64,000 bases of DNA from Streptomyces roseifaciens (lineage in GTDB: Bacteria; Actinomycetota; Actinomycetes; Streptomycetales; Streptomycetaceae), in the NCBI RefSeq assembly GCF_001445655.1, contig NZ_LNBE01000003.1:1904530-1968529 (forward strand), written 5' to 3'. The position numbers and the translations under genes were made by a program. The notes under the pieces were generated by a model, which was given only the letters and a program-made list of their open reading frames with translations, was not told the origin of the DNA and ran no database searches. Position 1 is the stretch's first letter, and the number at the start of each line of letters is the position of its first letter. Below are positions 1 through 64,000 of this stretch, piece by piece.

Positions 1-3000
1 ATGACGTGGGCGTTGGTCCCGCCGATGCCGAACGCGGACACCCCCGCCCGGCGCGGACTGCCGGGCGCCGGTTGCCAATCCTCGTCCCGCGTCAGCAGCC
101 GTACAGTGCCTGACGACCAGTCCACGCGAGGGGACGGCTCTTCGCAGTGCAGGATGCGCGGCAGGTGTCCGTGCTGCATCGCAAGGATGGTCTTGATGAC
201 ACCGCCGACACCGGCCGCGGCCTGGGTGTGCCCGATGTTGGACTTCAGCGCACCGAGCCACAGCGGGCGCCCGGGCGGCCGCTCCGGCCCGTACGCGCCC
301 TGCAGCGCCCGGGCCTCGACGGGGTCGCCGAGCGCGGTACCGGTGCCGTGCGTCTCGACGGTGTCGATGTCGGCCGGGGCCAGTCCGGCGTCGGCCAGTG
401 CCTGACGGATCACCTGCTGCTGGGCAGGGCCGCTGGGCGCGGTGAGACCGTTGGAGGCGCCGTCGGAGCCGACGGCCGAACCACGCAACAGGGCCAGGAC
501 CGGATGGCCGTTGCGCCGGGCATCGGAGAGACGCTCCAGCAGGACCACTCCGGCACCCTCCGCCCAGCCGGTGCCGTCGGCCGCGGCCGAGAACGGTTTG
601 CACCGGCCGTCCGGCGCCAGGCCGCGCAGCCTGCTGAACGCGACGAAGGGCGCCGGGGTGGCCATCACCGTGACGCCGCCGGCCACCGCCAGCGAGCACT
701 CGCCCGACCGCAGGGCCTGTGCCGCCCAGTGCATCGCCACCAGGGACGACGAACAGGCGGTGTCGACCGTGACGGCGGGCCCGTGCAGCCCCAGGGCGTA
801 CGCGATACGGCCCGATGCCACGCTGCCGGTCGAACCCAGCGCGAGGTGCGCCTCGAGCGCGTGCGGCCCGCGGTGCAGGAGGCGGCCTGCGTAGTCGTCG
901 TGCATCACGCCGACGAAGACGCCGGTGTCGCTGCCGCGCAGCTCCGCCGGGTCGATGCCCGCCCGCTCACAGAGCTCCCAGGTGGTCTCCAGCAGCAGCC
1001 GCTGCTGCGGATCGGTGGCCAGCGCTTCCCGCGGGGACATCCCGAAGAAGGACGCGTCGAAGTCGGCCGCCCGGCGCAGGAAGCCGCCGCGGCGGGTGAC
1101 GGACGCGCCGAGCCGGTCGGGGTCGGGGTCGAAGAGGTTCTCCGGGTCCCAGCCGCGGTCGGCGGGGAGGTCCGAGGTCGCGTCGACCCCGTCCACGAGC
1201 AACTGCCACAGCTCCTCGGGGGATGCCACGTCGTCGCCGGATCCCGGAAACCGGCACGCCATCGAGACGATGGCGACCGGATCCTCGGACGCCCTGCGCG
1301 TCGCTCCGCCGGGCGTACGGGCTGCCGGGGCACGGCCGCCGAGCAGTGCGGAGTGCAGGAACTCCGCCACGGCGCCGGGCGTCGGGTGGTCGAACACCAG
1401 GGTCGCCGGCAGCTCCAGCCCCGTGTCCGCGCCGAGCCGGTCGCGCAGCAGTACGCCTCCGAGGGAGGTGATGCCGGAGGCGCTGAAGGGACGCCCCGGT
1501 TCCAGCCCCTGCTCCTGTCCCTGTCCCTGCTCCTGTCCCTGTCCCTGCTCCTGCTCCTGTCCCTGCTCCGGTTCCGGCACGCCACCGGCGTCCGCCGCCC
1601 GGGCGAGGACGAGGCGCAGCAGGGTGTCGTGGCGGTCGGACGCAGGCAGGGAGAGGAGCCGCCTGCGCAGGGCGGTCGCGGCGTCCTCGCGCGCCGCCGC
1701 GAGCCGTTCGGTCAGCTGCCGCGCCAGCGCTGGGCGGTCGGTCTTGCCGGAGGGGGTACGGGGTACGGAGCCGGTCTCGTACACCTCGTCGGGCACTTTG
1801 AAGCCCGACAGCCGCTCCCGGCACACGGCGCGAACCCGGCTGGCGTCGACGCCGTGCGGCCCGGGCACCACGAAGGCGACCGGCACTTCGCCCAGCACGT
1901 CGTGCGGCCTGCCCACGACTGCCGCGTCCGCGACGCCGGGGCAGCCGAGCAGCACGTGCTCGACCTCGACCGGGTTGACGTTCTCGCCCCCGCGGATGAT
2001 CAGCTCCTTGACCCGGCCGGTGACCAGCAGCCGGCCGCCGTGCGTGCGGCGCCCGAGATCCCCGGTGCGGTACCAGCCGTCCCTGAACGCCCGTGCGGTG
2101 TCGTCCGGGCGGTTGTGATACCCGATCATCAGGTTCGGACCGCGGACCCAGATCTCCCCTTCCGCCCCGTCGGCGACCTCATCGACACCGTTGGGACCAC
2201 CGCCGGGACCACCGCCGGGATCACTGTTGGGACAGGTCAGCCGCACCTCGACACCGGGCACGGGCAGAGAGCCGGGACCGTCGTCCCGGGGGTCGCCGGG
2301 CCGGTCGACCGCGATCTTCCCGCACGTCTCGGTGCTGCCGTAGCCGTCGAGCAACCGGGCACCCAGCAGCTCCTCGACGTCCGCCCGCAGCGCCGGGGGA
2401 CACGGCGCGCCCGCGGTGACGCACAGCCGTACGCCGGACGGTTGCCGCGGCTGCGGCGCGCTGCGCAGCGCCTCCGTGAGCAGGTGGTACGTCGCCGGTA
2501 CTCCTGCCACGACCGTGCACGACTGCTCGGCGAGCGCCTGCGCGACGCTCGCGCCCCGGTCGAGGAGGCGGGCGCTCGCCCCCACGGAGAGAACCCCGAG
2601 CAGGCACAGCGAGTGCGCGTAGGCGTGGAACATGGGCAGCGGCCACAGCAGCCGGTCCTCCCGCTCCAGCCCCCACAGCGGGACGTAGGCCGCCGCCACC
2701 GACCACAGTGCGGTGCGCTGGCTGGAGACGACGCCCTTGCTCCGCCCGGTGGTCCCCGAGGTGTAGAGGATCCAGGCGGGCTCGTCCAGGCCGAGGTCGT
2801 CCCGGGGCGCCCGTCCCGGATCCGTCCCGGCCAGCCGCTCGAAGGCGTACGTGCCTGGGGGCGCCCCGTCCGGCACGGGGGTCGTACCTGCCACCACGAT
2901 CCGGGTGCGCAGGCGCGGTGGTGCGGCCCCCTTTGGCCTGGCGGCGGCCGGGGACGGCTCGGCGAGTGGGGATTGCTCGACGAGCGGGGGCCTCCCGGCT

Positions 3001-3380
3001 ACCGGGGGCCTCCCGGCTACCGGGGGCGGCCCGGCCCACTCGGTGATCACCGCGACTGCCCCGCTGTCGTCGAGGAAGTGCGCCAGCTCCGCGTCCGCCG
3101 CCCCGGGATCGAGCAGAACGCCGACGGCCCCCGCCCGCAGGACCGCGAGGAACCCTTCCACCATCTCGACCCGGCTGCCCAGGTGGAGGGCCACTCGGTC
3201 GCCCCGCCGCACCCCCAGCCGCGCCAGGTGACCCGCCAGCCGCGCGGTCCGTTCCTCCAGCTCCCCGTAGGTGACGCTCCGCCGCGCGTCCTGGAAAGCG
3301 GTCTTGTCCGCCATCTGCGCCGCATGCGCCTTGAGCGCCTCGGGCAGCGCACGGATCAACTCGCCATGGATCTCCGCCAT
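1..3380 (-). CDS. Type I polyketide synthase, loading AMP-ligase/ACP/KS part (3' end outside window)
   Basis: This is the N-terminal 1,126 codons of a modular PKS. Domains in order: an adenylate-forming ligase (about residues 1-540; P-loop [30 protein letters not shown], and a PSGKT lysine region), an acyl carrier protein (about 580-680; the phosphopantetheine site reads GITSL instead of the usual GxDSL), and a ketosynthase (from about 700; DTACSSSL active-site Cys, [11 protein letters not shown]is, KSNIGH His). The order suggests a loading module that activates a free carboxylic acid and passes it to the first KS. The start ATG at 3380 follows a GGAGGGG ribosome site. Between ligase and ACP is a Gln/Glu/Gly linker encoded by a short tandem repeat. 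The starter acid cannot be told from this; domain calls are firm. Confidence 0.9.
1503..1572. repeat. Microsatellite encoding a Q/E/G linker in the PKS
   Basis: Near-perfect tandem six-base units (ctgctc, ctgtcc variants) encode a run of QE and QG dipeptides just upstream of the ACP helix I. Such in-frame repeats are prone to length change and here would only alter linker length. Confidence 0.8.
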
Positions 3381-3525
3381 CCCCCACCCCTCCGGCCACG
3401 GGGCGAAGGACAGCGCGCCCGCTCGCACACCGTACCGAGTGCCCAGGCCAGAACTCAGGGGTGAGCGGCCCCCCGGGCGGACCACGGGCCGCGCCATGTC
3501 CGGATGATCTGCATATCGTGACCGC

Positions 3526-4635
3526 ATGGGTCGTGACCCCATGGGCGAAGAGAGCGGCGCCGGCACTCCCGACGGCCCCGCTCGCCCCGCCGACCCCACC
3601 GGCAGGCGGCATCGCGCCCGTCACTGCTGGTCGGCGTTCCGTCGCTCGCCGTTCTTCCCCGCCACCGTGCTCGTGCTCATCGTGGCCGCGGCCGCCGGGC
3701 TCTTCGCGGGCTCCTACACCTACGCCATGGCCAATCCGACCCCGCACAACATCCCCACCGCCGTCACCGGGGTCCCCGTGTCCGAGATCAAAAGGGCCGA
3801 ATTCGTCCAGGGCATGGAACGGGCGCTGGGAGCCGAGCTCCGGCTGCGTCACTTCGCCACCTACGAGGAGGCCCGGAACGCGGTCGAGGACCAGCAGGTC
3901 TACGCCATCCTCCAGGACCGCCACCACGCGGCCGAGCTGGACGTCTCCGGAGCCTCCGGTGCCACCGTCGCCCAGCTGCTGACCGAGACCGCGCCCCAGG
4001 TCGGGAGGGAGATCGGCATCCCCGTGGCCGTGCGGGACGTCAATCCCCTCCAGAAGGGCGACCCGCGCGGCCTCGCGCTCTTCTACATCACCCTGGCGTC
4101 GGTCATCGTCGGCTTCGTCGGGGCCATCCAGCTGAGCGTCCACGCGCGCGAGCTCGATCCGGCCGAACGCATCGCCTTCACCGCCGCCTATTCCGTGCTG
4201 GGCGGCTTCACCATCGCCGCGATCGTGGACTGGGGGCTGGACGCGGTGCGGCTGCCGTTCGCGGAGTCCTGGCTGATCCTGGCGCTGACCATGTTCACCT
4301 CGGGCATGGTCTTCACGATGTTCAACGCGATCTTCGGGCGGTGGGCCATGCTGCCCACCTGGGGTCTGATGGTCCTGCTGGGCAATCCGTCCTCCGGCGG
4401 CGCCGTTTCCTGGCCCCTGCTGCCCTCACTCCTCGGCGAGATCGGCCGCTGGCTGCCGCCGGGGGCCTCCGTGAACGCTCAGCACACGGCCGTCTACTTC
4501 CGGCAGCACCAGCACTTCTTCCCGTTCGCCGTGCTGATCGCCTGGGCCGCCCTTTCCTGCACGGTCTTCTGGATCTGGCGGCACCGCCACCCCGGCGGAC
4601 GCGAAACGGCGGGGGCGACCGCAGCCGCGAGCTGA
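3526..4635 (+). CDS. Multi-pass membrane protein resembling ABC-2 / YhgE-Pip (DUF3533-like) proteins
   Basis: The 369-aa product has one N-terminal membrane helix (about 40-65), an extracytoplasmic domain of about 130 residues that includes an HNIPTAVTG stretch, and a block of four or five helices in the second half (about 185-350). That layout is typical of YhgE/Pip-related and ABC-2 permease-like proteins of actinobacteria, which usually lack their own ATPase gene. No Shine-Dalgarno sequence precedes the ATG at 3526, and a TATCGT hexamer lies six bases upstream, so the transcript could be leaderless; a second ATG at 3541 is possible. It stands alone, divergent from the PKS gene. Substrate unknown. 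Confidence 0.65.
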
Positions 4636-4652
4636 ACCGCCCCGCATTTCTC

Positions 4653-5204
4653 CTGACGCTGTGCGTATTCGCGCTTGCTTTGTGTTGTTTCGGGGGTGGT
4701 GGCGTGTGAGGCCGCGCATGAGGCCTGGATCACTTACGAAATGTGTTAGTAAGAAGTGCGGCGGAATCCGGGGGCGGTGCCGCTATTTCCGTGCCGGGCA
4801 ATGAACGGTCGTAGTAGGTCACAGCCCTTGTCAGGGGTTTTCGTCGCCGCTAACAATTACGGGGTCGCTGGGCGCCGTCGACCGAGAAACGGCGCTTGAT
4901 TTCTGCGCCGCTTCAGGGCCGGGCGACATCCGCGATTGGAAGGTTCAGCTCACTCATGCGCTCCACCGTCTCCGCTTATGCCCGTCTGCCGAAGATTCAC
5001 AAGTTCTCCGTTGCCGGTATTGCCGCGACCGGTGCCGCTGTCGTCGCGGTGGCCGTCGCTCCGCACGCTTTCGCCGCTGATGCGGCTCCGGCTGCTGCGG
5101 TGAAGCCGGTGGCGTGGAGTGCCGAGGCTTTCGGTGAGACGCAGCAGGCCGAGCTGGACAAGCACGTCGATGCTGCCGCCAAGGCCGGCGCGGAGGCTGC
5201 TGCG
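4653..5204 (+). repeat. 552-base direct repeat, copy 1 (promoter and 5' half of SLT gene)
   Basis: Positions 4653-5204 recur at 54586-55137 in the same orientation with only one difference noticed (C at 4667, T in the other copy). The unit covers the whole upstream region and the first 83 codons of the SLT gene. No transposase or terminal inverted repeats accompany it. Confidence 0.95.
4828..4856 (+). promoter_or_regulatory. Candidate vegetative promoter of the SLT gene
   Basis: TTGTCA at 4828-4833 is followed after 17 bases by TAACAA at 4851-4856, a reasonable HrdB-type match about 100 bases before the ATG at 4956. The long upstream region is strikingly less GC-rich than the flanks and is fully conserved in the second copy. 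I looked for a ydaO (cyclic di-AMP) riboswitch, common before such genes in Streptomyces, and did not find its conserved core. Confidence 0.4.
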
Positions 5205-5648
5205 AAGGTGAAGGTGGACCAGGAGCGCACGGAGAAGCAGGCTGCCAACCGTTCCACCGAGCGCAAGGCCATCGCCGCCAAGCCCGCCGCCCCGGCGAAG
5301 CCCGCTGCTCCGGCGAAGAAGGCGTATGCCGAGAATCTTGAGGGCTGGATCAGTGAGTCCCTGGACATTCTGCGGGCGAAGGGTATTCCGGCTTCGTACG
5401 ACGGCATCAAGCGCAACATCATGCGTGAGTCGACCGGTAACCCGCGTGCGATCAACGACTGGGACATCAACGCTGTGAACGGTGTTCCGTCGAAGGGTCT
5501 GCTGCAGATGATCGACCCGACGTTCAAGGCGTACCACGTCGAGGGCACGTCCTGGGACATCTACGACCCGGTCGCCAACATCACTGCTGCGTGCAACTAC
5601 GCCGCCGACAAGTACGGCTCGATGGACAACGTCAACTCCGCTTACTGA
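4956..5648 (+). CDS. Secreted transglycosylase SLT-domain protein (cell-wall hydrolase type)
   Basis: A 230-aa secreted protein. A long actinobacterial leader (residues 1-40, helix VAGIAATGAAVVAVAVAP, ending AFAAD) is followed by an Ala/Lys/Glu-rich linker (about 45-125) and a soluble lytic transglycosylase-like domain (about 128-230) with the catalytic-Glu context IMRESTGNPRAIN and the SKGLLQMIDPTF motif. Such proteins cleave peptidoglycan glycan strands during growth or germination. The ATG at 4956 follows GGAAGG by 12 bases; a TTG at 4896 would extend the frame but is unlikely. The gene stands alone with a strong terminator. Its promoter and 5' half are duplicated 50 kb away in a scrambled locus. 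Confidence 0.88.
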   Translation: MRSTVSAYARLPKIHKFSVAGIAATGAAVVAVAVAPHAFAADAAPAAAVKPVAWSAEAFGETQQAELDKHVDAAAKAGAEAAAKVKVDQERTEKQAANRSTERKAIAAKPAAPAKPAAPAKKAYAENLEGWISESLDILRAKGIPASYDGIKRNIMRESTGNPRAINDWDINAVNGVPSKGLLQMIDPTFKAYHVEGTSWDIYDPVANITAACNYAADKYGSMDNVNSAY

Positions 5649-5682
5649 TCAGCACCGATCAGCACGGATCAGCACGGATCAA
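5647..5682. repeat. Tandem 10-base repeat after the SLT gene
   Basis: Almost four copies of gatcagcacg/c follow one another, the first overlapping the SLT stop codon. No function seen. Confidence 0.8.
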
Positions 5683-5713
5683 CGCACAACTTCAGCATCA
5701 CCCCGCACTCCGC

Positions 5714-5758
5714 CGAGGGCGGTGGCACCCCGTACCAACGGGGACGCCACCGCCCTCG
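5714..5758. terminator. Large hairpin terminator of the SLT gene
   Basis: A perfect 13-bp outer stem (5714-5726 with 5746-5758) encloses a second CCCCG/CGGGG stem with a five-base loop. There is no T tract, as is common in Streptomyces. The same hairpin recurs at about 55988-56040. Confidence 0.8.
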
Positions 5759-5851
5759 CCGCATACCCGGGGTCCCCGTGACCCGGGAGGAATGGACGGG
5801 CCAAGATGAGGTAGCCGGAAAGCAAAGACGTTCGAACGCTGGAGGGACACG

Positions 5852-6400
5852 ATGTTAAGGAGCACCTTGCGCAGGACAGCGGCCACGGCCGTGGCGATAG
5901 CGGCGACGGCCGCAACCGTCGCCGCCCTCGGCGGTGCGGCAACCGCCTCGGCCGCCCCGGCCGCCGGGCGGACGCCTACCTGCGACGTATCCGGCCTGCG
6001 GGCCTCACTGTCCGACAAGGGAGGCCATCAGCACGGCATGTCCCACGAAGGCACCGTGCTGGTGCTCACGAACACCTCCGGCCGTACCTGCGCACTGCGC
6101 GGCTACCCCGGCCTGCAGCTCGAGGACACCCAGCACAAGGCCGTCGGCACGAGCACCTCCTGGGGAAGCACCTACTTCGTCCCCGACCCCGGCAAGAGCA
6201 CCCTCCTCCTGCAGCCCGGCGGTTCCGCAGAAGCCGCTCTGGCATGGGCTCACGCCGACGCCCCGCGGATGGTGAAGGCCGGCTATCTGCGCATCACGCC
6301 TCCGGCATCCCGCGGCCACCTGACGATCCCGTTCGAGAAGACGGTGACCAACGGAGATCTCTCCGTCACCGCGTTCACGGGCAGCATCACCGTGTCCTGA
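5852..6400 (+). CDS. Secreted DUF4232-domain protein
   Basis: The 182-aa product has a signal peptide (residues 1-35, ending ASAAP) and one DUF4232 domain (about 42-180), with the family's paired cysteines (CDVSGL and CALRGYPGLQL) and an LVLTNTSGRTC strand. DUF4232 proteins are common exported proteins or lipoproteins of Streptomyces with no established role. CTGGAGGGACACG precedes the ATG. It is monocistronic and faces the deiminase gene. Confidence 0.85.
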   Translation: MLRSTLRRTAATAVAIAATAATVAALGGAATASAAPAAGRTPTCDVSGLRASLSDKGGHQHGMSHEGTVLVLTNTSGRTCALRGYPGLQLEDTQHKAVGTSTSWGSTYFVPDPGKSTLLLQPGGSAEAALAWAHADAPRMVKAGYLRITPPASRGHLTIPFEKTVTNGDLSVTAFTGSITVS

Positions 6401-6480
6401 CGCTTCCCGGCGGAGCAGCCGGTCCCGCTGCCCGGACGGAACCGGGCAGCGCGCCGCCCTCGGCCGCCGGCCATGAGCCA

Positions 6481-8265
6481 TTACGTGATCTCGCGGAGGG
6501 CGTTCGTGGCGCAGTGCACTTCGCCGCCGCCGAGGTGCGCCCAGGAGAAGTTCTCCACCCAGTGCACCCGCACGCCGCCTCCGGCCAGGGCACGTTCGGT
6601 CTCGGCGCGGAAGAGGTCACGTCCGGCGACCCGCGGGCCGTGCGGGGTGGGGGCGGCGAAGTCGCGGGCGGTCAGGGACAGCCCGTTGGCGAGGGCGGGG
6701 GAGAGGGCCATGTGGCGACGCGGCTGCCCCTCGCCCGATTCGACCCTGTAGTAGAGGACCGGGAGGCGGACGATCTCCTGCGGCTTCAGCCCGGTCTCCC
6801 GCAGCAGGACCGCGAGTTGCCCGTCGATGTGCCGGGCAGCGTCCTCGTTGTCACCGGCGTGCCGCTCGTAGCGGAGGAGCTCGTCGACGGTCGGCTTGGC
6901 CTCCGCGACCGTGTCGGCGAAGAGGCGCTGACCGCCCTCACCCGCCTGCTGGGCCTGTTCGAGCAGGGCCACGGCCTTGCGGGGGTCGGAGACTGCGAGC
7001 GTCCAGCCGCGCGCATTGTTCGCCCGTACGACGTGGACGGTCTCGTCGACGTGGCCGACCAGCAGCCAGGACGTGTCCAGCACCACCGCGGGCTGCTGCC
7101 CCTGGGCGTTCAGCATGCCGACGAACGACGGGTCGGGACGGCGGTCGGCGCTGCTGCCGTAGAGAACCCGGCCCTGCGGATGCCCGGCGTACGGCGGCAG
7201 GGACTCGAAGTTGCCCGTGAAGTTCAGCAGTTCGTCGACGTTCTTCTCGCGGCGGGACGTGGGCGTGTACTGCTGAACCACGCCGACATCGGGACCGCGC
7301 AGGTCACGGTAGAGGAGCCGTCCGGCGCGGCGGAGGCTCGCGGTGCGGCCGTCGGCGGACGTCCAGTAGTTGGGGGAGCGCAGCAGGATGCGCAGCGTCT
7401 GCCGGCCGTGGGGCGTCGTCCTCGTGACGTAACCGGGCTCGGCGATGTCCTGGCGCCAGATGTCCTTCCACCACTGCGCGGTGCCGGGCTGGAACCGCAC
7501 GTCGCTCTCGGGAAGGCCGGACTCCCTCGCGGCTTTGCGCAGGGAGTCCGCGAATTCCTGCCACTGGCCGGGAGGCCGCGTCGCGGCGGGGACCTCGACG
7601 GGCTGCCCCTCGCCCGGACCCGGAGCGGCGGCGAAGACGTGCTGCGCGCGCTGCAGGTCGTGCTGCAGGAGCACCGGCGCCACGTGCAGCCCCGCCCGGG
7701 CCGTCCGTGTGATGCCGTGCTGCGTGACGGACAGCGTCACCTCGATCCGGCCGTCCCACCGCTTGCGGTCACGCACGATGTCGCGGCCCTCGACAGCCAG
7801 CCGCACCCCGCGCCGCAGCTCTTCGGCGCTCAACCGTCCGTCGGCGCCCAGCGATACGTACTTCCCGTCGCGCATCACGAAAATGCGCGCGTAGGGGCTC
7901 TGGGCGGCGGGCAGCGAGACCCGGCCGCCGGCTCGGCCGCTCACGGCTATGGGCGGCACCCTCAGCGGGGTGAGGTCCTTGGCATCGGCTGCGCCGTTGA
8001 CCACCTCATCCGCGGCGTCGTTGCAGGCGGCGAGCCGCTCGTCGACGGCCACGTCCAGCCGGTCCAGGTCGCCGGGGCGCAGGGAGCAGCGCCGGGCGTC
8101 GTCGTCGAGATTCGGCAGTACGGTCGTGCCCTCGGGCGTGCGCAGCTCGGGCTGGGCGGGCACGGCGGAGGCCTGGGCGCCGGCGGGGGAGATCAGCGTG
8201 GCGACGACGGCCGCACAGGCCAGCACGCCGGCCACGGACGCGCGCCTGGTCAGTGGTCTTTTCAT
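6481..8265 (-). CDS. Secreted protein-arginine deiminase (PAD)-family enzyme
   Basis: A 594-aa exported protein with a signal peptide (1-34) and the PAD catalytic domain (about 240-594). Residues matching the PAD active site are present in order: Asp273 (WRQDIAEPGY), His405 and Asp407 (WLLVGHVDE) and Cys585 near the C-terminus (GGEVHCATN), with spacings close to those of animal PAD4 (Asp350, His471, Asp473, Cys645). PADs convert peptidyl-arginine to citrulline, usually calcium dependent. The N-terminal 200 residues resemble the beta-rich non-catalytic part. It lies downstream of an LppU-like gene but is separated from it by two terminators. Alternative: a related guanidino-modifying enzyme, but the motif set favours PAD strongly. 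Confidence 0.88.
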   Translation of the reverse strand: MKRPLTRRASVAGVLACAAVVATLISPAGAQASAVPAQPELRTPEGTTVLPNLDDDARRCSLRPGDLDRLDVAVDERLAACNDAADEVVNGAADAKDLTPLRVPPIAVSGRAGGRVSLPAAQSPYARIFVMRDGKYVSLGADGRLSAEELRRGVRLAVEGRDIVRDRKRWDGRIEVTLSVTQHGITRTARAGLHVAPVLLQHDLQRAQHVFAAAPGPGEGQPVEVPAATRPPGQWQEFADSLRKAARESGLPESDVRFQPGTAQWWKDIWRQDIAEPGYVTRTTPHGRQTLRILLRSPNYWTSADGRTASLRRAGRLLYRDLRGPDVGVVQQYTPTSRREKNVDELLNFTGNFESLPPYAGHPQGRVLYGSSADRRPDPSFVGMLNAQGQQPAVVLDTSWLLVGHVDETVHVVRANNARGWTLAVSDPRKAVALLEQAQQAGEGGQRLFADTVAEAKPTVDELLRYERHAGDNEDAARHIDGQLAVLLRETGLKPQEIVRLPVLYYRVESGEGQPRRHMALSPALANGLSLTARDFAAPTPHGPRVAGRDLFRAETERALAGGGVRVHWVENFSWAHLGGGEVHCATNALREIT

Positions 8266-8350
8266 GCCTTCACTGTCGCGCCGCCGGGCCTCACCTCACA
8301 TCGGCCACCGGGTGGAACTCCGGTTGCATCCTTCGATCCAGCCCAGGGTG

Positions 8351-8380
8351 GAGCTTCTCCACTCACAGGTGGAGAAGCTC
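8351..8380 (-). terminator. Terminator hairpin (second of two after the LppU-like gene)
   Basis: A perfect 12-bp stem, 8351-8362 with 8369-8380, and a six-base loop. It lies immediately beyond another strong hairpin, so transcription from the LppU-like gene should not enter the deiminase gene. Confidence 0.75.
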
Positions 8381-8383
8381 CGC

Positions 8384-8416
8384 CGTGGAGCCCCGGAGAT
8401 GAAACGGGGCTCCACG
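8384..8416 (-). terminator. Terminator hairpin (first of two after the LppU-like gene)
   Basis: A perfect 12-bp stem, 8384-8395 with 8405-8416, with a nine-base loop, 27 bases past the LppU-like stop codon. Confidence 0.78.
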
Positions 8417-8442
8417 CTTTCGCGGTGCTGGAAGGCCGGGCT

Positions 8443-8934
8443 TCAGACCTTGTTGAAGCACAGCGTGTAGTCGACGCCACGACTGACGGAGTACTGGATG
8501 CCGTAGTCGAAGGACGGCCCGCATTTCTTGTCGGGCCCGTACAGCTTCTCGCCCATCTTGTACTCGGCCTGACCGGAGCCGCAGTCGACGACTTCGGGGA
8601 CCGGCTTGCCCTTGGGGTCCTGGATTTTGACGCAGTCGCCGATCCCCGGGTTGTACTTCTTGTTCGCCTCGGCCTCCGCGGCCCGTGAGGCCTCCTCCTT
8701 GGCCTTGCCGCCGTTGGGGTTGGTGTTGTAATCCCACACGTACCAGGCTCCGCCGCCGAATATCGCCAGGACGATGAAGGCGGCGATCGCTCCCTGCAGC
8801 GGACTCCCCTGCCGCTGCCGGGGTCCCCGCTGCGGTTGCGGTTGCGGTTGGGGCTGCGGCTGCGGGTATCCGTGGGGAGCCTGCGGATAACCGTGCGGCG
8901 GCTGGTTCTGATAGGGCGGCGGCGGTGCGGACAT
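8443..8934 (-). CDS. LppU/SCO3897-like membrane-anchored protein
   Basis: The 163-aa product has a Pro/Gln/Tyr-rich cytoplasmic N-terminus (PQ dipeptide run, residues about 5-45), one membrane helix (about 52-70, GAIAAFIVLAIFGGGAWYV) and an extracytoplasmic domain with four cysteines (GDCVKIQ, VDCGSG, KKCGPS, LCFNKV), the pattern of LppU/SCO3897-type proteins. Function unknown in the family. I prefer the ATG at 8934 (MSAPPPP) to an upstream one at 8976, because GGGGAAG precedes it and Pro-rich starts are typical here. Confidence 0.75.
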   Translation of the reverse strand: MSAPPPPYQNQPPHGYPQAPHGYPQPQPQPQPQPQRGPRQRQGSPLQGAIAAFIVLAIFGGGAWYVWDYNTNPNGGKAKEEASRAAEAEANKKYNPGIGDCVKIQDPKGKPVPEVVDCGSGQAEYKMGEKLYGPDKKCGPSFDYGIQYSVSRGVDYTLCFNKV

Positions 8935-9354
8935 GCTGGAGCTTCCCCGTCGTTGACTGCGAAGAACGAAGATCAACCTGTTGTTGACCGGTGAAGGTTA
9001 CCTTCCGGAATCTCACCGTCAATCGGCAGTCCTGGCCCGTGACATCAAGCGTCATCCTTTGAGTCTCGATGTGACGTTACGTCCTTGCCGCACGCTTTCC
9101 TTCGGGGATTTCCGCTTGGAACCCGCCACGAGCCCCGCCACGAGACCCGCCATGGAACCCGCCTTGGTACCCACCCCCCGAACGGAGGTCCGGTCCTGCC
9201 TCTTGTCTCCGGTGCTGGTGGTGCAGGCAGACATGCCGCATGCCGGATTTGCCGTATAGAGACTTCAGTGGCATTTTCGTTCTGTTTGTGGATCTGTCTG
9301 GCGGGCAGCTTGGCAGCGGAACCTTCCGGCGATGGGCGGGGGATGGCGGTAGTG
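8935..9354. other. Intergenic region with no convincing gene
   Basis: This 420-base stretch between divergent genes holds short degenerate repeats (a/cacgag..cccgcc units near 9127-9165) and is less GC-rich near 9260-9300. Open frames crossing it lack ribosome sites and family resemblance; it probably carries the promoters of both neighbours. Confidence 0.5.
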
Positions 9355-10110
9355 ATGAGGCATCAGGTGCGGGTCGGTGCAGGCGTGGCGCTGGTATGTG
9401 CGGCCGGGATGGTGCTCGCAGGCTGCGGCAAGGACAGTAAGGACGGCGCGGACGGGGCGAAGTCCCCTGCCCGCAGTACTCCTCCTGCCGCTTCGGCTTC
9501 GCCTTCCGGGCAAGGATCCGGGGACGGGAAGCCCGGTGGCGCCGGCGGCGATGGCGGGCTTCCCGCCCTGCCGTCGTCAGGGGACGCGAAGAAGCAGCTG
9601 AACGGGCTGACGGTGGCCAAGCCCCGGCCGATGACCGGTTACAGCCGCGCCAAGTTCCCGCACTGGGCCCAGCAGGGCAACAAGTGCGACACCCGCGAGA
9701 CGATCCTCGGGCGCGACGGCAAGGACGTGAAGCGCGATGCGGAGTGCCGGGCGGTCTCCGGCGCCTGGCAGAGCCTGTACGACGGCAAGACCTTCACCGC
9801 GGCCTCCCAGGTCGACATCGACCACATCGTGCCGTTGGCCAACGCCTGGCGGTCGGGCGCCGACCAGTGGACCACGGACCGGCGCAAGGCCCTCGCCAAC
9901 GACCTCACGCACCCGCAGCTCCTGACCGTCTCGGCGGCGACGAACCGCAGCAAGGGCGACCAGAGCCCCGACCAGTGGCAGCCCCCGGCGAAGACCGCCT
10001 GGTGCGCCTACGGCCGCGCCTGGACCTCCGTGAAGTCCACCTACGGCCTGACCGTCACCGAGGACGAGAAGAAGATGCTCACGACGATGCTGGGCACCTG
10101 TACCTCTTGA
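9355..10110 (+). CDS. Lipoprotein with HNH-type nuclease domain (DUF1524/GmrSD-like)
   Basis: A 251-aa predicted lipoprotein. The leader ends in the lipobox LAGC (Cys about residue 23), followed by a low-complexity Gly/Ser/Pro linker and an HNH family domain (about 85-250) with the motif DIDHIVPLANAW and, further on, LTVSAATNRSKGDQSPDQW, as in secreted HNH/DUF1524 nucleases widespread in Streptomyces. It would act outside the membrane, perhaps in DNA scavenging. The ATG at 9355 fits the signal peptide; the open frame extends upstream to 9085 but that part lacks any recognisable sequence. The stop codon lies inside a 17-base tandem repeat. Confidence 0.85.
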   Translation: MRHQVRVGAGVALVCAAGMVLAGCGKDSKDGADGAKSPARSTPPAASASPSGQGSGDGKPGGAGGDGGLPALPSSGDAKKQLNGLTVAKPRPMTGYSRAKFPHWAQQGNKCDTRETILGRDGKDVKRDAECRAVSGAWQSLYDGKTFTAASQVDIDHIVPLANAWRSGADQWTTDRRKALANDLTHPQLLTVSAATNRSKGDQSPDQWQPPAKTAWCAYGRAWTSVKSTYGLTVTEDEKKMLTTMLGTCTS

Positions 10111-10175
10111 TCGGACAGCCGTCGTGATCGGACAGCCGTCGTGATCGGAGAGCCGTCGTGATCGGAGAGCCGTCT
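10108..10175. repeat. 17-base tandem repeat, four copies
   Basis: Four consecutive copies of tgatcggacagccgtcg (copies three and four have G for C at one site). The first TGA is the stop codon of the HNH gene, so copy-number change does not alter the protein. Confidence 0.9.
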
Positions 10176-10198
10176 GCCGTCACCAGGGAGAGGCGGCT

Positions 10199-10230
10199 GC
10201 CGGGCGGGACGTCGTGACGCCCCGCCCGGC
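10199..10230. terminator. Bidirectional terminator between convergent genes
   Basis: A perfect 10-bp GC stem (10199-10208 with 10221-10230) with a 12-base loop, placed between the ends of the HNH gene and the acetyltransferase gene. Confidence 0.75.
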
Positions 10231-10267
10231 AACCCCGATCAGGCGGTCGGTCCGGATCGGATTCGGA

Positions 10268-10783
10268 TCAGATGCCGAACGGCGCGGCGTAGCGGACGGT
10301 ACCCGCCGGCAGCGGGTGGCCGGCGTCGAGGGCGAGGGCCATCATGGCCTCGTCCGGGACGTCGATGGTCAGCCCGATGCCGTGGGCCGAGGCCCGGGTG
10401 AAGCCGAACCTCGGGTAGTACGCCGGGTGCCCGAGGACGGTGACGAAGCGCTCGCCCATGCCCTTCGCGGCTTCCAGAGCAGCACGGATGGCTGCGGAGC
10501 CGGCGCCGGTCCTCTGGTACTCGGGGAGCACGGAGACGGGGGCCAGGCACAGGGCCGGGACGTCGTCGATGTGGCAGCGGGTGAGCAGCGCGTGACCGAC
10601 CGGCTTGCCGTCGGTGTCGGTGGCGACGATCGACAGGCCCTCGATCCACGAGGAATCGGTGCGCAGGGCGTCGACGAGGCCGGCTTCCAGCGGGGTGTCG
10701 AACGCGGCGAGGACGATGTCGCGGACGGCGGGGATGTCGGCGCTGGTCTCGGCGCGCGTGATCCAGTCAATGCGATGAGTCAT
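10268..10783 (-). CDS. GNAT-family N-acetyltransferase (YhbS-like)
   Basis: The 171-aa product spans one GNAT fold: LAPVSVLPEYQRTGAGSAAIRAALE is split across beta4 and the acetyl-CoA pyrophosphate loop (QRTGAGSA), and VLGHPAYYPRFGF is the YhbS-type C-terminal motif. It should transfer an acetyl group from acetyl-CoA to a small-molecule or protein amine. It is preceded by a 256-base leader containing a possible short upstream ORF. Substrate unknown. Confidence 0.85.
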   Translation of the reverse strand: MTHRIDWITRAETSADIPAVRDIVLAAFDTPLEAGLVDALRTDSSWIEGLSIVATDTDGKPVGHALLTRCHIDDVPALCLAPVSVLPEYQRTGAGSAAIRAALEAAKGMGERFVTVLGHPAYYPRFGFTRASAHGIGLTIDVPDEAMMALALDAGHPLPAGTVRYAAPFGI

Positions 10784-10871
10784 GACGGTACGGAGATCCG
10801 TTCCATGGTGATGTTCGTATGGGTGTCGCCCCGCGAGCTCACGCTCCCGGCAGGGGCACAGCGGGATGCGG

Positions 10872-10940
10872 TCAGACCGTCGCCCGGGAAGTGAGGATGA
10901 TCCGGGCGCTGCGCACAGCAGTGGCCTTGAGTACGGTCAT
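10872..10940 (-). CDS. Possible 22-aa leader peptide upstream of the acetyltransferase gene
   Basis: A short frame starting ATG at 10940 has a strong ribosome site (GGGAGGTGAGG a few bases upstream) and reads MTVLKATAVRSARIILTSRA plus two residues. It ends 88 bases before the acetyltransferase start in the same direction. The excellent ribosome site in an otherwise empty leader is the only evidence; it could be a regulatory upstream ORF or chance. Confidence 0.3.
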   Translation of the reverse strand: MTVLKATAVRSARIILTSRATV

Positions 10941-11039
10941 CAACCTCACCTCCCGAAATCTCTCGCTGTCGGATACGAACACCGAAAACTCTATCACCCG
11001 GGCCGCGCGTGGATGTGTGGGTGGGGGCCGGCTCTCGGG

Positions 11040-11672
11040 TTACGGCCTGTAGACGCACGCCGCGAGCCGGGCGTGCGCCTTCCAGCCCAGCGTCTCGTAC
11101 AGCGCGCGCCCCTCGTCCGTTGCCCCCAGGACACCGAGGGACGCGCCCCCGGCCACGGCGTGGTGGGAGAGCGTGCGCATCACGAAGGCGCCGAGGCCGC
11201 GGCGCCGGTGGGCCTCCTCGGTCACCACGCGGTCGACGACCGCCTCGTGGCCGAGCAGGGCGACCTGGCCCTTGGCGGCGAGTTCGCCCGCGGCATCGTG
11301 AACCCGGACGAAGGTGACGCCGCCGCTCCTCTCCAGGGACTCGGTGTAGCCCTCGGGCGCGACGGGTTCCGTGGCCGACAGGTCCACGGCCATCAGATGG
11401 CCGGTCTCCTCTTCGTCGACCACCCAGCCCCCAGGCAGCCACGGCCTGACGTCCTCGGGCTCCGTGGGCACCTTGAGCCAGGTGTGCGGTACGCCGACCG
11501 ATCCCGCGGCCGCGCGCACCGCCGACTCGTGGGCTTCGAAGATCACGTGACGCCCCGCCTGTTCGGCCTGCCCCACCTCGATGTAGACCCCCCAGGGATG
11601 CTCGGCGGGCCGCGGCGTCTGCCGCGACAGGGCCCATCCCGACGCCCACACCCTGACAAGATCCGAAACCAC
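11040..11672 (-). CDS. GNAT-family N-acetyltransferase
   Basis: A 210-aa protein with a C-terminal GNAT half (about 120-205): DRVVTEEAHRRRGLGAFVM is the acetyl-CoA loop with R-R-R-G-L-G, followed by ALYETLGWKAHARL. The N-terminal half resembles the variable domain of two-part Streptomyces acetyltransferases. I place the start at a GTG (11672) preceded by GGGAGG; a GTG at 11696 is also in frame but lacks a ribosome site. Substrate unknown. Confidence 0.78.
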   Translation of the reverse strand: MVSDLVRVWASGWALSRQTPRPAEHPWGVYIEVGQAEQAGRHVIFEAHESAVRAAAGSVGVPHTWLKVPTEPEDVRPWLPGGWVVDEEETGHLMAVDLSATEPVAPEGYTESLERSGGVTFVRVHDAAGELAAKGQVALLGHEAVVDRVVTEEAHRRRGLGAFVMRTLSHHAVAGGASLGVLGATDEGRALYETLGWKAHARLAACVYRP

Positions 11673-11768
11673 GACGCCTCCCGAAGTAACCGTCACTCAC
11701 CAGGAGTGCACATTACGCGGCACCATGAGTCACAGCACTTTCTTTTTCTCTCACACCCTCTCTTCCTC

Positions 11769-13100
11769 TCACGCCGTGCCCGGCAGCCGCCCGATCGCCT
11801 TGACGGCCCTCGCCGCGCCGTCCTCCGCCTCCATGCGTCGTGCGGCCTCGGCAGCCCGCCTGCGGTACTGCGGTTCTTCGACAGCCCGTTGCACCGCTTC
11901 CGCCAGCCGGTCGGCGGTGAGTTCCTTGTACGGGACGGGGGCGGTCCCCGCGCCCAGGGCGGCGATCCGCCCTGCCCAGAACGGCTGGTCGGCCGTGACG
12001 GGAACGGGGATCGCGGGTACGCCCGCGCGGAGGGCGGCCGCTGCCGTTCCCGCGCCGGCGTGGTGCACGACAGCGGCGGTGCGTGGGAAGAGCAGAGAGT
12101 GCGGTACGTCCCCGACGGTCAGCACGTCGTCCCCTGCAGTGGACAGTTCTGCAGCGGACGGTCCTGCAGCGGACGGTCCCGTAGTGGACAGCCCCGCCCA
12201 CCCGGCCTGGAGCACACCGCGGACCTTGGCCTTGCGGAGGGCCGCCACGGCGACCTCGCTCAGCCGCTCGCCCTCACCGGCGCCCATGCTGCCGAACCCG
12301 ATGAAGACCGGGGGAGGTCCCGACCGGAGGAAGTCGTCGAGTTCCGCGGGGAGCTGCCGGTCGTCGGGGCAGTGGGGCCACCAGTTCCCGACGACCTCCA
12401 GCCCCTCGCGCCAGTCCCGCGGGCGGGGGACGAGCACCGTGCTGAAGCCGTGCAGGACCGGCCAGTTCGCCGCCTCCTGCCGTAGGCGTACCGCTCGGGG
12501 GCCAGCGGGCGGCAAGCCCAGCCGGGCCCGTAGGTCGGCCACCGCCGTCGCGTGGAGCCTGTCGACGACCCGCAGGGAGACGCGGCCGGCCGCCCGGTTG
12601 CCCCAGCGGCCCAGTGAACGGCTTCCGCCCACCACCGGCCCGAATTCGCCCGTAGGCGTCACCGGCTGCAGGTACACGCCGATGCTTGGGACGCCCAATG
12701 CTTCCGCGACGTGCCAGCCCAGCGGAGCCGTGGCGGTCGAGAGCAGCAGCAGGTCCGCTCCGGCCGCGGCGGCGTCGGCGATGCCCGGCCCCAGCTCCTG
12801 GATGAAGGCCGACGCCTTGCGCATGAGGCCGGTGTTGCCGCCACCGGCTGCCCTGTGCGCTTTCCCGTCCGCATCTCCGTCCGCATCTCCGTCCGGTCCG
12901 CGGGCTCCGGAAGCCCGGGCCGGGGCCCGCGGATCCGCGGGCAGGCCGCGGAACTCCAGCCCGCTGTCCGCCACCAGGCCGGCGAAGGAGGCGGGCGCGG
13001 CGAGGGCGACCTCGTGGCCGGCTTCCCGCAGACGGACACCGAGCCCGGTGTAGGGCGCCACGTCGCCGCGGGACCCGGCGGCCAGGATGAGGATCTTCAC
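11769..13100 (-). CDS. GT1/MGT-type glycosyltransferase (antibiotic glycosylation or resistance)
   Basis: The 443-aa product is a GT-B fold glycosyltransferase: the N-terminal Rossmann segment ILILAAGSRGDVAPYTGLG (residues 3-21), acceptor region, and C-terminal nucleotide-sugar motif HHAGAGTAAAALRAGVPAI followed by DQPFW. This is the family of macrolide- and glycopeptide-type transferases. The second residue of the usual HHGGAGT is Ala here. Short in-frame repeats (DGDADGDADG, SAAGPSAAE) sit in surface loops. The GTG start overlaps the stop of the MerR gene by four bases (GTGA), so the two are translationally coupled. Likely role: sugar addition that inactivates or decorates an antibiotic; substrate unknown. 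Confidence 0.85.
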   Translation of the reverse strand: MKILILAAGSRGDVAPYTGLGVRLREAGHEVALAAPASFAGLVADSGLEFRGLPADPRAPARASGARGPDGDADGDADGKAHRAAGGGNTGLMRKASAFIQELGPGIADAAAAGADLLLLSTATAPLGWHVAEALGVPSIGVYLQPVTPTGEFGPVVGGSRSLGRWGNRAAGRVSLRVVDRLHATAVADLRARLGLPPAGPRAVRLRQEAANWPVLHGFSTVLVPRPRDWREGLEVVGNWWPHCPDDRQLPAELDDFLRSGPPPVFIGFGSMGAGEGERLSEVAVAALRKAKVRGVLQAGWAGLSTTGPSAAGPSAAELSTAGDDVLTVGDVPHSLLFPRTAAVVHHAGAGTAAAALRAGVPAIPVPVTADQPFWAGRIAALGAGTAPVPYKELTADRLAEAVQRAVEEPQYRRRAAEAARRMEAEDGAARAVKAIGRLPGTA

Positions 13101-13873
13101 CGGTCCCGGCCCCCCTCGGCGTTGGCGTGGATCGCCGCGCGGAGGAACCGGTCCAGGCCGGGGCGCTGCTCGGACGCGGGCACGACGAGCGCGAAGGCCC
13201 GGGAGTCCTCGACATAGTCGTCGGCGATGCGGCAGTGCATCTCGGGCGGGCACGGAGTGAACCAGCGGCCGATGTGCAGGCGGTGCTCCTCTGCCAGCTG
13301 CAGGACGCGATCGCTGTCCGGGGCCTCGTCCGCGTCGAACGCGGCGATCAACCGCTTCCGCCAGGCGGCCGCCTCGGCCATGATCTGCCGCCAGTCCTCC
13401 TTGGTGTGGGTCGCGGCCCGGGCCATCGACTGCCGGTGGCCCTCGCTGTGTCCCCACTTGAGGTGCGCGTCCGTCGCGTAACTCAGATCGAAGGCGACTT
13501 CGCCGAACACCTCGAACCGTTCCGCGGGCGTCAGCTCGACGCCCGTCCGCTGAACCTCCATGGCCCGCTCGGCCACCTCGACCAGCCGGTGCAGCTTGGC
13601 TATCTGCTCGTGCAGCATCCCGTGGCGCTCCCGCAGGTGGTCCAGTGCGTCGGCCGCGGGATCCGCCATGATCGTGCCGATCTCGTCGAGGGAGAAGCCG
13701 AGCTCCCGGTAGAAGAGGATCTGCTGGAGCCGCGCCAGGTCCGCGTTGCTGTAGAGCCGGTAGCCGGCGGGGCTGCGCTCGCTGGGACACAGCAGCCCCG
13801 CCTTGTCGTAGTGGTGCAGCGTACGGACCGTGACCCCCGTGAACCCGGAGACCTGCCCGACCGAATAACTCAT
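13097..13873 (-). CDS. TipA-like MerR-family regulator with antibiotic-recognition domain
   Basis: The 258-aa product has a MerR winged-helix N-terminus (VGQVSGFTGVTVRTLHHYDK, residues about 5-75), a coiled coil (about 80-110) and a TipAS-type ligand domain (about 120-255, including YATDAHLKWGHSEGHRQS and FTPCPPEMHCRIADDYVED). TipA proteins bind thiopeptides and other small molecules and then activate their own promoter. AGGAAGGG precedes the ATG. A MerR-class promoter with a 19-base spacer lies just upstream, and the glycosyltransferase gene is coupled downstream, so the regulator probably senses the compound the transferase acts on. Confidence 0.9.
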   Translation of the reverse strand: MSYSVGQVSGFTGVTVRTLHHYDKAGLLCPSERSPAGYRLYSNADLARLQQILFYRELGFSLDEIGTIMADPAADALDHLRERHGMLHEQIAKLHRLVEVAERAMEVQRTGVELTPAERFEVFGEVAFDLSYATDAHLKWGHSEGHRQSMARAATHTKEDWRQIMAEAAAWRKRLIAAFDADEAPDSDRVLQLAEEHRLHIGRWFTPCPPEMHCRIADDYVEDSRAFALVVPASEQRPGLDRFLRAAIHANAEGGRDR

Positions 13874-13900
13874 GGACCCGCCCTTCCTCTCTCGAGCGCC

Positions 13901-13931
13901 ATGCTGTGGCCTGACGTGGGGTGAGGGTCAA
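13901..13931 (-). promoter_or_regulatory. MerR-class promoter with 19-base spacer
   Basis: On the minus strand TTGACC (13926-13931) and CAGCAT (13901-13906) are separated by 19 bases. The spacer carries an imperfect dyad CCTCAC/GTCAGG. This over-long spacer with an internal dyad is the hallmark of promoters that MerR proteins activate by DNA distortion. The expected start of transcription is about 20 bases before the MerR ATG. Confidence 0.75.
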
Positions 13932-13960
13932 GCGGAGCGCGGTCATGCCGCGCTACGCCC

Positions 13961-13998
13961 GGAAGGCCTCGGAAGGCCTCGGAAGGCCTCGGAAGGGC
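13961..13998. repeat. Tandem 10-base repeat
   Basis: Three perfect copies and one near copy of ggaaggcctc at the left edge of a P450-like remnant. Confidence 0.85.
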
Positions 13999-14130
13999 TG
14001 CGCTTCTACATGCCCGTCCGGGGCTTCGGCCGGCGGGCCACGCGGGCTGCGGATGTCGGAGGCGTCCGCATCGAGGGCGGGCAGCAGGTGCGGTCGCTGT
14101 ACGGGGAGCCGGCCGGGGAGCCCGCACGGG
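13986..14130 (+). pseudogene. Cytochrome P450 fragment (remnant)
   Basis: About 48 codons read SEGLRFYMPVRGFGRRATR followed by ADVGGVRIEGGQQVRSLYG and GEPA. This resembles the segment of bacterial P450s from the region after the ExxR helix (EALRxxxPV..RxAtrDvelGGvxIpaGxxVxxxxGaANRDP). The heme-binding Cys region and the whole N-terminal half are absent, and there is no start or ribosome site. A decayed gene end is the best reading; the match is from memory of the family pattern. Confidence 0.45.
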
Positions 14131-14351
14131 CGCTCAGCAACGTGCTCCGGGGTCGGCAGCGCTCGGGGATGTCGGCCGTGGCGAGCACTCCTGGACGGAT
14201 GGCATTCGGATATTCCGACCGTGCGGCGTGAGGGATTCCGGGCCGGCCACGTACGAGTGACGGCCACATGCCGGGGCGGGGGCACGGGCAGATGTTCGTC
14301 AGAGCACGGTGACAACGCCGACCGGGTCGGCCGCCGGCCGTGCTCGACGTG

Positions 14352-15869
14352 ATGACCGCCCTGCAGGAGGCGACCGTGCGGGAACTGCTGACGACCGTGC
14401 GCCCCGACGCGGGGGCCGCGACCTCCTACCGGGCCTCCGGGCTCTGGCGCGACACCACCTTCACGGACGACCTGCGGCGGCTCGCCCGCGAGATCCCGCA
14501 CGCCGTCGCCCTGGTCAACCGGCGCGGGCGCCACGGGCGCGATGATGTCCTGACCTTCCAGCAACTCGCCGACCGGACCGGACGCATCGCGGCGGGGCTG
14601 AGAGCCCTCGGCGTGCGCAGAGGGGACGTCGTCGCCGTCCAGCTGCCCTGCTGGTGGGAGACGGCGGCGCTGACCCTCGCCTGCGACCGTCTCGGCGCGG
14701 TCATCGCGCTCCTCATGCCGGACACCGGCCCCCGCGAGCTGGAACAGGCCCTGGCCGTCACCGGCGCGCACGTCCTCGTCCTTGCCGACGTGGCGGAGGG
14801 GGTGCGCAATGCGGAAGCGACGGCCTCCATGGCCGGCCGCCTTCCCGCTCTGCGGCACCGCGTCGTCCTCGGCGGGACTGTCGCCAGCGGTGTGGCTGTC
14901 CCCGCCGGTGCACTGGACTTCACCACGAGCCTGTTGCGATGCACCGACCCGCTTCCGGACCCCACGCCGCTGCACCCGGATGCCGTCTGCCTGGTCGCCT
15001 TCGCCTTCGCCTCCGGCACCCCCGGCACCTCCGGCACCCCCGGAACGGCCACCGGCGTGATGCACACCTCCAACACCCTCCACGCCGCCGTGGCCGCTCC
15101 CGCCCACCACGAGGGCGGCGAGGGGCGAGCGGTGTCGCAGGCAGTGGCCTCCAGCCCGTCCCACGTCCTCGGGCACGCGCGCAACGCGCTTTACCCGCTC
15201 GTCAACCGGGCCCCGGCGCACTGCGCCGACGTCTGGGACGCCGCCGTCTTCCTGGACATGCTGGCGCGCAACCGCACCGAGCGGATCTTCGCCTCCGCCT
15301 GGAAACTCGCCCGGCTCGTCGCCGAGCAACAGCAGCGTCCGCGCCCCCTGAACGGGCTGCGCATGGTGGTCAACACCTCCATGCCGCTCTCGCGCGAGCC
15401 GGCCTCCCTCATCCGTGACGTCCTGTGCAGGCGACTCGTCAACTCCTGGGGGATGGCCGAGACCACGGACGGGCCCTGCACCGACCCCGAGGATCCGGAC
15501 GACCGGCTCGTCCGCAGCATCGGTCGCGCCCGCACCGGGGTCGAGCTGCGGCTGGACGCGGAGCCGGACGCACCGGCCGGAGTGTCCCGGCTGTTCGTCC
15601 GCAGCGCCTCCACCTGCCTGGCGACCTTCGAGGGCGACAGCGGCCGTCTCCGCTGGGACTCCGCCGGAACCGGCGGCTGGTTCGACACGGGGGACCTGGT
15701 CACCCCGGACGGCCGCGACGGCTTGCGGCTCGTCGGACGTGCGGCGGACCGCCTCGGATCCGGTGCCTGGATGGTGCCCGCACGGGACGTGGAGGAGGAG
15801 CTCCTCGGCCACCCGGCGGTCCATGACGTCACCATCGTCGGCTACCCGGATCCGGCGCAGGACGGCTGA
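14352..15869 (+). CDS. Truncated adenylate-forming ligase (AMP-binding protein lacking C-terminal subdomain)
   Basis: The 505-aa frame covers the large N-terminal domain of an acyl/aryl ligase: FQQLADRTGRIAAGL, ALGVRRGDVVAVQLP, NSWGMAETTDGP, GGWFDTGDLV. It stops right after VEEELLGHPAVHDVTIVGYPD, where the small C-terminal domain with the catalytic Lys should begin, so about 90 residues are missing. The ATP-binding P-loop is also degenerate: a GTPGTSGTPGT repeat replaces the canonical SGTTGxPKG. Both defects suggest an inactive or decaying enzyme. A P450 scrap lies just upstream, hinting at a former pathway. ATG at 14352 chosen; GTG/ATG alternatives nearby. Confidence 0.72.
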   Translation: MTALQEATVRELLTTVRPDAGAATSYRASGLWRDTTFTDDLRRLAREIPHAVALVNRRGRHGRDDVLTFQQLADRTGRIAAGLRALGVRRGDVVAVQLPCWWETAALTLACDRLGAVIALLMPDTGPRELEQALAVTGAHVLVLADVAEGVRNAEATASMAGRLPALRHRVVLGGTVASGVAVPAGALDFTTSLLRCTDPLPDPTPLHPDAVCLVAFAFASGTPGTSGTPGTATGVMHTSNTLHAAVAAPAHHEGGEGRAVSQAVASSPSHVLGHARNALYPLVNRAPAHCADVWDAAVFLDMLARNRTERIFASAWKLARLVAEQQQRPRPLNGLRMVVNTSMPLSREPASLIRDVLCRRLVNSWGMAETTDGPCTDPEDPDDRLVRSIGRARTGVELRLDAEPDAPAGVSRLFVRSASTCLATFEGDSGRLRWDSAGTGGWFDTGDLVTPDGRDGLRLVGRAADRLGSGAWMVPARDVEEELLGHPAVHDVTIVGYPDPAQDG

Positions 15870-15879
15870 TCGGCTCCTG

Positions 15880-16359
15880 CTACTCCTTCTGCTCCTTCGG
15901 GCCCGGCTCCGTGTCGTCCGTGGCGGTGCGGCCGGCCAGTCGCTCGTACCGCTGGCGGGCGGCTTGCGGGGTGCTGAGCCCCAGGCCGAAGGCGATCTCC
16001 TGCCAGGTCATGCCGCGGCCCCGCGCCATCTGCAGGAGGCCGGTTTCCAGCTCGTCCATTTCGCCCCGGGCCGACGGAATGAGGCTCAGGGCGGCGGTGA
16101 TGTCGGTGCGGTCCACCTCCGGCTCGCCGTCGACGGGCTGTGCAGCCCCGCTGAGCAGGAACGACACGAGCCGGACGGCTTCGTGCGGTCCGAGGACGGA
16201 CGGGTGGGTCTGACGGCGGCGCTGTTCGTCGGTGGCCGCGTGCCGCTCGGCGATGCGGAACAAGGACGCGTAGACGCGCTGTGCTCGCGCCTGGTCCGCA
16301 TGCGGGGGCGTGAAGGGATCGGTGGGCTGGTCGGTGGGCTGATCAGGAATCGACGGCAT
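15880..16359 (-). CDS. Small helix-turn-helix DNA-binding protein
   Basis: The 159-aa product is helical, with a C-terminal HTH-like element (MTWQEIAFGLGLSTPQAARQRYERL, quoted in two parts: MTWQEIAFGLGL then STPQAARQRYERL) typical of a Streptomyces DNA-binding family encoded next to small unknown proteins. I prefer the ATG at 16359; a TTG at 16395 is also in frame. It is divergent from the frameshifted gene at 16414, and an inverted repeat lies between them, so it may regulate both. Confidence 0.7.
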   Translation of the reverse strand: MPSIPDQPTDQPTDPFTPPHADQARAQRVYASLFRIAERHAATDEQRRRQTHPSVLGPHEAVRLVSFLLSGAAQPVDGEPEVDRTDITAALSLIPSARGEMDELETGLLQMARGRGMTWQEIAFGLGLSTPQAARQRYERLAGRTATDDTEPGPKEQKE

Positions 16360-16387
16360 GTGATCAGGATGGGGAGACGCATGATGC

Positions 16388-16413
16388 GTTGTCAACTAGT
16401 TATTGTGAACAAC
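16388..16413. promoter_or_regulatory. Inverted repeat between divergent genes, candidate operator
   Basis: GTTGTCAAC (16388-16396) and GTGAACAAC (16405-16413) form an imperfect dyad (GTTGT/ACAAC ends) in an AT-richer pocket between the HTH gene and the divergent reading frame. A natural binding site for the adjacent HTH protein. Confidence 0.45.
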
Positions 16414-16754
16414 ATGTTCAAAGGTGTCGACGGCGTCCGGGCGGCGGCGATCTCGACGCCCACCGTCGACGTCCTCGTCTGCGAGTTCCTCGACGCGGAC
16501 GGCAGTACGTACCGGTCCTTCGCGCTGGGCGAGCTCGTGGGCCGGCTGCACGAGCTGCCCCCGCAGGCCGCTTTCGGTCCCGCCCGCTGCCCGAGCGCAC
16601 CGACGACTGCTGGAACCTCTACCGGCTCGACGCCGCCGTCATGCTCGCCGTCGTCTTCACCTGCGAGGCGCCCGACGCCCGGCGCGGACCGGCGGCAGTA
16701 CGGCACGTGCACGAACTCGGCGCGCGGACCCCGGCCCTCGGACACCGCCCATGA
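16414..16754 (+). pseudogene. Frameshifted small unknown protein gene
   Basis: The first frame reads MFKGVDGVRAAAISTPTVDV, then a coherent stretch to LPPQAAFGPAR near 16588. The continuation of what looks like the same protein, LPERTDDCWNLYRLDAAVML and on to a stop at 16754, is in another frame. One base added or lost around 16580-16597 would rejoin them into a product of about 113 residues. Either a true frameshift or a sequencing error in a GC-rich tract. The family is unrecognised but the protein composition is natural in both halves, and the gene is paired with the divergent HTH gene. Confidence 0.5.
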
Positions 16755-16808
16755 GCAGTGAAGGGAAGAGAGAAGAGAAGGGTCACGGCCCGGCCCACCC
16801 TGGCCTGC

Positions 16809-17360
16809 CTACGATTCGCTTCGCGGTCGATCGCCCGCCTGGAGGCGGTACACCACGTTCCTGCGGAGCGGCCCGTCGGGCACGGCCAGGTCGTCGAAGT
16901 CGTCGGCGGGGTCGTACGTCATGCCGATGCGGCGCATCACCGCCTGTGACCGGAGGTTGGTGGCCGTCGTCACTGCGAGGATCTCCGTCAGGCCGAGGTC
17001 GCCGAAGCCGAATTCCACCACGGCGAGTGCGGCCTCGGTGGCGTAACCGTGGCCCCACGCCGGGCGGGCCAGGCGCCAGCCGGCCTCCACTCCGGTGAAC
17101 GGCATGTCCTCCTCCACCGGGTCCAGTCCGGCGAACCCGATGAATTCCCCGGTGGCCACGACCTCCACCGCCCACCATCCCCAGCCGCGCCGCTCGAGAT
17201 CGGCCCGGAAGCGGGCGACGGACGCCTCGCTCTCCTCCCGGGTGAGCACCTCCGGGAAGTACCGGCGCACTTCGGGGTCGGCATTCATGGCCGCCCAGGG
17301 ATCGAGGTCGGACTCCTGCCACGCGCGGAGCACAAGCCGGTCGGTTCGCAGTTGGGACAT
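16809..17360 (-). CDS. RimJ/RimL-type GNAT acetyltransferase
   Basis: The 183-aa protein begins with the family signature LRTDRLVLRAWQESDLDPWA and contains WGHGYATEAALAVVEFGF (acetyl-CoA loop) and NLRSQAVMRRIGM. RimJ/RimL-like enzymes acetylate protein N-termini or small amines. ATG at 17360 taken, with a GTG codon directly before it as an alternative. Stand-alone, target unknown. Confidence 0.85.
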   Translation of the reverse strand: MSQLRTDRLVLRAWQESDLDPWAAMNADPEVRRYFPEVLTREESEASVARFRADLERRGWGWWAVEVVATGEFIGFAGLDPVEEDMPFTGVEAGWRLARPAWGHGYATEAALAVVEFGFGDLGLTEILAVTTATNLRSQAVMRRIGMTYDPADDFDDLAVPDGPLRRNVVYRLQAGDRPRSES

Positions 17361-17604
17361 CACACCAACCTAGTGCGGCCACCGTTGCCGAACCATCGAA
17401 TAAGCAGGCGGGACGGGCCCCTTAGGGGGCCGCACCCTACTGGAGGACCGGAAGGCCGTCCTTCTGTCCTTCCTTGGACGGAGGCCTCGCTGGTCTTTGC
17501 GGACGATGTCCCGCCCTGCACCCGCCCCCGATCGTGGAAGGGAGAGATCACTTCCGCATGCGGCAGCAGGCATCGGACATCACGCATTTCCAGGAGAACA
17601 GCCC

Positions 17605-19218
17605 ATGGCAGAAATGACGCGACGTGGCGTACTGGCAGGCACAGCGGCGTTCGGCGGGGCCGTCGCGGGATTATCCGCGCCGGGCCTCGCGGCTCCCGCG
17701 GCAGCGGCGACCCACAGCAGCCCCCCGCCCCGGCCGGACGCGGTCACGGTCGAACCCGGCGACCTGCGCTACCAGTCGCTGACACATCGCGGGTGCAACG
17801 CACGCTTCGTCGGCACACCCGACTACGTGCGCGTCGTCAGCTCGACCGAACAGGTCGTCGATGCCGTGCAGCAAGCCGTACGCCAGGGCAAGCGCATCGC
17901 CGTCCGCAGCGGCGGGCACTGCTTCGAGAGCTTCGTCGACGACCGGTCCGTCCGGGCCCTCATCGACGTCTCTCCGATGACCGCCGTCTCCTACGACCCG
18001 CAGCGCCGTGCGTTCGCCGTCGAGCCCGGCGCCTCGCTCGGCGAGATGTACCGGCGCCTCTTCCTCGGCTGGGGCGTGACCGTTCCGGCGGGTGCCACGG
18101 CGGAGGTCGGCGTCGGCGGGCACATCCTGGGAGGCGGATACGGCGCCCTGTCTCGCCGCCACGGCCTGGGCGTGGACCACCTCGAGGCCGTCGAGGTCGT
18201 GGTGGTGAACAAGGAGGGCGAGGCGCGCAGCGTGGTGGCCTCCAGGGACCCCGGTGACCCCCACCACGACCTGTGGTGGGCGCACACCGGCTGCGGGGGC
18301 GGCAACTTCGGCATCGTCACCCGCTACTGGTTCCGGTCCCCCGACGCGAAGGGCTCCGACCCCTCGCGCTTTCTGCCCCGGGCCCCGGAGTCCGCGCTCA
18401 CCTTCAGCGCCTCGTGGTCCTGGAAGGACCTCGACCGGAGCTCCTTCACCCGGCTGGTGCGCAACCACGGCAGCTGGCACGAGCGCAACAGCGCCCCCGG
18501 CTCCGCCTACGCCGGGCTGTTCAGCGTCCTGATGCTCAACAACCGCAAGTCCGGCACCGTCGACCTGGTCGGGCATCTGGACTCCACCGGATCCGGCGCC
18601 CGGCGGCTGATCGACGACTACGTGGCGGCCGTCGGCCGCGGGGTCGGCGCGCAGCCCACCCGGATCCACCTGGAACGGCCGTGGCTGCAGGCCGCTGCGA
18701 CCGTGGAGGAGAGCCAGCCGTCCTTCTTCAAGGCGAAGGCCGCCTACCTGCGCAAACGTTTCACGGACCGGCAGACGGACACCATCCACGACCACCTGGC
18801 GGGCAAGAAGGCCGCCGATCTCACCGGCTCCCTGTGGCTCGTCTCCTACGGCGGGAAGGTCAACGCCGTCGCGCCCGAGGCGACCGCCGTCGCGCAGCGC
18901 GACTCCATCCTCAAGGCGGTCTACCTCACCGGCTGGGAACCGGAGGACGACGCCGGGCCGCGCTTGTCGTGGGTACGCGACTTCTACCGCGCCGTCTACG
19001 CCGACAGCGGCGGCGTACCGGTCCCCGGCGCCGTCAGCGACGGCTCCTTCATCAACTACCCCGACACCGACCTCGCCGACTCCGCCTGGAACGCCTCCGG
19101 CACGCCCTGGCAGAGTCTCTACTACAAGCAGCACTACCCCCGCCTCCAGCGCATCAAGGCCCGCTGGGACCCCCGCAACGAGTTCCGTCACGCCCTGTCG
19201 ATCCGTCTGCCCGAGTGA
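17605..19218 (+). CDS. TAT-exported FAD-linked oxidase (berberine-bridge-enzyme family)
   Basis: A 537-aa flavoprotein. A twin-arginine leader (MTRRGVLAGTAAFGG) is followed by an FAD-binding PCMH domain (about 65-240) with RSGGHCFESF, whose His is the usual covalent FAD anchor, and GVGGHILGGGYG. The second anchor Cys of bicovalent members is absent (GATAEVGVGG), so mono-covalent FAD is expected. The C-terminal berberine-bridge element (YYKQHYPRLQRIKARWDPRN, near the end) is intact. Members oxidise sugars, alkaloids or polyketide intermediates. The ATG follows CAGGAG by eight bases. It stands alone; substrate unknown. Confidence 0.88.
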   Translation: MAEMTRRGVLAGTAAFGGAVAGLSAPGLAAPAAAATHSSPPPRPDAVTVEPGDLRYQSLTHRGCNARFVGTPDYVRVVSSTEQVVDAVQQAVRQGKRIAVRSGGHCFESFVDDRSVRALIDVSPMTAVSYDPQRRAFAVEPGASLGEMYRRLFLGWGVTVPAGATAEVGVGGHILGGGYGALSRRHGLGVDHLEAVEVVVVNKEGEARSVVASRDPGDPHHDLWWAHTGCGGGNFGIVTRYWFRSPDAKGSDPSRFLPRAPESALTFSASWSWKDLDRSSFTRLVRNHGSWHERNSAPGSAYAGLFSVLMLNNRKSGTVDLVGHLDSTGSGARRLIDDYVAAVGRGVGAQPTRIHLERPWLQAAATVEESQPSFFKAKAAYLRKRFTDRQTDTIHDHLAGKKAADLTGSLWLVSYGGKVNAVAPEATAVAQRDSILKAVYLTGWEPEDDAGPRLSWVRDFYRAVYADSGGVPVPGAVSDGSFINYPDTDLADSAWNASGTPWQSLYYKQHYPRLQRIKARWDPRNEFRHALSIRLPE

Positions 19219-19371
19219 CACCCCGGATGGTTGCGCGGGCAGCGGATCCATGCCGGGCAGGACGTCGAGTGGGTCGATGACGCCCTGCCCGAACTGCGCG
19301 TGCTCCGGGGCTCCGGCGCGGCACTGCCGTCTCCTGAACCCGGCGTCCCGCGGCGTGAGCCCGGCGGGCGC

Positions 19372-20133
19372 TCAGGGCCGGGTGGCCACGAGGAGGTCGA
19401 CGAGGTAGGCCTCCTCCACGCTTCCGTCCGGGAAGGCCTCGCGGAGGACGGCCCGCTCGTCGGCGAGGAACGCCCGGGACCTGGCCCGGCCGAGGACGAG
19501 GAGCGCCGAGTGACTGCCGACGTTGGCCAGGTGCGTCTCAAGGGGGACGGTACGGCTCCAGCGCACCTGGCGGCGTGCGACCCGTAGGCCGGAGAGGCCT
19601 GAGGTCCGCACGGCGCTGCTGTCGTCGGGACGCGTCGCGGGGGACGGTTCCGCTCCGCAGAAGCGCGCCATGCGCTCGTCCTGGGCGGCTGTCCAGGGCA
19701 CGTCCAGGGCGCTGATGTTCCACCAGAGGGCGAGCGCACCGCCCGGGCGCAGGACCCGCAGCGCCTCGGGAACGGAACGCTCGGTGTCGGTCCAGTGCCA
19801 GGACTGCGCGTACGTGATCAGGTCGCGGGAGCCGTCGGCGAGGGGCAGGGCGTTGCCGTCGCCGCGGACGAGCGGCACACCGGGCAGCGTGCGGCGGAAC
19901 CGGGCGGCCATGCCGCCGCCGGGCTCGACGGCGACGACGTCGGCGCCGCGCTCGCGGAGCAGGGCGGTGGCGATTCCGGTGCCCGCACCGACGTCGGCGA
20001 CACGGGAGCCGGCGAGGGGGCTTCCCGTGAGCTCCTCGACGGCGTCGAGGAGGGCGGGCGGGTAGGAAGGGCGGTTGGCTGCGTACTGGGCGGCGGCCGA
20101 GTTGAACGACTCGGAGCGTGGGACGGCAGACAT
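19372..20133 (-). CDS. Class I SAM-dependent methyltransferase
   Basis: The 253-aa protein has the SAM motif I VADVGAGTGIATALL (about residues 44-58), the acidic motif II VVAVEPGGGM, and motif IV/post-I sequences DLITYAQSWHWTD and LRVLRPGGALALWW. This matches the UbiE/trans-aconitate-like small-molecule methyltransferase group. Convergent with the oxidase gene; no operon partner. Substrate not predictable. Confidence 0.87.
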   Translation of the reverse strand: MSAVPRSESFNSAAAQYAANRPSYPPALLDAVEELTGSPLAGSRVADVGAGTGIATALLRERGADVVAVEPGGGMAARFRRTLPGVPLVRGDGNALPLADGSRDLITYAQSWHWTDTERSVPEALRVLRPGGALALWWNISALDVPWTAAQDERMARFCGAEPSPATRPDDSSAVRTSGLSGLRVARRQVRWSRTVPLETHLANVGSHSALLVLGRARSRAFLADERAVLREAFPDGSVEEAYLVDLLVATRP

Positions 20134-20373
20134 CCGCTCAGGCTAACGACGGCCCGGCGTCCGTATCGCCGTCGACGGCGCCGTCACCTCCTTCGGCCGG
20201 ATCACCGTGGACGGCCGGTTCACGTGCCCGGAACAGGAACGCTCCCCTTCACTTGGCTGATCTTGGCCTGCCCCACGGGCCGCGGTCCGGGAGAGCATGT
20301 GTGAGCACTGAGGTTTTCGATGCGTTCGTGCCTCTTGCCTCACTACGAGTCCCAAGTGCAGAGGGGAAATTGA

Positions 20374-21084
20374 ATGAGTGACAGAAGCCGTCTCCTGGCC
20401 GCGGTCGCCGGCGCCGTCCTGACCGGCTCGCTGCTGACCGGCCCGGCCTACGCCGCGCAGGACGTGGGAGACCGGGAACGAATATCCGCGGCCACCCAGG
20501 AGCCGGCCGGTGCCACGAAGGCCGCCGACCTGCGGGCCAAGCTGTGCACAGGCGCCCTGGATCCGAAGAACCCGCAGCTCGGCCCCGCCACCAACACCCT
20601 GCCGGGACCGTCGGAGAAGCCCGTCGGCCCCCTGCTGAGCGGCTACGACAGGACCGGCGGCCTCAAGCCCGACAAGTTCCTGAGCAAGTACTGGACGGGA
20701 AGCCCCACCTGGCACTACCCGCCCAACGACGGCTTCGCCACACGCGGCGGGAAGCTCGACAAGAACAAGACCGTCCTCAAGCCGGGCCAGAAGCTGGACC
20801 GCTTCGGCCACGAAGGCGGCAGCTTCCTGGCCCCGGCCGGCGCCCGCTACTCGCAGCGCGCCCTGCCGCCGGACAACCTGCAGACCATCGACGAGAAGTA
20901 CCCCTGCAACTACCACGTCTACACCGTGGCCAAGTCCTTCACCGTCTGGCAGGGCGGCATCGCCCCCTGGTTCGAGCAGGCCGGGGGCGGCCAGCAGATC
21001 CAGCTCGACCCGAAACTGGTCCCCGGCGCGCCCAAGCTCAATGTGAAGTGGCTGGTCGACAACGGCTACCTCAAGCGGACGTGA
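20374..21084 (+). CDS. Secreted TNT-domain protein (NAD+ glycohydrolase-type toxin)
   Basis: The 236-aa product has a signal peptide (1-28) and a C-terminal TNT domain (about 105-233): YPPNDGF, a KLDRFGHEGGSFLAPAGARY segment, QRALPP, and GGIAPWFEQAGGGQQI. These match the tuberculosis necrotizing toxin fold, whose members hydrolyse NAD+ in target cells. It lacks PE/WXG/LXG or repeat delivery domains, so Sec-dependent release of a short toxin is likely. GAGGGGA precedes the ATG. The following 85-aa gene overlaps its stop codon by four bases, which is what a toxin-immunity pair looks like. Confidence 0.87.
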   Translation: MSDRSRLLAAVAGAVLTGSLLTGPAYAAQDVGDRERISAATQEPAGATKAADLRAKLCTGALDPKNPQLGPATNTLPGPSEKPVGPLLSGYDRTGGLKPDKFLSKYWTGSPTWHYPPNDGFATRGGKLDKNKTVLKPGQKLDRFGHEGGSFLAPAGARYSQRALPPDNLQTIDEKYPCNYHVYTVAKSFTVWQGGIAPWFEQAGGGQQIQLDPKLVPGAPKLNVKWLVDNGYLKRT

Positions 21085-21338
21085 CGGAGCCCGCCGACCG
21101 GCGGACGGCACTCGCGGCCCTGCGCGCGGCCGGAGTGCCCGGCCGCCTCTACCGCATCGAAGGGGTCCACGAGCCCGAAGCCCCGCTGCCGGACTTCCAC
21201 TTCCTGCGGCTGCGCGAGGGCAGTTGGGAGACCGGCCTCTTCGAGCGCGGCGAGTACGTCGTCACCGCCCGCTTCCCGGCGGCTGAAGAAGCAGCCGCCT
21301 GCCGGCAACTGCTGCTCCAGCTGATCCCGGACGGCTGA
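21081..21338 (+). CDS. Small protein coupled to the TNT toxin gene, candidate immunity or chaperone
   Basis: The 85-aa product starts at a GTG whose GTGA overlaps the TNT stop codon, implying translational coupling. It has no signal peptide, so it stays in the cytoplasm. It is a compact alpha/beta sequence (RLYRIEGVHEPEAPLPDFHF, then LREGSWETGLFERGEYVVTA) with no family that I recognise; it is much shorter than the mycobacterial TNT antitoxin. Position and cytoplasmic location suggest that it protects the producer from its own NADase, an inference from gene arrangement only. Confidence 0.7.
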   Translation: MTEPADRRTALAALRAAGVPGRLYRIEGVHEPEAPLPDFHFLRLREGSWETGLFERGEYVVTARFPAAEEAAACRQLLLQLIPDG

Positions 21339-21415
21339 TTCCGGGGATCCCCTGTTGCGAGCGGTACGCCGGGAGTAGCCTGCGGGCGCCTGGTCCGCCG
21401 TCAGGGAGGTGTGCC

Positions 21416-22273
21416 GTGAGTGCCGTCGCCGGCGTCGATCCCGTCGCCGAGCACGAGAGGACCCGCGCCGCCCTGCGCGCCGTCATCCCGCGCCTGGCCC
21501 GTCTGCTGCGCGGCGTCCCCGACTTGGACGCGCCCTCCGGCGTGCCGCCGTGGACGGTGGGCGATGCCGGCGCCCACCTCTGCGCCGCGTACCTGGCGTA
21601 CTGCTCCGCCTTCACCCATGAGTTCGCGGACTGGGACAGCGTCCTGCCACCGGGCGACGGCCCGTTCACCGAGCGGATCACGGCGGTGAACGCCAAGTCG
21701 ATCGGGCTCCTGGACGCGGGCGAGCGCAGGCACCTCGGCGACCTCGTCACCGCGCGGGGGGAGAGGTTCCTGCAGGTCACGCGGGACCTCGCTCCCGGCA
21801 CACCCGTCGAAGCCCCCTGGTACGGACAGCAGGTCGTCCTGACACTGGCGACCGCGACCGGGCTGATGCTCAGCGAGAGCCTCCTCCACGGTCTCGACAT
21901 CGCGCGCGGCGCCCGCATCCCGTGGACGATCGGAGCGGACGAGGCCCGCCTGGTGATCGGCCAGGCGATGCCCGCGGTGATGCCGCTCGCCCTGGACGAG
22001 GCGAAGGCGCAAGGGGTCCGCATCGCGTTCGACGTCGTCATCAAGGGCGGTCCGCGCCTGGCGGTCGTCGTCGACGACGGGACGGCGACGGTGACCCGCG
22101 ACGCGCCGCCCCGGGCCTACGACTGCCGGATCACGGCGGACCCGGCCGCGTTCCTGCTGATCAGCTTCCGGCGCAGGCCGCTGTGGACGGCGATCGTCCG
22201 CGGCCGGATACGCGCCGGCGGACGGAAGCCGTGGCTCGCCCTGCGCCTCGGCGAACTGATCGCCAGCCCCTGA
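21416..22273 (+). CDS. Maleylpyruvate isomerase family (DinB-like) mycothiol-dependent enzyme
   Basis: A 285-aa protein with an N-terminal MDMPI/DinB-like four-helix domain (about 1-170, with WTVGDAGAHLCAAY supplying the metal-ligand His region and SESLLHGLDIARG a second) and a C-terminal SCP2-like domain (about 190-280). In actinobacteria these are mycothiol-linked isomerases or transferases of uncertain substrate. GTG start at 21416 after AGGGAGGT. Confidence 0.78.
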   Translation: MSAVAGVDPVAEHERTRAALRAVIPRLARLLRGVPDLDAPSGVPPWTVGDAGAHLCAAYLAYCSAFTHEFADWDSVLPPGDGPFTERITAVNAKSIGLLDAGERRHLGDLVTARGERFLQVTRDLAPGTPVEAPWYGQQVVLTLATATGLMLSESLLHGLDIARGARIPWTIGADEARLVIGQAMPAVMPLALDEAKAQGVRIAFDVVIKGGPRLAVVVDDGTATVTRDAPPRAYDCRITADPAAFLLISFRRRPLWTAIVRGRIRAGGRKPWLALRLGELIASP

Positions 22274-22324
22274 CCCGGTTGCACTCGCCGGTACCGGAGA
22301 GCCGGTGCACCGGAGAGCCGGCGT

Positions 22325-23512
22325 TCAACGACCGTCCGGCAGGACGGGACTTGCCCTCCGGGTAAGGGCCAAGGCGGCGAAAGCGAGGGCGGCCGAGACG
22401 GTCATGCCCAGGAACATGGGGAACGCGGTGTGCTCGCCGCCCAGCCCGACCAGCGGGGCGGCCACCGCCCCCAGCAGACCCTGCCCGGTCCCGAGCACGG
22501 CGGAGCCGGCACCGGCCGCGTGGGGAACGCGCTCCAGGGCGAGCGCGGTCGCGTTGACGGTCACCAGGCAGATCCCGACGAGGGCCACGTACACCAGCCC
22601 GAGTGTGAACGTCAGGGTGAGGGCGTCGGCCAGGGCGAGCACGGTGAGCGCGGCGGAGCCGACGACCATGACGTACAGGCCGGTGCGCAGCAGCGCTGCG
22701 GGGTTGAAGCGGCCGACCAGCTTGGTGACGGCCACGGTGGCCAGGGCGCCCACGACTCCGGTGGAGGCGAAGGCCGCGGACGTCTGCCCGACGCTCAGGC
22801 CGAGCAGGTTCTGGAAGAGGAACGACGCGCCGCCGAGGTAGCAGAAGAGCACGGCGAGGGAGAAGCCGAAGGAGAGGGCGTAGCCCAGGTAGGCGCGGTT
22901 CCCCAGCACCTCGCGCACCGCCAGCGCCGTCGCGGCTGCGCCTCCCGTACGGCGCCGGTCCCTGGGCAGGCTCTCGGGCACGGCGACGGCGGCGGAGACG
23001 ACCGCGAGGACCGTCGCGGTGGCCAGGACCCAGAACACCGTCCGCCACCCGCCGTTCTCGATCACGATGCCGCCCGCGACGGGCGCGACGACCGGGGCGA
23101 GGCCGGTGAGAGCCATCACGACGCCGAAGAGGCGTGCCGCCGTCTCGCCCTGGGCCACGTCGGCTATCACCGCCCGGCCGATCACGACGCCGGCGGCACC
23201 GCTGAAGCCCTGGACGAAGCGCAGGGCGACCAGCCATTCCAGCGACGGCGCGAGCGCGCAGAACGCCGTGGTCACCACGCACGCGACGCCGCCCGCCAGC
23301 AGCGGCACCCGCCGGCCGCAGCGGTCGGAGAGCGGGCCGAGGACCAGCTGGCCGAGCCCCATGCCGATCAGGAAGGCGGTCAGGGTGAGCTGGACGCCTG
23401 ATGCGTCGGTGTGCAGGTCGTCCGTCATCTGCGGCAGGGCGGGCAAGTACATGTCCGTCGCCAAGGGCATGACGAAGGCGAGCAGCCCCAAGGCCGCGAT
23501 CAGGACGGGCAT
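22325..23512 (-). CDS. Bcr/CflA-type MFS drug efflux transporter
   Basis: The 395-aa product has 12 predicted membrane segments. It opens with the family's ATDMYLPALPQMTDDLH loop and has the motif-A sequence LGPLSDRCGRRVPLL between helices 2 and 3. Bcr/CflA proteins export bicyclomycin, chloramphenicol, sulfonamides and similar drugs by proton antiport. ATG at 23512, preceded by GGAG; the frame stays open upstream but without membrane-protein character. Divergent from an acetyltransferase gene. Confidence 0.88.
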   Translation of the reverse strand: MPVLIAALGLLAFVMPLATDMYLPALPQMTDDLHTDASGVQLTLTAFLIGMGLGQLVLGPLSDRCGRRVPLLAGGVACVVTTAFCALAPSLEWLVALRFVQGFSGAAGVVIGRAVIADVAQGETAARLFGVVMALTGLAPVVAPVAGGIVIENGGWRTVFWVLATATVLAVVSAAVAVPESLPRDRRRTGGAAATALAVREVLGNRAYLGYALSFGFSLAVLFCYLGGASFLFQNLLGLSVGQTSAAFASTGVVGALATVAVTKLVGRFNPAALLRTGLYVMVVGSAALTVLALADALTLTFTLGLVYVALVGICLVTVNATALALERVPHAAGAGSAVLGTGQGLLGAVAAPLVGLGGEHTAFPMFLGMTVSAALAFAALALTRRASPVLPDGR

Positions 23513-23861
23513 CCGATGACTCCAGACAGGTCGAGCGAGTGCGCTGTGCCGGACAGCGGGCCGCCGCAGGTGGCATCGCGTGGGAGCCGAGGGCCGGGTG
23601 GGCGGAAGGTCGTCGCTGTCCGGGATCCCCGACCGTAGAAGCGGAGACACCTGCTCCGCTTCCTTCCTGGGACCGGAACTGCAGCGTCCGCTGGTCCTGG
23701 TTCCCGGGCACCGGGATCCGTCGGACCGGCGCGCCGGGTTCACGTACGAGGGGTACCCCGAGTCCTAGGCCGTGGTGTGCCCGTTGCCGCACACGGCCCG
23801 TGACACCCCCATGCGAAGATCCTTTCGTAGGTGTGCCGACTCCGGACCGCGGAAGGTGACG

Positions 23862-24422
23862 ATGTACGCGATATCCCTGGGCGACGACGGTGCGGAGCTG
23901 CGCCCGGTCGAACCGTGGCAGGCCGGGGAGTTCCTGGCCCACATGGACCGAGGGCGGGAGTTCATCGGGCAGCACAACGGGCTTCCCGACGTCGTCACGG
24001 ACCTGGAATCGAGCCGGGCGTTCCTCCGGACGTACGCGGAGAGGACCGCGGCCGACACCGGGCGCCTCTACGGCATTTGGTCGGACGGCAAGCTGGTCGG
24101 CGGGTTCCTGCTGCGGAGGCTGGACTTCGAGCAGGGCATCGCCGAGGCGGGCTGCTGGCTGGAGCCGGCGGCGGTGGGCAGGGGCCTGGTGACACGGGCC
24201 GCGCGCGTGGTCATCGACTGGGCCGTCGAGGAGCGCGGCATCCACCGCGTGGAGTGGTGGGTGTCGACGGGGAACGCACCCAGCATCGCCGTGGCCCGGC
24301 GGCTCGGGATGACGAAGGACGGCGTGCTGCGGGAGAGCTTCCTGTACCGGGGGAAGCGCTACGACGAGGAGATCTGGTCGGTGCTCGCGCCGGAGTGGCG
24401 GGCGGCAAAGCAGGCATCTTGA
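23862..24422 (+). CDS. RimJ/RimL-type GNAT acetyltransferase
   Basis: A 186-aa GNAT protein. AGCWLEPAAVGRGLVTRAAR carries the acetyl-CoA loop (GRGLVT), and HRVEWWVSTGNAPSIAVARR with LGMTKDGVLRES gives the RimJ/RimL C-terminal pattern. GGAAGG precedes the ATG. Stand-alone; the substrate may be a ribosomal protein or an antibiotic, undecided. Confidence 0.85.
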   Translation: MYAISLGDDGAELRPVEPWQAGEFLAHMDRGREFIGQHNGLPDVVTDLESSRAFLRTYAERTAADTGRLYGIWSDGKLVGGFLLRRLDFEQGIAEAGCWLEPAAVGRGLVTRAARVVIDWAVEERGIHRVEWWVSTGNAPSIAVARRLGMTKDGVLRESFLYRGKRYDEEIWSVLAPEWRAAKQAS

Positions 24423-24518
24423 GGTTCTGAGGCATGAGCCCCAAGGCGTCACGCGTCACGCGTGACGCCGGCACCTGACGGCCCGCGCCCCCGCCCCCGG
24501 CCTATCGGCCGAGCAGCG

Positions 24519-25631
24519 TCAGGGGCTCACCTCCCCGTCGCCCCGGTTGATGGCGAGCAGTACCAGGTCATCGGTGATGCAGCCACCGGTGTGGCGCCGC
24601 ACATCGGTCAGGACGGCGTCGAGCAGCGCGTCCGGCGAGGGAAAGTCGCGTCCGGTCAGCCGGGCGACGGGGTCGTAGAAGGTGTCGGAGCGGTCGCGTG
24701 CCTCGCTCAGGCCGTCGGTGTACAGGAACAGGGTCGTCCCCGGCGGGAAGGGCATGGTGTCGGTCCGGCCCTCGACGGCGCCCAGTTCCGTCAGCCCCAG
24801 GGGCAGGGCCGGTTCGGACGGTTCCACGCTGCGGACCGCGTCGCCGTGCAGGAGCAACGGCGGCGGGTGGCCGCGGTTGATCAGCCGCAGTTCGCCGCCC
24901 GAGGGCGGGATCTCGGCCAGGACGCAGGTGACGAACCCCTCGGTGCGCTCGGGCCCCGGCCGCCGCTTCGCTTCGCGCAGCAGTGCCCGGTCCAGCCTGG
25001 CTGCGATCCGTACGAGCGTGGGTTCGTCGTCGGCGGCCTCCCGGAACACGCCGAGCGCCACGTCCACCGCCTTGACGGCTTCCATGCCCTTGCCCCGCAC
25101 GTCGCCGACCAGGCAGCGTACGCCGTACGGAGTGTCCTGGACGCCGTAGAGGTCACCGCCGATCTGCGCGTCCTTCACGGCGGACTGGTAGCGCACGGCG
25201 ATCTTGTAGGGCCCGATCGAGACCGGAGGCCGCGGCAGGATGGCGTCCTGCACGGCGAGGGCGATCCTGCGCGCGGACTGCAGGCGCACGTTGCTGTAAT
25301 GCATGAGGCGGTTTACGACGACGGCGATCGCCGAGACCGTCGCGACGGCGGCCAGTTCACTGCGGCCGCCGGAATCCCCCATGATGCCGAAGTGCGTGAG
25401 CATCGCGAAGTCCGCGACGCAGGCGCCGATGGCTGCCAGGATCGTCGCGCGCAGTGACAGCAACGCGGCCGCCGCCATCGGTGCGGCGGTGTAGAAGGCC
25501 TCGGCGCTGAAGCGCGGAGGGGTGTTGTAGTCGAGGACGACGCCCCCGACGAGGAGGGCCACCGGCAGCAGCTGGAGGTGGCGCAGGAACCAGCGCCTCT
25601 CCGTGGTGCGCCCTGCGTCCGGTGCCCTCAC
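24519..25631 (-). CDS. Membrane-anchored SpoIIE/PP2C-type serine phosphatase
   Basis: The 370-aa protein has about four or five N-terminal membrane helices (about 15-125) and a cytoplasmic PP2C/SpoIIE domain (about 150-370): QIGGDLYGV, LVGDVRGKGMEA, YTDGLSEAR and ITDDLVLLAI supply the metal-binding Asp residues. Such phosphatases act on anti-anti-sigma factors in Streptomyces partner-switching cascades. I take the GTG at 25631, which follows GGGAG; an ATG at 25718 would add an unconserved extension. A second, similar phosphatase is encoded at 56107. Confidence 0.85.
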   Translation of the reverse strand: MRAPDAGRTTERRWFLRHLQLLPVALLVGGVVLDYNTPPRFSAEAFYTAAPMAAAALLSLRATILAAIGACVADFAMLTHFGIMGDSGGRSELAAVATVSAIAVVVNRLMHYSNVRLQSARRIALAVQDAILPRPPVSIGPYKIAVRYQSAVKDAQIGGDLYGVQDTPYGVRCLVGDVRGKGMEAVKAVDVALGVFREAADDEPTLVRIAARLDRALLREAKRRPGPERTEGFVTCVLAEIPPSGGELRLINRGHPPPLLLHGDAVRSVEPSEPALPLGLTELGAVEGRTDTMPFPPGTTLFLYTDGLSEARDRSDTFYDPVARLTGRDFPSPDALLDAVLTDVRRHTGGCITDDLVLLAINRGDGEVSP

Positions 25632-25803
25632 GTGCCTGCTCCCGCTCGTTCGTGCCGTAGGACCGTACCCGTACGACACGCTCAAGCATCCTCGGGCCCG
25701 ATTGCCGCTGCCAGTCATGGTGGGGCCGTATGGGTACGCGCCGGAACGGCCCCGGCCCCGCCGTCACGAGTGCTCCGGACGGACCGACGGCCCCTCGCTC
25801 CGA

Positions 25804-25821
25804 CCCCGGCACCGGCCGGGG
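25804..25821 (-). terminator. Short hairpin after the KAS II gene
   Basis: CCCCGGC (25804-25810) and GCCGGGG (25815-25821) form a 7-bp stem with a four-base loop, 23 bases past the KAS II stop codon. Confidence 0.5.
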
Positions 25822-25843
25822 CGGAGGGGCCGGCTGCGACGGC

Positions 25844-27067
25844 TCAGGGCGCGGGTGTGAACACGAGGGAGGCGTTGTGCCCGCCGAAGCCGAAGGAGTT
25901 CGTGAGCGCGGCCGTCAGCTTGCCGTGCCGGGGCTGTCCTGCGACGACGTCGAGCTTCACCTCCGGGTCGAGGGTGTCGAGGTTCTGCGTCGCAGGGATG
26001 ACGCCGTCGCGTACGGCGAGGATCGTGGCGAGGGCGCCGATCGCGCCCGCGGCGCCGAACAGGTGGCCGGTCATCGACTTGGTCGCGGTGACGGCCGGGT
26101 GCGCGCCGATGGCCTCGGTGATCGACCGGGCCTCGACGAGATCGCCCTTGGGGGTGGACGTCGCGTGGGCGTGGACGTGCTCGACGGCCAGGGGCTCCAG
26201 CCCCGCGGAGGCCATGGCCAGGCGCATCGCGCGGACCTGACCGTCGGGATGCGCGGCCGTGATGTGGTGGGCGTCCGAGGTGACACCGGCGCCTGCGAGC
26301 GTCGCGTGGGCCCGGGCTCCTCGCGAGGCCACGGACCCGGCGCGCTCCAGGACGACCACGACCGCGCCCTCGCCGATGACGAATCCGTCGCGGTCGGTGT
26401 CGAAGGGGCGGGACGCCTGCCGGGGCGCGTCGTTGCGCGTCGAGTGCGCCTTGGCCTGGGCGAACCCGGCCAGCGGCAGCGGGTGGATGCAGGCTTCCGT
26501 ACCGCCTGCCACGACCACGTCCGCGCGGCCGAGCCGGATCAGGTCCAGGCCCATCGCGATGGCCTCGGCCCCGGACGCACAGGCGCTGACGGGGGTGTGC
26601 GCACCGCCGCGGGCCCCGAGGTCGATGCTGACCCATGCGGCCGGGCCGTTCGCCATCAGCATCGGGACGGTGTGGGGCGACACGCGCCGCACTCCGGAGG
26701 CTTCGAGGATGTCGTCCTGGCCGAGCATGGTCAGGGCGCCGCCGGTGGCCGTGCCGATCACGACGGCCAGCCGCTCCGGATCGACGTCGGGCCTGCCCGC
26801 GTCGGCCCAGGCCTCGCGGGCGGCGACGAGCGCTATCTGCTCGCAGCGGTCCATGCGCCGGGCCTGGACGCGGTCCAGGACCTCGGTGGGCTCGGTCCTG
26901 AGCCTGCCGGCGATCTTCACGGGCAGGCCGGCCGCCCACTCCTCCTCGATCGCGCTGATCCCCGACCGCCCGGCCAGCATCCCCGACCAGGTCGAGGCGA
27001 CGTCCCCGCCGAGCGGAGTCGTGGCCCCCAGGCCCGTGACGACCACATCATCGGTGTGCGTGCTCAC
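25844..27067 (-). CDS. Beta-ketoacyl-ACP synthase II (FabF-type), stand-alone
   Basis: The 407-aa protein is a full-length KAS II: VVVTGLGATTPLGGDV start, active-site Cys in VSACASGAEA, the two active-site histidines in HAHATSTPKGD and NSFGFGGHNASL, and the Lys in ATKSMTGHLFG. It condenses malonyl-ACP with acyl-ACP. The GTG at 27067 follows AAGGGGG. No ACP, CLF or other FAS gene is adjacent, so this is an extra KAS rather than part of the primary fatty-acid cluster or a type II PKS minimal set. Confidence 0.92.
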   Translation of the reverse strand: MSTHTDDVVVTGLGATTPLGGDVASTWSGMLAGRSGISAIEEEWAAGLPVKIAGRLRTEPTEVLDRVQARRMDRCEQIALVAAREAWADAGRPDVDPERLAVVIGTATGGALTMLGQDDILEASGVRRVSPHTVPMLMANGPAAWVSIDLGARGGAHTPVSACASGAEAIAMGLDLIRLGRADVVVAGGTEACIHPLPLAGFAQAKAHSTRNDAPRQASRPFDTDRDGFVIGEGAVVVVLERAGSVASRGARAHATLAGAGVTSDAHHITAAHPDGQVRAMRLAMASAGLEPLAVEHVHAHATSTPKGDLVEARSITEAIGAHPAVTATKSMTGHLFGAAGAIGALATILAVRDGVIPATQNLDTLDPEVKLDVVAGQPRHGKLTAALTNSFGFGGHNASLVFTPAP

Positions 27068-27528
27068 TGAGCGAACCCCCTTTGTAGTAGAGATACAACT
27101 CCCCGCGGAGCCGGCCGCGGGAAGAGATCGACTTGATCGCCACTCTGCCAAGGGGGTGATGGGCAATTAGATGTCGTGGCCAACGGAGTTCGGTGTCCGG
27201 GATTTGTAGGAAACGATCATTCCCAGAGGCCTGGCGGGGTGTCGTGTGATGTTCGGTCGCGAGCGGTGATCCGGGCAGCACCCGCCGTGGGCCCCGTTTC
27301 CGGTGGGGGCGGCAGGGCTCTGCCCGGAGGTCTTCGGAGCCTCATCCGTACGGCGGGGCGGCGTGTGCGACCAGAGGGCCGGCGGACGGTTCCGGATTCC
27401 GGCCGCCCGGCGGGCGGGTCCGGGACACGTGGCGGCCCGCACGGACGCCTTCCGGCGCCTCGGCTCACCCAGTGCCCGAAGGGCCTACGGTCCGCTTATG
27501 GGCCCTCCCGCCGGGGTACCCGAGGAGA
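27068..27528. other. Intergenic region without a recognisable gene
   Basis: This 461-base stretch between divergent genes (KAS II and HemK2-like) carries the promoters. An AT-richer pocket (gtagtagagatacaac, near 27083-27098; tagatgtcgt near 27170) lies on the KAS side. Open frames across it lack ribosome sites and family resemblance. Confidence 0.5.
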
Positions 27529-28182
27529 ATGCGGTTCTTCCGGCTTCCCGGGGTCTATGTGCCTCAGGAGGACACAGCGCTGCTCCTGGAAGCCTTCTCC
27601 CGGGAGCGGGTGGATCGTGGTGCGGCCGTGCTGGACGTGGGGACCGGCTGCGGCGTACTGGCCGTGGCGGCAGCACGGCGCCGCGCCCGGGCCGTCGCCG
27701 TCGACGCCTCGCACCGCGCGGTGTTCACGACCCGCCTGAACGCGCTGCGTGCGGGCGTGCGTGTGCGGGCCGTCCGGGGCGACCTGCTGACGCCCGTGTC
27801 CGACGGGTGCTTCGATCTGATCCTGGCCAACCCTCCGTACGTGCCGGCGCCGGGCGGCCGGAGGCCGCTGCGCGGCCCCGGGCGGAACTGGGCCGGGGGA
27901 GCGGACGGCCGGGCCCTCCTGGACCGGCTGTGCCGGGGAGTGCCGGAGCTGCTCCGGCCCGGCGGAGTGGTGCTGATGGTGCACTCGTCCGTGTGCGGGC
28001 CGGAACGCACCGTGAAGGCGCTCGAGAAGGGCGGGCTGACCGCGGAAGTGACCGCCCGGCGCACCGTGGCGTACGGGCCGGTCATGCGCGCTCAGACCCC
28101 GTGGATGCGGGAGCGAGGGCTGATCGAGGCCGACGACGTCCGTGACGAACTGGTGGTGGTCCGTGGCGAGCACCTCACCTGA
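27529..28182 (+). CDS. HemK2/MTQ2-like N5-glutamine methyltransferase
   Basis: The 217-aa protein has SAM motif I VLDVGTGCGVLAVAAA and the catalytic NPPY motif in FDLILANPPYVPAP, which binds the target glutamine amide in release-factor-type methyltransferases. The start segment VYVPQEDTALLLEAF matches the HemK2/MTQ2 group, shorter than PrmC. The ATG at 27529 follows GAGGAG. The CDGSH gene starts inside its last 20 bases, so the two are coupled. In actinobacteria this pairing recurs, though the target protein is not known to me. Confidence 0.87.
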   Translation: MRFFRLPGVYVPQEDTALLLEAFSRERVDRGAAVLDVGTGCGVLAVAAARRRARAVAVDASHRAVFTTRLNALRAGVRVRAVRGDLLTPVSDGCFDLILANPPYVPAPGGRRPLRGPGRNWAGGADGRALLDRLCRGVPELLRPGGVVLMVHSSVCGPERTVKALEKGGLTAEVTARRTVAYGPVMRAQTPWMRERGLIEADDVRDELVVVRGEHLT

Positions 28183-28453
28183 GGAACCGGCCGGCTCCGG
28201 CCCCGGCCCCGGGTGCAGTCGTCCCGAAGCGGCGGAGACGGGCCGTAAAGAGGCGCGGCGGGTGTGGCAGGAACCGGGTGGGCCGATGCTGATCGAGGGG
28301 CCGGTGGAGTTCGTGACGGAGGACGGCAGCGTCGTCCGCTCGGACCGTCCGGTGGTCGCCGTGTGCACTTGCCGTCGCAGCCTTCTCTACCCGTTCTGCG
28401 ACACCAGCCACCGCCGTCGTCAACGGCCGGATGCGTCTCCCCGGGAGCCGTGA
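28163..28453 (+). CDS. CDGSH iron-sulfur domain protein
   Basis: A 96-aa protein with one CDGSH-type 2Fe-2S site: CTCRRSLLYPFCDTSH has the three Cys and one His ligands in the right spacing (C-x-C-x2-S-x3-P-x-C-D-x-S-H), with Thr in place of the usual Gly. These proteins carry redox-active, labile clusters. The GTG start overlaps the end of the methyltransferase gene by 20 bases in another frame. A convergent gene for an iron-containing redox enzyme follows, so iron or redox chemistry is a common theme of this group. Confidence 0.85.
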   Translation: MASTSPEEPAGSGPGPGCSRPEAAETGRKEARRVWQEPGGPMLIEGPVEFVTEDGSVVRSDRPVVAVCTCRRSLLYPFCDTSHRRRQRPDASPREP

Positions 28454-28466
28454 CGGGCGTGGGACC

Positions 28467-28522
28467 TTGACGGTGGCGGATCTTTGACGGTGGCGGATCT
28501 TGACGACGGTGGATCTTTGACG
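28467..28522. repeat. Short tandem repeat between convergent genes
   Basis: About three imperfect copies of ttgacggtggcggatc lie between the CDGSH and iron-redox genes. No hairpin of note. Confidence 0.7.
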
Positions 28523-28551
28523 AGCCGGCAGCCTCGGCGTGCGTCCAGCTG

Positions 28552-29535
28552 TCAGAGGGGCCGGCGTACCGCGGAACCCCCGGCGTTCCACGCCCCGAGG
28601 ATGTGGTCGGCGAGACGGTCCTCCAGCCACACGGTGGCGTCGATCCCGAAGACGATGTCGTTCGTCAGCCCGGGATCGTCCGCCTGCAGGCCGCCGATGA
28701 CCTCACGTCGTACCAACTGCTCGTGCACGGCGTCCGCTTCGACGTGTTCGGCGTAGAAGTGACGGGCCGCGAGGCCTGCACCGAGCCTGTCGATCGCCTG
28801 GACCAGGCGCCGGGAGGAGGGGGACGACGTGATCTCCACGGCCGCGAAGTGCCCGGCGAGCGCACCGCGCAGCGACCGGTGCAGCCCCAGCAGTGACATC
28901 AGATTCACCACGGCCAGTGCGTGTGCCGTGGCCGCCTCCAGGTAGCGGCCGTACGCCGGGTCGAGGCCGAGTTCGCTCATCGCGGCGGCGAAGAGGCCCG
29001 CGTGGATGCGGTCGGCCCGCCCGGCGCCGAACTCGTCGTACTCCACGGCCACCAGCCCCGCCTTGGCCCTCCCGGTCAGCCGGGGAATGGCCCAGGCATG
29101 CGGGTCCGCCTCCTTGAGCTGGTACAGGGAGCGCAGCGCGAGGTACTCCCGCAGGTGCTGCATCCGGCCCTCGTCACGCAGGAAGTGCGAGACTCCCTCG
29201 CCGTCGGCGGGCTCCACCAGCAGGTCCCGCAGCGCGGAAGCGACGTCCGGGTGGACCGGGACGTCGCTGCGCAGGGCCGCGAGAAACGCCCGTTCCAGCG
29301 CTGCGCGCAGCCGGAGCAGCTCCGGGTCCCATTCCCAGGCGTCGTCCACGCCGTCGAAGCCCCTGTAGTGCAGCTCGTAGCAGAGGTAGAGGGCGAGGTG
29401 GAGATCGTCCCCGTACGGGTCGGGGCTGCGCACGGCGCCGTCGGGAGCAAGGCCGGCCGGCCCTCCGGGCTCGCTGCCGAGCGCACCGATCACAGCCTCG
29501 GACAGAGTTCCGCGTGCGTCGGGCAGCCTCGGCAC
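28552..29535 (-). CDS. Iron-containing redox enzyme (heme-oxygenase-like diiron fold)
   Basis: The 327-aa all-helical protein matches the family often encoded with HemK2-like and CDGSH genes in Streptomyces. Likely metal ligands are Glu and His in the helices LYLCYELHYRGF, VEYDEFGAGRADRIHAGLF and HFYAEHVEADAVHE, as in heme-oxygenase-like diiron oxidases or oxygenases. GTG start at 29535 after AAGGAG. Members of this fold oxidise amino acids, fatty acids or amines; no substrate can be assigned here. Confidence 0.8.
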   Translation of the reverse strand: MPRLPDARGTLSEAVIGALGSEPGGPAGLAPDGAVRSPDPYGDDLHLALYLCYELHYRGFDGVDDAWEWDPELLRLRAALERAFLAALRSDVPVHPDVASALRDLLVEPADGEGVSHFLRDEGRMQHLREYLALRSLYQLKEADPHAWAIPRLTGRAKAGLVAVEYDEFGAGRADRIHAGLFAAAMSELGLDPAYGRYLEAATAHALAVVNLMSLLGLHRSLRGALAGHFAAVEITSSPSSRRLVQAIDRLGAGLAARHFYAEHVEADAVHEQLVRREVIGGLQADDPGLTNDIVFGIDATVWLEDRLADHILGAWNAGGSAVRRPL

Positions 29536-29665
29536 CCTGCTCCTTCCGTCACGGCCCGCCGCCGATTCGCGAGCGGGCGCAGCATGACTGGACCGCCTGC
29601 CCTTGCGCCGACGGTCGGAGACCGGCTGTTGCGCCTAGCGCAGTTGCACCTGCCGGGAGCAACGG

Positions 29666-29821
29666 CTACCAGTAGTGTTTACGTCCGCCGACCGCGTGCC
29701 CCACTGCGCCGAGGACCCAGAGGATCAGCCCGATGATCAGCAGGATGATGCCGATGGTCCACAGGATCGAGATACCGGTCAGGAACCCGATGATGAGGAG
29801 AATGACTCCGAGGACGATCAT
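29666..29821 (-). CDS. Small DUF6131-type membrane protein
   Basis: A 51-aa protein with two membrane helices (VLGVILLIIGFLTGI and TIGIILLIIGLILWVLG) and a short basic tail ending GGRKHYW. Tiny Streptomyces proteins of this kind are classed as DUF6131. The ATG at 29821 follows GGAGGACACC directly, which rules out the longer frame upstream. Confidence 0.8.
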   Translation of the reverse strand: MIVLGVILLIIGFLTGISILWTIGIILLIIGLILWVLGAVGHAVGGRKHYW

Positions 29822-30011
29822 GGTGTCCTCCGATTGGACGGATATCCCCTGATTTCCACTATCTTCCCCGGTCGGCCTACGCGCCAGTTGTCCCTGCATT
29901 CCAGGACCTGCCGGCGCCGGTCCTCCGGACCGCTTACCCGCCGTCGGCGGTGACAGTCGCCCCGGTGAGGTACGAGGCTTCGGGGTCACGGGCGAGGGGC
30001 GCGGACGGCCC

Positions 30012-30449
30012 TCACTCCGGCAGGCCGAGCACCAGGAGGATGACGATCACCGGCGGGAGCAGCGCACACCATGCGAGGTGCTTGCGCGCCTTGGCGTAGC
30101 GTATGCGGCGCGGAAGAAGCCAGGACGCCAGAAGCAGTACCGGCGTACCGATCACCGTGGTGAACAGGCTGTACTTGACCACGGCAAGGGTGCCGTCGAG
30201 CGCCCCGGAGCAGTTGTCCGGACCGCAGCTGTCGGTGGCCATGGGGGCGAGCGAGCCGAACAGCACGGCCACGGGAATGACCAGCACCGCGAGGACCGTG
30301 GCCCAGAAGGGCGCACTCGAGGCGTCGTCGTCACGATCGGCGGGTCCGCCGGGACGGGCCTCCCGTGTCTGCTCGGCGGCGTCCGCAGCGTTGGCGTCGG
30401 CCCACGCCTGCCGCAGCTCGACGTCTTCTCGCGTTCCCTGGTCGTTCAT
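30012..30449 (-). CDS. Hypothetical membrane protein
   Basis: A 145-aa protein with a charged cytoplasmic N-terminus (about 45 residues), then three membrane helices (about 48-70, 90-112, 122-142) and a small loop with two Cys (SCGPDNCSG). GGAGGG precedes the ATG. Not recognised beyond being typical of Streptomyces. Confidence 0.7.
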   Translation of the reverse strand: MNDQGTREDVELRQAWADANAADAAEQTREARPGGPADRDDDASSAPFWATVLAVLVIPVAVLFGSLAPMATDSCGPDNCSGALDGTLAVVKYSLFTTVIGTPVLLLASWLLPRRIRYAKARKHLAWCALLPPVIVILLVLGLPE

Positions 30450-30574
30450 GGGACCAGTGAACCCTCCGCGCCGGCCGGCGCGCCTCGGGGCGGCTACTCA
30501 GAATGCGCAGGTGCGCGTACTCATCCGCCGGGCGGGGGGTGGGGGGGGAGAAGAAGGGGAGGGCGGATCCGGCG

Positions 30575-30905
30575 TCAGCGGAGTTCGCCCTCCAGGAGCC
30601 CCATGACGATCATGTCGTGCCACTTGCCGTCCCGGCGGAAGCACTCCCGCCGGCGGCCCTCCTCGACGAAGCCGACCTTCTCGTAGACACGGCGAGCCGG
30701 GACGTTGTCCGCGACGACGGTCAGGGCGATCCGGTGCAGCCGCATCTCGTCGAAGCCGTATCGGCAGATCACCCGCATGGTGTCGGTCGCGTAGCCGCGG
30801 CCCCAGTAGTCCTTGTCGCCGATCCGGAGGTCCAGCTCGGCCTCACCGGTCTCGGGGGCGGCGCCGCGCAGCCGTACCGACCCGATCAGCCGCGGTGCGT
30901 CGAGC
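30575..30905 (-). pseudogene. N-terminally truncated RimJ/RimL acetyltransferase
   Basis: The frame reads RLIGSVRLRG..., then LDLRIGDKDYWGRGYATDTM, MRLHRIALTVVADNVPARRV and YEKVGFVEEGRRRECF to a stop at 30575. That is the C-terminal two-thirds of a RimJ/RimL protein. Continuing upstream the frame has no start and meets a stop near 30950, so the first 60-70 residues are missing. The break point lies just before the divergent eCIS-type gene. The only internal ATG (30778) would give a 67-aa product without the acetyl-CoA core. Confidence 0.75.
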
Positions 30906-31056
30906 GGCTCGTGGCGGCAAGGCTGGCCACCCCCTGAGCTGCGCCCCAGTCATTTCTCCCTCCGCCGCCGGCTCCGTCCCTCCCGGCCGGGTGCCTCGCG
31001 CCTGGAGGCGCGTCGTCCGCGGTGGCACGTCGCCGGGCCGTGGACATACTGGTGCC

Positions 31057-33045
31057 ATGGCCGAGCACGTGCACCGGACAGCCCGCGCCGAGGTGCGCTC
31101 GCCGCTGCATCGGCCCGTCATGATCAGCCGGCCCAGCAGCATGTACGAGCGGCAGGCCCGGGCCGCCGCAGTCGGCCGCCCGTCGCTGTCGCGTATCGGC
31201 CCGACCGCCGCAGGGCCGGCGCCCGGGTTCACCCGGCCCCCGGGAAACGCCGCCCGTACCGCCATCGCGAGCGCGCTCGCCGCGCCCGGTCAAGCACTGG
31301 AACCGGCCACGCGGAAGAGGATGGAATCGCACCACGGCTACGACTTCAGCCGGGTCCGGGTGCACACCGACGCGCGCGCGGACGCGTCTGCGCGGTTGCT
31401 CGACGCGGCTGCGTACACGGCCGGACGGCACATCGTCTTCGCCGCCGGCCACTACCGGCCGGCCACGCCGCCGGGCCGGGCCCTGATCGCCCACGAACTG
31501 GCCCACGTCATCCAGCAGGAGCCGTCCGCGCGCCCGGACGGGCCGCTGTACGTGCAGCGCTCCGGCCCGCTGGGTTTCCTCGGTGACGTCGTCAACTTCC
31601 TCGGCGATGCCGTGAGCTTCGTCGGCGACATCTTCACTCAAGGCCCGGCCGAAGCCTTCTCCCGCTTGGTCGGCGAGGGGACGTTTCCGCCTGAAGAGCT
31701 GCAGCGCTACCTCGGCAAGCTGCGCCGCACCGGCAAGCCGGAGGGGGACTACGACAGCGATAACAAGGCACGCGCAGCGGTCGCACTGTGGGAAGCCGGC
31801 GACCCTTCCGTCGTGCTCGACCCGCAGCTGAAGAGACTGCTGGTGCGCGACCTGTACGACGGCTACGTGAGCAAGGGCGATGCCCAGGCGATCCTCACCA
31901 TCCTGGAGCGCAGCCTCGGGCCCGACCTCACTGCCGTCCTCTCCTCCGGCGGCGTACGGACCAAGGAGCTCCACGACTCCTTCGGCGCGTCCGAACGCGC
32001 GCGCCTCGTGCATCTCCTCGACGAGCGGGTCGAAGGGGGCTTCGCCGAGGCCATGAAGGACCGGGTGGTCCCTTCGGACCGCGGCGTGAGTGCGGCCCCG
32101 CACCTCAACGACGAGACGTTCCGCAAGGAATGGGAGAAGGCCTTGCAGGAAGGAGTCGAGTTGCTCGTGCGGTCCAAGAAGGAAGCCCAGGGATGCGCCT
32201 TCCCCCGGCCGGGCGAGCTGAGGTTCGACGCGGAGCACTTCACCTCGTCGCAGACGAACATGGAAAAGATGCAGGGGCACGAGCGGCTCGTCCCCAAGAC
32301 CGCCACTCCGTACGAGGCCGTGGGGTTGCTGTTCCAGCACTTGGAGAGGTGGACGTGCGAGTGCCTGTTCTTCACTCAGCTTGCCCAGCTGTATGCGTGG
32401 AGAAAGATGTTGCCGGTGGCGGCGGCGTTCAACGCCAAATTCCCCGAATTCCATGTCGGAGGCGGCCGCGGCACGTCCGTGAAGGGCCTGGAGTCGGACC
32501 AGCGCGATGTCGGCGACCCCGCCGGCCTTGAGCAGGCACCGGTCGGATCGGTCGTGGTGTGGTTCAACCGGAGCGTGCATGCAAAGGGCACCGCATTCGA
32601 GTACGAGCATGCGATCAAGACGTCCCACGGAGTCAAGGGCGAACCGGATAAATACGCTGCACACCCTTTCGAGGAGGAGCAGCCGGGCGGTGGGACCCGG
32701 TGGCAGCTGACGGCCGACGAGATCAAGCGGCACCTGGCCGAGCAGAACCCGGACTTCCCCTTCCACTTCCTGCTGACGGCCGGCGAGGTGAAGGAGCTGG
32801 AACGTGACGGGGTGGCTCCCTCGGTCATCACCGCACTGCGGTCGATCGTGGGGATCGACAAGGTGACCTGGCTGGAGTACTTCAAGGTGCTACCGCGACG
32901 GGAGCTGGCCCAGTTGCCGAGGCCCGAAGGGCTGGGCCAGCTCGGCAAGATCCGCGCACGCGCCCGGAAGCAGCCGGATCAGGGTGCCGCCGGGCAGTAC
33001 ATCGAGCGCGAAATCGAACTCAACAAGATCGAGGTTCCGAAGTAG
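31057..33045 (+). CDS. eCIS-type effector: DUF4157 domain plus Tgl-like transglutaminase C-terminus
   Basis: A 662-aa protein without a signal peptide. Residues about 80-155 form the eCIS core domain (DUF4157): YDFSRVRVHTDARAD and the zinc-protease motif HELAHVIQQ (His146, Glu147, His150). A short hydrophobic helix pair follows (about 167-195). The C-terminal half (about 375-560) resembles bacterial Tgl transglutaminase in order and spacing: WTCECLFF (Cys436), GSVVVWFN, FEYEHAI (Glu517) and DKYAAHP (His536). DUF4157 proteins are common cargo of extracellular contractile injection systems. No such apparatus is encoded in the window. ATG at 31057 lacks a clear ribosome site. The transglutaminase call is from recalled motifs. 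Confidence 0.75.
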   Translation: MAEHVHRTARAEVRSPLHRPVMISRPSSMYERQARAAAVGRPSLSRIGPTAAGPAPGFTRPPGNAARTAIASALAAPGQALEPATRKRMESHHGYDFSRVRVHTDARADASARLLDAAAYTAGRHIVFAAGHYRPATPPGRALIAHELAHVIQQEPSARPDGPLYVQRSGPLGFLGDVVNFLGDAVSFVGDIFTQGPAEAFSRLVGEGTFPPEELQRYLGKLRRTGKPEGDYDSDNKARAAVALWEAGDPSVVLDPQLKRLLVRDLYDGYVSKGDAQAILTILERSLGPDLTAVLSSGGVRTKELHDSFGASERARLVHLLDERVEGGFAEAMKDRVVPSDRGVSAAPHLNDETFRKEWEKALQEGVELLVRSKKEAQGCAFPRPGELRFDAEHFTSSQTNMEKMQGHERLVPKTATPYEAVGLLFQHLERWTCECLFFTQLAQLYAWRKMLPVAAAFNAKFPEFHVGGGRGTSVKGLESDQRDVGDPAGLEQAPVGSVVVWFNRSVHAKGTAFEYEHAIKTSHGVKGEPDKYAAHPFEEEQPGGGTRWQLTADEIKRHLAEQNPDFPFHFLLTAGEVKELERDGVAPSVITALRSIVGIDKVTWLEYFKVLPRRELAQLPRPEGLGQLGKIRARARKQPDQGAAGQYIEREIELNKIEVPK

Positions 33046-33091
33046 CCGCCGAACCACCGCCTCGGCGCCCCGCGAAGCGTGCTGCCGCGGC

Positions 33092-33565
33092 TCAGGCCTG
33101 CGGGAGGTCCTGCAGGACGGCGAACAGCCCCTGAACGCGGGTGCCGTCCGGGAGTTGCCAGGAGCCGCCGACATGTCCTGCCGCCCCTTCGGGGAGGGAT
33201 GCGGGGGCGTCGGGGCCGGGCCGCAGGACCCGGTGCAGGTGCAGCGTCGCGTCGTGCGGGGCGGAGAGCTCGGTGGCCTCTTCACCGTCGGTCGTGGCGG
33301 TGACGGTGAAGTCCGCCGGGGCCGGGCCGGCACCGGTGAAGGAGCGGGTGACCTCCGGGTCGGGGGTGTCGCTGACGCTCTGGTCCTGGGCCTGCACCCG
33401 GCCCTCGACCAGGGCGAGCAACTGGGCGACCAGCACCGGGTCGTGGCAGCCGTCGTAGACCCAGCGCCGCCCCAGCACCCCGTGCTCCATGGTGCCGACG
33501 AGGGCCTCGTCGCCACGGCCATGCTGTGCTCTCTCCTCCGTCGGACGGCGTGCGGGCCCTGACAC
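33092..33565 (-). pseudogene. N-terminally truncated maltokinase N-cap-like ('1,4-alpha-glucan branching') protein
   Basis: The sequence EALVGTMEHGVLGRRWVYDG followed by HDPVLVAQLLALVEG, QSVSDTPDPEVT, HRVLRPGP and HVGGSWQLPDGTRVQGLFAV matches the second half of the small Streptomyces proteins annotated as branching protein (maltokinase N-cap domain, about 190 aa). The first 60-70 residues, including the WLPTRPWY-type motif, are missing. A good ribosome site and ATG (near 33523, ATGGCCGTGGC) lie in another frame just before the join, as if an internal deletion had fused the original start out of frame to the 3' half. Confidence 0.65.
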
Positions 33566-33703
33566 CTTCCCACCCCGGCCCGGTGCGCCCCCGTGCCGGG
33601 TGCCCTCGACGCCGACACGGCCGGATCCGCTGATTTCCCATCAGCGCCGTGCATGTGTTTGATTTTATGGACAGGGCGGGGCCGAAACCCGAGAATCACC
33701 TCC

Positions 33704-34246
33704 ATGACGTCCCCTGAGTTCCGTACGCGCGTGACACGGCCCTCCGAGGCCGATCGGGAGCGGGCCCTGGCGATCCTGCGCGACGGCACCGGCGACGGCA
33801 GGCTGTCCCACGACACGTTCATGCGCCGCATGGACCTCGTCCTGACCGCCCGCACCAGCGCCGAGATCGAGCTCGCCATGGCCGATCTCCCCGTCCGCGG
33901 ACGGTTCTCGGACTTCATCCTGCGTACGGTGAGTCGTCTGTCCGCCTTCGGGGCCCACGTGCGCGGAGCCTGGCGGGGTGCGCGGCTCCCCGGCCTCCGG
34001 CTTCCCGAGCCCGGTACGAAGCCGCTGACCATCGGCCGGGCCCCGGTCTCCGACCTGCGCCTGGAGGACGACACGGTCTCCCGTCGCCACGCGGAGCTGC
34101 GCTGGCTCGACCACGGCTGGCGCCTGACGGATCTCGGCTCCCGCAACGGCACCTACGTCAACGGCCTGCGCATCGCCGGGTCCGTGCGGGTCGGGCCCGG
34201 CGATCACGTCGCATTCGGCGACCTCGGCTACCGGCTGTCGGTCTGA
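33704..34246 (+). CDS. DUF1707 and FHA-domain protein
   Basis: The 180-aa product has an N-terminal DUF1707 segment (RVTRPSEADRERALAILRDG, about 6-60) and a C-terminal forkhead-associated domain (about 98-180) with the phosphothreonine-binding residues in IGRAPVSD, VSRRHAEL and GSRNGTYVNG. FHA domains read Ser/Thr-kinase phosphorylation. No membrane segment. The kinase partner is not encoded nearby. Confidence 0.88.
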   Translation: MTSPEFRTRVTRPSEADRERALAILRDGTGDGRLSHDTFMRRMDLVLTARTSAEIELAMADLPVRGRFSDFILRTVSRLSAFGAHVRGAWRGARLPGLRLPEPGTKPLTIGRAPVSDLRLEDDTVSRRHAELRWLDHGWRLTDLGSRNGTYVNGLRIAGSVRVGPGDHVAFGDLGYRLSV

Positions 34247-34269
34247 CGGCCCGGCCGCCGCCCGCACTG

Positions 34270-34911
34270 CTACTTCCCGGGCCCGCCCGCGTTCACCACG
34301 AAGTCGAAGGTCGCCTGCTTCGCCGGGCCGGCCTGACGGACGTTCATGAGCAGGGCCGCGTTGAAGAGCGGGTCGGTGTTGTTGCGGGGCTCTCCGGGGA
34401 AATAGAGCTGCGTGGTGAGGAGAGGGCCGCCGGGAGCCTGCACCTTGACGTGGAGGTGGCGCGTACGGCCCGGGTAGAGGCCCGGCACGATGGTCGTCAG
34501 CTTGAACGCTCCCCGGGCGTCCGTGTACTGGTGCCCCCTCATCCGGAAGCCGCGGCTGTCGTACGCGCCTGCGTCGTCCGCCTGCCAGAAGTCCAGCAGG
34601 GCGTGCGCGACGGGGCGGCAGGTCGGTCCGAAGACGTAGCCCTCGACCGTGAGCCGCGTGCCTCGCGTCCCCGGCTCCAGCAGCGAAGCGCGCTCGGGGG
34701 AGTCGGGTTTGAAGTAGGGGCCCTCGATCTGCGGCGGCGTGGGGTCGTCCCCGTCGTCGCAGAAGGGCGTCGGCCGGAGGGGTGCGTCCGAGGGCCGGTG
34801 GTCCCGGGCGAGGGCCACGCCGCTGCCGAGCAGGGCGGGCAGGGGCACCGCCACGAGTGCCGCCTTGAGCAGGGTCTTGCGACTGACCCTCCGCGTGTGA
34901 TCGTCCGTCAT
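34270..34911 (-). CDS. Exported intradiol ring-cleavage dioxygenase
   Basis: A 213-aa protein with a twin-arginine-like leader (RRVSRKTLLKAALVAVPLPA) and an intradiol dioxygenase domain (about 60-210). The iron ligands are visible as Tyr in DDAGAYD, Tyr in VPGLYPGR and two His in RTRHLHVKV. Such exported enzymes cleave catechol or hydroxyquinol derivatives from plant or humic material. It lies 36 bases beyond the AraC gene on the same strand and may be controlled by it. Confidence 0.88.
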   Translation of the reverse strand: MTDDHTRRVSRKTLLKAALVAVPLPALLGSGVALARDHRPSDAPLRPTPFCDDGDDPTPPQIEGPYFKPDSPERASLLEPGTRGTRLTVEGYVFGPTCRPVAHALLDFWQADDAGAYDSRGFRMRGHQYTDARGAFKLTTIVPGLYPGRTRHLHVKVQAPGGPLLTTQLYFPGEPRNNTDPLFNAALLMNVRQAGPAKQATFDFVVNAGGPGK

Positions 34912-34947
34912 GGTCCGCCTCCTGGGGTGAGTGGCTCACCGACGAAC

Positions 34948-35934
34948 CTAGGGAGGCGGGCCCTGCGGATCGATGGACTCCGCTGGGCAAACATGGTGAT
35001 TCCCTGGGCTTACGTGGGGCTCTGCCTTTCCCGGCTCCTCCGTCACCGTCCTGCGGCGGAAGTCCCCGGGGCTGAGGCCGGTCTCGCGCCGGAAGAAGCG
35101 GCAGAAGTACGCGGGGTCGGTGAAGCCCACGCGCCGGGCGACCTGGCCGACGCCCAGAGAGGAACCGGCCAGCAGCCGCTTCGCCTCCAGCGTCCGGGCC
35201 GCGCGGATCAGCTCGCCGGGCGTACGGCCGGTGGCCTGTTTGACGGCCTCGTTCAGATAGCCGACGGAGACGCCGATGCGCGCCGCGTACGCCCCCACCG
35301 ACCGCTCGGCACCCGCGGTCCCGGTGAGCAGCAGGCCGAATTCCCGAGCGACTTCCGCGGCCCGGCCGGCTGCGGCGTCGGGTCTTCGCGCGCCGGGCAG
35401 GCGCAGGGCGCGTACGAGCAGGATGTGCAGGTACGCCTCCAGCACGGACGCGTACCCGTCGGCCTTCGCAGCGAACTCGGCTGCCATGGCCCGGATGAGC
35501 GGGCCGATGCCCGCGGCGTCGCCGTCCCCGCCGGAGGACGCGGCGGGGAGCCGGAGCCAGTGCTGCTCCGCGAGCGTGCGCAGCAACTGCCGGTCGCCGG
35601 GGCGTGCCAGCAGGAAGTCCTCGGTGAACAGCGTCAGGACGCCGCGCAGGCCCGACACCTGCTCCCAGTGGTGCACCTGCCCGGGCAGGATGACGCACAG
35701 GTGGGGAGGGCTGAGGGGCCTGCGGACGAGGTCGATCACGTGGGCTCCCGAGCCGCCGGTCACGTAGACGATCTCGTAGAAGGTGTGCCGGTGCGGGTAG
35801 CCCGCCCGGGAGTCGGGGCCGAGGGCGTCGAAGGAGCCCATGGCGAACGGCGGTACCTGCGGCGCAGCGACCTGCAGACGGTGCAGGGGAAGGGGGTCGG
35901 CTTGCTGCACCCGGTCGCGTGCCTGTGTGGTCAT
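34948..35934 (-). CDS. AraC-family transcriptional regulator
   Basis: A 328-aa regulator with an N-terminal cupin-like sensor (PHRHTFYEIVYVTGGSGAHV) and a C-terminal double HTH (about 215-310: IGVSVGYLNEAVKQATGRTP and VARRVGFTDPAYFCRFFRRE). The C-terminal tail after SPGDFRRRT is unusually long. The ATG at 35934 marks the cupin start. It is upstream of and co-directional with the dioxygenase gene, its likely target. Confidence 0.87.
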   Translation of the reverse strand: MTTQARDRVQQADPLPLHRLQVAAPQVPPFAMGSFDALGPDSRAGYPHRHTFYEIVYVTGGSGAHVIDLVRRPLSPPHLCVILPGQVHHWEQVSGLRGVLTLFTEDFLLARPGDRQLLRTLAEQHWLRLPAASSGGDGDAAGIGPLIRAMAAEFAAKADGYASVLEAYLHILLVRALRLPGARRPDAAAGRAAEVAREFGLLLTGTAGAERSVGAYAARIGVSVGYLNEAVKQATGRTPGELIRAARTLEAKRLLAGSSLGVGQVARRVGFTDPAYFCRFFRRETGLSPGDFRRRTVTEEPGKAEPHVSPGNHHVCPAESIDPQGPPP

Positions 35935-36351
35935 GTCGCTCCGCCTCCGTCCTGTACGGCCCGCCGGTGTTGCGGCCGGCCTGCTCGCTCCGGTCGTCGT
36001 CGGGTCCCGGTCGCGTGTGCTGCCGGCCCGGGATCCACGGTCAGCTGACCCCGTGGCGTGCGGCCCGGTCAAGGGGCCGGGGAGGAGGCCGGATCGGGGG
36101 CCGGATCGGAGGTGCCTGCAAGATGTCCGGGTGCCTGCACGACGTCGGCCTCGAATGCCGGGCGCCCGGCGCCACCGTGGCGCCCCCGGGGCCCTCGGCG
36201 GACTGCCTGACGTACACGGCGAGATGGCCCGGGGCAGCCGCGGCCGCCGCCCGAGCGGTGTCCGGTTCCACCCTTGGAGGTTCTGTGAAGAGCGTGGAGA
36301 ATCCCCACCGTTACGCCATCGCATCTCATGTCACATCAGTGAGGAGAAGCC

Positions 36352-36888
36352 ATGCGCTCGGTGAAGACTGCCCTCGCTCTCGGTGTTGCGGCCCTGGCCG
36401 CGGCAGGGAGCATCGTGACCCCGGCTGCAGCCGCAACGCCCTCCGGGGACGCCAACGGCAAGGCCATGACCTGGACCCTGCTCGCGGACGGCCCCAGCGG
36501 AACGGTGCAGGTGGGCGGCGGCCCCCTGAGCAACCCGTACCAGGGTGACACCGCCACGACCACGGCCCTGCCGGTCCTCTGCCTGAGGGTCGACGGCTCG
36601 CCGGCCCCCGCCGGCATCACGCCCGGTTTCTACGCGGGCTGGGCGCGCGGCGCGGTCGCGGCCACCAATCCGATCCGCGGCACCCGCCTGACCAGCCGCG
36701 CGGTCGCCGACGGAGTCTGCGCGAACAACTTCGGATCGGGCTGGCGCATGGCCGAGTTCCACGACGGCAGATACGGGCCCAACCTGGAGAGTTCGGGCGG
36801 CTGGAGCTACTGGGCCTACGGGGACGTCCCGGCCGGCACCCGCTTCTGGACGGCCATCAACGACCAGCCGGCCAACCCCTGGAACTGA
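36352..36888 (+). CDS. Secreted protein of unknown function
   Basis: The 178-aa product has a clear signal peptide (1-28, ending AAAAT) and a soluble domain with three Cys and many aromatic residues (LPVLCLRVDGSPAPAGITPG, GFYAGWARG, DGVCANNFGSGWRMAEFHDG). GAGGAG precedes the ATG. The pattern recurs among secreted Streptomyces proteins but I know no function. Confidence 0.75.
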   Translation: MRSVKTALALGVAALAAAGSIVTPAAAATPSGDANGKAMTWTLLADGPSGTVQVGGGPLSNPYQGDTATTTALPVLCLRVDGSPAPAGITPGFYAGWARGAVAATNPIRGTRLTSRAVADGVCANNFGSGWRMAEFHDGRYGPNLESSGGWSYWAYGDVPAGTRFWTAINDQPANPWN

Positions 36889-36992
36889 CGCACCTGCTCC
36901 GTCCGCGCCGGGCGAACCCGTGATACCGCTCACCGCTCACCGCCCGGCGCGGGCGGCCACCGTCCGCCGCGGCCCCAAGCGCAGCGTTCCGC

Positions 36993-38708
36993 CTATCCGT
37001 CCGTCGAAGGACCGTGCACCTCGGCCGTACGAGGAAGAGCCAGCGCCGAGCCCTCGTGCAGCGTGATCCGGACCGGCGTGAAACCCGTGGCCTCGGCCCG
37101 CGGCTCCCCGGTGCCGGGGTTGCGGGCGAAGCGCGGATGCGCACCTCCGCTGATCTGGAGACGGACGCGGTGACCGGCGGCGAAGCGGTGGGCGGTCGAG
37201 CTCATCGGCACGGTGACCTCCGCGAGGGCCTGCCCGGCGGTCCGCAGCGGGATCAGCCCGTCGCAGACGTTGAGGGAACGGCCCTGCGCGTCCACGTCGC
37301 AGAGGCGGGCGAAGACATCGGCGCAGCCGGTGTCCGCGGAGATGCGCAGCTGCGCGGAGACCGGGCCGAGGACGTCGACGGGCGCAGTCAGCGGCGCGCT
37401 GGTGAACGTCACGACGTCGTCCCGCGCTTCCAGCGCCTTGTTGTCGCGGGGGCCGGCGCCGCGGGAGAGCAGGGGCCCGCCCAGGGACGGAGTGGGGTCG
37501 GCGGGATCGTAGCGGAACGTCTTCAGAGGCGTGGGTTCCGCGGAGGCATCCTGGCCGGCACCCCGGATGAGGTCCCCGTTCGCGGCGGGGAACCAGGCCG
37601 TCGTCATGCCGGGCGCCGCCGGCCAGTCGTCGAGGTCCCGCCACGTGCCGTCGCCGCCGACGTGCACGCGCACGCGTGCGGGGCGCAGGCCGGCGGGGTC
37701 GTCGCACAGGTGCGCGCGCAGCCAGGCGAGGCTCTCGGCGAAGACCTCGGGCCAACCCTGCTGAAGTGCGGAGGTGTGGGTCCAGGGACCGACCAGCAGG
37801 GAGGTTTCGCACCCGGCCCGGCGCAGCCGGGCGTACTGCTCGAGGGTCTGGTCGGCCAGGGCGTCGTGCCAGCCGGTGATCAGGCCGGTGGGCACGCTCA
37901 GCCGCTCCGCTGCCTCTCCCGGGGACGCGCCGTCCCAGTAGGGATCGCCGGCGTCCGGGTGCGTCATCACGTCGTCGAGCCAGGGCACCTCTCCGAGGGC
38001 GGGCACGTGCGCCCCGCGCAGCGGCCGCGCGGTGGTGATCTCGCGCATGCGCCGCTGCAGGCGCAGTGCCGCCCTCACGAAGGGGACGATCCCCCGGTGC
38101 TGGTACGTCATGCCGACGCCGACGGTGAGGGCGTTCTCCAGGCGGAGCGCGCCGTCCGCGTGGAAGAGGGCGTAGGGGTCGTGCAGGCCGACCTGGACCA
38201 CCATCGCCTTGAGCTCCGGCGGCGGGTCCAGGGCAAGGGCCCACTGCACGTAGCCGAGGTAGCTGGGTCCGACGGTGCCCAGGGTGCCGGTGAACCAGGG
38301 CTGCTCCCGCAGCCAGGACACCGCGGCCCGGCCGTCGGCGGCCTCGTTGCGCCACAGGTCGAACCGGCCGCCCGAGCCGCCGGTGCCGCGGCAGCTCTGC
38401 AGGACCACGTGGAAGCCCTGTTCGGCGAAGAGCAACCCGTACATCGGTGACCACGGCACTCCCCTGCCGTAGGGCGAACGCACGAGCAACGTGGGGAAGT
38501 CGCCCTCGGTGCGGGGGAAGTAGTGGTCGGTGCGCAAGGTGCTGCCGTCCGCGGCCGGTACCGACAGGCCCGGTTCCCAGCCGACTTCGTGCTGTGCGGC
38601 CGGCAGGCCGCGCCACGTCGCCCTCATCAGCCGGGAGCTGAGCGGCGGCTTCCCGGACGGTGCGCCCCAGACGGTCCTCGGGGCGGCATCGTGCGCATGC
38701 GGTGTCAT
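36993..38708 (-). CDS. CocE/NonD-family X-Pro-type hydrolase
   Basis: A 571-aa serine hydrolase: alpha/beta domain with the nucleophile motif GPSYLGY, the acid in TGWHDALADQ, and His in VGPWTHTS, followed by the C-terminal galactose-binding-like sandwich (about 400-565, with ADVFARLCDVDAQGRS). The family includes cocaine esterase, cephalosporin acylases and X-prolyl dipeptidyl peptidases. I use the ATG at 38708, which follows GAGGGGA; an ATG at 38726 lies right at the operator and has no ribosome site. Divergent from a TetR gene that probably represses it. Confidence 0.87.
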   Translation of the reverse strand: MTPHAHDAAPRTVWGAPSGKPPLSSRLMRATWRGLPAAQHEVGWEPGLSVPAADGSTLRTDHYFPRTEGDFPTLLVRSPYGRGVPWSPMYGLLFAEQGFHVVLQSCRGTGGSGGRFDLWRNEAADGRAAVSWLREQPWFTGTLGTVGPSYLGYVQWALALDPPPELKAMVVQVGLHDPYALFHADGALRLENALTVGVGMTYQHRGIVPFVRAALRLQRRMREITTARPLRGAHVPALGEVPWLDDVMTHPDAGDPYWDGASPGEAAERLSVPTGLITGWHDALADQTLEQYARLRRAGCETSLLVGPWTHTSALQQGWPEVFAESLAWLRAHLCDDPAGLRPARVRVHVGGDGTWRDLDDWPAAPGMTTAWFPAANGDLIRGAGQDASAEPTPLKTFRYDPADPTPSLGGPLLSRGAGPRDNKALEARDDVVTFTSAPLTAPVDVLGPVSAQLRISADTGCADVFARLCDVDAQGRSLNVCDGLIPLRTAGQALAEVTVPMSSTAHRFAAGHRVRLQISGGAHPRFARNPGTGEPRAEATGFTPVRITLHEGSALALPRTAEVHGPSTDG

Positions 38709-38729
38709 CGTGTTCCCCTCACTCATTTA

Positions 38730-38742
38730 CGTACAGTGTACG
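38730..38742. promoter_or_regulatory. Palindromic operator between hydrolase and TetR genes
   Basis: CGTACAGTGTACG is a perfect 6-1-6 palindrome placed between the divergent starts. It overlaps plausible -10 hexamers on both strands (TACAGT on plus, TACACT on minus), so a bound TetR dimer would block both promoters. Confidence 0.7.
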
Positions 38743-38760
38743 AGAATAGAGGGTGCTTGG

Positions 38761-39534
38761 ATGGTTTCCGCAAGTCGCAGTGGCAAAGAGAGGGGCGAGG
38801 AGAACGTGACCCGTGGAGACGGCGCCGGCGCCGCCGGAGTCGACCCGCAGCAGCTCTGGCTGACTCCCGGCCGGTCCGGCAGAGGGCGCAAACCGGCCTT
38901 CAGCCGCCGGGCGATCACGGCCGCAGCCGTCGCCCTGGCGGACGCCGAAGGGCTGGAAGCGGTCACCATGCGGCGCGTCGCCGCCCAGGTCGGAGCCGGC
39001 GTCATGTCGCTCTACAACTACGCCCCCGACAAGGAGACCCTGCTGGAACTGATGGTCGACCACGTCAGCGGTGAGCTCCCGGCCACGGATCCCCTCACCG
39101 GAGACTGGCGCACCGACCTCAAGGCCATCGGCCACCTGCAGCGCGCCCTCATGCTCCGGCACCCCTGGCTCCCCGCCGCGCTGTCCGCCCGCCGGTCCCT
39201 CGGCCCCCACACGCTGGCCTTCCTGGAACGCGCACTCGCCGCCCTGCGGCCGACCCGGCTGGACGGCGCCGCGAAGCTGGAGGTCTTCGCCCAGCTCACC
39301 GGATTCGTCGCCGCGCACGTCGCCCACGAGATCGCGCAGGCCGCGACCGCACAGGCACCGGACCGGGCCGCAGCCGAAGCCCGCTATCTCGCCGCCGTCG
39401 CCGCGGACGGCCACCACCCCGAGCTCGCGGAAGCCCTCGCCGCACCCGGACGGCCCCTCACCCCCGAGGCCACCTTCACCCGTTTCCTCGACCGTCTCGT
39501 CGACGGCCTCGACACGGACCCCGACGCCGACTGA
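38761..39534 (+). CDS. TetR-family repressor
   Basis: The 257-aa protein has a TetR HTH (ITAAAVALADAEGLEAVTMR then RVAAQVGAGVMSLYNYAPDK, about 45-90) and a TetR_C-like ligand domain. ATG at 38761 follows GAGGG; a GTG at 38806 is possible. Divergent from the CocE-type hydrolase with an intergenic palindrome, so it most likely controls that gene and itself in response to an unknown ligand. Confidence 0.88.
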   Translation: MVSASRSGKERGEENVTRGDGAGAAGVDPQQLWLTPGRSGRGRKPAFSRRAITAAAVALADAEGLEAVTMRRVAAQVGAGVMSLYNYAPDKETLLELMVDHVSGELPATDPLTGDWRTDLKAIGHLQRALMLRHPWLPAALSARRSLGPHTLAFLERALAALRPTRLDGAAKLEVFAQLTGFVAAHVAHEIAQAATAQAPDRAAAEARYLAAVAADGHHPELAEALAAPGRPLTPEATFTRFLDRLVDGLDTDPDAD

Positions 39535-39613
39535 GACGGCGCCTCGAGGGCACCGCCCCCTCACCTGCTGCGCCGGTGATCCACCGACAGCCCATCGACC
39601 GACCGGAGAGCCC

Positions 39614-41050
39614 GTGTCCGAAGACATCCTGTACGGCCTCGCCGGCAACCCCGCCGCCCCTCCCGACGTGCTCCTGCGCCTACTGCGATCGGAAAGTCCT
39701 GATACGGGGGAGAGGGTGGCGCGGCGGGCGGACCTTCCCGACGAGGTGATCGACGCGATCGTGAGCCACCCCGACGTGAAGGTCCGGTCCGCGTTCGCCG
39801 AAAGCCCGCTCGCCCCGGGCGCGCAGCGGGCACGCCTGGTCGGTGACAAGCCCAAGGTCCGGCTGGCCCTGGCCGCCGGCCCCCTGATCTTCCGGCGCCG
39901 GCCCGAGCCCCTGCCCGACGAGACCTACGAGCGCCTGTTCAACGATCCGCGCCCGATCATCCGCCACGAGGCGCTGATGTCGCCGTCCCTCCCCGCCCGC
40001 GTCCTGGCGGGCCTCGCCGACAGCCCCGACCCGGACCTGCGCCACGCCGCCTGCCGCGCATGGCACGAACTGACGCCCGAGGCCCGGGAGGCGCTGCTCG
40101 CCGACGAGGAGCCGTACGTACGCCGGGCCGCCGCCCTCCGCGCGGCACCCGGCGACGTGCGCCACGCCGCGGAGCTCGTCGGTGAACTCGACCGCTGGGA
40201 CCTCGCCCTCCTGCTGACCCACGGCCGGCTCGACCGTGGCCTGGCCGAACGCTACGCGCACAGCGACGAGCCGTCCGAGCGGATGGCGATCGCCGAGAAC
40301 CCCTCCCTCCCCACCGACCTGGTCGCCCACCTCGCCCGGGACCCCCACCACCCCGTACGCCTCGCCGTCTCCGCCCGCCCGGAGCTCACGGAGACCCAAC
40401 GCGCGGCCATCGACTACGAGATCGGCCCCGGCGACCGGCTGCGTCCGCTGCTCTGGGTCTGGGAAGCCCGCGAGGACGCCGACGTCATGCGTCGCTGCGT
40501 CCACTCCTCCCACATATGGCTGCGCCGCAGTGCGGCCGTCAGCCCGCACCTCCCGCCCGACCTCGTCGCCCGCCTCGCCCGCGACGACGACTTCGCCGTC
40601 CGGCTCCTGCTGTGCGAGCACCATCCGGCACCGCCGCCGGAACTCATGTGGCGGATCCTCCTCGAGTGGGACGGCTACACCCGCTGGTGGCTGCTGGACA
40701 AGCCCGGCTTCCCCCTGCACCGCCTGGCCGCCCTCGCGCACCACGAAGACCCCGGACTGCGCCGCTTCGCCCTCCGCGCCCCCGACGCCTCACCCGAACT
40801 GCTCGACCGGCTCAGCAGGGACGAGGTCGGCTACGTACGCCACGAGGCGGCCGGCGATCCGAGACTGCCCCTGCCCCGGCTGCACGAACTGCTCGCCGAC
40901 CCCGCAAACGCGTGCTACGCAGCCCAGAACCCGGCCCTTTCGACAGCCGAAATGCGCCGGCTCCTCGACGAGGCGGGCCTGGCCGTCCAAACGACAAGAG
41001 GTGCGTCGAGTGGCGCCGTCGCGGCCGGCGGTCCGGTCACAGGTTGTTGA
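39614..41050 (+). CDS. HEAT/LRV-like repeat protein
   Basis: A 478-aa soluble helical-repeat protein. Units of about 24 residues recur through the length, each with a pattern like NPSLPTDLVAHLARDPHHPV, RLAVSARPELT, and similarly SPHLPPDLVARLARDDDFAV. This is the leucine-rich-variant or HEAT-like solenoid seen in many Streptomyces proteins, probably a protein-binding scaffold. GTG start at 39614. Its last 14 bases overlap the end of the convergent ATPase gene. Confidence 0.8.
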   Translation: MSEDILYGLAGNPAAPPDVLLRLLRSESPDTGERVARRADLPDEVIDAIVSHPDVKVRSAFAESPLAPGAQRARLVGDKPKVRLALAAGPLIFRRRPEPLPDETYERLFNDPRPIIRHEALMSPSLPARVLAGLADSPDPDLRHAACRAWHELTPEAREALLADEEPYVRRAAALRAAPGDVRHAAELVGELDRWDLALLLTHGRLDRGLAERYAHSDEPSERMAIAENPSLPTDLVAHLARDPHHPVRLAVSARPELTETQRAAIDYEIGPGDRLRPLLWVWEAREDADVMRRCVHSSHIWLRRSAAVSPHLPPDLVARLARDDDFAVRLLLCEHHPAPPPELMWRILLEWDGYTRWWLLDKPGFPLHRLAALAHHEDPGLRRFALRAPDASPELLDRLSRDEVGYVRHEAAGDPRLPLPRLHELLADPANACYAAQNPALSTAEMRRLLDEAGLAVQTTRGASSGAVAAGGPVTGC

Positions 41051-41816
41051 AGCGCTTCATCCGGTCCAGGATCCGGTCGGCGTCCGGGTGGTGGAGTTCG
41101 TCGGTGATGCGGCCGTCGGCCAGGAAGACGACGCGGTCGGTGTAGGCGGCGGCCGCCGGGTCGTGGGTGACCATGATGATGGTCTGCCCCATGCGGTGGG
41201 TCAGGTGGGCGAGGAGGGAGAGGACTTCGGCGCTGGTGGGGGTGTCGAGGTTGCCGGTGGGTTCGTCCGCGAAGACGATGTCGGGCCGGCCGGCGAGGGC
41301 CCGGGCGCAGGCGACGCGTTGCTGCTGCCCGCCGGACAGTTCTCCGGGGCGGTGGCCGAGCCGGTCCGTGAGGCCGAGCGTGGTGACGACCTGATCGAGC
41401 CACTGCCGGTCCGGGCGCCGGCCGGTGATGGCCAGGGGCAGGGTGATGTTCTCCGCCACGGTCAGGGCGGGCAGGAGGTGGAACGCCTGGAAGATGAACC
41501 CGATCCGTTCCCTGCGCAGGCGGGTCAGCCGGCGCTCGGAGAGGCCGGCCAGGTCGGTGTCGCCGATGAGGGCCCTTCCGGACGTGGGCGTGTCCAGTCC
41601 TGCGAGGCACTGCATGAGCGTGGATTTGCCCGACCCGGAGGGGCCCATGATGGCGGTGAACTGCCCCTGCTGGAATGCCACGCTCACACCGTCGAGGGCT
41701 GCGACGCGGCGTGCTCCGCTGCCGTACACCTTGCTGAGGTCCACCGCGGAAGCGGCCGGCGGATGGTGTGCGTAGGGCTGGTGTGCCGGGCCGTGGCGCA
41801 GGTGTGCCCAGGTCAT
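41037..41816 (-). CDS. ABC transporter ATP-binding protein, LolD/MacB type
   Basis: The 259-aa ATPase is complete: Walker A GPSGSGKST, Q-loop FIFQAFHLLPALT, signature LSGGQQQRVACARAL, Walker B IVFADEPTGNLD, and H-loop MVTHDPAAAAYTD. The sequence belongs to the group that pairs with FtsX/MacB-type permeases. It is the last gene of the lanthipeptide operon and its ATG overlaps the stop of the prolyl oligopeptidase gene (ATGA). The obvious partner is the FtsX-like permease four genes upstream. Confidence 0.92.
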   Translation of the reverse strand: MTWAHLRHGPAHQPYAHHPPAASAVDLSKVYGSGARRVAALDGVSVAFQQGQFTAIMGPSGSGKSTLMQCLAGLDTPTSGRALIGDTDLAGLSERRLTRLRRERIGFIFQAFHLLPALTVAENITLPLAITGRRPDRQWLDQVVTTLGLTDRLGHRPGELSGGQQQRVACARALAGRPDIVFADEPTGNLDTPTSAEVLSLLAHLTHRMGQTIIMVTHDPAAAAYTDRVVFLADGRITDELHHPDADRILDRMKRFNNL

Positions 41817-44008
41817 GCGGTGCTCCTCAAGGACGGTGCGGGTGCGGTCGGCTGCCGGAGCGCCCGGAGCGGGGAGGGCGCGTTCACGTCGGTGGCTGGC
41901 GAGGGCGGGTCCGGTCTCGTGGGTGCGGCGAGGCCGGTGCGGGTGGCGAGGAGGGCCAGGACGCGGGCGCTGAGGGCCGTGGCGGCGGTGCCGGTGCGCC
42001 CGTGGTGGCCTGTGTCGGGCTGGTGGTCCAGGAGGACGGGCTGCCGGGCGGCGGTCGCCTCCTGGAGCGCGGCGCAGAGTTTCCAGGCGTGCCAGGGAGG
42101 GACCCGTGCGTCGTTGCCCCCGGTGATCAGGAGCGTGGCCGGGTAGGACTCGCCCTGCCGTACGTGGTGACAAGGCGAGTACGCCAGGAGCGCTGCCATT
42201 GCGGCCGGGTCGGCGGGGTCCCCGTACTCGTCGTGCCACAGGCGGCCCAGGCCGCCGCCCGAGGTGTAGCGGGCCATGTCGGTGAGGGGCGCGGCGCAGG
42301 CGACGGCCGAGAAGAGGCGAGGGGCGCGGAGCACCGCTGCGGCCAGCACCAGGCCGCCGTTGCTCGCGGCCAGTGCGGCGAGCTGTCCCGGGCCCGCCTC
42401 GCCCTGGTCGACGAGGGCGCGCGCGGCTGCGCACAGGTCGTCGACGGTGCGCGACTTGCCCGCGCCCCGCCCCGCCGCCGCCCACTCCGGGCCGAATTCG
42501 CCGCCGCCCCGGGCGTGGACCCAGGCCACGCGCCCGCCGGCGGTGAGCCATGCGGCGAGGATGGGGTCCCAGGAGGGTTCGAGGGGGACGCCGAAGCCGC
42601 CGTAGACGGTGACCAGGACCGGGGCCGGGCCGGTGCCGGCGGAGGGCGGGTCGCAGATGGTGACGGGGAGGGAGGTGCCGTCGCTGCTGACGGCGGTCGA
42701 GGTACGGAGGGGGGAGTGGCCTGCCGGCGGGGCGACGGGTGGTGCGCCGGGGGTGAGGCGGTGGCTCCAGCAGCCGTCCCGCGGGTCGTCGGCCAGGATC
42801 CACAGCGCGTCGCCGGGACGGCCGTCATCACCGTACGAGGCAGGTCCGATGCGCAGCCGGGCGTGCCAGGTCAGGACCGTGGTGCCCCGGCTTCCCGCTT
42901 CGGTCGTCGGCTCAGCAGGGACTCCGTCCTCGGCACGCATGCCGTGGGTGGGCTGCATGCCGAGCGTGCCGAGCAGGCTGAGGCGCCGGGTGGTGCCGTG
43001 CTGCCTCAGGACCGCCAGGCACGGGTACGGTCCCGGCCCCAGGACGCGCATGGCCTTGACCTCTCCTGGCGTCGGCCCGGCATCGGCGGGGCGGGGGAGC
43101 GGGGCGGGGGCCGTGATGTGCCCGCGGGCCGCGTCCGGCAGGGCCAGCGCCGAGACCTCCCGGCCTGTGGCGAGGTAGAGATGGCTCGCGCCGAGGGCGA
43201 ACGCGGTGATACGGAGGTCGTCGAGGGGAAGGGGCTGCCAGTCGGGCGTGCCGTGGCCGTCCCAGAGGGTGCACCACCACTGTGCCGAGGGCGCCTTCGC
43301 CGTCCGGGTGCGCAGCAGCAGATGGCCTCCGGGCCCGCAGTGCAAGGTGATCCTCGCCGGTCCGGGGACGGGAAGTTCCACGGTCCGGTGAGGATGCCGG
43401 GCCGCGCTCCGGGCCGGGTCATCACGTAACGGGCGGGCGTGCAGGGTGTGTTCGGTGCGGGTGCCGGCGCTGTAGAGCAGGAGGCCGTCGGCGTAGGCCA
43501 CGGCGGGGTGGGGTGAGGCGTCGGGAAGGTACGCCGCGGGTGCGGTGCCGTCGGTGGGGATCAGGTGGAGGCCGCCGTTCTCGTGCCCGTCGTGGTGGAG
43601 CTGGACGAGCAGGGCGCGGCCGTGGGGGTCGGGGTGCCAGCCCGCCGTCCTGGTGGGGGAGGGGCGGTCGCCGGTGTCCAGGAGGGTGCGGGTGCGGCCG
43701 TGCGGGTCGGTCGCGGTGAGGAGTTCGCTGCCGGAGGCGCTCAGCACCTGCCGGAAGAGCATCCCTCCCGCTTCCACCGGTGGGTTCAGGAGGCGGCCCG
43801 AAGTGGCGGTCTCGATCCTGTGCAGCAGCGACTGCCAGCCGCGGTCGTCGGTGCGTTCCCGGTGGGCTTCCAGCAGGTGCTGCTGCGTTGTCAGCCACGC
43901 GCGCGTGCGTGACGAGTTCTCCTCCAGCCAGCGGTAGGGATCCGCCGGTTCACCGGTCCGCCCGTCCGGCCGGGTACCCTCACCGGCCACTGGCACGCTG
44001 TCAGCCAC
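41813..44008 (-). CDS. Prolyl oligopeptidase (S9A), probable lanthipeptide leader peptidase
   Basis: A 731-aa S9A protease without a signal peptide: N-terminal start DPYRWLEENSSRTRAWL, beta-propeller, and C-terminal hydrolase with the nucleophile in AASNGGLVLAA, the Asp in ITGGNDARVPPWH and the His in DTGHHGR. It cleaves short peptides after proline. A POP of this kind (FlaP, Kribbella flavida) removes the leader of a class III lanthipeptide, and all three precursors here contain a single Pro near the expected leader end. The GTG start overlaps the MFS gene by eight bases, and the stop overlaps the ATPase start, so it is part of the operon. Confidence 0.9.
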   Translation of the reverse strand: MADSVPVAGEGTRPDGRTGEPADPYRWLEENSSRTRAWLTTQQHLLEAHRERTDDRGWQSLLHRIETATSGRLLNPPVEAGGMLFRQVLSASGSELLTATDPHGRTRTLLDTGDRPSPTRTAGWHPDPHGRALLVQLHHDGHENGGLHLIPTDGTAPAAYLPDASPHPAVAYADGLLLYSAGTRTEHTLHARPLRDDPARSAARHPHRTVELPVPGPARITLHCGPGGHLLLRTRTAKAPSAQWWCTLWDGHGTPDWQPLPLDDLRITAFALGASHLYLATGREVSALALPDAARGHITAPAPLPRPADAGPTPGEVKAMRVLGPGPYPCLAVLRQHGTTRRLSLLGTLGMQPTHGMRAEDGVPAEPTTEAGSRGTTVLTWHARLRIGPASYGDDGRPGDALWILADDPRDGCWSHRLTPGAPPVAPPAGHSPLRTSTAVSSDGTSLPVTICDPPSAGTGPAPVLVTVYGGFGVPLEPSWDPILAAWLTAGGRVAWVHARGGGEFGPEWAAAGRGAGKSRTVDDLCAAARALVDQGEAGPGQLAALAASNGGLVLAAAVLRAPRLFSAVACAAPLTDMARYTSGGGLGRLWHDEYGDPADPAAMAALLAYSPCHHVRQGESYPATLLITGGNDARVPPWHAWKLCAALQEATAARQPVLLDHQPDTGHHGRTGTAATALSARVLALLATRTGLAAPTRPDPPSPATDVNAPSPLRALRQPTAPAPSLRSTA

Positions 44009-45302
44009 GGCTCGCCTCCACCGTTGGAGCCTCCACCGGCGGCACCTCTCCGACGCGGGCCTCCTGTGCGTCCGTGGCCACCTGCGCGTCCAGGGACTGC
44101 TGCGCCTCCGCCGCCACCGTACGGCGGGCGGTGGTGAACCAGCCCACCACGGCCAGGAGGACGACCAGGGCGGCCGCCGCCGTGACCGTCGGCCCCAGGC
44201 CGAAGGCGTGTGCGCTCGCTCCGGCGAGCGTGGGCCCGAGCGGGGCGACGGCCTGGGAGAGGAAGCCGCTGGCACTGTGGACGCGCCCCTGCAGCTGCGG
44301 CGGCGTGATGCGCATCTGCATCGAGGAGAGCACCACCGTGATCACGGGGCCGCCGGCGGTGGCGATCGCCAGCATGAGGGCCGCGCCCCACGTACTGCGG
44401 ACCGTGGCGAAGCCGAGCAGCGCGAGGGCGATGACGGCGGTGGCCAGGGCGATGCCCCGGCCTGCGGGGAGTCTGCGCGCCACCGGGGCGGCGATCAGGG
44501 ATCCGGCCACCGCGCCCGCACCGAAGCAGGCGGTCTGCACGCCCACGGCCACCGAGCCCGCGCCGGTCCTGTCGCAGGAGGCGATGACGACGATCAGCAG
44601 GCCGTTGAAGACGAGGTTGAGGACGGTGGCGTTGAGCGCGCCGTAGCGCAGGAAGGGGGACCGCCACAGGAAGCGCAGGCCTTCGGTGACGGCCCGCAGC
44701 GCCGGCTGCTGCCCCCCGGTGGGGCCCGCTTTGGCGGGGAGGAGGAAGGCGCAGCAGGCCGCGGTGAGATAGGTCAGGGCGTCGGCGGCGAAGACCCAGG
44801 CGGCGTTGGCCTTGAGCAGCACGCCTGCCACGAGAGGGCCGACGATCAGTGCGAGTGCGGCACGGCTCTGGATCAGGGCCAGGGCGCGGGGGAGCAGGTC
44901 GGCCCGGACGAAGGTGCGCACGGCCACGTTCTCGACGGGGGCCAGGGTGCTGCCCACGGCGCCGAGGAGGAAGGCGGCGGCCAGGAGGGCGCCCGGGTGG
45001 ACGGAGCCCGCCGCACGGAGCACGGCCAGGGTGCCGAGCACCAGGGCGCCGACGGCGTTGCCCAGGAGGAGGAGCGTCCGGCGTTCGTAGCGGTCGGCGA
45101 GCACCCCGGCGGGCAGCCGGGCCACCACGATCCCCAGGGACAGCGCGGTACTGGTGAATCCGGCGTGCCGGACGTCGCCGCTCACCTGGTAGGCGACCAT
45201 GGGCAGGGCGATGACCGAGGCCGCCGTGCCCACGGCGGAGGCGGCCTCCCCGCTGAACAGCAGCCAGAACCGCCTGCCCAGCTTCTGCTTCGGCTGCTTC
45301 AC
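44001..45302 (-). CDS. MFS transporter in the lanthipeptide operon
   Basis: A 433-aa major facilitator with 12 predicted helices, motif A near LADRYERRTLLLLGNAVG and a C-terminal Glu/Ala-rich cytoplasmic tail. It resembles the MFS_3/enterobactin-exporter-like group. GTG start overlaps the permease stop by four bases (GTGA). Probable role is export of the mature peptide or self-protection; the presence of both MFS and ABC transporters is unusual for such a small cluster. Confidence 0.87.
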   Translation of the reverse strand: MKQPKQKLGRRFWLLFSGEAASAVGTAASVIALPMVAYQVSGDVRHAGFTSTALSLGIVVARLPAGVLADRYERRTLLLLGNAVGALVLGTLAVLRAAGSVHPGALLAAAFLLGAVGSTLAPVENVAVRTFVRADLLPRALALIQSRAALALIVGPLVAGVLLKANAAWVFAADALTYLTAACCAFLLPAKAGPTGGQQPALRAVTEGLRFLWRSPFLRYGALNATVLNLVFNGLLIVVIASCDRTGAGSVAVGVQTACFGAGAVAGSLIAAPVARRLPAGRGIALATAVIALALLGFATVRSTWGAALMLAIATAGGPVITVVLSSMQMRITPPQLQGRVHSASGFLSQAVAPLGPTLAGASAHAFGLGPTVTAAAALVVLLAVVGWFTTARRTVAAEAQQSLDAQVATDAQEARVGEVPPVEAPTVEASRG

Positions 45303-47269
45303 GCCGCCCTCCTTGCGAACTGTTGCCGGACGGTGGACATCGGGTGGGCGGTCATCACCGAGGGCAGGGCGACCGCCAGGGCGGCGGCGGCCAGGACCGC
45401 GGCGGTCCACGGCACGTCCAGGGCGGGCAGCGCCCCGGTGCCCAGGGACGCGGCGAAGGGGACCAGGCAGGCGACTGCCGTGGCGGCCGCCAGCGCCGCC
45501 CCGACGGCGGCCGCGCCGAACGCTTCGTAGAGCACGCAGCGCAGCAGCTGGCCTCTGCTCAGCCCGAGGGCGCGCAGGTGGGCGCGCTGGGCGCGGCGGT
45601 CGCGCTGGGCCAGGGAGGCGGTGTTGGCCGCGGCCAGCAGCGCGTAGCCGCTGACGACGGAGACGATCAGGCGCGAGGCGAGGTCGTCGGCGGGGTTGCG
45701 GGGCTTCAGGTCGTCGAGGTACTGCGCGCGGGAGGCGACGGTCTGACCGGTCTCCTTCGACCAGGAGCGGTACGCACCGCTGAGCAGGATCCGGTCGGCG
45801 TACGGTTCCCGGGTGTGCTGCAGGGCCGTGGTGCGGGCGATGACGAACGCCGGGAAGGCGAGGTCGCGTTCGTAGACGGCGACGAGGGTCAGCTCGGGGC
45901 GGGACCCGTCCGCCAGGGCGAGCCGGACCTTCTGGCCGAGCCGCCAGTGATGGGCCTCCGCCTGGCCGACGCCGGCGGCGAACGTCCCCTCCCGCAGCGC
46001 CGACAGCCGGCCTTCGCGTTCCTTGAGGTCCAGGGACTGCACGAGCGCGGAACCGTCGGCCCCCCAGGCGTCCACGGGAGAGGGCTGGTCGTCGAAGGAC
46101 GTGGGAGGCGCGGTGATCCGCGTGGACACCAGCACCGTGGCGGTGACGCCGGAGAGCGCTCCGGGCCCGCCGGAGGACGCGGCGGGCTGCGCGGGAAGGC
46201 GGTGCCCGGGGCGGGCGGTGACCACGCCGTCGGCGCGCAGCCCGTCGCCCGTCTGGCGCGCGACGGCCTCCCCCATGGTGGCGCCGGTGCCCAGCAGACA
46301 GACGGCGATCCCCACCGCGAGCAGGACGGGCACCGCCATCGCCGTCGTCCGCGCGGGAGCCGCCCGCAGCCCGGCGGCGGCGATACGTCCCACCCGCCGG
46401 TCCGCGATCCGCAGGACGGCGCACACCGGCCGGGTCAGCAGGGGCACGATCCACGGCGCGAGGACGGCGAGCGTGGGGATGAGCACCAGGGCGAGGCCGG
46501 GGGCGACGGCAGCCCGCACCGTCGAGGGGAGTTGCGTGAAGGCCATGACGTACAGCAGCGGAACGCACAGCATCACGGCCATGGTCAGGCCGGTCAGCAG
46601 CCGCGCCCGGCTGCGGCGGGAAGCCAGGGCCCCTTCCGTGTCCTTCAGGAGCGCGCCGGGACCGACGCGCCCGGCGGCGAAGACGCTGGCCATCGCGGCC
46701 AGGACGGCCACCGCCCCGGTGGCGATGCACACGCCCAAGGCCGTGCCCCAGACCTGGCCCGTGGAGGGCAGGGAGGCAGCTTCGGGGAAGAGCTCGCGGT
46801 TCACCAGGAGGCGTCGCCCCGCGTGCGCCAGGGGCAGCATGCCCAGGGCTCCCACGGCGGCCGCGGCGATCGCGAGCCGGGCCACGTCGCCGGCGACCAG
46901 GCGCCGCAGCCGCCCGGCCGTGACGCCGAGCGCGCGCAGTACGGCGAACTGCCCGAGCCGCTGCCCCGTCCACAGCGACACGGTCGAGCCGATCACCAGC
47001 ACGGCGCACATCAGCAGAATGGACAACAGCAGCGAGAGCAGGTTGCGGGCGTCCTGGGCCTGGGTCGCCGCCACGGAGCGGGCGGGGAAGTCCGCGCGGC
47101 CAGCACCGATCAGGAGCAGCGTGCAGGCGCCCACTCCCGCCGCCGTCATGGCACAGGCCATCGCGGCTCCGGCCAGGCGGCCGGGGTAGGCGCGCGCTTC
47201 GGCGAGGAAGAGGCGGCGCATTCGCATCGGTCCGGCGAGGGGGCGAGAGGGGTGGGACGCCTCGGACAC
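45299..47269 (-). CDS. FtsX/MacB-like ABC permease
   Basis: A 656-aa permease with the two-module FtsX architecture: helix 1 (about 22-45), a membrane block about 70-180, a second half with helices near 210-330 and a periplasmic-type domain (about 380-520), then a final three-helix block (about 540-640, LRALGLSRGQLLRCVLYEAF). It pairs with the LolD-type ATPase at the operon end. GTG at 47269 follows GGAGGGCAG; a later ATG (47227) is possible. A hairpin separates it from the precursor genes. Likely role: export or immunity against the lanthipeptide. Confidence 0.85.
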   Translation of the reverse strand: MSEASHPSRPLAGPMRMRRLFLAEARAYPGRLAGAAMACAMTAAGVGACTLLLIGAGRADFPARSVAATQAQDARNLLSLLLSILLMCAVLVIGSTVSLWTGQRLGQFAVLRALGVTAGRLRRLVAGDVARLAIAAAAVGALGMLPLAHAGRRLLVNRELFPEAASLPSTGQVWGTALGVCIATGAVAVLAAMASVFAAGRVGPGALLKDTEGALASRRSRARLLTGLTMAVMLCVPLLYVMAFTQLPSTVRAAVAPGLALVLIPTLAVLAPWIVPLLTRPVCAVLRIADRRVGRIAAAGLRAAPARTTAMAVPVLLAVGIAVCLLGTGATMGEAVARQTGDGLRADGVVTARPGHRLPAQPAASSGGPGALSGVTATVLVSTRITAPPTSFDDQPSPVDAWGADGSALVQSLDLKEREGRLSALREGTFAAGVGQAEAHHWRLGQKVRLALADGSRPELTLVAVYERDLAFPAFVIARTTALQHTREPYADRILLSGAYRSWSKETGQTVASRAQYLDDLKPRNPADDLASRLIVSVVSGYALLAAANTASLAQRDRRAQRAHLRALGLSRGQLLRCVLYEAFGAAAVGAALAAATAVACLVPFAASLGTGALPALDVPWTAAVLAAAALAVALPSVMTAHPMSTVRQQFARRAA

Positions 47270-47310
47270 TGTCTTCTGCCCTCCACAGTGCGTAAGCTGG
47301 AAGCAGCGCA

Positions 47311-47339
47311 GGGGAGGCCACCCACATTGTGGCCTCCCC
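47311..47339 (-). terminator. Hairpin between precursor genes and transporter genes (attenuator)
   Basis: A perfect 11-bp stem, 47311-47321 with 47329-47339, and a seven-base loop, with no T tract. Partial termination here would keep precursor transcripts far more abundant than those of the downstream transport and protease genes. Confidence 0.7.
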
Positions 47340-47379
47340 GCGCTCATTTACGGCCGGTGCGACCGTTGATGACATAGCG

Positions 47380-47469
47380 TCAGTGGCACACGACGACGCT
47401 GACGGAGCTCAGAGGAGCGTCGAGGACAGTCTCCTCGTCGAGCTCCTGCAGGGCGAGAACGTTCAGCAT
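47380..47469 (-). CDS. Class III lanthipeptide precursor (third copy)
   Basis: A 29-aa peptide: leader MLNVLALQELDEETVLDAPL and core SSVSVVVCH. The core has the labionin motif S-x2-S-x3-C (Ser21, Ser24, Cys28). The leader has the LQ(E)L...E pattern recognised by class III synthetases and ends in Ala-Pro-Leu. ATG preceded by a perfect AAGGAGGTGA. It differs from the first copy only by Val for Ile at residue 4. The intact ribosome site and duplicated arrangement make it a real gene despite its size. Confidence 0.93.
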   Translation of the reverse strand: MLNVLALQELDEETVLDAPLSSVSVVVCH

Positions 47470-47535
47470 TCCTTGTCACCTCCTTCAGGGGCGCGGTGGG
47501 GAAGGGTCGGTCCCGGTCTGCGCCGGGGCGGTCTT

Positions 47536-47625
47536 TCAGTGGCAGCCGCCGAGGCTGATGGTGCTGATGGGGGCGTCGACGATCGTCTCCTCGTCGAGCT
47601 CCTGCAGGGCCAGAATGTTCTGCAT
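47536..47625 (-). CDS. Class III lanthipeptide precursor (second copy, variant core)
   Basis: A 29-aa peptide: leader MQNILALQELDEETIVDAPI and core STISLGGCH. It keeps the labionin motif (Ser21, Ser24, Cys28) and the leader, but the core differs (Thr22, Ile23, Leu25, Gly26, Gly27), so the operon should yield two distinct products. ATG preceded by AAGGAGGTGA. Confidence 0.93.
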   Translation of the reverse strand: MQNILALQELDEETIVDAPISTISLGGCH

Positions 47626-47689
47626 GTCCGTTCACCTCCTTCAGGGGTGTCGTGGGAGAGGGCCGGTTCCGGTCTGCGCCGGCCGAGTG

Positions 47690-47779
47690 TCAGTGGCACA
47701 CGACGACGCTGACCGAGCTCAGGGGAGCGTCGAGGACGGTCTCCTCGTCGAGCTCCTGCAGGGCGAGAATGTTCAGCAT
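47690..47779 (-). CDS. Class III lanthipeptide precursor (first copy)
   Basis: A 29-aa peptide: leader MLNILALQELDEETVLDAPL and core SSVSVVVCH with Ser21, Ser24 and Cys28 forming the labionin motif. Its ATG is 18 bases after the synthetase stop codon and follows GAGGAGGTGAG. The nine-residue core is much shorter than SapB or labyrinthopeptin and would hold a single labionin or lanthionine ring. Confidence 0.93.
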   Translation of the reverse strand: MLNILALQELDEETVLDAPLSSVSVVVCH

Positions 47780-47797
47780 GGCTTCTCACCTCCTCTC

Positions 47798-50404
47798 TCA
47801 GGCTTGTGGGGCCGGGTGGTCCGGAGCGTCGCTCCCGGCGGGCGGCCACCCGCAGGTGGGGTGGGCGCCGGGGAGCAGACGGCTGCCGGGGTTCTGGGCG
47901 GCGACGAGCGCGATCACCGCGCCGGCGGAGCCGGTCGCCAGGTCCGCCGAGAGACGGACCAGCTGGTCGCCGTGCAGGACGTGAGCGTCCTCGTACGGCG
48001 CCAAGTGCAGGGAAAGGGCGCGCAGATGGCTGTCCAGCTCTGCTCGCCACCGCCCCGTACGGGCCGGGGCGTGGGAGAGCAGGTACGCCAGCCCGGAGCG
48101 GCCGTTGAACAGCCCGCCCTGCAGGACGACTTCCACCGCGCCGGCCCGGGCGGCGCCGGCCACGATGCCGTCGGCACCGACCGCGGCCGCCTGGGGCGGG
48201 GGAAGCGCGAGGGCGGCCATCGCGACGCCGGCGGAGCCTTCCGCCAGGTAGGGCAGCAGCCGGCTCGAACTGTGCATCTGCAGCATGCCGTCCACGTCAC
48301 GGGCGTGCACCAGGTCGCAGCGTACGGCGCGTTCGGCCGCCGCCGCCCATTGCAGGTCTCCGGTCACTTCCGCGCAGCGGGCCAACAGCACCGCCGGCCC
48401 CGACCAGCCGTACATCAGCCCCGGCCGGTCCAGCAGTCCCTTGACCCCCACCCGTTCACGTACCCGCAGGGCGAGGGCGAGTGCTTCGTCCTTCAGCCCG
48501 ACGTCCAGGAAGAGGTGAGCGATTCCGGACAGTCCGCCGAAGAGGCCCGGTGAGGCGGGCAGGGGACCGGCCAGGAGGCGGTCGACCAGGTTCGCGCCCT
48601 GCGGGTGCCCGAGCCGGTGCAGGATCCACGCGGCACCTGCCAGCCCGTCGTAGAGACCGGGCGGCGCATCCAGGGGAGCCCGGAGCGCGGTATTGGCCAG
48701 CCATTCCACGTCCTCCCCGGAGACCGTGCTCCCGGCGGCATGCCGTGCCCACAGCACGCCCGGCGTGCCGTACGCGAGCCCCATTGAGGCGCCCGGACGG
48801 TACCCGGCCACGTCGCAGGGGTAGCGCCGGTCCTTACGGCCGGGGTCGGCGGAGCGGGAGATGCCTTGCAGCAACGTTTCCGCGGTCGGTGCGGTCGGTG
48901 CGGTCAGCGTCGGTGGGTCGGTGGGGATGCCGCCGGGTGCTCCTGCGGGTGTTCCTGCAGGCGTTCCGGGAGGTGGCAAGTGGGGGCGCAGCGTGGGCGA
49001 CAGCGCCAGGAGTTCGGTCATCTGCCGGACGAACTCCGCCGGCAGGGAGGGGAAGGACGCACGGGCCAGTCCGATCAGTGAGGCCACGACGCGAGGGTTG
49101 CGCAAGGTCAGCACGGTGAGGGGGACGAGGGCGGCGAGCTGGCAGCAGCCCAGGGCGAACAGGTCCGCCTCGCGTGGATCGGTCAGGGCGGGGTCGGCGA
49201 AGCCGGGCGCCCCCAGCGCCGCACTGCGGACCGAGTCGAGCGGGGCGGCGAGCTCGAAGTCCACGAGCGCCACGGTGCCGTCGGGCCGGATCAGGATGTT
49301 GCGGTGGTGGAGGTCGCCGAAGGCCACTCCGGCCTCGTGCAGCGCCCGTACGCATCCCGCGACCTGTTCCATCCGCTCGACGACGGAGGCGGCGAAGCGG
49401 CTACGGGCCGCCGCGGCGGGCCGGTGGCGGGTGAGCGGGTGCTCGCGCCCCAGCCAGGCGCTGACGGTCTCCCCTTCGACGTACTCCATGGCGAGGTAGT
49501 GGTGTTCCCAGGCCGTGAAGGAGCCGTACCGCCGCGGGACGAACGGCAGGTGCCCGAGTCTGCCGAGGACCGCGTCCTCGGTGCGCAGTCTCGCGACCGC
49601 GTCCAGGCCGTTGGCGTCGAGGCCGGCGTGCGGCCGGGCCTCCTTGAGGACGACTTGTCCGCCGTGGCCGTCGGCCGCGAGGTACACGCCCCCGCCGTTG
49701 GAGAAGTGGAGTGCTTTGCGGACCTCGTAGCCGCCGAGTGAGGCCGGCGCGCCGTCGGCCGCCGGCTGCTCCGCGAGGAAGTCCGGGACGTCTGCCCACG
49801 GAGGGACGGTGAAGACCGGGCGGCGGGGGTCGGGCACGAGCTGCCCCTGCGGGGTGCGCATCGCGGGGACCCGTGTGCCGTCGGCGAGTTCGCACCACAT
49901 CAGCGTGAAGGCTCCGTAGCGGACCGATACCGGGCCGTCGTTCCAGCGCCGGTCGGACAGTACGTAGGGCCCGGGCCGTCCGCGCATCGCCGTCTCGAGC
50001 TCCTCCAAAGCCGTGCGCAGTTCGTCCGTGGTCCGGGGGTAGACGGTCACGGTCTTGCCGCTTGCGGCCCGGTGGGCGTACTTGGTGTTCATCGCGGCGA
50101 CGATCTGCCGGCTGCGCAGGAACTTCCACGGCAGCCCCAGCCGCCGGCAGACGTTCCAGGCTGCCTCTATCGTCTCCTCGGCGGCTCCGGGCGTCGCACT
50201 CACGTGGATCTTCCAGCCCTGCTCCGGCAGCTTCGCGGCGTCACCGGGCGTCAGGAATTGCCATACGCCCTGGTGTTCCCGCCGCCATCCCTCCGGGAGT
50301 TCCCGCACGGAGAGGGAGACCAGGGAATCCGAATCCTGGCAGCGGTCCAGCGGCTCGTACCACGTGGAATCTGCGATGGTGTACGTCTCGTACCTCGGAT
50401 CCAT
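47798..50404 (-). CDS. Class III lanthionine synthetase LanKC (RamC/LabKC type)
   Basis: An 868-aa three-domain enzyme. N-terminal lyase-like region (about 1-215, WKIHVSATP, VTVYPRTTDEL), kinase (about 225-470: catalytic Lys in VVLKEARPH, FGDLHHRNILI with Asp364, DFE at 382-384), and C-terminal cyclase-like domain (about 525-860). The cyclase lacks the Zn-binding Cys-Cys-His set (GLFNGRSGLAY stands where class IV has Cys-His-Gly), so this is class III. It phosphorylates and eliminates Ser to dehydroalanine, then forms lanthionine or labionin. ATG at 50404 follows GGGAGGG; an ATG at 50434 is less likely. It heads the operon. Confidence 0.93.
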   Translation of the reverse strand: MDPRYETYTIADSTWYEPLDRCQDSDSLVSLSVRELPEGWRREHQGVWQFLTPGDAAKLPEQGWKIHVSATPGAAEETIEAAWNVCRRLGLPWKFLRSRQIVAAMNTKYAHRAASGKTVTVYPRTTDELRTALEELETAMRGRPGPYVLSDRRWNDGPVSVRYGAFTLMWCELADGTRVPAMRTPQGQLVPDPRRPVFTVPPWADVPDFLAEQPAADGAPASLGGYEVRKALHFSNGGGVYLAADGHGGQVVLKEARPHAGLDANGLDAVARLRTEDAVLGRLGHLPFVPRRYGSFTAWEHHYLAMEYVEGETVSAWLGREHPLTRHRPAAAARSRFAASVVERMEQVAGCVRALHEAGVAFGDLHHRNILIRPDGTVALVDFELAAPLDSVRSAALGAPGFADPALTDPREADLFALGCCQLAALVPLTVLTLRNPRVVASLIGLARASFPSLPAEFVRQMTELLALSPTLRPHLPPPGTPAGTPAGAPGGIPTDPPTLTAPTAPTAETLLQGISRSADPGRKDRRYPCDVAGYRPGASMGLAYGTPGVLWARHAAGSTVSGEDVEWLANTALRAPLDAPPGLYDGLAGAAWILHRLGHPQGANLVDRLLAGPLPASPGLFGGLSGIAHLFLDVGLKDEALALALRVRERVGVKGLLDRPGLMYGWSGPAVLLARCAEVTGDLQWAAAAERAVRCDLVHARDVDGMLQMHSSSRLLPYLAEGSAGVAMAALALPPPQAAAVGADGIVAGAARAGAVEVVLQGGLFNGRSGLAYLLSHAPARTGRWRAELDSHLRALSLHLAPYEDAHVLHGDQLVRLSADLATGSAGAVIALVAAQNPGSRLLPGAHPTCGWPPAGSDAPDHPAPQA

Positions 50405-50768
50405 GGTGCCCTCCCGCCGTGCTGCAGGCGGCATCTTCTTATGCCGTCGTCAATGTCTGAAAAGGGTTACTGGTTACCGGAGTTCTGCGACCGGTGCGAC
50501 CGGTGCGACCGGTGTGTGGAACGCTTTTCCGTTCCGCTACGAGAATCCTGCACCTGCTCGCCACCGCCCGGCAATCGGCGTAAGCCCACGCTTAACCGGA
50601 GATCTACCATCCGGTAATGCGTGGGGCGGGCGGCCCGGATCCACATCGTCAAGCGATATCCGTCGAATTCCGGAGAGTTGCAGGCATCCGGCCGGACAGG
50701 CGCGCGGTATCCGCAACGCACGGGTCCGCCGAGCAGCCGGGGAACGCCGACGGCCGGGAGCCGAGTCA
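50405..50768. promoter_or_regulatory. Lanthipeptide operon upstream region with repeated elements
   Basis: A possible minus-strand promoter is TTGCCG (50569-50574), 18 bases, CAGGAT (50545-50550). Related elements TTA(A)CCGGA occur at 50475-50482 and 50592-50600 and, inverted, at 50610-50617; the last two form a dyad with an 9-11-base gap. Three 9-base repeats (gcgaccggt) lie at about 50488-50515 in the leader. These are candidate sites for a pathway regulator. No gene is seen in the stretch. Confidence 0.4.
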
Positions 50769-51836
50769 TCACAGTGCCACCGCAGCCGCGGGCGTCCGTC
50801 TGTCCCGGGCCTGCGGCAACGCCGCCCCGCGCAGCACCGGTTCTGCCGCGTGACGTTCCGTCGCATGCCTCTCGGTCGGATGCTGCTCGGCCGGGTGCTG
50901 CTCGGCCGGGTGCCGCTCCGCCGCCTCGCCCCGTAGCAGGAGGTGGCCGAGACGGGTGACGGTGTGGATCGCATGGCTGCGGTTGCGACGCGTCGAGACC
51001 AGGCCGGCGGCCCGCAGGACGGCCATGTGCTGGCTCACCGCGGCCGCGGACACGCCCAGCCGTTCGGCCAGCTCGGCGTTGGTGCAGCCCTCGCGCAGCG
51101 CGCGCAGTGCGGCCGCTCTGGTCCGCCCGACCAGGGCGGCGAGGCTGTCCGGCCCGCACTGCGGACCGGCTGCCCGTCCGCCGCCCAGCAGCCGCGTGAG
51201 CTCCTCCGGCCCCGGACGGTCGGGAAACACCAGGACGGGGGCGCGGTGCGCGCCCTGCCGGGCCGGCGGGAGCACATGCCCTGCGCGCTGCAGGAACAAG
51301 GACGGGGCCAGCACCAGCCCGCTGCCGTCCAGTTCCCTCTCTCCGGAACGTACGCCCGCGATCTCCAAGGCCGGTGCGTTCCAGCGGATTCCCGGACCCA
51401 GCGAGTCCAGCAGCACTTCCACGCCGTCACGGCACATGATGTCCCGCAGGGTGTCCCGGACCTCGCCGAGATAGGCGCGGATCCGCCCCCAGTGCGGTGC
51501 GACGGCCATCTGCTGGAAGTCCTGGACCGCGGAATGCACGGACACGGCGGGAACCCCGGCCCCGTTCGGGGGAACCATGGTGTGGCGTCCCCCGCCGGTA
51601 CACAATTCCAGCAGCTTTCCCGGACCGCCCGGAACCCGGATCAGCGTCGCGACCCGCTCCATTCTCGGATCGGGCCGGCGGCCGCCCCCGCACACCCCTT
51701 GCCGCCATGCGCGAAAACCTTCTCCACGGCCTTCCCGGAGCGCCTCCAAGGCGAACAGCGCCTCCATGGACAGGAGATCCGATTCACTGATCCTCACGCG
51801 TGCCAGGTCGTCGACCGACAAAATGATGCGATACAT
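50769..51836 (-). CDS. ArsR-like winged-helix regulator next to the lanthipeptide operon
   Basis: A 355-aa protein with a long N-terminal domain (about 1-215), an ArsR/GntR-like winged helix (about 230-300: ALREGCTNAELAERLGVSAA, AVSQHMAVLRAAGLVSTRRN) and a C-terminal tail of degenerate pentapeptides (AEQHP, TERHA). This is the Streptomyces layout with an unknown N-terminal sensor fused to an ArsR-type DNA-binding domain. ATG at 51836. It is co-directional with and 364 bases upstream of the LanKC gene, so control of the operon is plausible, but not shown. Confidence 0.78.
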   Translation of the reverse strand: MYRIILSVDDLARVRISESDLLSMEALFALEALREGRGEGFRAWRQGVCGGGRRPDPRMERVATLIRVPGGPGKLLELCTGGGRHTMVPPNGAGVPAVSVHSAVQDFQQMAVAPHWGRIRAYLGEVRDTLRDIMCRDGVEVLLDSLGPGIRWNAPALEIAGVRSGERELDGSGLVLAPSLFLQRAGHVLPPARQGAHRAPVLVFPDRPGPEELTRLLGGGRAAGPQCGPDSLAALVGRTRAAALRALREGCTNAELAERLGVSAAAVSQHMAVLRAAGLVSTRRNRSHAIHTVTRLGHLLLRGEAAERHPAEQHPAEQHPTERHATERHAAEPVLRGAALPQARDRRTPAAAVAL

Positions 51837-52122
51837 GAAGAGCGGCCCCCGCAGCGATCGGCTCCGCCTGGATGCGCGGCGACGTCCCGGTGCCGGCGGA
51901 CGGAGCGTTGGCCAATGCTGATGTGCATGGTTCCCGGCTCCCGGGTCGCACGGGGGATGGATAATCGAGTCCGTCACCTCAGCAGACGGGCACCGGAAAA
52001 CGACACGGTGACCTCCTGCCGCTGCTTGCGCACCCGTCAGCCGACGTCCGGCGGTCGATCGGCCCCGCCCGCGCGACGAACGGCGCGGCTGCCGGCCTTC
52101 CGGCGCGGCTACCCTCCTGCTC

Positions 52123-53206
52123 ATGGAGGCACTGGTCGTACGGCTGTCGCAGTTGGATGCGGAAGCAGGGGGCGCCATCCGCGTCGTCATGTTCTACGAC
52201 ACGCTGATGCGCCGCCGGGTGGACCTTCCGGCGCTCGCCCGGGCCTCGGCGGGCCTCGCCGAGTGCGTGGCGGGGATCCGGCTCTTCGGCACGGGGCGCA
52301 CGGGCAGGGGGTCACTGCGTACGGGCCTACCGGGCAGGGGGCCACTACGCACGGGTCCACCACCCACGGCCCCACCGCGCGCGGGTTCACGACGGTGCCG
52401 ATCACACTGGACGAGGAAGAGATCGGTGCCGTGTGGCTGGAACGTCCCGGCCCGCCCGGCCCGCCCGGCCCGCCCGGCCCGTTCGACGACCTGCTGCTGG
52501 ACCGGCTCGCCATCGCCGTCGCCGCGGTCGTCGAGCGACACGGACCGGCCTTCACCACCATGGCCGACCCCGCCCTGGTGGAACTCGTGATCAGTCCCGG
52601 CAGCGACGAGGCCGCCAGAGCCCGGGCGCTGCGGCTCATGGGGTTCTCCGCCGGTCTGCCGGTCCGCGTCGCCGCCGTGCGGTCGGAGATCCCCCTCGAC
52701 CACGTGGGCGGATCGATCTGCGCGACCCGCCCGGTGAAGGCGGCGAAGTCGCCGGAGTAGGCGTCATCCTGGCCTCGGCGATCGCCGCGGACCGGCTCCC
52801 GGCAGGCGTACGCGCGGGCATCGGCACCGCCGGCTGCCCGGCCCGGTCGTGGCGGCAGGCCCGCACCGCCCTCCGCTTCACCAGCCCGCGCGAACCAGCC
52901 GTGCACTACGACGGACTCGGCGCCCTCGCCCTGCTCGCCGAGATACCCCAGGACCTCTCCCGGGACAACGCCGACGTGGCCGCGATCGCCCGCATGGCCG
53001 GCAGCCCGGACGACCTGGAGACCCTCGACGCCTACTGCACCACCGGATCCCTGCGCCGGGCGGCCGACCTCCTGCACCTGCACCACAGCAGCGTCGCCCG
53101 CCGCCTCGACCACATCGGGACGACCCTGGGCATCGGACTCACCGAGCCCGCCGGCCTGGTCCGCGCCAGACTCGCCCTCACCGCATGGCGGCTGCACGGC
53201 GACTGA
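52123..53206 (+). pseudogene. PucR/CdaR-type regulator broken by two frameshifts
   Basis: Three frames must be joined to read one protein. Frame one: MEALVVRLSQLDAEAGGAIR to about 52275. Frame two: TVPITLDEEEIGAVWLERPG to HVGGSICATRP near 52733. Frame three: VAGVGVILASAIAADRLPAG to the stop at 53206, containing a PucR-type HTH (TLDAYCTTGSLRRAADLLHL, HHSSVARRLDHIG). The first shift falls in a GC-rich stretch of near-repeats (52280-52390). The second lies near 52735 and close to a cccgg-type repeat (52445-52480). About 360 residues in total. True decay or sequencing slippage cannot be distinguished here. Confidence 0.7.
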
Positions 53207-53471
53207 CACCTCGCTCCCCACGCGCCCGTGAGCTGCGCCTTCCGTCGGCAGGGCAGGGCTCGCTGACGGAGTGTCGGAACTGCCACCCGTGCGTGCAGGT
53301 GTGAAACCGGCGTGGTGCAGGATGACTTCTCGCGCCGGGTCACTGCCGTGGCCCGGCGCGAGCACGATCCGTCGGGACAGACAGGTACAAGGTGACGAAT
53401 CATTACTCCGGGCTTCCGGCGACGGCGCGCGACGCCGCCGCTTCCTCCTCCGCAGGGCGGGGAGGACGCCG

Positions 53472-54560
53472 GTGAACCGGGATCTGACACTGCATGACAT
53501 CATCGTCGCCGGCATCGCCGTCGCCGCGGGCCTGGCCGTCGCCCTCGTGCTGCGAGTGGTTCTGCGCTGGCTCGGCGTGCGCGCCCTCAGAACCCGCTGG
53601 CAGGGCGACGACATCATCGTCGACGTGCTGCGCACGCTCGCACCCGGATGCGCGGTCGCGGGCGGCGTGGCGGCGGCCGCCGGAGCCCTCCCGCTCACCC
53701 GCCAGGTCGGCCACGTCGTCGACGAGGTGCTGATGGGCGCCGTCGTCCTCATCGCGACGTTCACCGCCGCCCGGGTGATCAGCGGACTGGTGCGCTCCAT
53801 GGCGCAGTCCCGATCGGGCGTGGCCGGATCGGCCACGATATTCGTGAACATCACGCGCATCGCGGTCCTGGCGCTGGGCTTCCTCGTCATGCTGGAAACC
53901 CTCGGCATATCCATCGCCCCGCTGCTCACCGCCCTCGGCGTCGGCGGCCTGGCGATCGCCCTGGCCCTGAAGGACACCTTGGCCAACCTCTTCGCGGGCG
54001 TGCACATCCTCGTCTCGAAGACGGTCCAGCCGGGCGACTACATACGGCTCAGCAGCGGTGAAGAGGGCTACGTCCGCGACATCAACTGGCGCATCACGGT
54101 GGTCGAGCAGCTCAACAACAACCTGGTCATCATCCCGAACGCCAAGCTCGCCGGCACGAACATGACCAACTTCAGCAGGCCGGAACAGAAGCTGGCCGTC
54201 ACGGTGCAGGTGGGCGTCGGCTACGAAAGCGACCTGGAGCGCGTCGAGCGGATCACCGTCGAGGTCGCCGAGAGCGTGATGAAGGACGTCGACGGCGCCG
54301 ACCCCGACTACGAGTCCGCCGTGCGGTTCCACACGTTCGGGGACTCCCGGATCGGCTTCACCGTGATCCTCGGAGTCGGCGAGTTCAGCGACAAGTACCG
54401 GATCAAGCACGAATTCATCAAGCGCCTGCACCAGCGCTACCGCGCCGAGGGCATCCGCATCCCCGCCCCGGCACGGACCGTCTCCCTGCAGCAGGCCGAG
54501 GGGACGACCACGGAGACCACGATCCCGCACCCCCGCGCGTCCCTCGACCAGGCTTCCTGA
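53472..54560 (+). CDS. Small-conductance mechanosensitive channel (MscS family)
   Basis: The 362-aa protein has four predicted membrane helices and the MscS pore and beta domain: LGISIAPLLTALGVGGLAIA (pore-lining TM3), LKDTLANLFAGVHILVSKTV, QPGDYI, and RDINWRITVVEQLNNNLVII followed by PNAKL. It opens under membrane tension to release solutes. GTG at 53472 follows GGAGGACGCC. Its stop is 25 bases before the duplicated SLT promoter region. Confidence 0.9.
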   Translation: MNRDLTLHDIIVAGIAVAAGLAVALVLRVVLRWLGVRALRTRWQGDDIIVDVLRTLAPGCAVAGGVAAAAGALPLTRQVGHVVDEVLMGAVVLIATFTAARVISGLVRSMAQSRSGVAGSATIFVNITRIAVLALGFLVMLETLGISIAPLLTALGVGGLAIALALKDTLANLFAGVHILVSKTVQPGDYIRLSSGEEGYVRDINWRITVVEQLNNNLVIIPNAKLAGTNMTNFSRPEQKLAVTVQVGVGYESDLERVERITVEVAESVMKDVDGADPDYESAVRFHTFGDSRIGFTVILGVGEFSDKYRIKHEFIKRLHQRYRAEGIRIPAPARTVSLQQAEGTTTETTIPHPRASLDQAS

Positions 54561-54585
54561 GCACCCTGGAGCCCCCCGGAATCCG

Positions 54586-55137
54586 CTGACGCTGTGCGTA
54601 TTCGTGCTTGCTTTGTGTTGTTTCGGGGGTGGTGGCGTGTGAGGCCGCGCATGAGGCCTGGATCACTTACGAAATGTGTTAGTAAGAAGTGCGGCGGAAT
54701 CCGGGGGCGGTGCCGCTATTTCCGTGCCGGGCAATGAACGGTCGTAGTAGGTCACAGCCCTTGTCAGGGGTTTTCGTCGCCGCTAACAATTACGGGGTCG
54801 CTGGGCGCCGTCGACCGAGAAACGGCGCTTGATTTCTGCGCCGCTTCAGGGCCGGGCGACATCCGCGATTGGAAGGTTCAGCTCACTCATGCGCTCCACC
54901 GTCTCCGCTTATGCCCGTCTGCCGAAGATTCACAAGTTCTCCGTTGCCGGTATTGCCGCGACCGGTGCCGCTGTCGTCGCGGTGGCCGTCGCTCCGCACG
55001 CTTTCGCCGCTGATGCGGCTCCGGCTGCTGCGGTGAAGCCGGTGGCGTGGAGTGCCGAGGCTTTCGGTGAGACGCAGCAGGCCGAGCTGGACAAGCACGT
55101 CGATGCTGCCGCCAAGGCCGGCGCGGAGGCTGCTGCG
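54586..55137 (+). repeat. 552-base direct repeat, copy 2
   Basis: Same orientation and essentially same sequence as 4653-5204 (offset 49,933). It begins right after the MscS gene and ends inside the SLT linker, where the sequence jumps to a tandem copy of an earlier part. Confidence 0.95.
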
Positions 55138-55233
55138 GTGAAGCCGGTGGCGTGGAGTGCCGAGGCTTTCGGTGAGACGCAGCAGGCCGAGCTGGACAAG
55201 CACGTCGATGCTGCGGCCATCCGCCGCCGCTGA
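54889..55233 (+). pseudogene. Truncated SLT gene copy with internal duplication
   Basis: The ATG, ribosome site and first 83 codons equal those of the gene at 4956. Then a 105-base unit is repeated (AAAVKPVAWSAEAFGETQQA and following), and the frame ends after AAAIRRR at 55233. The catalytic SLT domain is absent from this frame, so the product would be only a secreted linker of 114 residues. Confidence 0.85.
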
Positions 55234-55586
55234 TGCCGCTCCGGCTGCAGCGGCGAAAGCGTGCGGGGCGACGGCCACCGCGACGACAGCGGCACCGGTC
55301 GCGGCAATACCGGCAACGGAGAACTTGTGAATCTTCGGCAGACGCCTTCTTCGCCGGAGCAGCGGGCTTCGCCGGGGCAGCCGGCTTGGCGGCGATGGGG
55401 GGGGGGCCCCCCCCCCTCGCCGAGCGCCTGGCCTCCTGGAACGAACGCGAACCACAGCGCCTGATCCAGCCCTCAAGATTCTCGGCATACGCCTTCTGCG
55501 CCGGATGGCGACCATTGCGACGTCGTCGTCGAGGGCCCCGCCGGCGTGGGCCAGCAGGTCCTGGCGGATGCGCTGGATCAGTGAGT

Positions 55587-55871
55587 CCCTGGACATTCTG
55601 CGGGCGAAGGGCATTCCGGCTTCGTACGACGGCATCAAGCGCAACATCATGCGTGAGTCGACCGGTAACCCGCGTGCGATCAATGACTGGGACATCAATG
55701 CCGTGAATGGCGTTCCGTCGAAGGGTCTGCTGCAGATGATCGATCCGACGTTCACGGCATTGATGTCCCAGTCATTGATCGCACGCGGGTTACCGGTCGA
55801 CTCACGCATGATGTTGCGCTTGATGCCGTCGTACGAAGCCGGAATGCCCTTCGCCCGCAGAATGTCCAGGG
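55587..55871. repeat. 121-bp perfect inverted repeat with 43-base loop
   Basis: 55587-55707 pairs with 55751-55871 without a mismatch that I could find. Both arms carry the same substitutions relative to the gene at 4956 (aagggcattcc for aagggtattcc, and several T for C changes), so one arm was copied from the other. Confidence 0.9.
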
Positions 55872-55987
55872 GCTCGCTGCTCCGGCGAAGCCCGCTGCTC
55901 TGGCGAAGAAGGCGTCTGCCGAAGATTCACAAGTTCTCCGTTGCCGGTATTGCCGCGACCGGTGCCGCTGTCGTCGCGGTTGCCGCA

Positions 55988-56082
55988 CCGCCGAGGGCGG
56001 TGGCACCCCGTACCAACGGGGACGCCACCGCCCTCGGCGGAGGGCGGGGGCGTCCCCGTTGGTACGGGGTGCCCCCGCCCTC
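55988..56082. terminator. Double hairpin, copies of the SLT terminator
   Basis: A 17-bp perfect stem (55988-56004 with 56024-56040) is followed at once by a 12-bp stem (56040-56051 with 56071-56082). Their loops are exact reverse complements of each other. The second probably ends the phosphatase gene coming from the right. Confidence 0.75.
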
Positions 56083-56106
56083 GCCGCATACCCGGGTCCG
56101 GGGCGG

Positions 56107-57213
56107 TCACACAGGGCTGCGCCGGATGGCGACCATTGCGACGTCGTCGTCGAGGGCCCCGCCGGCGTGGGCCAGCAGGTCCTGGCGGATGCGCTGGATC
56201 AGGCGCTGTGGTTCGCGTTCGTTCCAGGAGGCCAGGCGCTCGGCGAGGGGGTAGAAGGTGCCGTGGGGGTCGCGGGCCTCGATGACCCCGTCGGTGTAGA
56301 GCAGGAGGAGGTCGCCGTCGCGGAAGGCGAAGGCCTCGGGTTCGTAGTCGGCCTCCGTCGTGGGGGTGCCCAGGCCGAAGGGCAGGTCGGGGTCGGAGAC
56401 CGCCAGGGTGACGACCTCGCCGTCGCGGACGATCAGCGGCGGCGGATGGCCGCAGCTGATGAGGTGGAGCAGGGGCCGGTCGTCGGGGATCTCCAGCACG
56501 GCCGCGGTCACGAAGCTCTCGCCCGCCGCGAGCTCGTCGGCGGGCTCCTCCGCGTCCCAGTAGACCGTGTTGTGCAGGTGGGCGACGAGGCGGGGGAGGG
56601 GCGGGAAGCGGTGGGCGGCGGCGCGGAAGGCGCCGAGGAGCAGGGCGGCGTCCCCGACGGCGGGCAGTCCCTTGCCGCGGCAGTCTCCGATCATGACGCG
56701 GGTCGCGTCGCGGGCACGCACGGCCGCGTAGAGGTCTCCGCCGATCTGCGCCTCGGCCTCGGCCGCCGCGTACTCCGAGGCCAGCTCCAGGGGGCCGATG
56801 CGTGAGGGAAGGGGCCTGAGCAGGACTTTCTGCGCGGCGTCGGCGATTCCCCAGGCCCGGTCCAGCGCCTGTTCGTGGCGCTCGCGCAGGGCGTGGAAGG
56901 CGACGATGAAGCAGACGGCCAGGAACAGGGCCCCGGTCTGCGTCTGGTGGTCGGCGGTCGTGGCCCGGCCGAAGATGAACCCGAGGGCGATCTGGGCGCC
57001 CACGGCCAAGGCGCCGATGAAGGCGGTCAGTCGCTTGCCGCCGAAGGTCGCGGTGAGTGCGGGGGCGGCTACCAGCAGGGGGCCGAGGTGGATGTCGGGG
57101 CCGGTCACCAGGTCGACCGCCATGATGACGGCGATGAGCACCACCGGGGCGGCAATCAGCGCGCGCCGGGGTCCCGCGGGGTCGGGTCCTGCCGGAAGGA
57201 ACTGAATGCGCAT
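56107..57213 (-). CDS. Membrane-anchored SpoIIE/PP2C-type phosphatase
   Basis: A 368-aa protein with about five N-terminal membrane helices (about 18-110) and a PP2C/SpoIIE domain (about 140-365): QIGGDLYAAV, MIGDCRGKGLPAV, LLYTDGVIEARDP and LDDDVAMVAIRR contain the metal-binding Asp residues. It is a paralogue of the protein at 24519 in layout. It likely dephosphorylates an anti-sigma antagonist. Its last coding segment is duplicated in direct and inverted form in the adjacent mosaic, but the gene itself looks complete, ending RRSPV. Confidence 0.85.
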   Translation of the reverse strand: MRIQFLPAGPDPAGPRRALIAAPVVLIAVIMAVDLVTGPDIHLGPLLVAAPALTATFGGKRLTAFIGALAVGAQIALGFIFGRATTADHQTQTGALFLAVCFIVAFHALRERHEQALDRAWGIADAAQKVLLRPLPSRIGPLELASEYAAAEAEAQIGGDLYAAVRARDATRVMIGDCRGKGLPAVGDAALLLGAFRAAAHRFPPLPRLVAHLHNTVYWDAEEPADELAAGESFVTAAVLEIPDDRPLLHLISCGHPPPLIVRDGEVVTLAVSDPDLPFGLGTPTTEADYEPEAFAFRDGDLLLLYTDGVIEARDPHGTFYPLAERLASWNEREPQRLIQRIRQDLLAHAGGALDDDVAMVAIRRSPV

Positions 57214-57323
57214 GTCCCTTGCTTACCTCCCCACCCCCTCCGTGCAGCTCCTGCGACACGGGCCGGATGCGCAGAGGCCGACCGGGCGCCGACGGGACCG
57301 GCTCCGGGACCGCGTCCCGGTGA

Positions 57324-57464
57324 TCATGTATCTCATGGGGAGAACGCCGCTGGTGCCCGTCCGGCCACGTCGGCGACCTGATCTTCTGGCCGCCGGGACT
57401 CGTCGAGCTCTCGGCCGAGGAAGTGGTCGACCGTGCCCTGGAGTACCGGCCCATCACCCTGTGA
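57324..57464 (+). pseudogene. C-terminal remnant of an e9imm/bacteriocin-immunity-like small protein
   Basis: The frame reads CPSGHVGDLIFWPPGLVELS followed by AEEVVDRALEYRPITL and a stop. This resembles the C-terminus of short Streptomyces proteins annotated as e9imm peptides (colicin-E9-immunity-like). Upstream the frame has no start codon and closes at 57321. A decayed gene end; the family match is from memory. Confidence 0.45.
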
Positions 57465-57557
57465 GACCGGGCTGCGGAGCCCGGCACCCCTGGTGGGGCC
57501 GCTTCCGCAGCGCAGCCGGGCCCGGCCAGGGACCGGCTGCGCTGCGGGCGGGTGGGA

Positions 57558-58025
57558 TCAGTGGTTCGTGCCGGAGTCCCAGATCGCCTGGCTGCCGTCG
57601 TAGATGACGACGTTGCCGTCGTCCTGCACGACCAGGCGCGAGCCCGGGTGCCCGGCCGTCCGGGACGACCAGACGGCCTTGCCCGAGCGGGTGTACACCA
57701 CGAAGTTGCCGTCTTCTTGGAAGGCCGCTCTCCACCCCTGGCCGACGGTTCTGGAGGCCCAGCGGGCTCTGCCGAACTCGTCGTAGATGACGAGGTTGCC
57801 GTCGGACTGCATGACCAGATTGGCGGTGTCGGAGGTCAGGGACTGGTTCTGTTCCAGGGTGAACGGGGCGTGGACGGTGCGGGTGGCCTGGACACCCGGC
57901 TCGGCCGCTGCACTCGCAGCGGCCGGGGCGGCGTGGCCCGAGGTCTCCGCGGCGCCCGCCTGCCCGGCGAGGGCGACGACGGAGAGTGCGGCGGCTGCCA
58001 GCAGTGTGGTGGTCCTCTTGCTCAC
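57558..58025 (-). CDS. Secreted bulb-type mannose-binding lectin domain protein
   Basis: A 155-aa exported protein with a signal peptide (1-27) and one B-lectin beta-prism (about 55-155). Three QxDGNxVxY-like repeats are visible: MQSDGNLVIYD, FQEDGNFVVYTR and VQDDGNVVIYDG, the mannose-binding signature of monocot lectins and lectin-like bacteriocins. GTG at 58025 follows AAGGA. Could bind glycans on competitors or hosts; no toxin domain is fused. Confidence 0.87.
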   Translation of the reverse strand: MSKRTTTLLAAAALSVVALAGQAGAAETSGHAAPAAASAAAEPGVQATRTVHAPFTLEQNQSLTSDTANLVMQSDGNLVIYDEFGRARWASRTVGQGWRAAFQEDGNFVVYTRSGKAVWSSRTAGHPGSRLVVQDDGNVVIYDGSQAIWDSGTNH

Positions 58026-58154
58026 GAAAGATCCTTTCGTCGAGTGGTGCGTCCACCGGCCCCGGATGAGGGACCTGGGTGGGGGGACTGCACCGGACTT
58101 TTTCACCACCCGTGTGCCGGATGCCGCTGTTCGCCTCGCGATGACGCATTCGCT

Positions 58155-58787
58155 TCAGTGTTTGGCCGGAGCCTCAGCCGTGACGAAGGCTCCCGCCTGT
58201 GCGGCTGAGATCGCAGCCGCGGCCGCACGGTCCGCCGCCGCCTCGTCGAGCGCCTCGCCCGTGGTCAGCAGGCGGTAGTAGAGGGGGGCGGAGACGGCCC
58301 GGACGACCTCGCGGGTGTCGGTCCCCTCGGGCAGCTCGCCCCGCTCGACGGCTTCCCGGACGCAGGGCTCCCACTCCGTGACGCGGGTGGCGTAGAAGAG
58401 GCGCAGGGCCGAGGCCGCTTCGTCGTTGCAGGTCGCGGCGGCGATCACCGCCTTGAAGAGCGCTCCCTGGCGCGGGTCGGCCAGCGTGCGCTGCACGAGG
58501 CGGGCATTGGTGCGCAGGTCGCCCTGGAGGGTGCCGGTGCGGGCACGCGGGAGGGACTGCTCGGCCATGTCCGCGAGGAGGTCGGCCACCAGGGCGGCCG
58601 GCGTTCCCCAGCGGCGGTACACGGTCGTCCTGCCGACGTCCGCGCGCCGCGCCACGTCGGCGAGATCGAGGCCGGACAGCCCGCCCTCGGCCAGGGCGTC
58701 TCCGGCCGCCTGCAGGACGGCGGCTCGCACGCGGGCGGTGCGCCCGCCCGGGCGCACGGTTCCCGGATCCGCACTCCTGGATTCCAT
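58155..58787 (-). CDS. TetR-family repressor
   Basis: The 210-aa protein has a TetR HTH (LDLADVARRADVGRTTVYRR, about 40-62) and a TetR_C_16-like ligand domain. Divergent from an aldo/keto reductase gene, its likely target. The direct repeat TAACGGGACT at 58787-58796 overlaps the start codon and recurs at 58841-58850 before the reductase. Confidence 0.88.
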   Translation of the reverse strand: MESRSADPGTVRPGGRTARVRAAVLQAAGDALAEGGLSGLDLADVARRADVGRTTVYRRWGTPAALVADLLADMAEQSLPRARTGTLQGDLRTNARLVQRTLADPRQGALFKAVIAAATCNDEAASALRLFYATRVTEWEPCVREAVERGELPEGTDTREVVRAVSAPLYYRLLTTGEALDEAAADRAAAAAISAAQAGAFVTAEAPAKH

Positions 58788-58859
58788 AACGGGACTCCTA
58801 TTCCATTAGGGGTTCGGCCTCTGCTACGGTGGGCACATCTTAACGGGACTTCGGTCCCG
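58787..58859. promoter_or_regulatory. Divergent control region with direct repeat and UUCG hairpin
   Basis: TAACGGGACT occurs at 58787-58796 and 58841-58850. The second copy is part of CGGGAC-TTCG-GTCCCG (58844-58859), a 6-bp hairpin with a stable tetraloop in the leader of the reductase gene. The repeat is a candidate TetR site; the hairpin could act in the mRNA. Confidence 0.45.
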
Positions 58860-58928
58860 GTAGTGCTGTCGACCCGAACCCGCACGGCGCAGGGCGGCAC
58901 GAGGGGATACAAGGGGAAGGGAACCGCT

Positions 58929-59993
58929 GTGGAATTCCGACGACTGGGCGCTTCAGGACTGATGGTTCCGGCGCTGAGCATGGGCGCGGGCACGTTCGGC
59001 GGGCGCGGAGAGCTCTTCGGCGCCTGGGGCGACACCGACGCCGAGGAAGCACGCCGCCTCATCGACATCTGCCTCGAGGCAGGTCTCAACATGTTCGACA
59101 CCGCCGACGTCTACTCCGCCGGCGCTTCGGAAGAGGTGCTCGGCGCCGCGATCAAGGGCCGCCGCGACGAGGTCATCATCTCCACCAAGGCGGGGCTGCC
59201 GATGGGCGACGGCCCGGCGGACGCGGGAACCTCGCGCTCACGCCTCATCAAGGCCGTCGAGGACGCCCTGCGCCGCCTCGGCACCGACTACATCGACCTC
59301 TTCCAGCTCCACGCCTTCGACGCGGGCACCCCCGTGGAGGAAGTCCTCTCCACGCTCGACGACCTCGTACGGGCCGGGAAGATCCGCTACACCGGCGTCT
59401 CCAACTTCGCCGGCTGGCAGCTGATGAAGTCCCTCGGCACCGCCGACAAGCACGGCTACCAGCGCTACGCCGCGCACCAGGTCTACTACTCCCTCATAGG
59501 CCGCGACTACGAGTGGGAGCTCATGCCGCTCGGCCTCGACCAGGGCGTCGGCGCCGTCGTCTGGAGCCCCCTGGGCTGGGGACGCCTCACCGGCAAGATC
59601 CGCCGGGACAAGCCGCTGCCGGCCGGCAGCCGTCTGCACGCCACCGCGGACTACGGCCCTCCCGTGGACGACGAACTCCTGTTCCGCGTGGTCGACACCC
59701 TCGACGAGATCGCCCTCGAAACCGGGAAGACCGTGCCGCAGATCGCCCTCAACTGGCTGTTGCAGCGCCCGACGGTCTCCTCCGTCATCATCGGCGCCCG
59801 CAACGAGGCGCAGCTGCGGCAGAACCTCGGCGCGGTGGGATGGAACCTGACCGCCGATCAGGTGGCAAGGCTCGACGCCGCGAGCGCCACGACCGCGCCG
59901 TACCCGTACTTCCCCTACGAGCGCCAGGAGGGCTTCGCCCGCCTCAACCCGCACCCGGTCCGGCGCGGAGCGGGCGCCGCCGGCGAGGCGTAG
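58929..59993 (+). CDS. Aldo/keto reductase
   Basis: A 354-aa NADPH-dependent reductase of the large AKR type: EFRRLGASGLMVPALSMGAG start, catalytic Asp/Tyr in FDTADVYSAGASEE, Lys in VIISTKAGLP, His in FQLHAFDAGTP, and the cofactor loop SVIIGARNEAQLRQNL. It reduces aldehydes or ketones. GTG at 58929 after GGGGAAGGG. Probably repressed by the divergent TetR. Confidence 0.9.
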   Translation: MEFRRLGASGLMVPALSMGAGTFGGRGELFGAWGDTDAEEARRLIDICLEAGLNMFDTADVYSAGASEEVLGAAIKGRRDEVIISTKAGLPMGDGPADAGTSRSRLIKAVEDALRRLGTDYIDLFQLHAFDAGTPVEEVLSTLDDLVRAGKIRYTGVSNFAGWQLMKSLGTADKHGYQRYAAHQVYYSLIGRDYEWELMPLGLDQGVGAVVWSPLGWGRLTGKIRRDKPLPAGSRLHATADYGPPVDDELLFRVVDTLDEIALETGKTVPQIALNWLLQRPTVSSVIIGARNEAQLRQNLGAVGWNLTADQVARLDAASATTAPYPYFPYERQEGFARLNPHPVRRGAGAAGEA

Positions 59994-60022
59994 GCAGCAG
60001 GAACGCGCGGGACGGGCCGCCC

Positions 60023-60082
60023 GCGGCAGGTCACCGTCGGCTGCGCGGCCCGCGAGCCGGGCAGCCGACGGTGACCTGCCGC
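60023..60082. terminator. 22-bp perfect hairpin between convergent genes
   Basis: 60023-60044 pairs with 60061-60082 over 22 bp without mismatch (16-base loop), midway between the ends of the reductase and peroxidase genes. A strong bidirectional terminator. A gacgc tandem run (about 60095-60116) follows. Confidence 0.85.
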
Positions 60083-60118
60083 ACCGTGCGGCGGCGACGC
60101 GACGCGACGCGACGCGCG

Positions 60119-60607
60119 TCAGGCGGGCAGGGCCGCTTCGATGGCCGAGACGACCTCGGCGGCGTCGGGCTCGGTCTGCGGGCTGAAGCGGGCGGCGACG
60201 CTGCCGTCCTGGGCGATGAGGAACTTCTCGAAGTTCCAGCGGATGTCGCCGGTGTGACCCTCGGCGTCCGCCGTGCCCACGAGGGCGGCGTACAGGGGGT
60301 GCCGCCGCTCGCCGTTGACGTCGGTCTTCTCCGTCATCGGGAAGGTCACGCCGTAGGTGGCCGAGCAGAAGGAGGCGATCTCCTCGGCGGATCCGGGCTC
60401 CTGGCCCATGAACTGGTTGCACGGGACGCCCAGCACCGTGAAGCCGCGCGGCGCGTAGTGCGCGTGCAGCTTCTCCAGCGCCGCGTACTGCGGGGTCAGG
60501 CCGCACTTCGAGGCGACGTTGACGACCAGGACGGCCTTGCCGCGGTACTGCGCGAGATTCGCGGGGCCGCCCTGGAGGGCGCCGATCTCCACGTCGTGGA
60601 TGGACAC
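60119..60607 (-). CDS. Glutathione-peroxidase family (thiol peroxidase)
   Basis: The 162-aa protein shows the GPx signatures: VVNVASKCGLTPQYAAL with the peroxidatic Cys35, LGVPCNQFMGQEPG with Gln, and WNFEKFLI. It reduces peroxides with thioredoxin or mycothiol systems in actinobacteria. GTG at 60607 follows AAGGAGCC. Stand-alone. Confidence 0.92.
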   Translation of the reverse strand: MSIHDVEIGALQGGPANLAQYRGKAVLVVNVASKCGLTPQYAALEKLHAHYAPRGFTVLGVPCNQFMGQEPGSAEEIASFCSATYGVTFPMTEKTDVNGERRHPLYAALVGTADAEGHTGDIRWNFEKFLIAQDGSVAARFSPQTEPDAAEVVSAIEAALPA

Positions 60608-60971
60608 GATGGCTCCTTGGCTCTTCTGTTCGGCTGCTGCATGATCAGGTCGACTTGCCTGTGGGCCAGTATGCCTCCAGCCGGACGAACTCCCGGGGCC
60701 CGGTCGCCCAACCCCGCCCGGCCGTGGAACGCGTGGAGCGCGAGGCCGGTGTCGTCGAGGCAGCGGCCCGTTTCCTCGTCGACGGCGTGTCGTCCGGCCT
60801 CCGGCGCGGCCGCGGAAGACCGCTTCACGGACAACCCCACGATCATGCGTCCGGGCGCGCAGGACCGGGCAGGCATGTACTGCCACCGCCGCGGCGCCCG
60901 GCCGGGCGGGGTGGCGCTGTCACGGCGGCTGTCACGGTGGCTGTCACAGCGGTCGAGCGGGAGGACTGGGA
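60608..60971. other. Intergenic region, no confident gene
   Basis: The 364 bases between divergent genes contain open frames on both strands (for example from 60655 on plus) but none has a ribosome site or a sequence I can place. A three-fold gctgtcac/ggctgtcac repeat lies at about 60926-60950. Confidence 0.45.
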
Positions 60972-62429
60972 GTGGGAACGGACCGGCATGCTCAGGCGAT
61001 GACGTTCACCAGCACTGATGCGGTGCGGCACTACGAGAAGGCGCTGGAGTCCCTGCTCTTCTTCCGCCCGGAGGTCACCGCCGAGGCGGAGGCGCTGGTC
61101 ACCGACTCGCCGCGCTCGGTCATGGGCAACGTCCTCCTGGCGTACCTCAGTCTGCTGGGCACGGAGGAGAAGGACGCGGCGGCGGCGCGGAAGACCTTCG
61201 AGGACTTCCGCCGGGGCGTGCACCTTTCGGAGGTGACTCCGCGGGAGCGGATGCACATCGAGGCCGCCTCGTCCTGGCTGAACGGCGACATCCTGGGAGC
61301 CGGCCGCGTGCTCGGCGAGCTCCACGTGGCCCACCCGCGGGACGCGCTGGCCCTGGCCGTGGCCCATCAGATCGACTTCTTCACCGGCAACGCCGTGCTG
61401 CTGCGCGACCGCATCGGCGGGGCGCTGTCCGCCTGGGACGAGGACGACCCGCACTACGGCCTGCTGCTCGGCATGTACGCGTTCGGTCTCGAGGAAGCGG
61501 GGCACTACGCGCAGTCGGAGCAGGCGGGCCTGGCCGCCGTGGAGCGCAACGCCCGCGACGTGTGGGGGATCCACGCCGTCGTGCACGCCTACGAGATGAC
61601 GGGCCGGTTCGCGGACGGGATCCGCTATCTGGACGAGCGGACGGCCGACTGGGCGGACGGCAATTACCTCCATGTCCACAACTACTGGCACTACGCCCTC
61701 TACAACCTGGAGGCGGGCCGCACCGACCGGGTCCTCGACGTCTACGACGCCGTCCTCCACAACGAGGAATCGGCCGGGCTGGCGATGGAGATGCTGGACG
61801 CGGCGTCCCTGCTGTGGCGGCTCTATCTGACAGGCACAGGCACAGGCAGCGATGTCGGACCCGGCGCCGGCATCGACACGGGTGACCGCTGGGCCGTGCT
61901 CTCCGACGCCTGGACGGCACGACAGGACGGCGCCTACTACGCCTTCAACGACGCGCATGCCGTCATGGCCCACGTCGGGGCCGACCGGATGGCCGAGGCC
62001 GAGAGCCTCATCCGGGACCGGGAGGCCTGGGTGCGGCAGGCCGGCCCGCACACGGCCGGCCTGTCCAACCTGCCGATGACCGCAGAGGTCGGCCTGCCGG
62101 TGTGCCGGGCGCTCGTCGCCTACGGCAAGCGCCGCTACGACGACGTCGTCGGCCTCCTGCTCCCGATCAGGCACCGACTCCAGACGTTCGGAGGAAGCCA
62201 CGCGCAGCGGGACGCCGTCCAGCGGACCCTGGTGGAGGCAGCCGTGCGCAGCGGGCAGCACGACATCGCGCGCATGCTGCTGAGCGAACGCATCAACGTC
62301 CGCCCCTTGTGCCCGTACAACTGGGGCGCGCAGGCCCGGCTCGCCGAACGGCTCGGCGACACGGCGGGGGCCGGCGCGGCGCGCCGACGTGCCGCGCAGC
62401 AGGCGTCGGCGGCAGCGGCCGGGGCCTGA
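60972..62429 (+). CDS. Tetratricopeptide-repeat-like protein (TTC38 type)
   Basis: A 485-aa soluble helical protein. Features recalling TTC38-type TPR proteins are MHIEAASSWLNGD, VAHQIDFFTGNAV, HYGLLLGMYAFGLEEAGHYA, WGIHAVVHAYEMTGRFADGI and NYWHYALYNLEAGR. The His-rich segments (HAVVHAYE, HVHNYWHYAL) are characteristic. GTG at 60972 follows GGGAGG; an ATG at 60999 is possible. Role unknown in bacteria. Confidence 0.85.
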   Translation: MGTDRHAQAMTFTSTDAVRHYEKALESLLFFRPEVTAEAEALVTDSPRSVMGNVLLAYLSLLGTEEKDAAAARKTFEDFRRGVHLSEVTPRERMHIEAASSWLNGDILGAGRVLGELHVAHPRDALALAVAHQIDFFTGNAVLLRDRIGGALSAWDEDDPHYGLLLGMYAFGLEEAGHYAQSEQAGLAAVERNARDVWGIHAVVHAYEMTGRFADGIRYLDERTADWADGNYLHVHNYWHYALYNLEAGRTDRVLDVYDAVLHNEESAGLAMEMLDAASLLWRLYLTGTGTGSDVGPGAGIDTGDRWAVLSDAWTARQDGAYYAFNDAHAVMAHVGADRMAEAESLIRDREAWVRQAGPHTAGLSNLPMTAEVGLPVCRALVAYGKRRYDDVVGLLLPIRHRLQTFGGSHAQRDAVQRTLVEAAVRSGQHDIARMLLSERINVRPLCPYNWGAQARLAERLGDTAGAGAARRRAAQQASAAAAGA

Positions 62430-62441
62430 GCCGGAGTGAGC

Positions 62442-62588
62442 ATGAGAACCCCGCTGGACGCCGGATGCGCACTCCTCGACCACAGCCGGCGCGGCTCCGC
62501 CCGGAGGCTGACGGCAGCCGAACTCGGCGAACCGAGGGAGAGCCGCGCCCCGGGCACCCACGCCTTGGAGGGGCAGCCGGGCCGGTGA
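62442..62588 (+). CDS. Possible small ORF after the TPR gene
   Basis: A 48-codon frame beginning MRTPLDAGCALLDHSRRGSA starts 12 bases after the TPR stop with a GGAGTGAG ribosome site. No recognisable family; composition is basic. It may be chance, but it fills the 170-base gap. Confidence 0.3.
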   Translation: MRTPLDAGCALLDHSRRGSARRLTAAELGEPRESRAPGTHALEGQPGR

Positions 62589-62599
62589 CCGAGAGGGGG

Positions 62600-63676
62600 T
62601 CAGCCGGCCGGCACCTCGGCGTCCGCCGGCTCGAACGACCTCAGGCCGCTCGTCAGCTCCAGGAGAGTGTCCTCCGCCAGGTCACGCAGGAAGTCGGGGC
62701 ACACCCATCCGTCCAGGGGCTCGTCCTCCTGGTCCGCCTCGTCCTCCTGGTCCCACCCGTAGTACTCGGCGATCTCGGCCCGGCCGCCGGGGCTGCGCAG
62801 GAAGTAGCCGACCTGGCTTGCGTAGTCCGGGTCGCCGGTGTCGGGGTGCTCGCCGGGGGCGTGGGTGCACGGACGGTCCTCCAGCAGCGGAAGGGCCCCC
62901 TCGATCCCCTTGATCATCGCGTCCAGTACCGAGCGGTCCGTGATCCTCTCCGACGTCGCGTACCAGCAGGTCGCGTTCATGGTCACGAGGTAGCCGGCCA
63001 GCACTCCGCGGGTGGGCCGGGAGGGAAGGCAGGCGGCCTCGTCCTTCAGGTCCTCGTGCGGATCGCCGTAGGGGTAGTCGTTCACGATCCCCGATAGGGT
63101 GCTGATGCAGCTGCGGTGGTACTTCGGTGCTCCCACGGGGATGCGACGGACGGTCAACGGGGCGATCACGTCCGCGGCGAGCCGTGCCCACCCCGCGACG
63201 TTGCCGGGGCACAGCACCCGCTCGGGGTCGACGATGTCGGTGCTGGTGCCGTCGGGGTCGGGGTCACCGTCACTGTCGGCGTCGGCGTCGATGTCCGTGA
63301 CGGCGTCCGGCGTCGCGAGCTTGCCGGTCAGCAGTCCGGTGTCACCGTTCCGGATCTCGTCCTCCAGTGAGTCCATCTCGGCCTCGTACGGATGACCGTC
63401 GTGCGAGCAGGGCCGGCTGCCCAGTGCTTCGACCGCGGCCCGAAGGGCGTCGAGCGCGGCGCGCTCGGCCTCCTCCTCGGGACGCCAGGCGAGGTAACCC
63501 GACATCGCCACCAGCCCGGACACCCAGATGCGGGCCTCTTCTCCGCCCGGGTCGGCGGCGAGCCGGCGGGCGCAGTCCAGGACGAGGGGGACCGCTTCGT
63601 CCGCGGGGGACGTGTCGCGGATGTTCTCCCAGGCGGCGGCGAGCCGGGCCACGCCCGGGTCGGTTGTAATGATCAT
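62600..63676 (-). CDS. Hypothetical acidic protein
   Basis: A 358-aa soluble, strongly acidic protein, unrecognised. It has two similar halves: a DSLEDEIRNGDTG region and a later PDYASQVGYFLRSPGG region, each preceded by a cysteine/His pair (RPCSHDGHP and RPCTHAPGEHP), suggesting an internal duplication. A repeat-encoded Asp run (DIDADADSDGDPDPDG) lies between them. ATG at 63676; an upstream ATG at 63760 is in frame. Similar repeated-domain proteins occur in Streptomyces near toxin loci, but no role can be given. Confidence 0.65.
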   Translation of the reverse strand: MIITTDPGVARLAAAWENIRDTSPADEAVPLVLDCARRLAADPGGEEARIWVSGLVAMSGYLAWRPEEEAERAALDALRAAVEALGSRPCSHDGHPYEAEMDSLEDEIRNGDTGLLTGKLATPDAVTDIDADADSDGDPDPDGTSTDIVDPERVLCPGNVAGWARLAADVIAPLTVRRIPVGAPKYHRSCISTLSGIVNDYPYGDPHEDLKDEAACLPSRPTRGVLAGYLVTMNATCWYATSERITDRSVLDAMIKGIEGALPLLEDRPCTHAPGEHPDTGDPDYASQVGYFLRSPGGRAEIAEYYGWDQEDEADQEDEPLDGWVCPDFLRDLAEDTLLELTSGLRSFEPADAEVPAG

Positions 63677-63847
63677 GCCCTGTATGACGGGGGCCGTGTC
63701 CGGTCCGGTTCCCGCCGTCCGGGCCCTGGCCTGGCCGGCCCCGCGGGCGCCGATGGTCACTCAGGCGGTCGGCATCGAAGTCGAATGAGTATGCGAGTGA
63801 GTACGTGTGCTCAGGCCGGAGCGGCCCGGCTCCCGGATGCTGGGATC

Positions 63848-64000
63848 ATGACGACGACGCCTCACCTCGCCTTTCCGCCCGCGCCCCCGGCGCCCGCTCC
63901 GGCCGGTCGGCCGGGCCATCGCCGGAAGCTGGTGGCCGGTGCCGTGGCGGCGCTGGTCCTGCTGCTGGTCGCCGGGATCGCCGCCGGGTGGTGGCTGACG
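63848..64000 (+). CDS. N-terminus of a membrane protein (continues past window)
   Basis: Fifty-one codons are visible: a Pro/Ala-rich cytoplasmic start (MTTTPHLAFPPAPPAPAPAG) followed by basic residues and a strong membrane helix (LVAGAVAALVLLLVAGIAAG). The rest lies beyond the right edge; the type cannot be told. Confidence 0.6.
   Translation, partial: MTTTPHLAFPPAPPAPAPAGRPGHRRKLVAGAVAALVLLLVAGIAAGWWLT

Follow-up and report, generated by a model that had tools for sequence, protein, structure and literature searches.

Gene content of the operon

Within the window, the 64-kb stretch of DNA analysed here, a Streptomyces operon on the minus strand (positions 41037-51836) encodes an ArsR-type regulator, a class III lanthionine synthetase (LanKC), three precursor peptides, an FtsX permease, an MFS transporter, an S9A prolyl oligopeptidase (POP) and a LolD-like ATPase. 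All of the genes named in the initial annotation were found, on one strand as it had described. The parts of the operon are:

50769..51836, minus strand: ArsR-type winged-helix regulator, 355 aa (HTH_5/HTH_20 above cut-off)
47798..50404, minus strand: lanKC, class III lanthionine synthetase (lyase-kinase-cyclase), 868 aa (NF038151; RamC_N, Pkinase, LANC_like)
47690..47779, minus strand: lanA1, precursor MLNILALQELDEETVLDAP-LSSVSVVVCH (NF038154, 23.8 bits against a cut-off of 22)
47536..47625, minus strand: lanA2, precursor MQNILALQELDEETIVDAP-ISTISLGGCH (NF038154, 23.3 bits against a cut-off of 22)
47380..47469, minus strand: lanA3, precursor MLNVLALQELDEETVLDAP-LSSVSVVVCH (NF038154, 25.1 bits against a cut-off of 22)
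47305..47344, minus strand: 16-pair RNA stem-loop between lanA3 and the FtsX gene, no T run (by folding)
45299..47269, minus strand: FtsX-type ABC permease with two FtsX stretches (PF02687; start by ribosome site)
44001..45302, minus strand: MFS transporter, 433 aa (PF07690/PF05977)
41813..44008, minus strand: S9A prolyl oligopeptidase, 731 aa, candidate leader peptidase (PF00326; 2bkl)
41037..41816, minus strand: LolD/MacB-type ABC ATPase (ABC_tran, LolD-like, under the LolD equivalog cut-off)

The overlaps that had been noted between genes hold for the transport and protease genes only (FtsX/MFS 4 nt, MFS/S9 8 nt, S9/LolD 4 nt). lanKC and lanA1 are separated by an 18-nt gap, successive lanA genes by 64 and 66 nt, and the end of lanA3 lies 110 nt from the start of the FtsX gene. 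Five other Streptomyces clusters have the same order, regulator-lanKC-lanA(1-4)-FtsX-MFS-(POP)-ATPase, with one to four precursors each and the POP gene not in every cluster. A homologue of the regulator lies upstream of lanKC in all five relatives (43-58% identity), and the ArsR-type protein probably regulates the operon. Across the same relatives the FtsX permease is 58-69% identical, the MFS transporter 60-71% and the LolD-like ATPase 66-77%. The ATPase is presumably the partner of the permease, whose role may be export or self-protection.

A scan for promoters and terminators returned no promoter-like element and four terminator-like ones (1.9 in shuffles), none of them at the stem-loop downstream of lanA3. 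The 90-nt fold at that site has an energy of -46.8 kcal/mol (z -4.3; none of 200 shuffles reached so low a value), and single-sequence folding places a stem-loop at the equivalent position in four of the five relatives, the fifth (G036) folding otherwise. In the alignment 88% of cells are paired, compared with 47-57% when it is slid; 59 of 500 shuffles also reach 88% and covariation across the relatives was not above shuffles, and our claim is therefore limited to a shared inverted repeat, with covariation unproven. The stem-loop is a candidate attenuator or mRNA stabiliser and may raise precursor over transporter transcripts.

Short precursors and their synthetase

The three 29-codon genes with ribosome sites and an S-x2-S-x3-C motif that had been proposed were confirmed: GGAGG precedes each ATG by 9 nt, and the motif is present in all three products. 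Because only 3 of the 26 ribosome-site-preceded starts of 25-45-aa ORFs in the window lead to an ending with this motif, all three being lanA, and because five other clusters contain such genes in the same surroundings, they are not chance reading frames. The remark that gene callers often miss such small ORFs was only partly right, as the NCBI class III precursor model NF038154 recognises all three window precursors and all eight of the relatives tested, out of 13, those eight scoring at its cut-off or higher. None of the window precursors matched the SapB/AmfS family model NF033212 at E<=1, and their Pfam RamS scores (12.6-13.1 bits) were under the cut-off of 24.3.

The predicted cores of LanA1 and LanA3 are identical, and therefore two products are expected; the LanA2 core is found exactly in Streptomyces sp. 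L-9-10 (L042). Across the 16 precursors of the six clusters, S-[ST]-x-S-x3-C is present throughout, including the Ser/Thr at +1, and the other core positions vary. Fifteen are 28-30 aa long, and the remaining one has 40 aa with a second, Thr-containing unit. Eight terminate in CH, the C-terminal His being kept in those eight only, and Cys is the last residue in three of the four S. acidiscabies precursors. In uncorrected, non-independent pairs drawn from 12 of the 16 genes, four having been left out owing to length differences, pN/pS was 0.23 for leader codons versus 0.87 for core codons.

LanKC, whose start was chosen by homology (MDPRY/MDPKY), scored 838 bits against the curated class III model NF038151 (cut-off 575) and 347 bits against the class IV model, below its cut-off of 650. 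The lyase-kinase-LanC-like domain order is present (RamC_N, Pkinase, LANC_like), and the lyase loop N-x-K...SGK and the motifs GDLH and DFE are retained; the relative L042 has DCE, not DFE. The cyclase lacks zinc ligands: F-N occupies the position of the reference residues F770-D771 of ThurKC and Cys-His of NisC, and Cys-His was absent there from all 34 aligned LanKC rows. Asp771, needed in ThurKC as described in the part of PMC10604976 that treats it, is Asn in the window LanKC and varied in the other aligned rows. In a tree of 34 LanKCs, the window protein and its five relatives formed one group (support 100/100, stem 0.9); a program warning that the long branch L005 meets this group concerns its joining point, not its six members.

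Prolyl oligopeptidase and the residue before the core

By sequence, the closest solved structure to the POP is the prolyl endopeptidase 2bkl (3.1e-48). The Ser-Asp-His triad, proline-pocket motifs and propeller domain of an S9A POP were all found, the motifs SNGG, D-x-R, GH, YGGF and W-x3-Y being retained in all four POPs of the family; the residues assigned to the proline pocket are those that we take to form it. The Pfam propeller model matched the window protein weakly (E 0.0035) and passed its cut-off in L041 and L042. The predicted structural model had a pLDDT of 58.5, with a low-confidence catalytic half, and its fold matches in the PDB were POPs at TM 0.43-0.50. The G-x-S-x-G motif, cited for POPs in PMC9147577 in the portion concerned, is altered in all four to A-A-S-N-G or S-A-S-N-G, the first Gly being Ala or Ser.

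The presence of POP is paired with the residues preceding the core. In the four clusters with POP these are Ala-Pro in 11 of 13 precursors and Ala-Leu in two, whereas all three precursors of the two POP-less clusters have Glu-Gly. The pairing has exceptions: Leu replaces Pro in two of the four S. flavofungini precursors despite the presence of POP, one of these being the 40-aa precursor, and one S. rimosus precursor, from a POP-less cluster, has Pro directly before Glu-Gly. An S9 search of the POP-less genomes gave one weak match in G036 (6e-4) and none in G072, presumably the S. rimosus genome that contains L043. Resting on six clusters, the pairing may represent one evolutionary event. The natural split between proline with POP and Glu-Gly without it allows direct testing of the protease's role. 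POP substrates are limited to 30 residues in the relevant section of PMC9147577; of the 13 precursors encoded alongside a POP, 12 are 28-29 residues long and the 40-aa one exceeds the limit.

S9 peptidases in class III clusters have precedents in FlaP (PMC10885120) and NorP (PMC10206099), as far as those accounts describe them. The nearest POP to have been tested, FlaP, cleaves at Pro(-12), away from the core boundary, and leaves further trimming (PMC10885120, flavipeptin sections), whereas the window Pro adjoins the ten-residue core. Since FlaP cuts there, and since noursin production in S. lividans depended strictly on norA and norKC alone in the expression account of PMC10206099, POP may not be essential. 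Family III 3 of Streptococcus pneumoniae (LanPB), compared by description only, likewise combines Sx2Sx3C with a clustered prolyl oligopeptidase but belongs to a Firmicute and has an additional CAAX protease (PMC7268733, family descriptions). The peptides of the window are probably trimmed by the operon's own proline-specific protease. The POP/proline pairing and the stem-loop 3' of lanA3 are what is new here.

Proposed product and alternatives

Our preferred reading, to which as a whole, including the steps set out below, we give a probability of about 0.8, is that the operon makes class III lanthipeptides and belongs to a small subfamily of its own. What was first proposed, a class III operon whose precursors are very short and whose core has about ten residues, is supported by the family models, by the pairing of POP with proline and by conservation across six clusters. 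The operon seems to be a genuine, infrequent variant of an established peptide family rather than a system of a new type. Gene content, conservation, intact motifs and the pairing are established at the level of sequence; for ring type, dehydration number, cut site, cytosolic location, export, regulation and biological role we infer the following. LanKC would bind the conserved LxLQEL leader, phosphorylate and eliminate both Ser of S-x2-S-x3-C (perhaps together with the additional Ser/Thr at +1) and link the dehydrated residues to Cys as labionin (a fused bicycle) or lanthionine. A cytosolic POP would cut once, after Pro19, to give LSSVSVVVCH (lanA1, lanA3) and ISTISLGGCH (lanA2), and FtsX/LolD and MFS would export these decapeptides and/or protect the cell, under control of the ArsR-type regulator. 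A surface or signalling peptide like SapB or AmfS is a first guess at their role. The earlier term 'single-ring' was a guess, as labionin on this motif would give two fused rings, and so was the mass of the core 'minus two waters': with three Ser/Thr in the S-[ST]-x-S of every precursor, two or three dehydrations are possible. The calculated [M+H]+ after loss of two or three waters is 993.519 or 975.508 for LSSVSVVVCH and 951.472 or 933.461 for ISTISLGGCH.

It is quite conceivable, if short of an even chance, that LanKC forms lanthionine alone or stops at dehydroamino acids, with a simple lanthionine for the ring, as SapB and AmfS are reported to have. Two lanthionines are stated for both in the section of PMC13380574 concerned, which reports labionin for durhapeptin and rochsin A, and class III peptides differ in whether S-x2-S-x3-C becomes lanthionine or labionin (PMC7268733, in its treatment of ring types); the sequence does not settle which of the two is formed here. 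The SapB/AmfS family (RamS, AmfS) shares LanKC, the motif and a hydrophobic core with the window, and SSVSVVVCH resembles one of its two repeats, the second half of SapB/AmfS-looking precursors such as SSLSVVLCTP (L058) and SSLSVTTCN (L017). The window family differs in that it has a single motif where SapB/AmfS precursors have two, a POP gene in four of its six clusters, an FtsX/LolD transporter and, in 15 of 16 cases, 28-30-aa precursors. That POP and the transporters serve other peptides, and an unclustered metalloprotease such as AplP removes the leader, is unlikely. Actinobacterial class III clusters are usually without a protease, and known class III/IV producers encode AplP-like enzymes away from the cluster (PMC10885120 and PMC7268733, where they discuss leader removal); however, in all four clusters having it the POP gene is flanked by those for MFS and ATPase, both of which it overlaps in the window, and its presence tracks the precursor Pro.

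Still more improbable is a noursin-like product in which labionin is accompanied by a +1 Dhb/Dha joined to the C-terminal His, a tricyclic, perhaps copper-binding decapeptide formed by three dehydrations. As set out in the noursin sections of PMC10206099, that system (NorA, NorKC, NorP) also combines LxLQEL, LanKC and an S9 peptidase, and its core has three Ser/Thr, one Cys and a crosslinked His11, a composition matched by the three Ser/Thr, single Cys and single His of the window cores; half of the 16 precursors end in CH. However, noursin has a 16-residue core, a single precursor and another spacing (Lab 3-7-15, Hbt 8-11), +1 Ser/Thr is far more widely kept than the C-terminal His, and a regular-expression scan of 92 loci found no nor-like precursor. 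It is a long shot that these are the smallest class III lanthipeptides, a +1 Ser/Thr-His crosslink plus labionin forming a tricyclic metal-binding scaffold, released by POP in one step, with the POP size limit having kept the precursors short. Lipolanthines, likewise short peptides of class III origin with a single motif of this kind, are marked by a Cys decarboxylase, acyl-chain genes and a C-terminal Cys. A product of that type, with the C-terminal Cys decarboxylated to avionin and the N terminus acylated, is very improbable: three of the four S. acidiscabies precursors do terminate in Cys, but those of the window end in Cys-His, and Pfam found no decarboxylase, fatty-acid or polyketide gene in the operon genes and the ten flanking ORFs tested, and this reading was rejected. 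Labyrinthopeptins, a labionin-forming class III system with S-x2-S-x3-C type motif spacing, differ in their longer cores and more than one ring system, and we know of no POP in their cluster.

The preferred reading, a class III operon with LanKC-formed rings and POP release, points to a minimal scaffold of about one of the two SapB repeats, with tailoring genes and a predicted one-step leader protease. Such a scaffold would suit studies of labionin formation and the production of small cyclic peptides. Among the open-access papers searched, none was found on LALQEL together with lanthipeptide or on a small, short or single-labionin class III lanthipeptide. Genome searches covered 61 and 246 genomes. 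The leader pattern, which would miss variant leaders, matched in 29 of 246 Streptomyces genomes, three of them with the precursor type, including the window's own; one further match, on contig 33 of G247, lies outside these three. A plasmid search returned 81 matching records, each below 60% identity.

Gene content and precursors

The genes of the class III lanthipeptide operon all lie on one strand between 41037 and 51836, as the initial annotation had it, this being the minus strand, and the gene overlaps it also described hold for the last four genes, at 4, 8 and 4 nt with the start codons assigned to them.

Features of the operon, in transcription order
50769-51836, minus: regulator with C-terminal ArsR-type winged helix
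47798-50404, minus: lanKC, class III synthetase (start placed by homology)
47690-47779, minus: precursor gene lanA1
47536-47625, minus: precursor gene lanA2
47380-47469, minus: precursor gene lanA3
47305-47344: 16-pair stem-loop 3' of lanA3
45299-47269, minus: FtsX-type permease
44001-45302, minus: MFS transporter
41813-44008, minus: S9A peptidase (prolyl oligopeptidase, POP)
41037-41816, minus: LolD/MacB-type ATPase

About 2.3 kb past the operon, on the same strand, 36993-38726 encodes an S15-type X-Pro dipeptidyl-peptidase family protein, another proline-directed hydrolase, which we read as lying outside the operon.

On the NCBI model for class III synthetases LanKC scored 838 bits, against a cut-off of 575, and its lyase loop, kinase GDLH and DFE motifs and missing zinc ligands agree with class III synthetases (reference residues from PMC10604976); the relative from Streptomyces sp. 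L-9-10 has DCE in place of DFE. The precursors encoded by lanA1, lanA2 and lanA3 are MLNILALQELDEETVLDAPLSSVSVVVCH, MQNILALQELDEETIVDAPISTISLGGCH and MLNVLALQELDEETVLDAPLSSVSVVVCH, respectively. All three carry the S-x2-S-x3-C motif previously ascribed to them, and in a scan of the window they were the only ones with this ending among 26 short ORF starts preceded by a ribosome site. Since lanA1 and lanA3 share one core, two products are predicted. The view that such small ORFs are often missed by gene callers was only partly right: all three window precursors pass the curated class III precursor model NF038154 (23.8, 23.3 and 25.1 bits; cut-off 22) and are therefore not invisible to annotation.

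Conservation and distribution of the subfamily

Relatives were sought with two LanKC peptide patterns in a one-genome-per-species collection, and four loci encoded one: S. acidiscabies (L040, 74%), S. flavofungini (L041, 71%), Streptomyces sp. L-9-10 (L042, 68%) and S. rimosus (L043, 61%). A fifth came from the same genus (genome G036, locus L034, 60-62%). LanKC matches of at least 60% identity occurred in 3 of 61 same-genus genomes, the window's own included (next best 43%), and precursors of the window type in 3 of 246 genomes, one further match being left out of the count. The subfamily, comprising the window cluster and these five relatives, is uncommon.

All six clusters share one gene order (regulator, lanKC, one to four lanA, FtsX, MFS, ATPase, assigned with Pfam), and the relatives match the window at 60-74% identity in LanKC, 58-69% in FtsX, 60-71% in MFS, 66-77% in the ATPase and 43-58% in the regulator. 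In a tree of 34 aligned LanKC rows the six formed one group (support 100/100, stem 0.9), adjoined by L005, which the tool flags as a long branch. S-[ST]-x-S-x3-C was present in 16/16 precursors, the +1 Ser/Thr being invariant (Thr in 13), and eight end in CH. With four precursors of unequal length or spacing excluded, uncorrected pN/pS over non-independent pairs of the remaining 12 was 0.23 in leader codons versus 0.87 in core codons, pointing to a leader that is held and a core varying around a fixed ring motif, as would be expected of a synthetase substrate family. One S. flavofungini precursor has 40 aa and a second unit, T-x2-S-x3-C. In this precursor (L041:11741-11863) the two ring units are separated by His-Pro (LLSTLSLTGCHP-VTTISVGSCH), and a post-proline cut could yield two small peptides.

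The stem-loop after lanA3, whose 90-nt fold has an energy of -46.8 kcal/mol and a z of -4.3, recurs at the matching place in single-sequence folds of four of the five relatives; the fifth, G036, folds otherwise. In the alignment 88% of cells were paired versus 47-57% when slid, and compensatory change was not demonstrated because 59 of 500 within-column shuffles attained the same pairing. The structure may reduce read-through into the transporter genes, or shield the lanA message.

The S9 peptidase and predicted leader removal

By sequence, the best solved-structure match of the S9 protein is prolyl endopeptidase 2bkl (3.1e-48). All four family S9 proteins retain the catalytic Ser, Asp and His, together with YGGF, W-x3-Y and D-x-R, which we take to be the proline pocket motifs, and all replace the first Gly of G-x-S-x-G (Ala in three, Ser in one). 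An AlphaFold model built from four sequences has a mean pLDDT of 58.5, its catalytic half being less confidently modelled than the propeller half, and its top PDB matches were prolyl oligopeptidases and related macrocyclases (TM 0.43-0.50, normalised by model).

One residue ahead of the first ring Ser, the 13 precursors of the four clusters with a POP gene have Ala-Pro (11) or Ala-Leu (two), while the three precursors of the two clusters without the gene all have Glu-Gly at the corresponding site. A search for S9 proteins in the genomes of the two POP-less clusters found nothing in G072, taken as the S. rimosus genome, and a single weak match (E 6e-4) in G036. POPs take peptides shorter than about 30 residues as substrates (PMC9147577), and all but one of the 13 precursors from the POP-containing clusters are 28-29 residues long. 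From this pairing and these lengths we predict that POP frees the core in one step by cutting after Pro19, which would release a ten-residue peptide. Against such a cut, however, FlaP is described as cleaving at Pro(-12) (PMC10885120), and noursin production in S. lividans strictly required only norA and norKC (PMC10206099); the 40-aa S. flavofungini precursor exceeds the size limit, and one S. rimosus precursor, from a cluster without POP, has Pro immediately before Glu-Gly. The pairing over six clusters may also represent one single loss or gain.

Relation to known systems and other LanKC loci

S9 peptidases are known from other class III clusters, as reported for flavipeptin (PMC10885120), noursin (PMC10206099) and S. 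pneumoniae (LanPB, PMC7268733), and the window shares this feature. Its core resembles one of two repeats in SapB/AmfS-looking precursors from other loci examined, but the window precursors fall below the SapB/AmfS model cut-offs. A description of the subfamily was not found in the open-access literature searched; it is read here as class III chemistry pared to one motif, with a protease predicted to cut at the core boundary.

Elsewhere in the same genome (L036:6469-13847, contig C3 about 1554470-1561850), a run of genes comprises a radical SAM gene, a LanKC whose lyase and kinase motifs are altered, a pair of precursors of 31 aa (MSEILDLQELEEETPSQWPCANSSHSTLGMG and MSEVLELQELEEETPSAWPCANSYESARGVA) and a second, intact-looking LanKC. 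In these precursors Cys precedes most Ser/Thr, reversing the usual motif; similar ones occur at L039 (genome G018), where there is also a LanKC pair, and at L045 (genome G084). Genome G000 as a whole has five LanKC genes that pass the class III model, and at one of these (L001) the adjacent precursor looks SapB/AmfS-like by eye. Leader-pattern matches at L062 and L069 are further small ORFs with an LxLQEL leader and Cys-rich or Cys-first cores.
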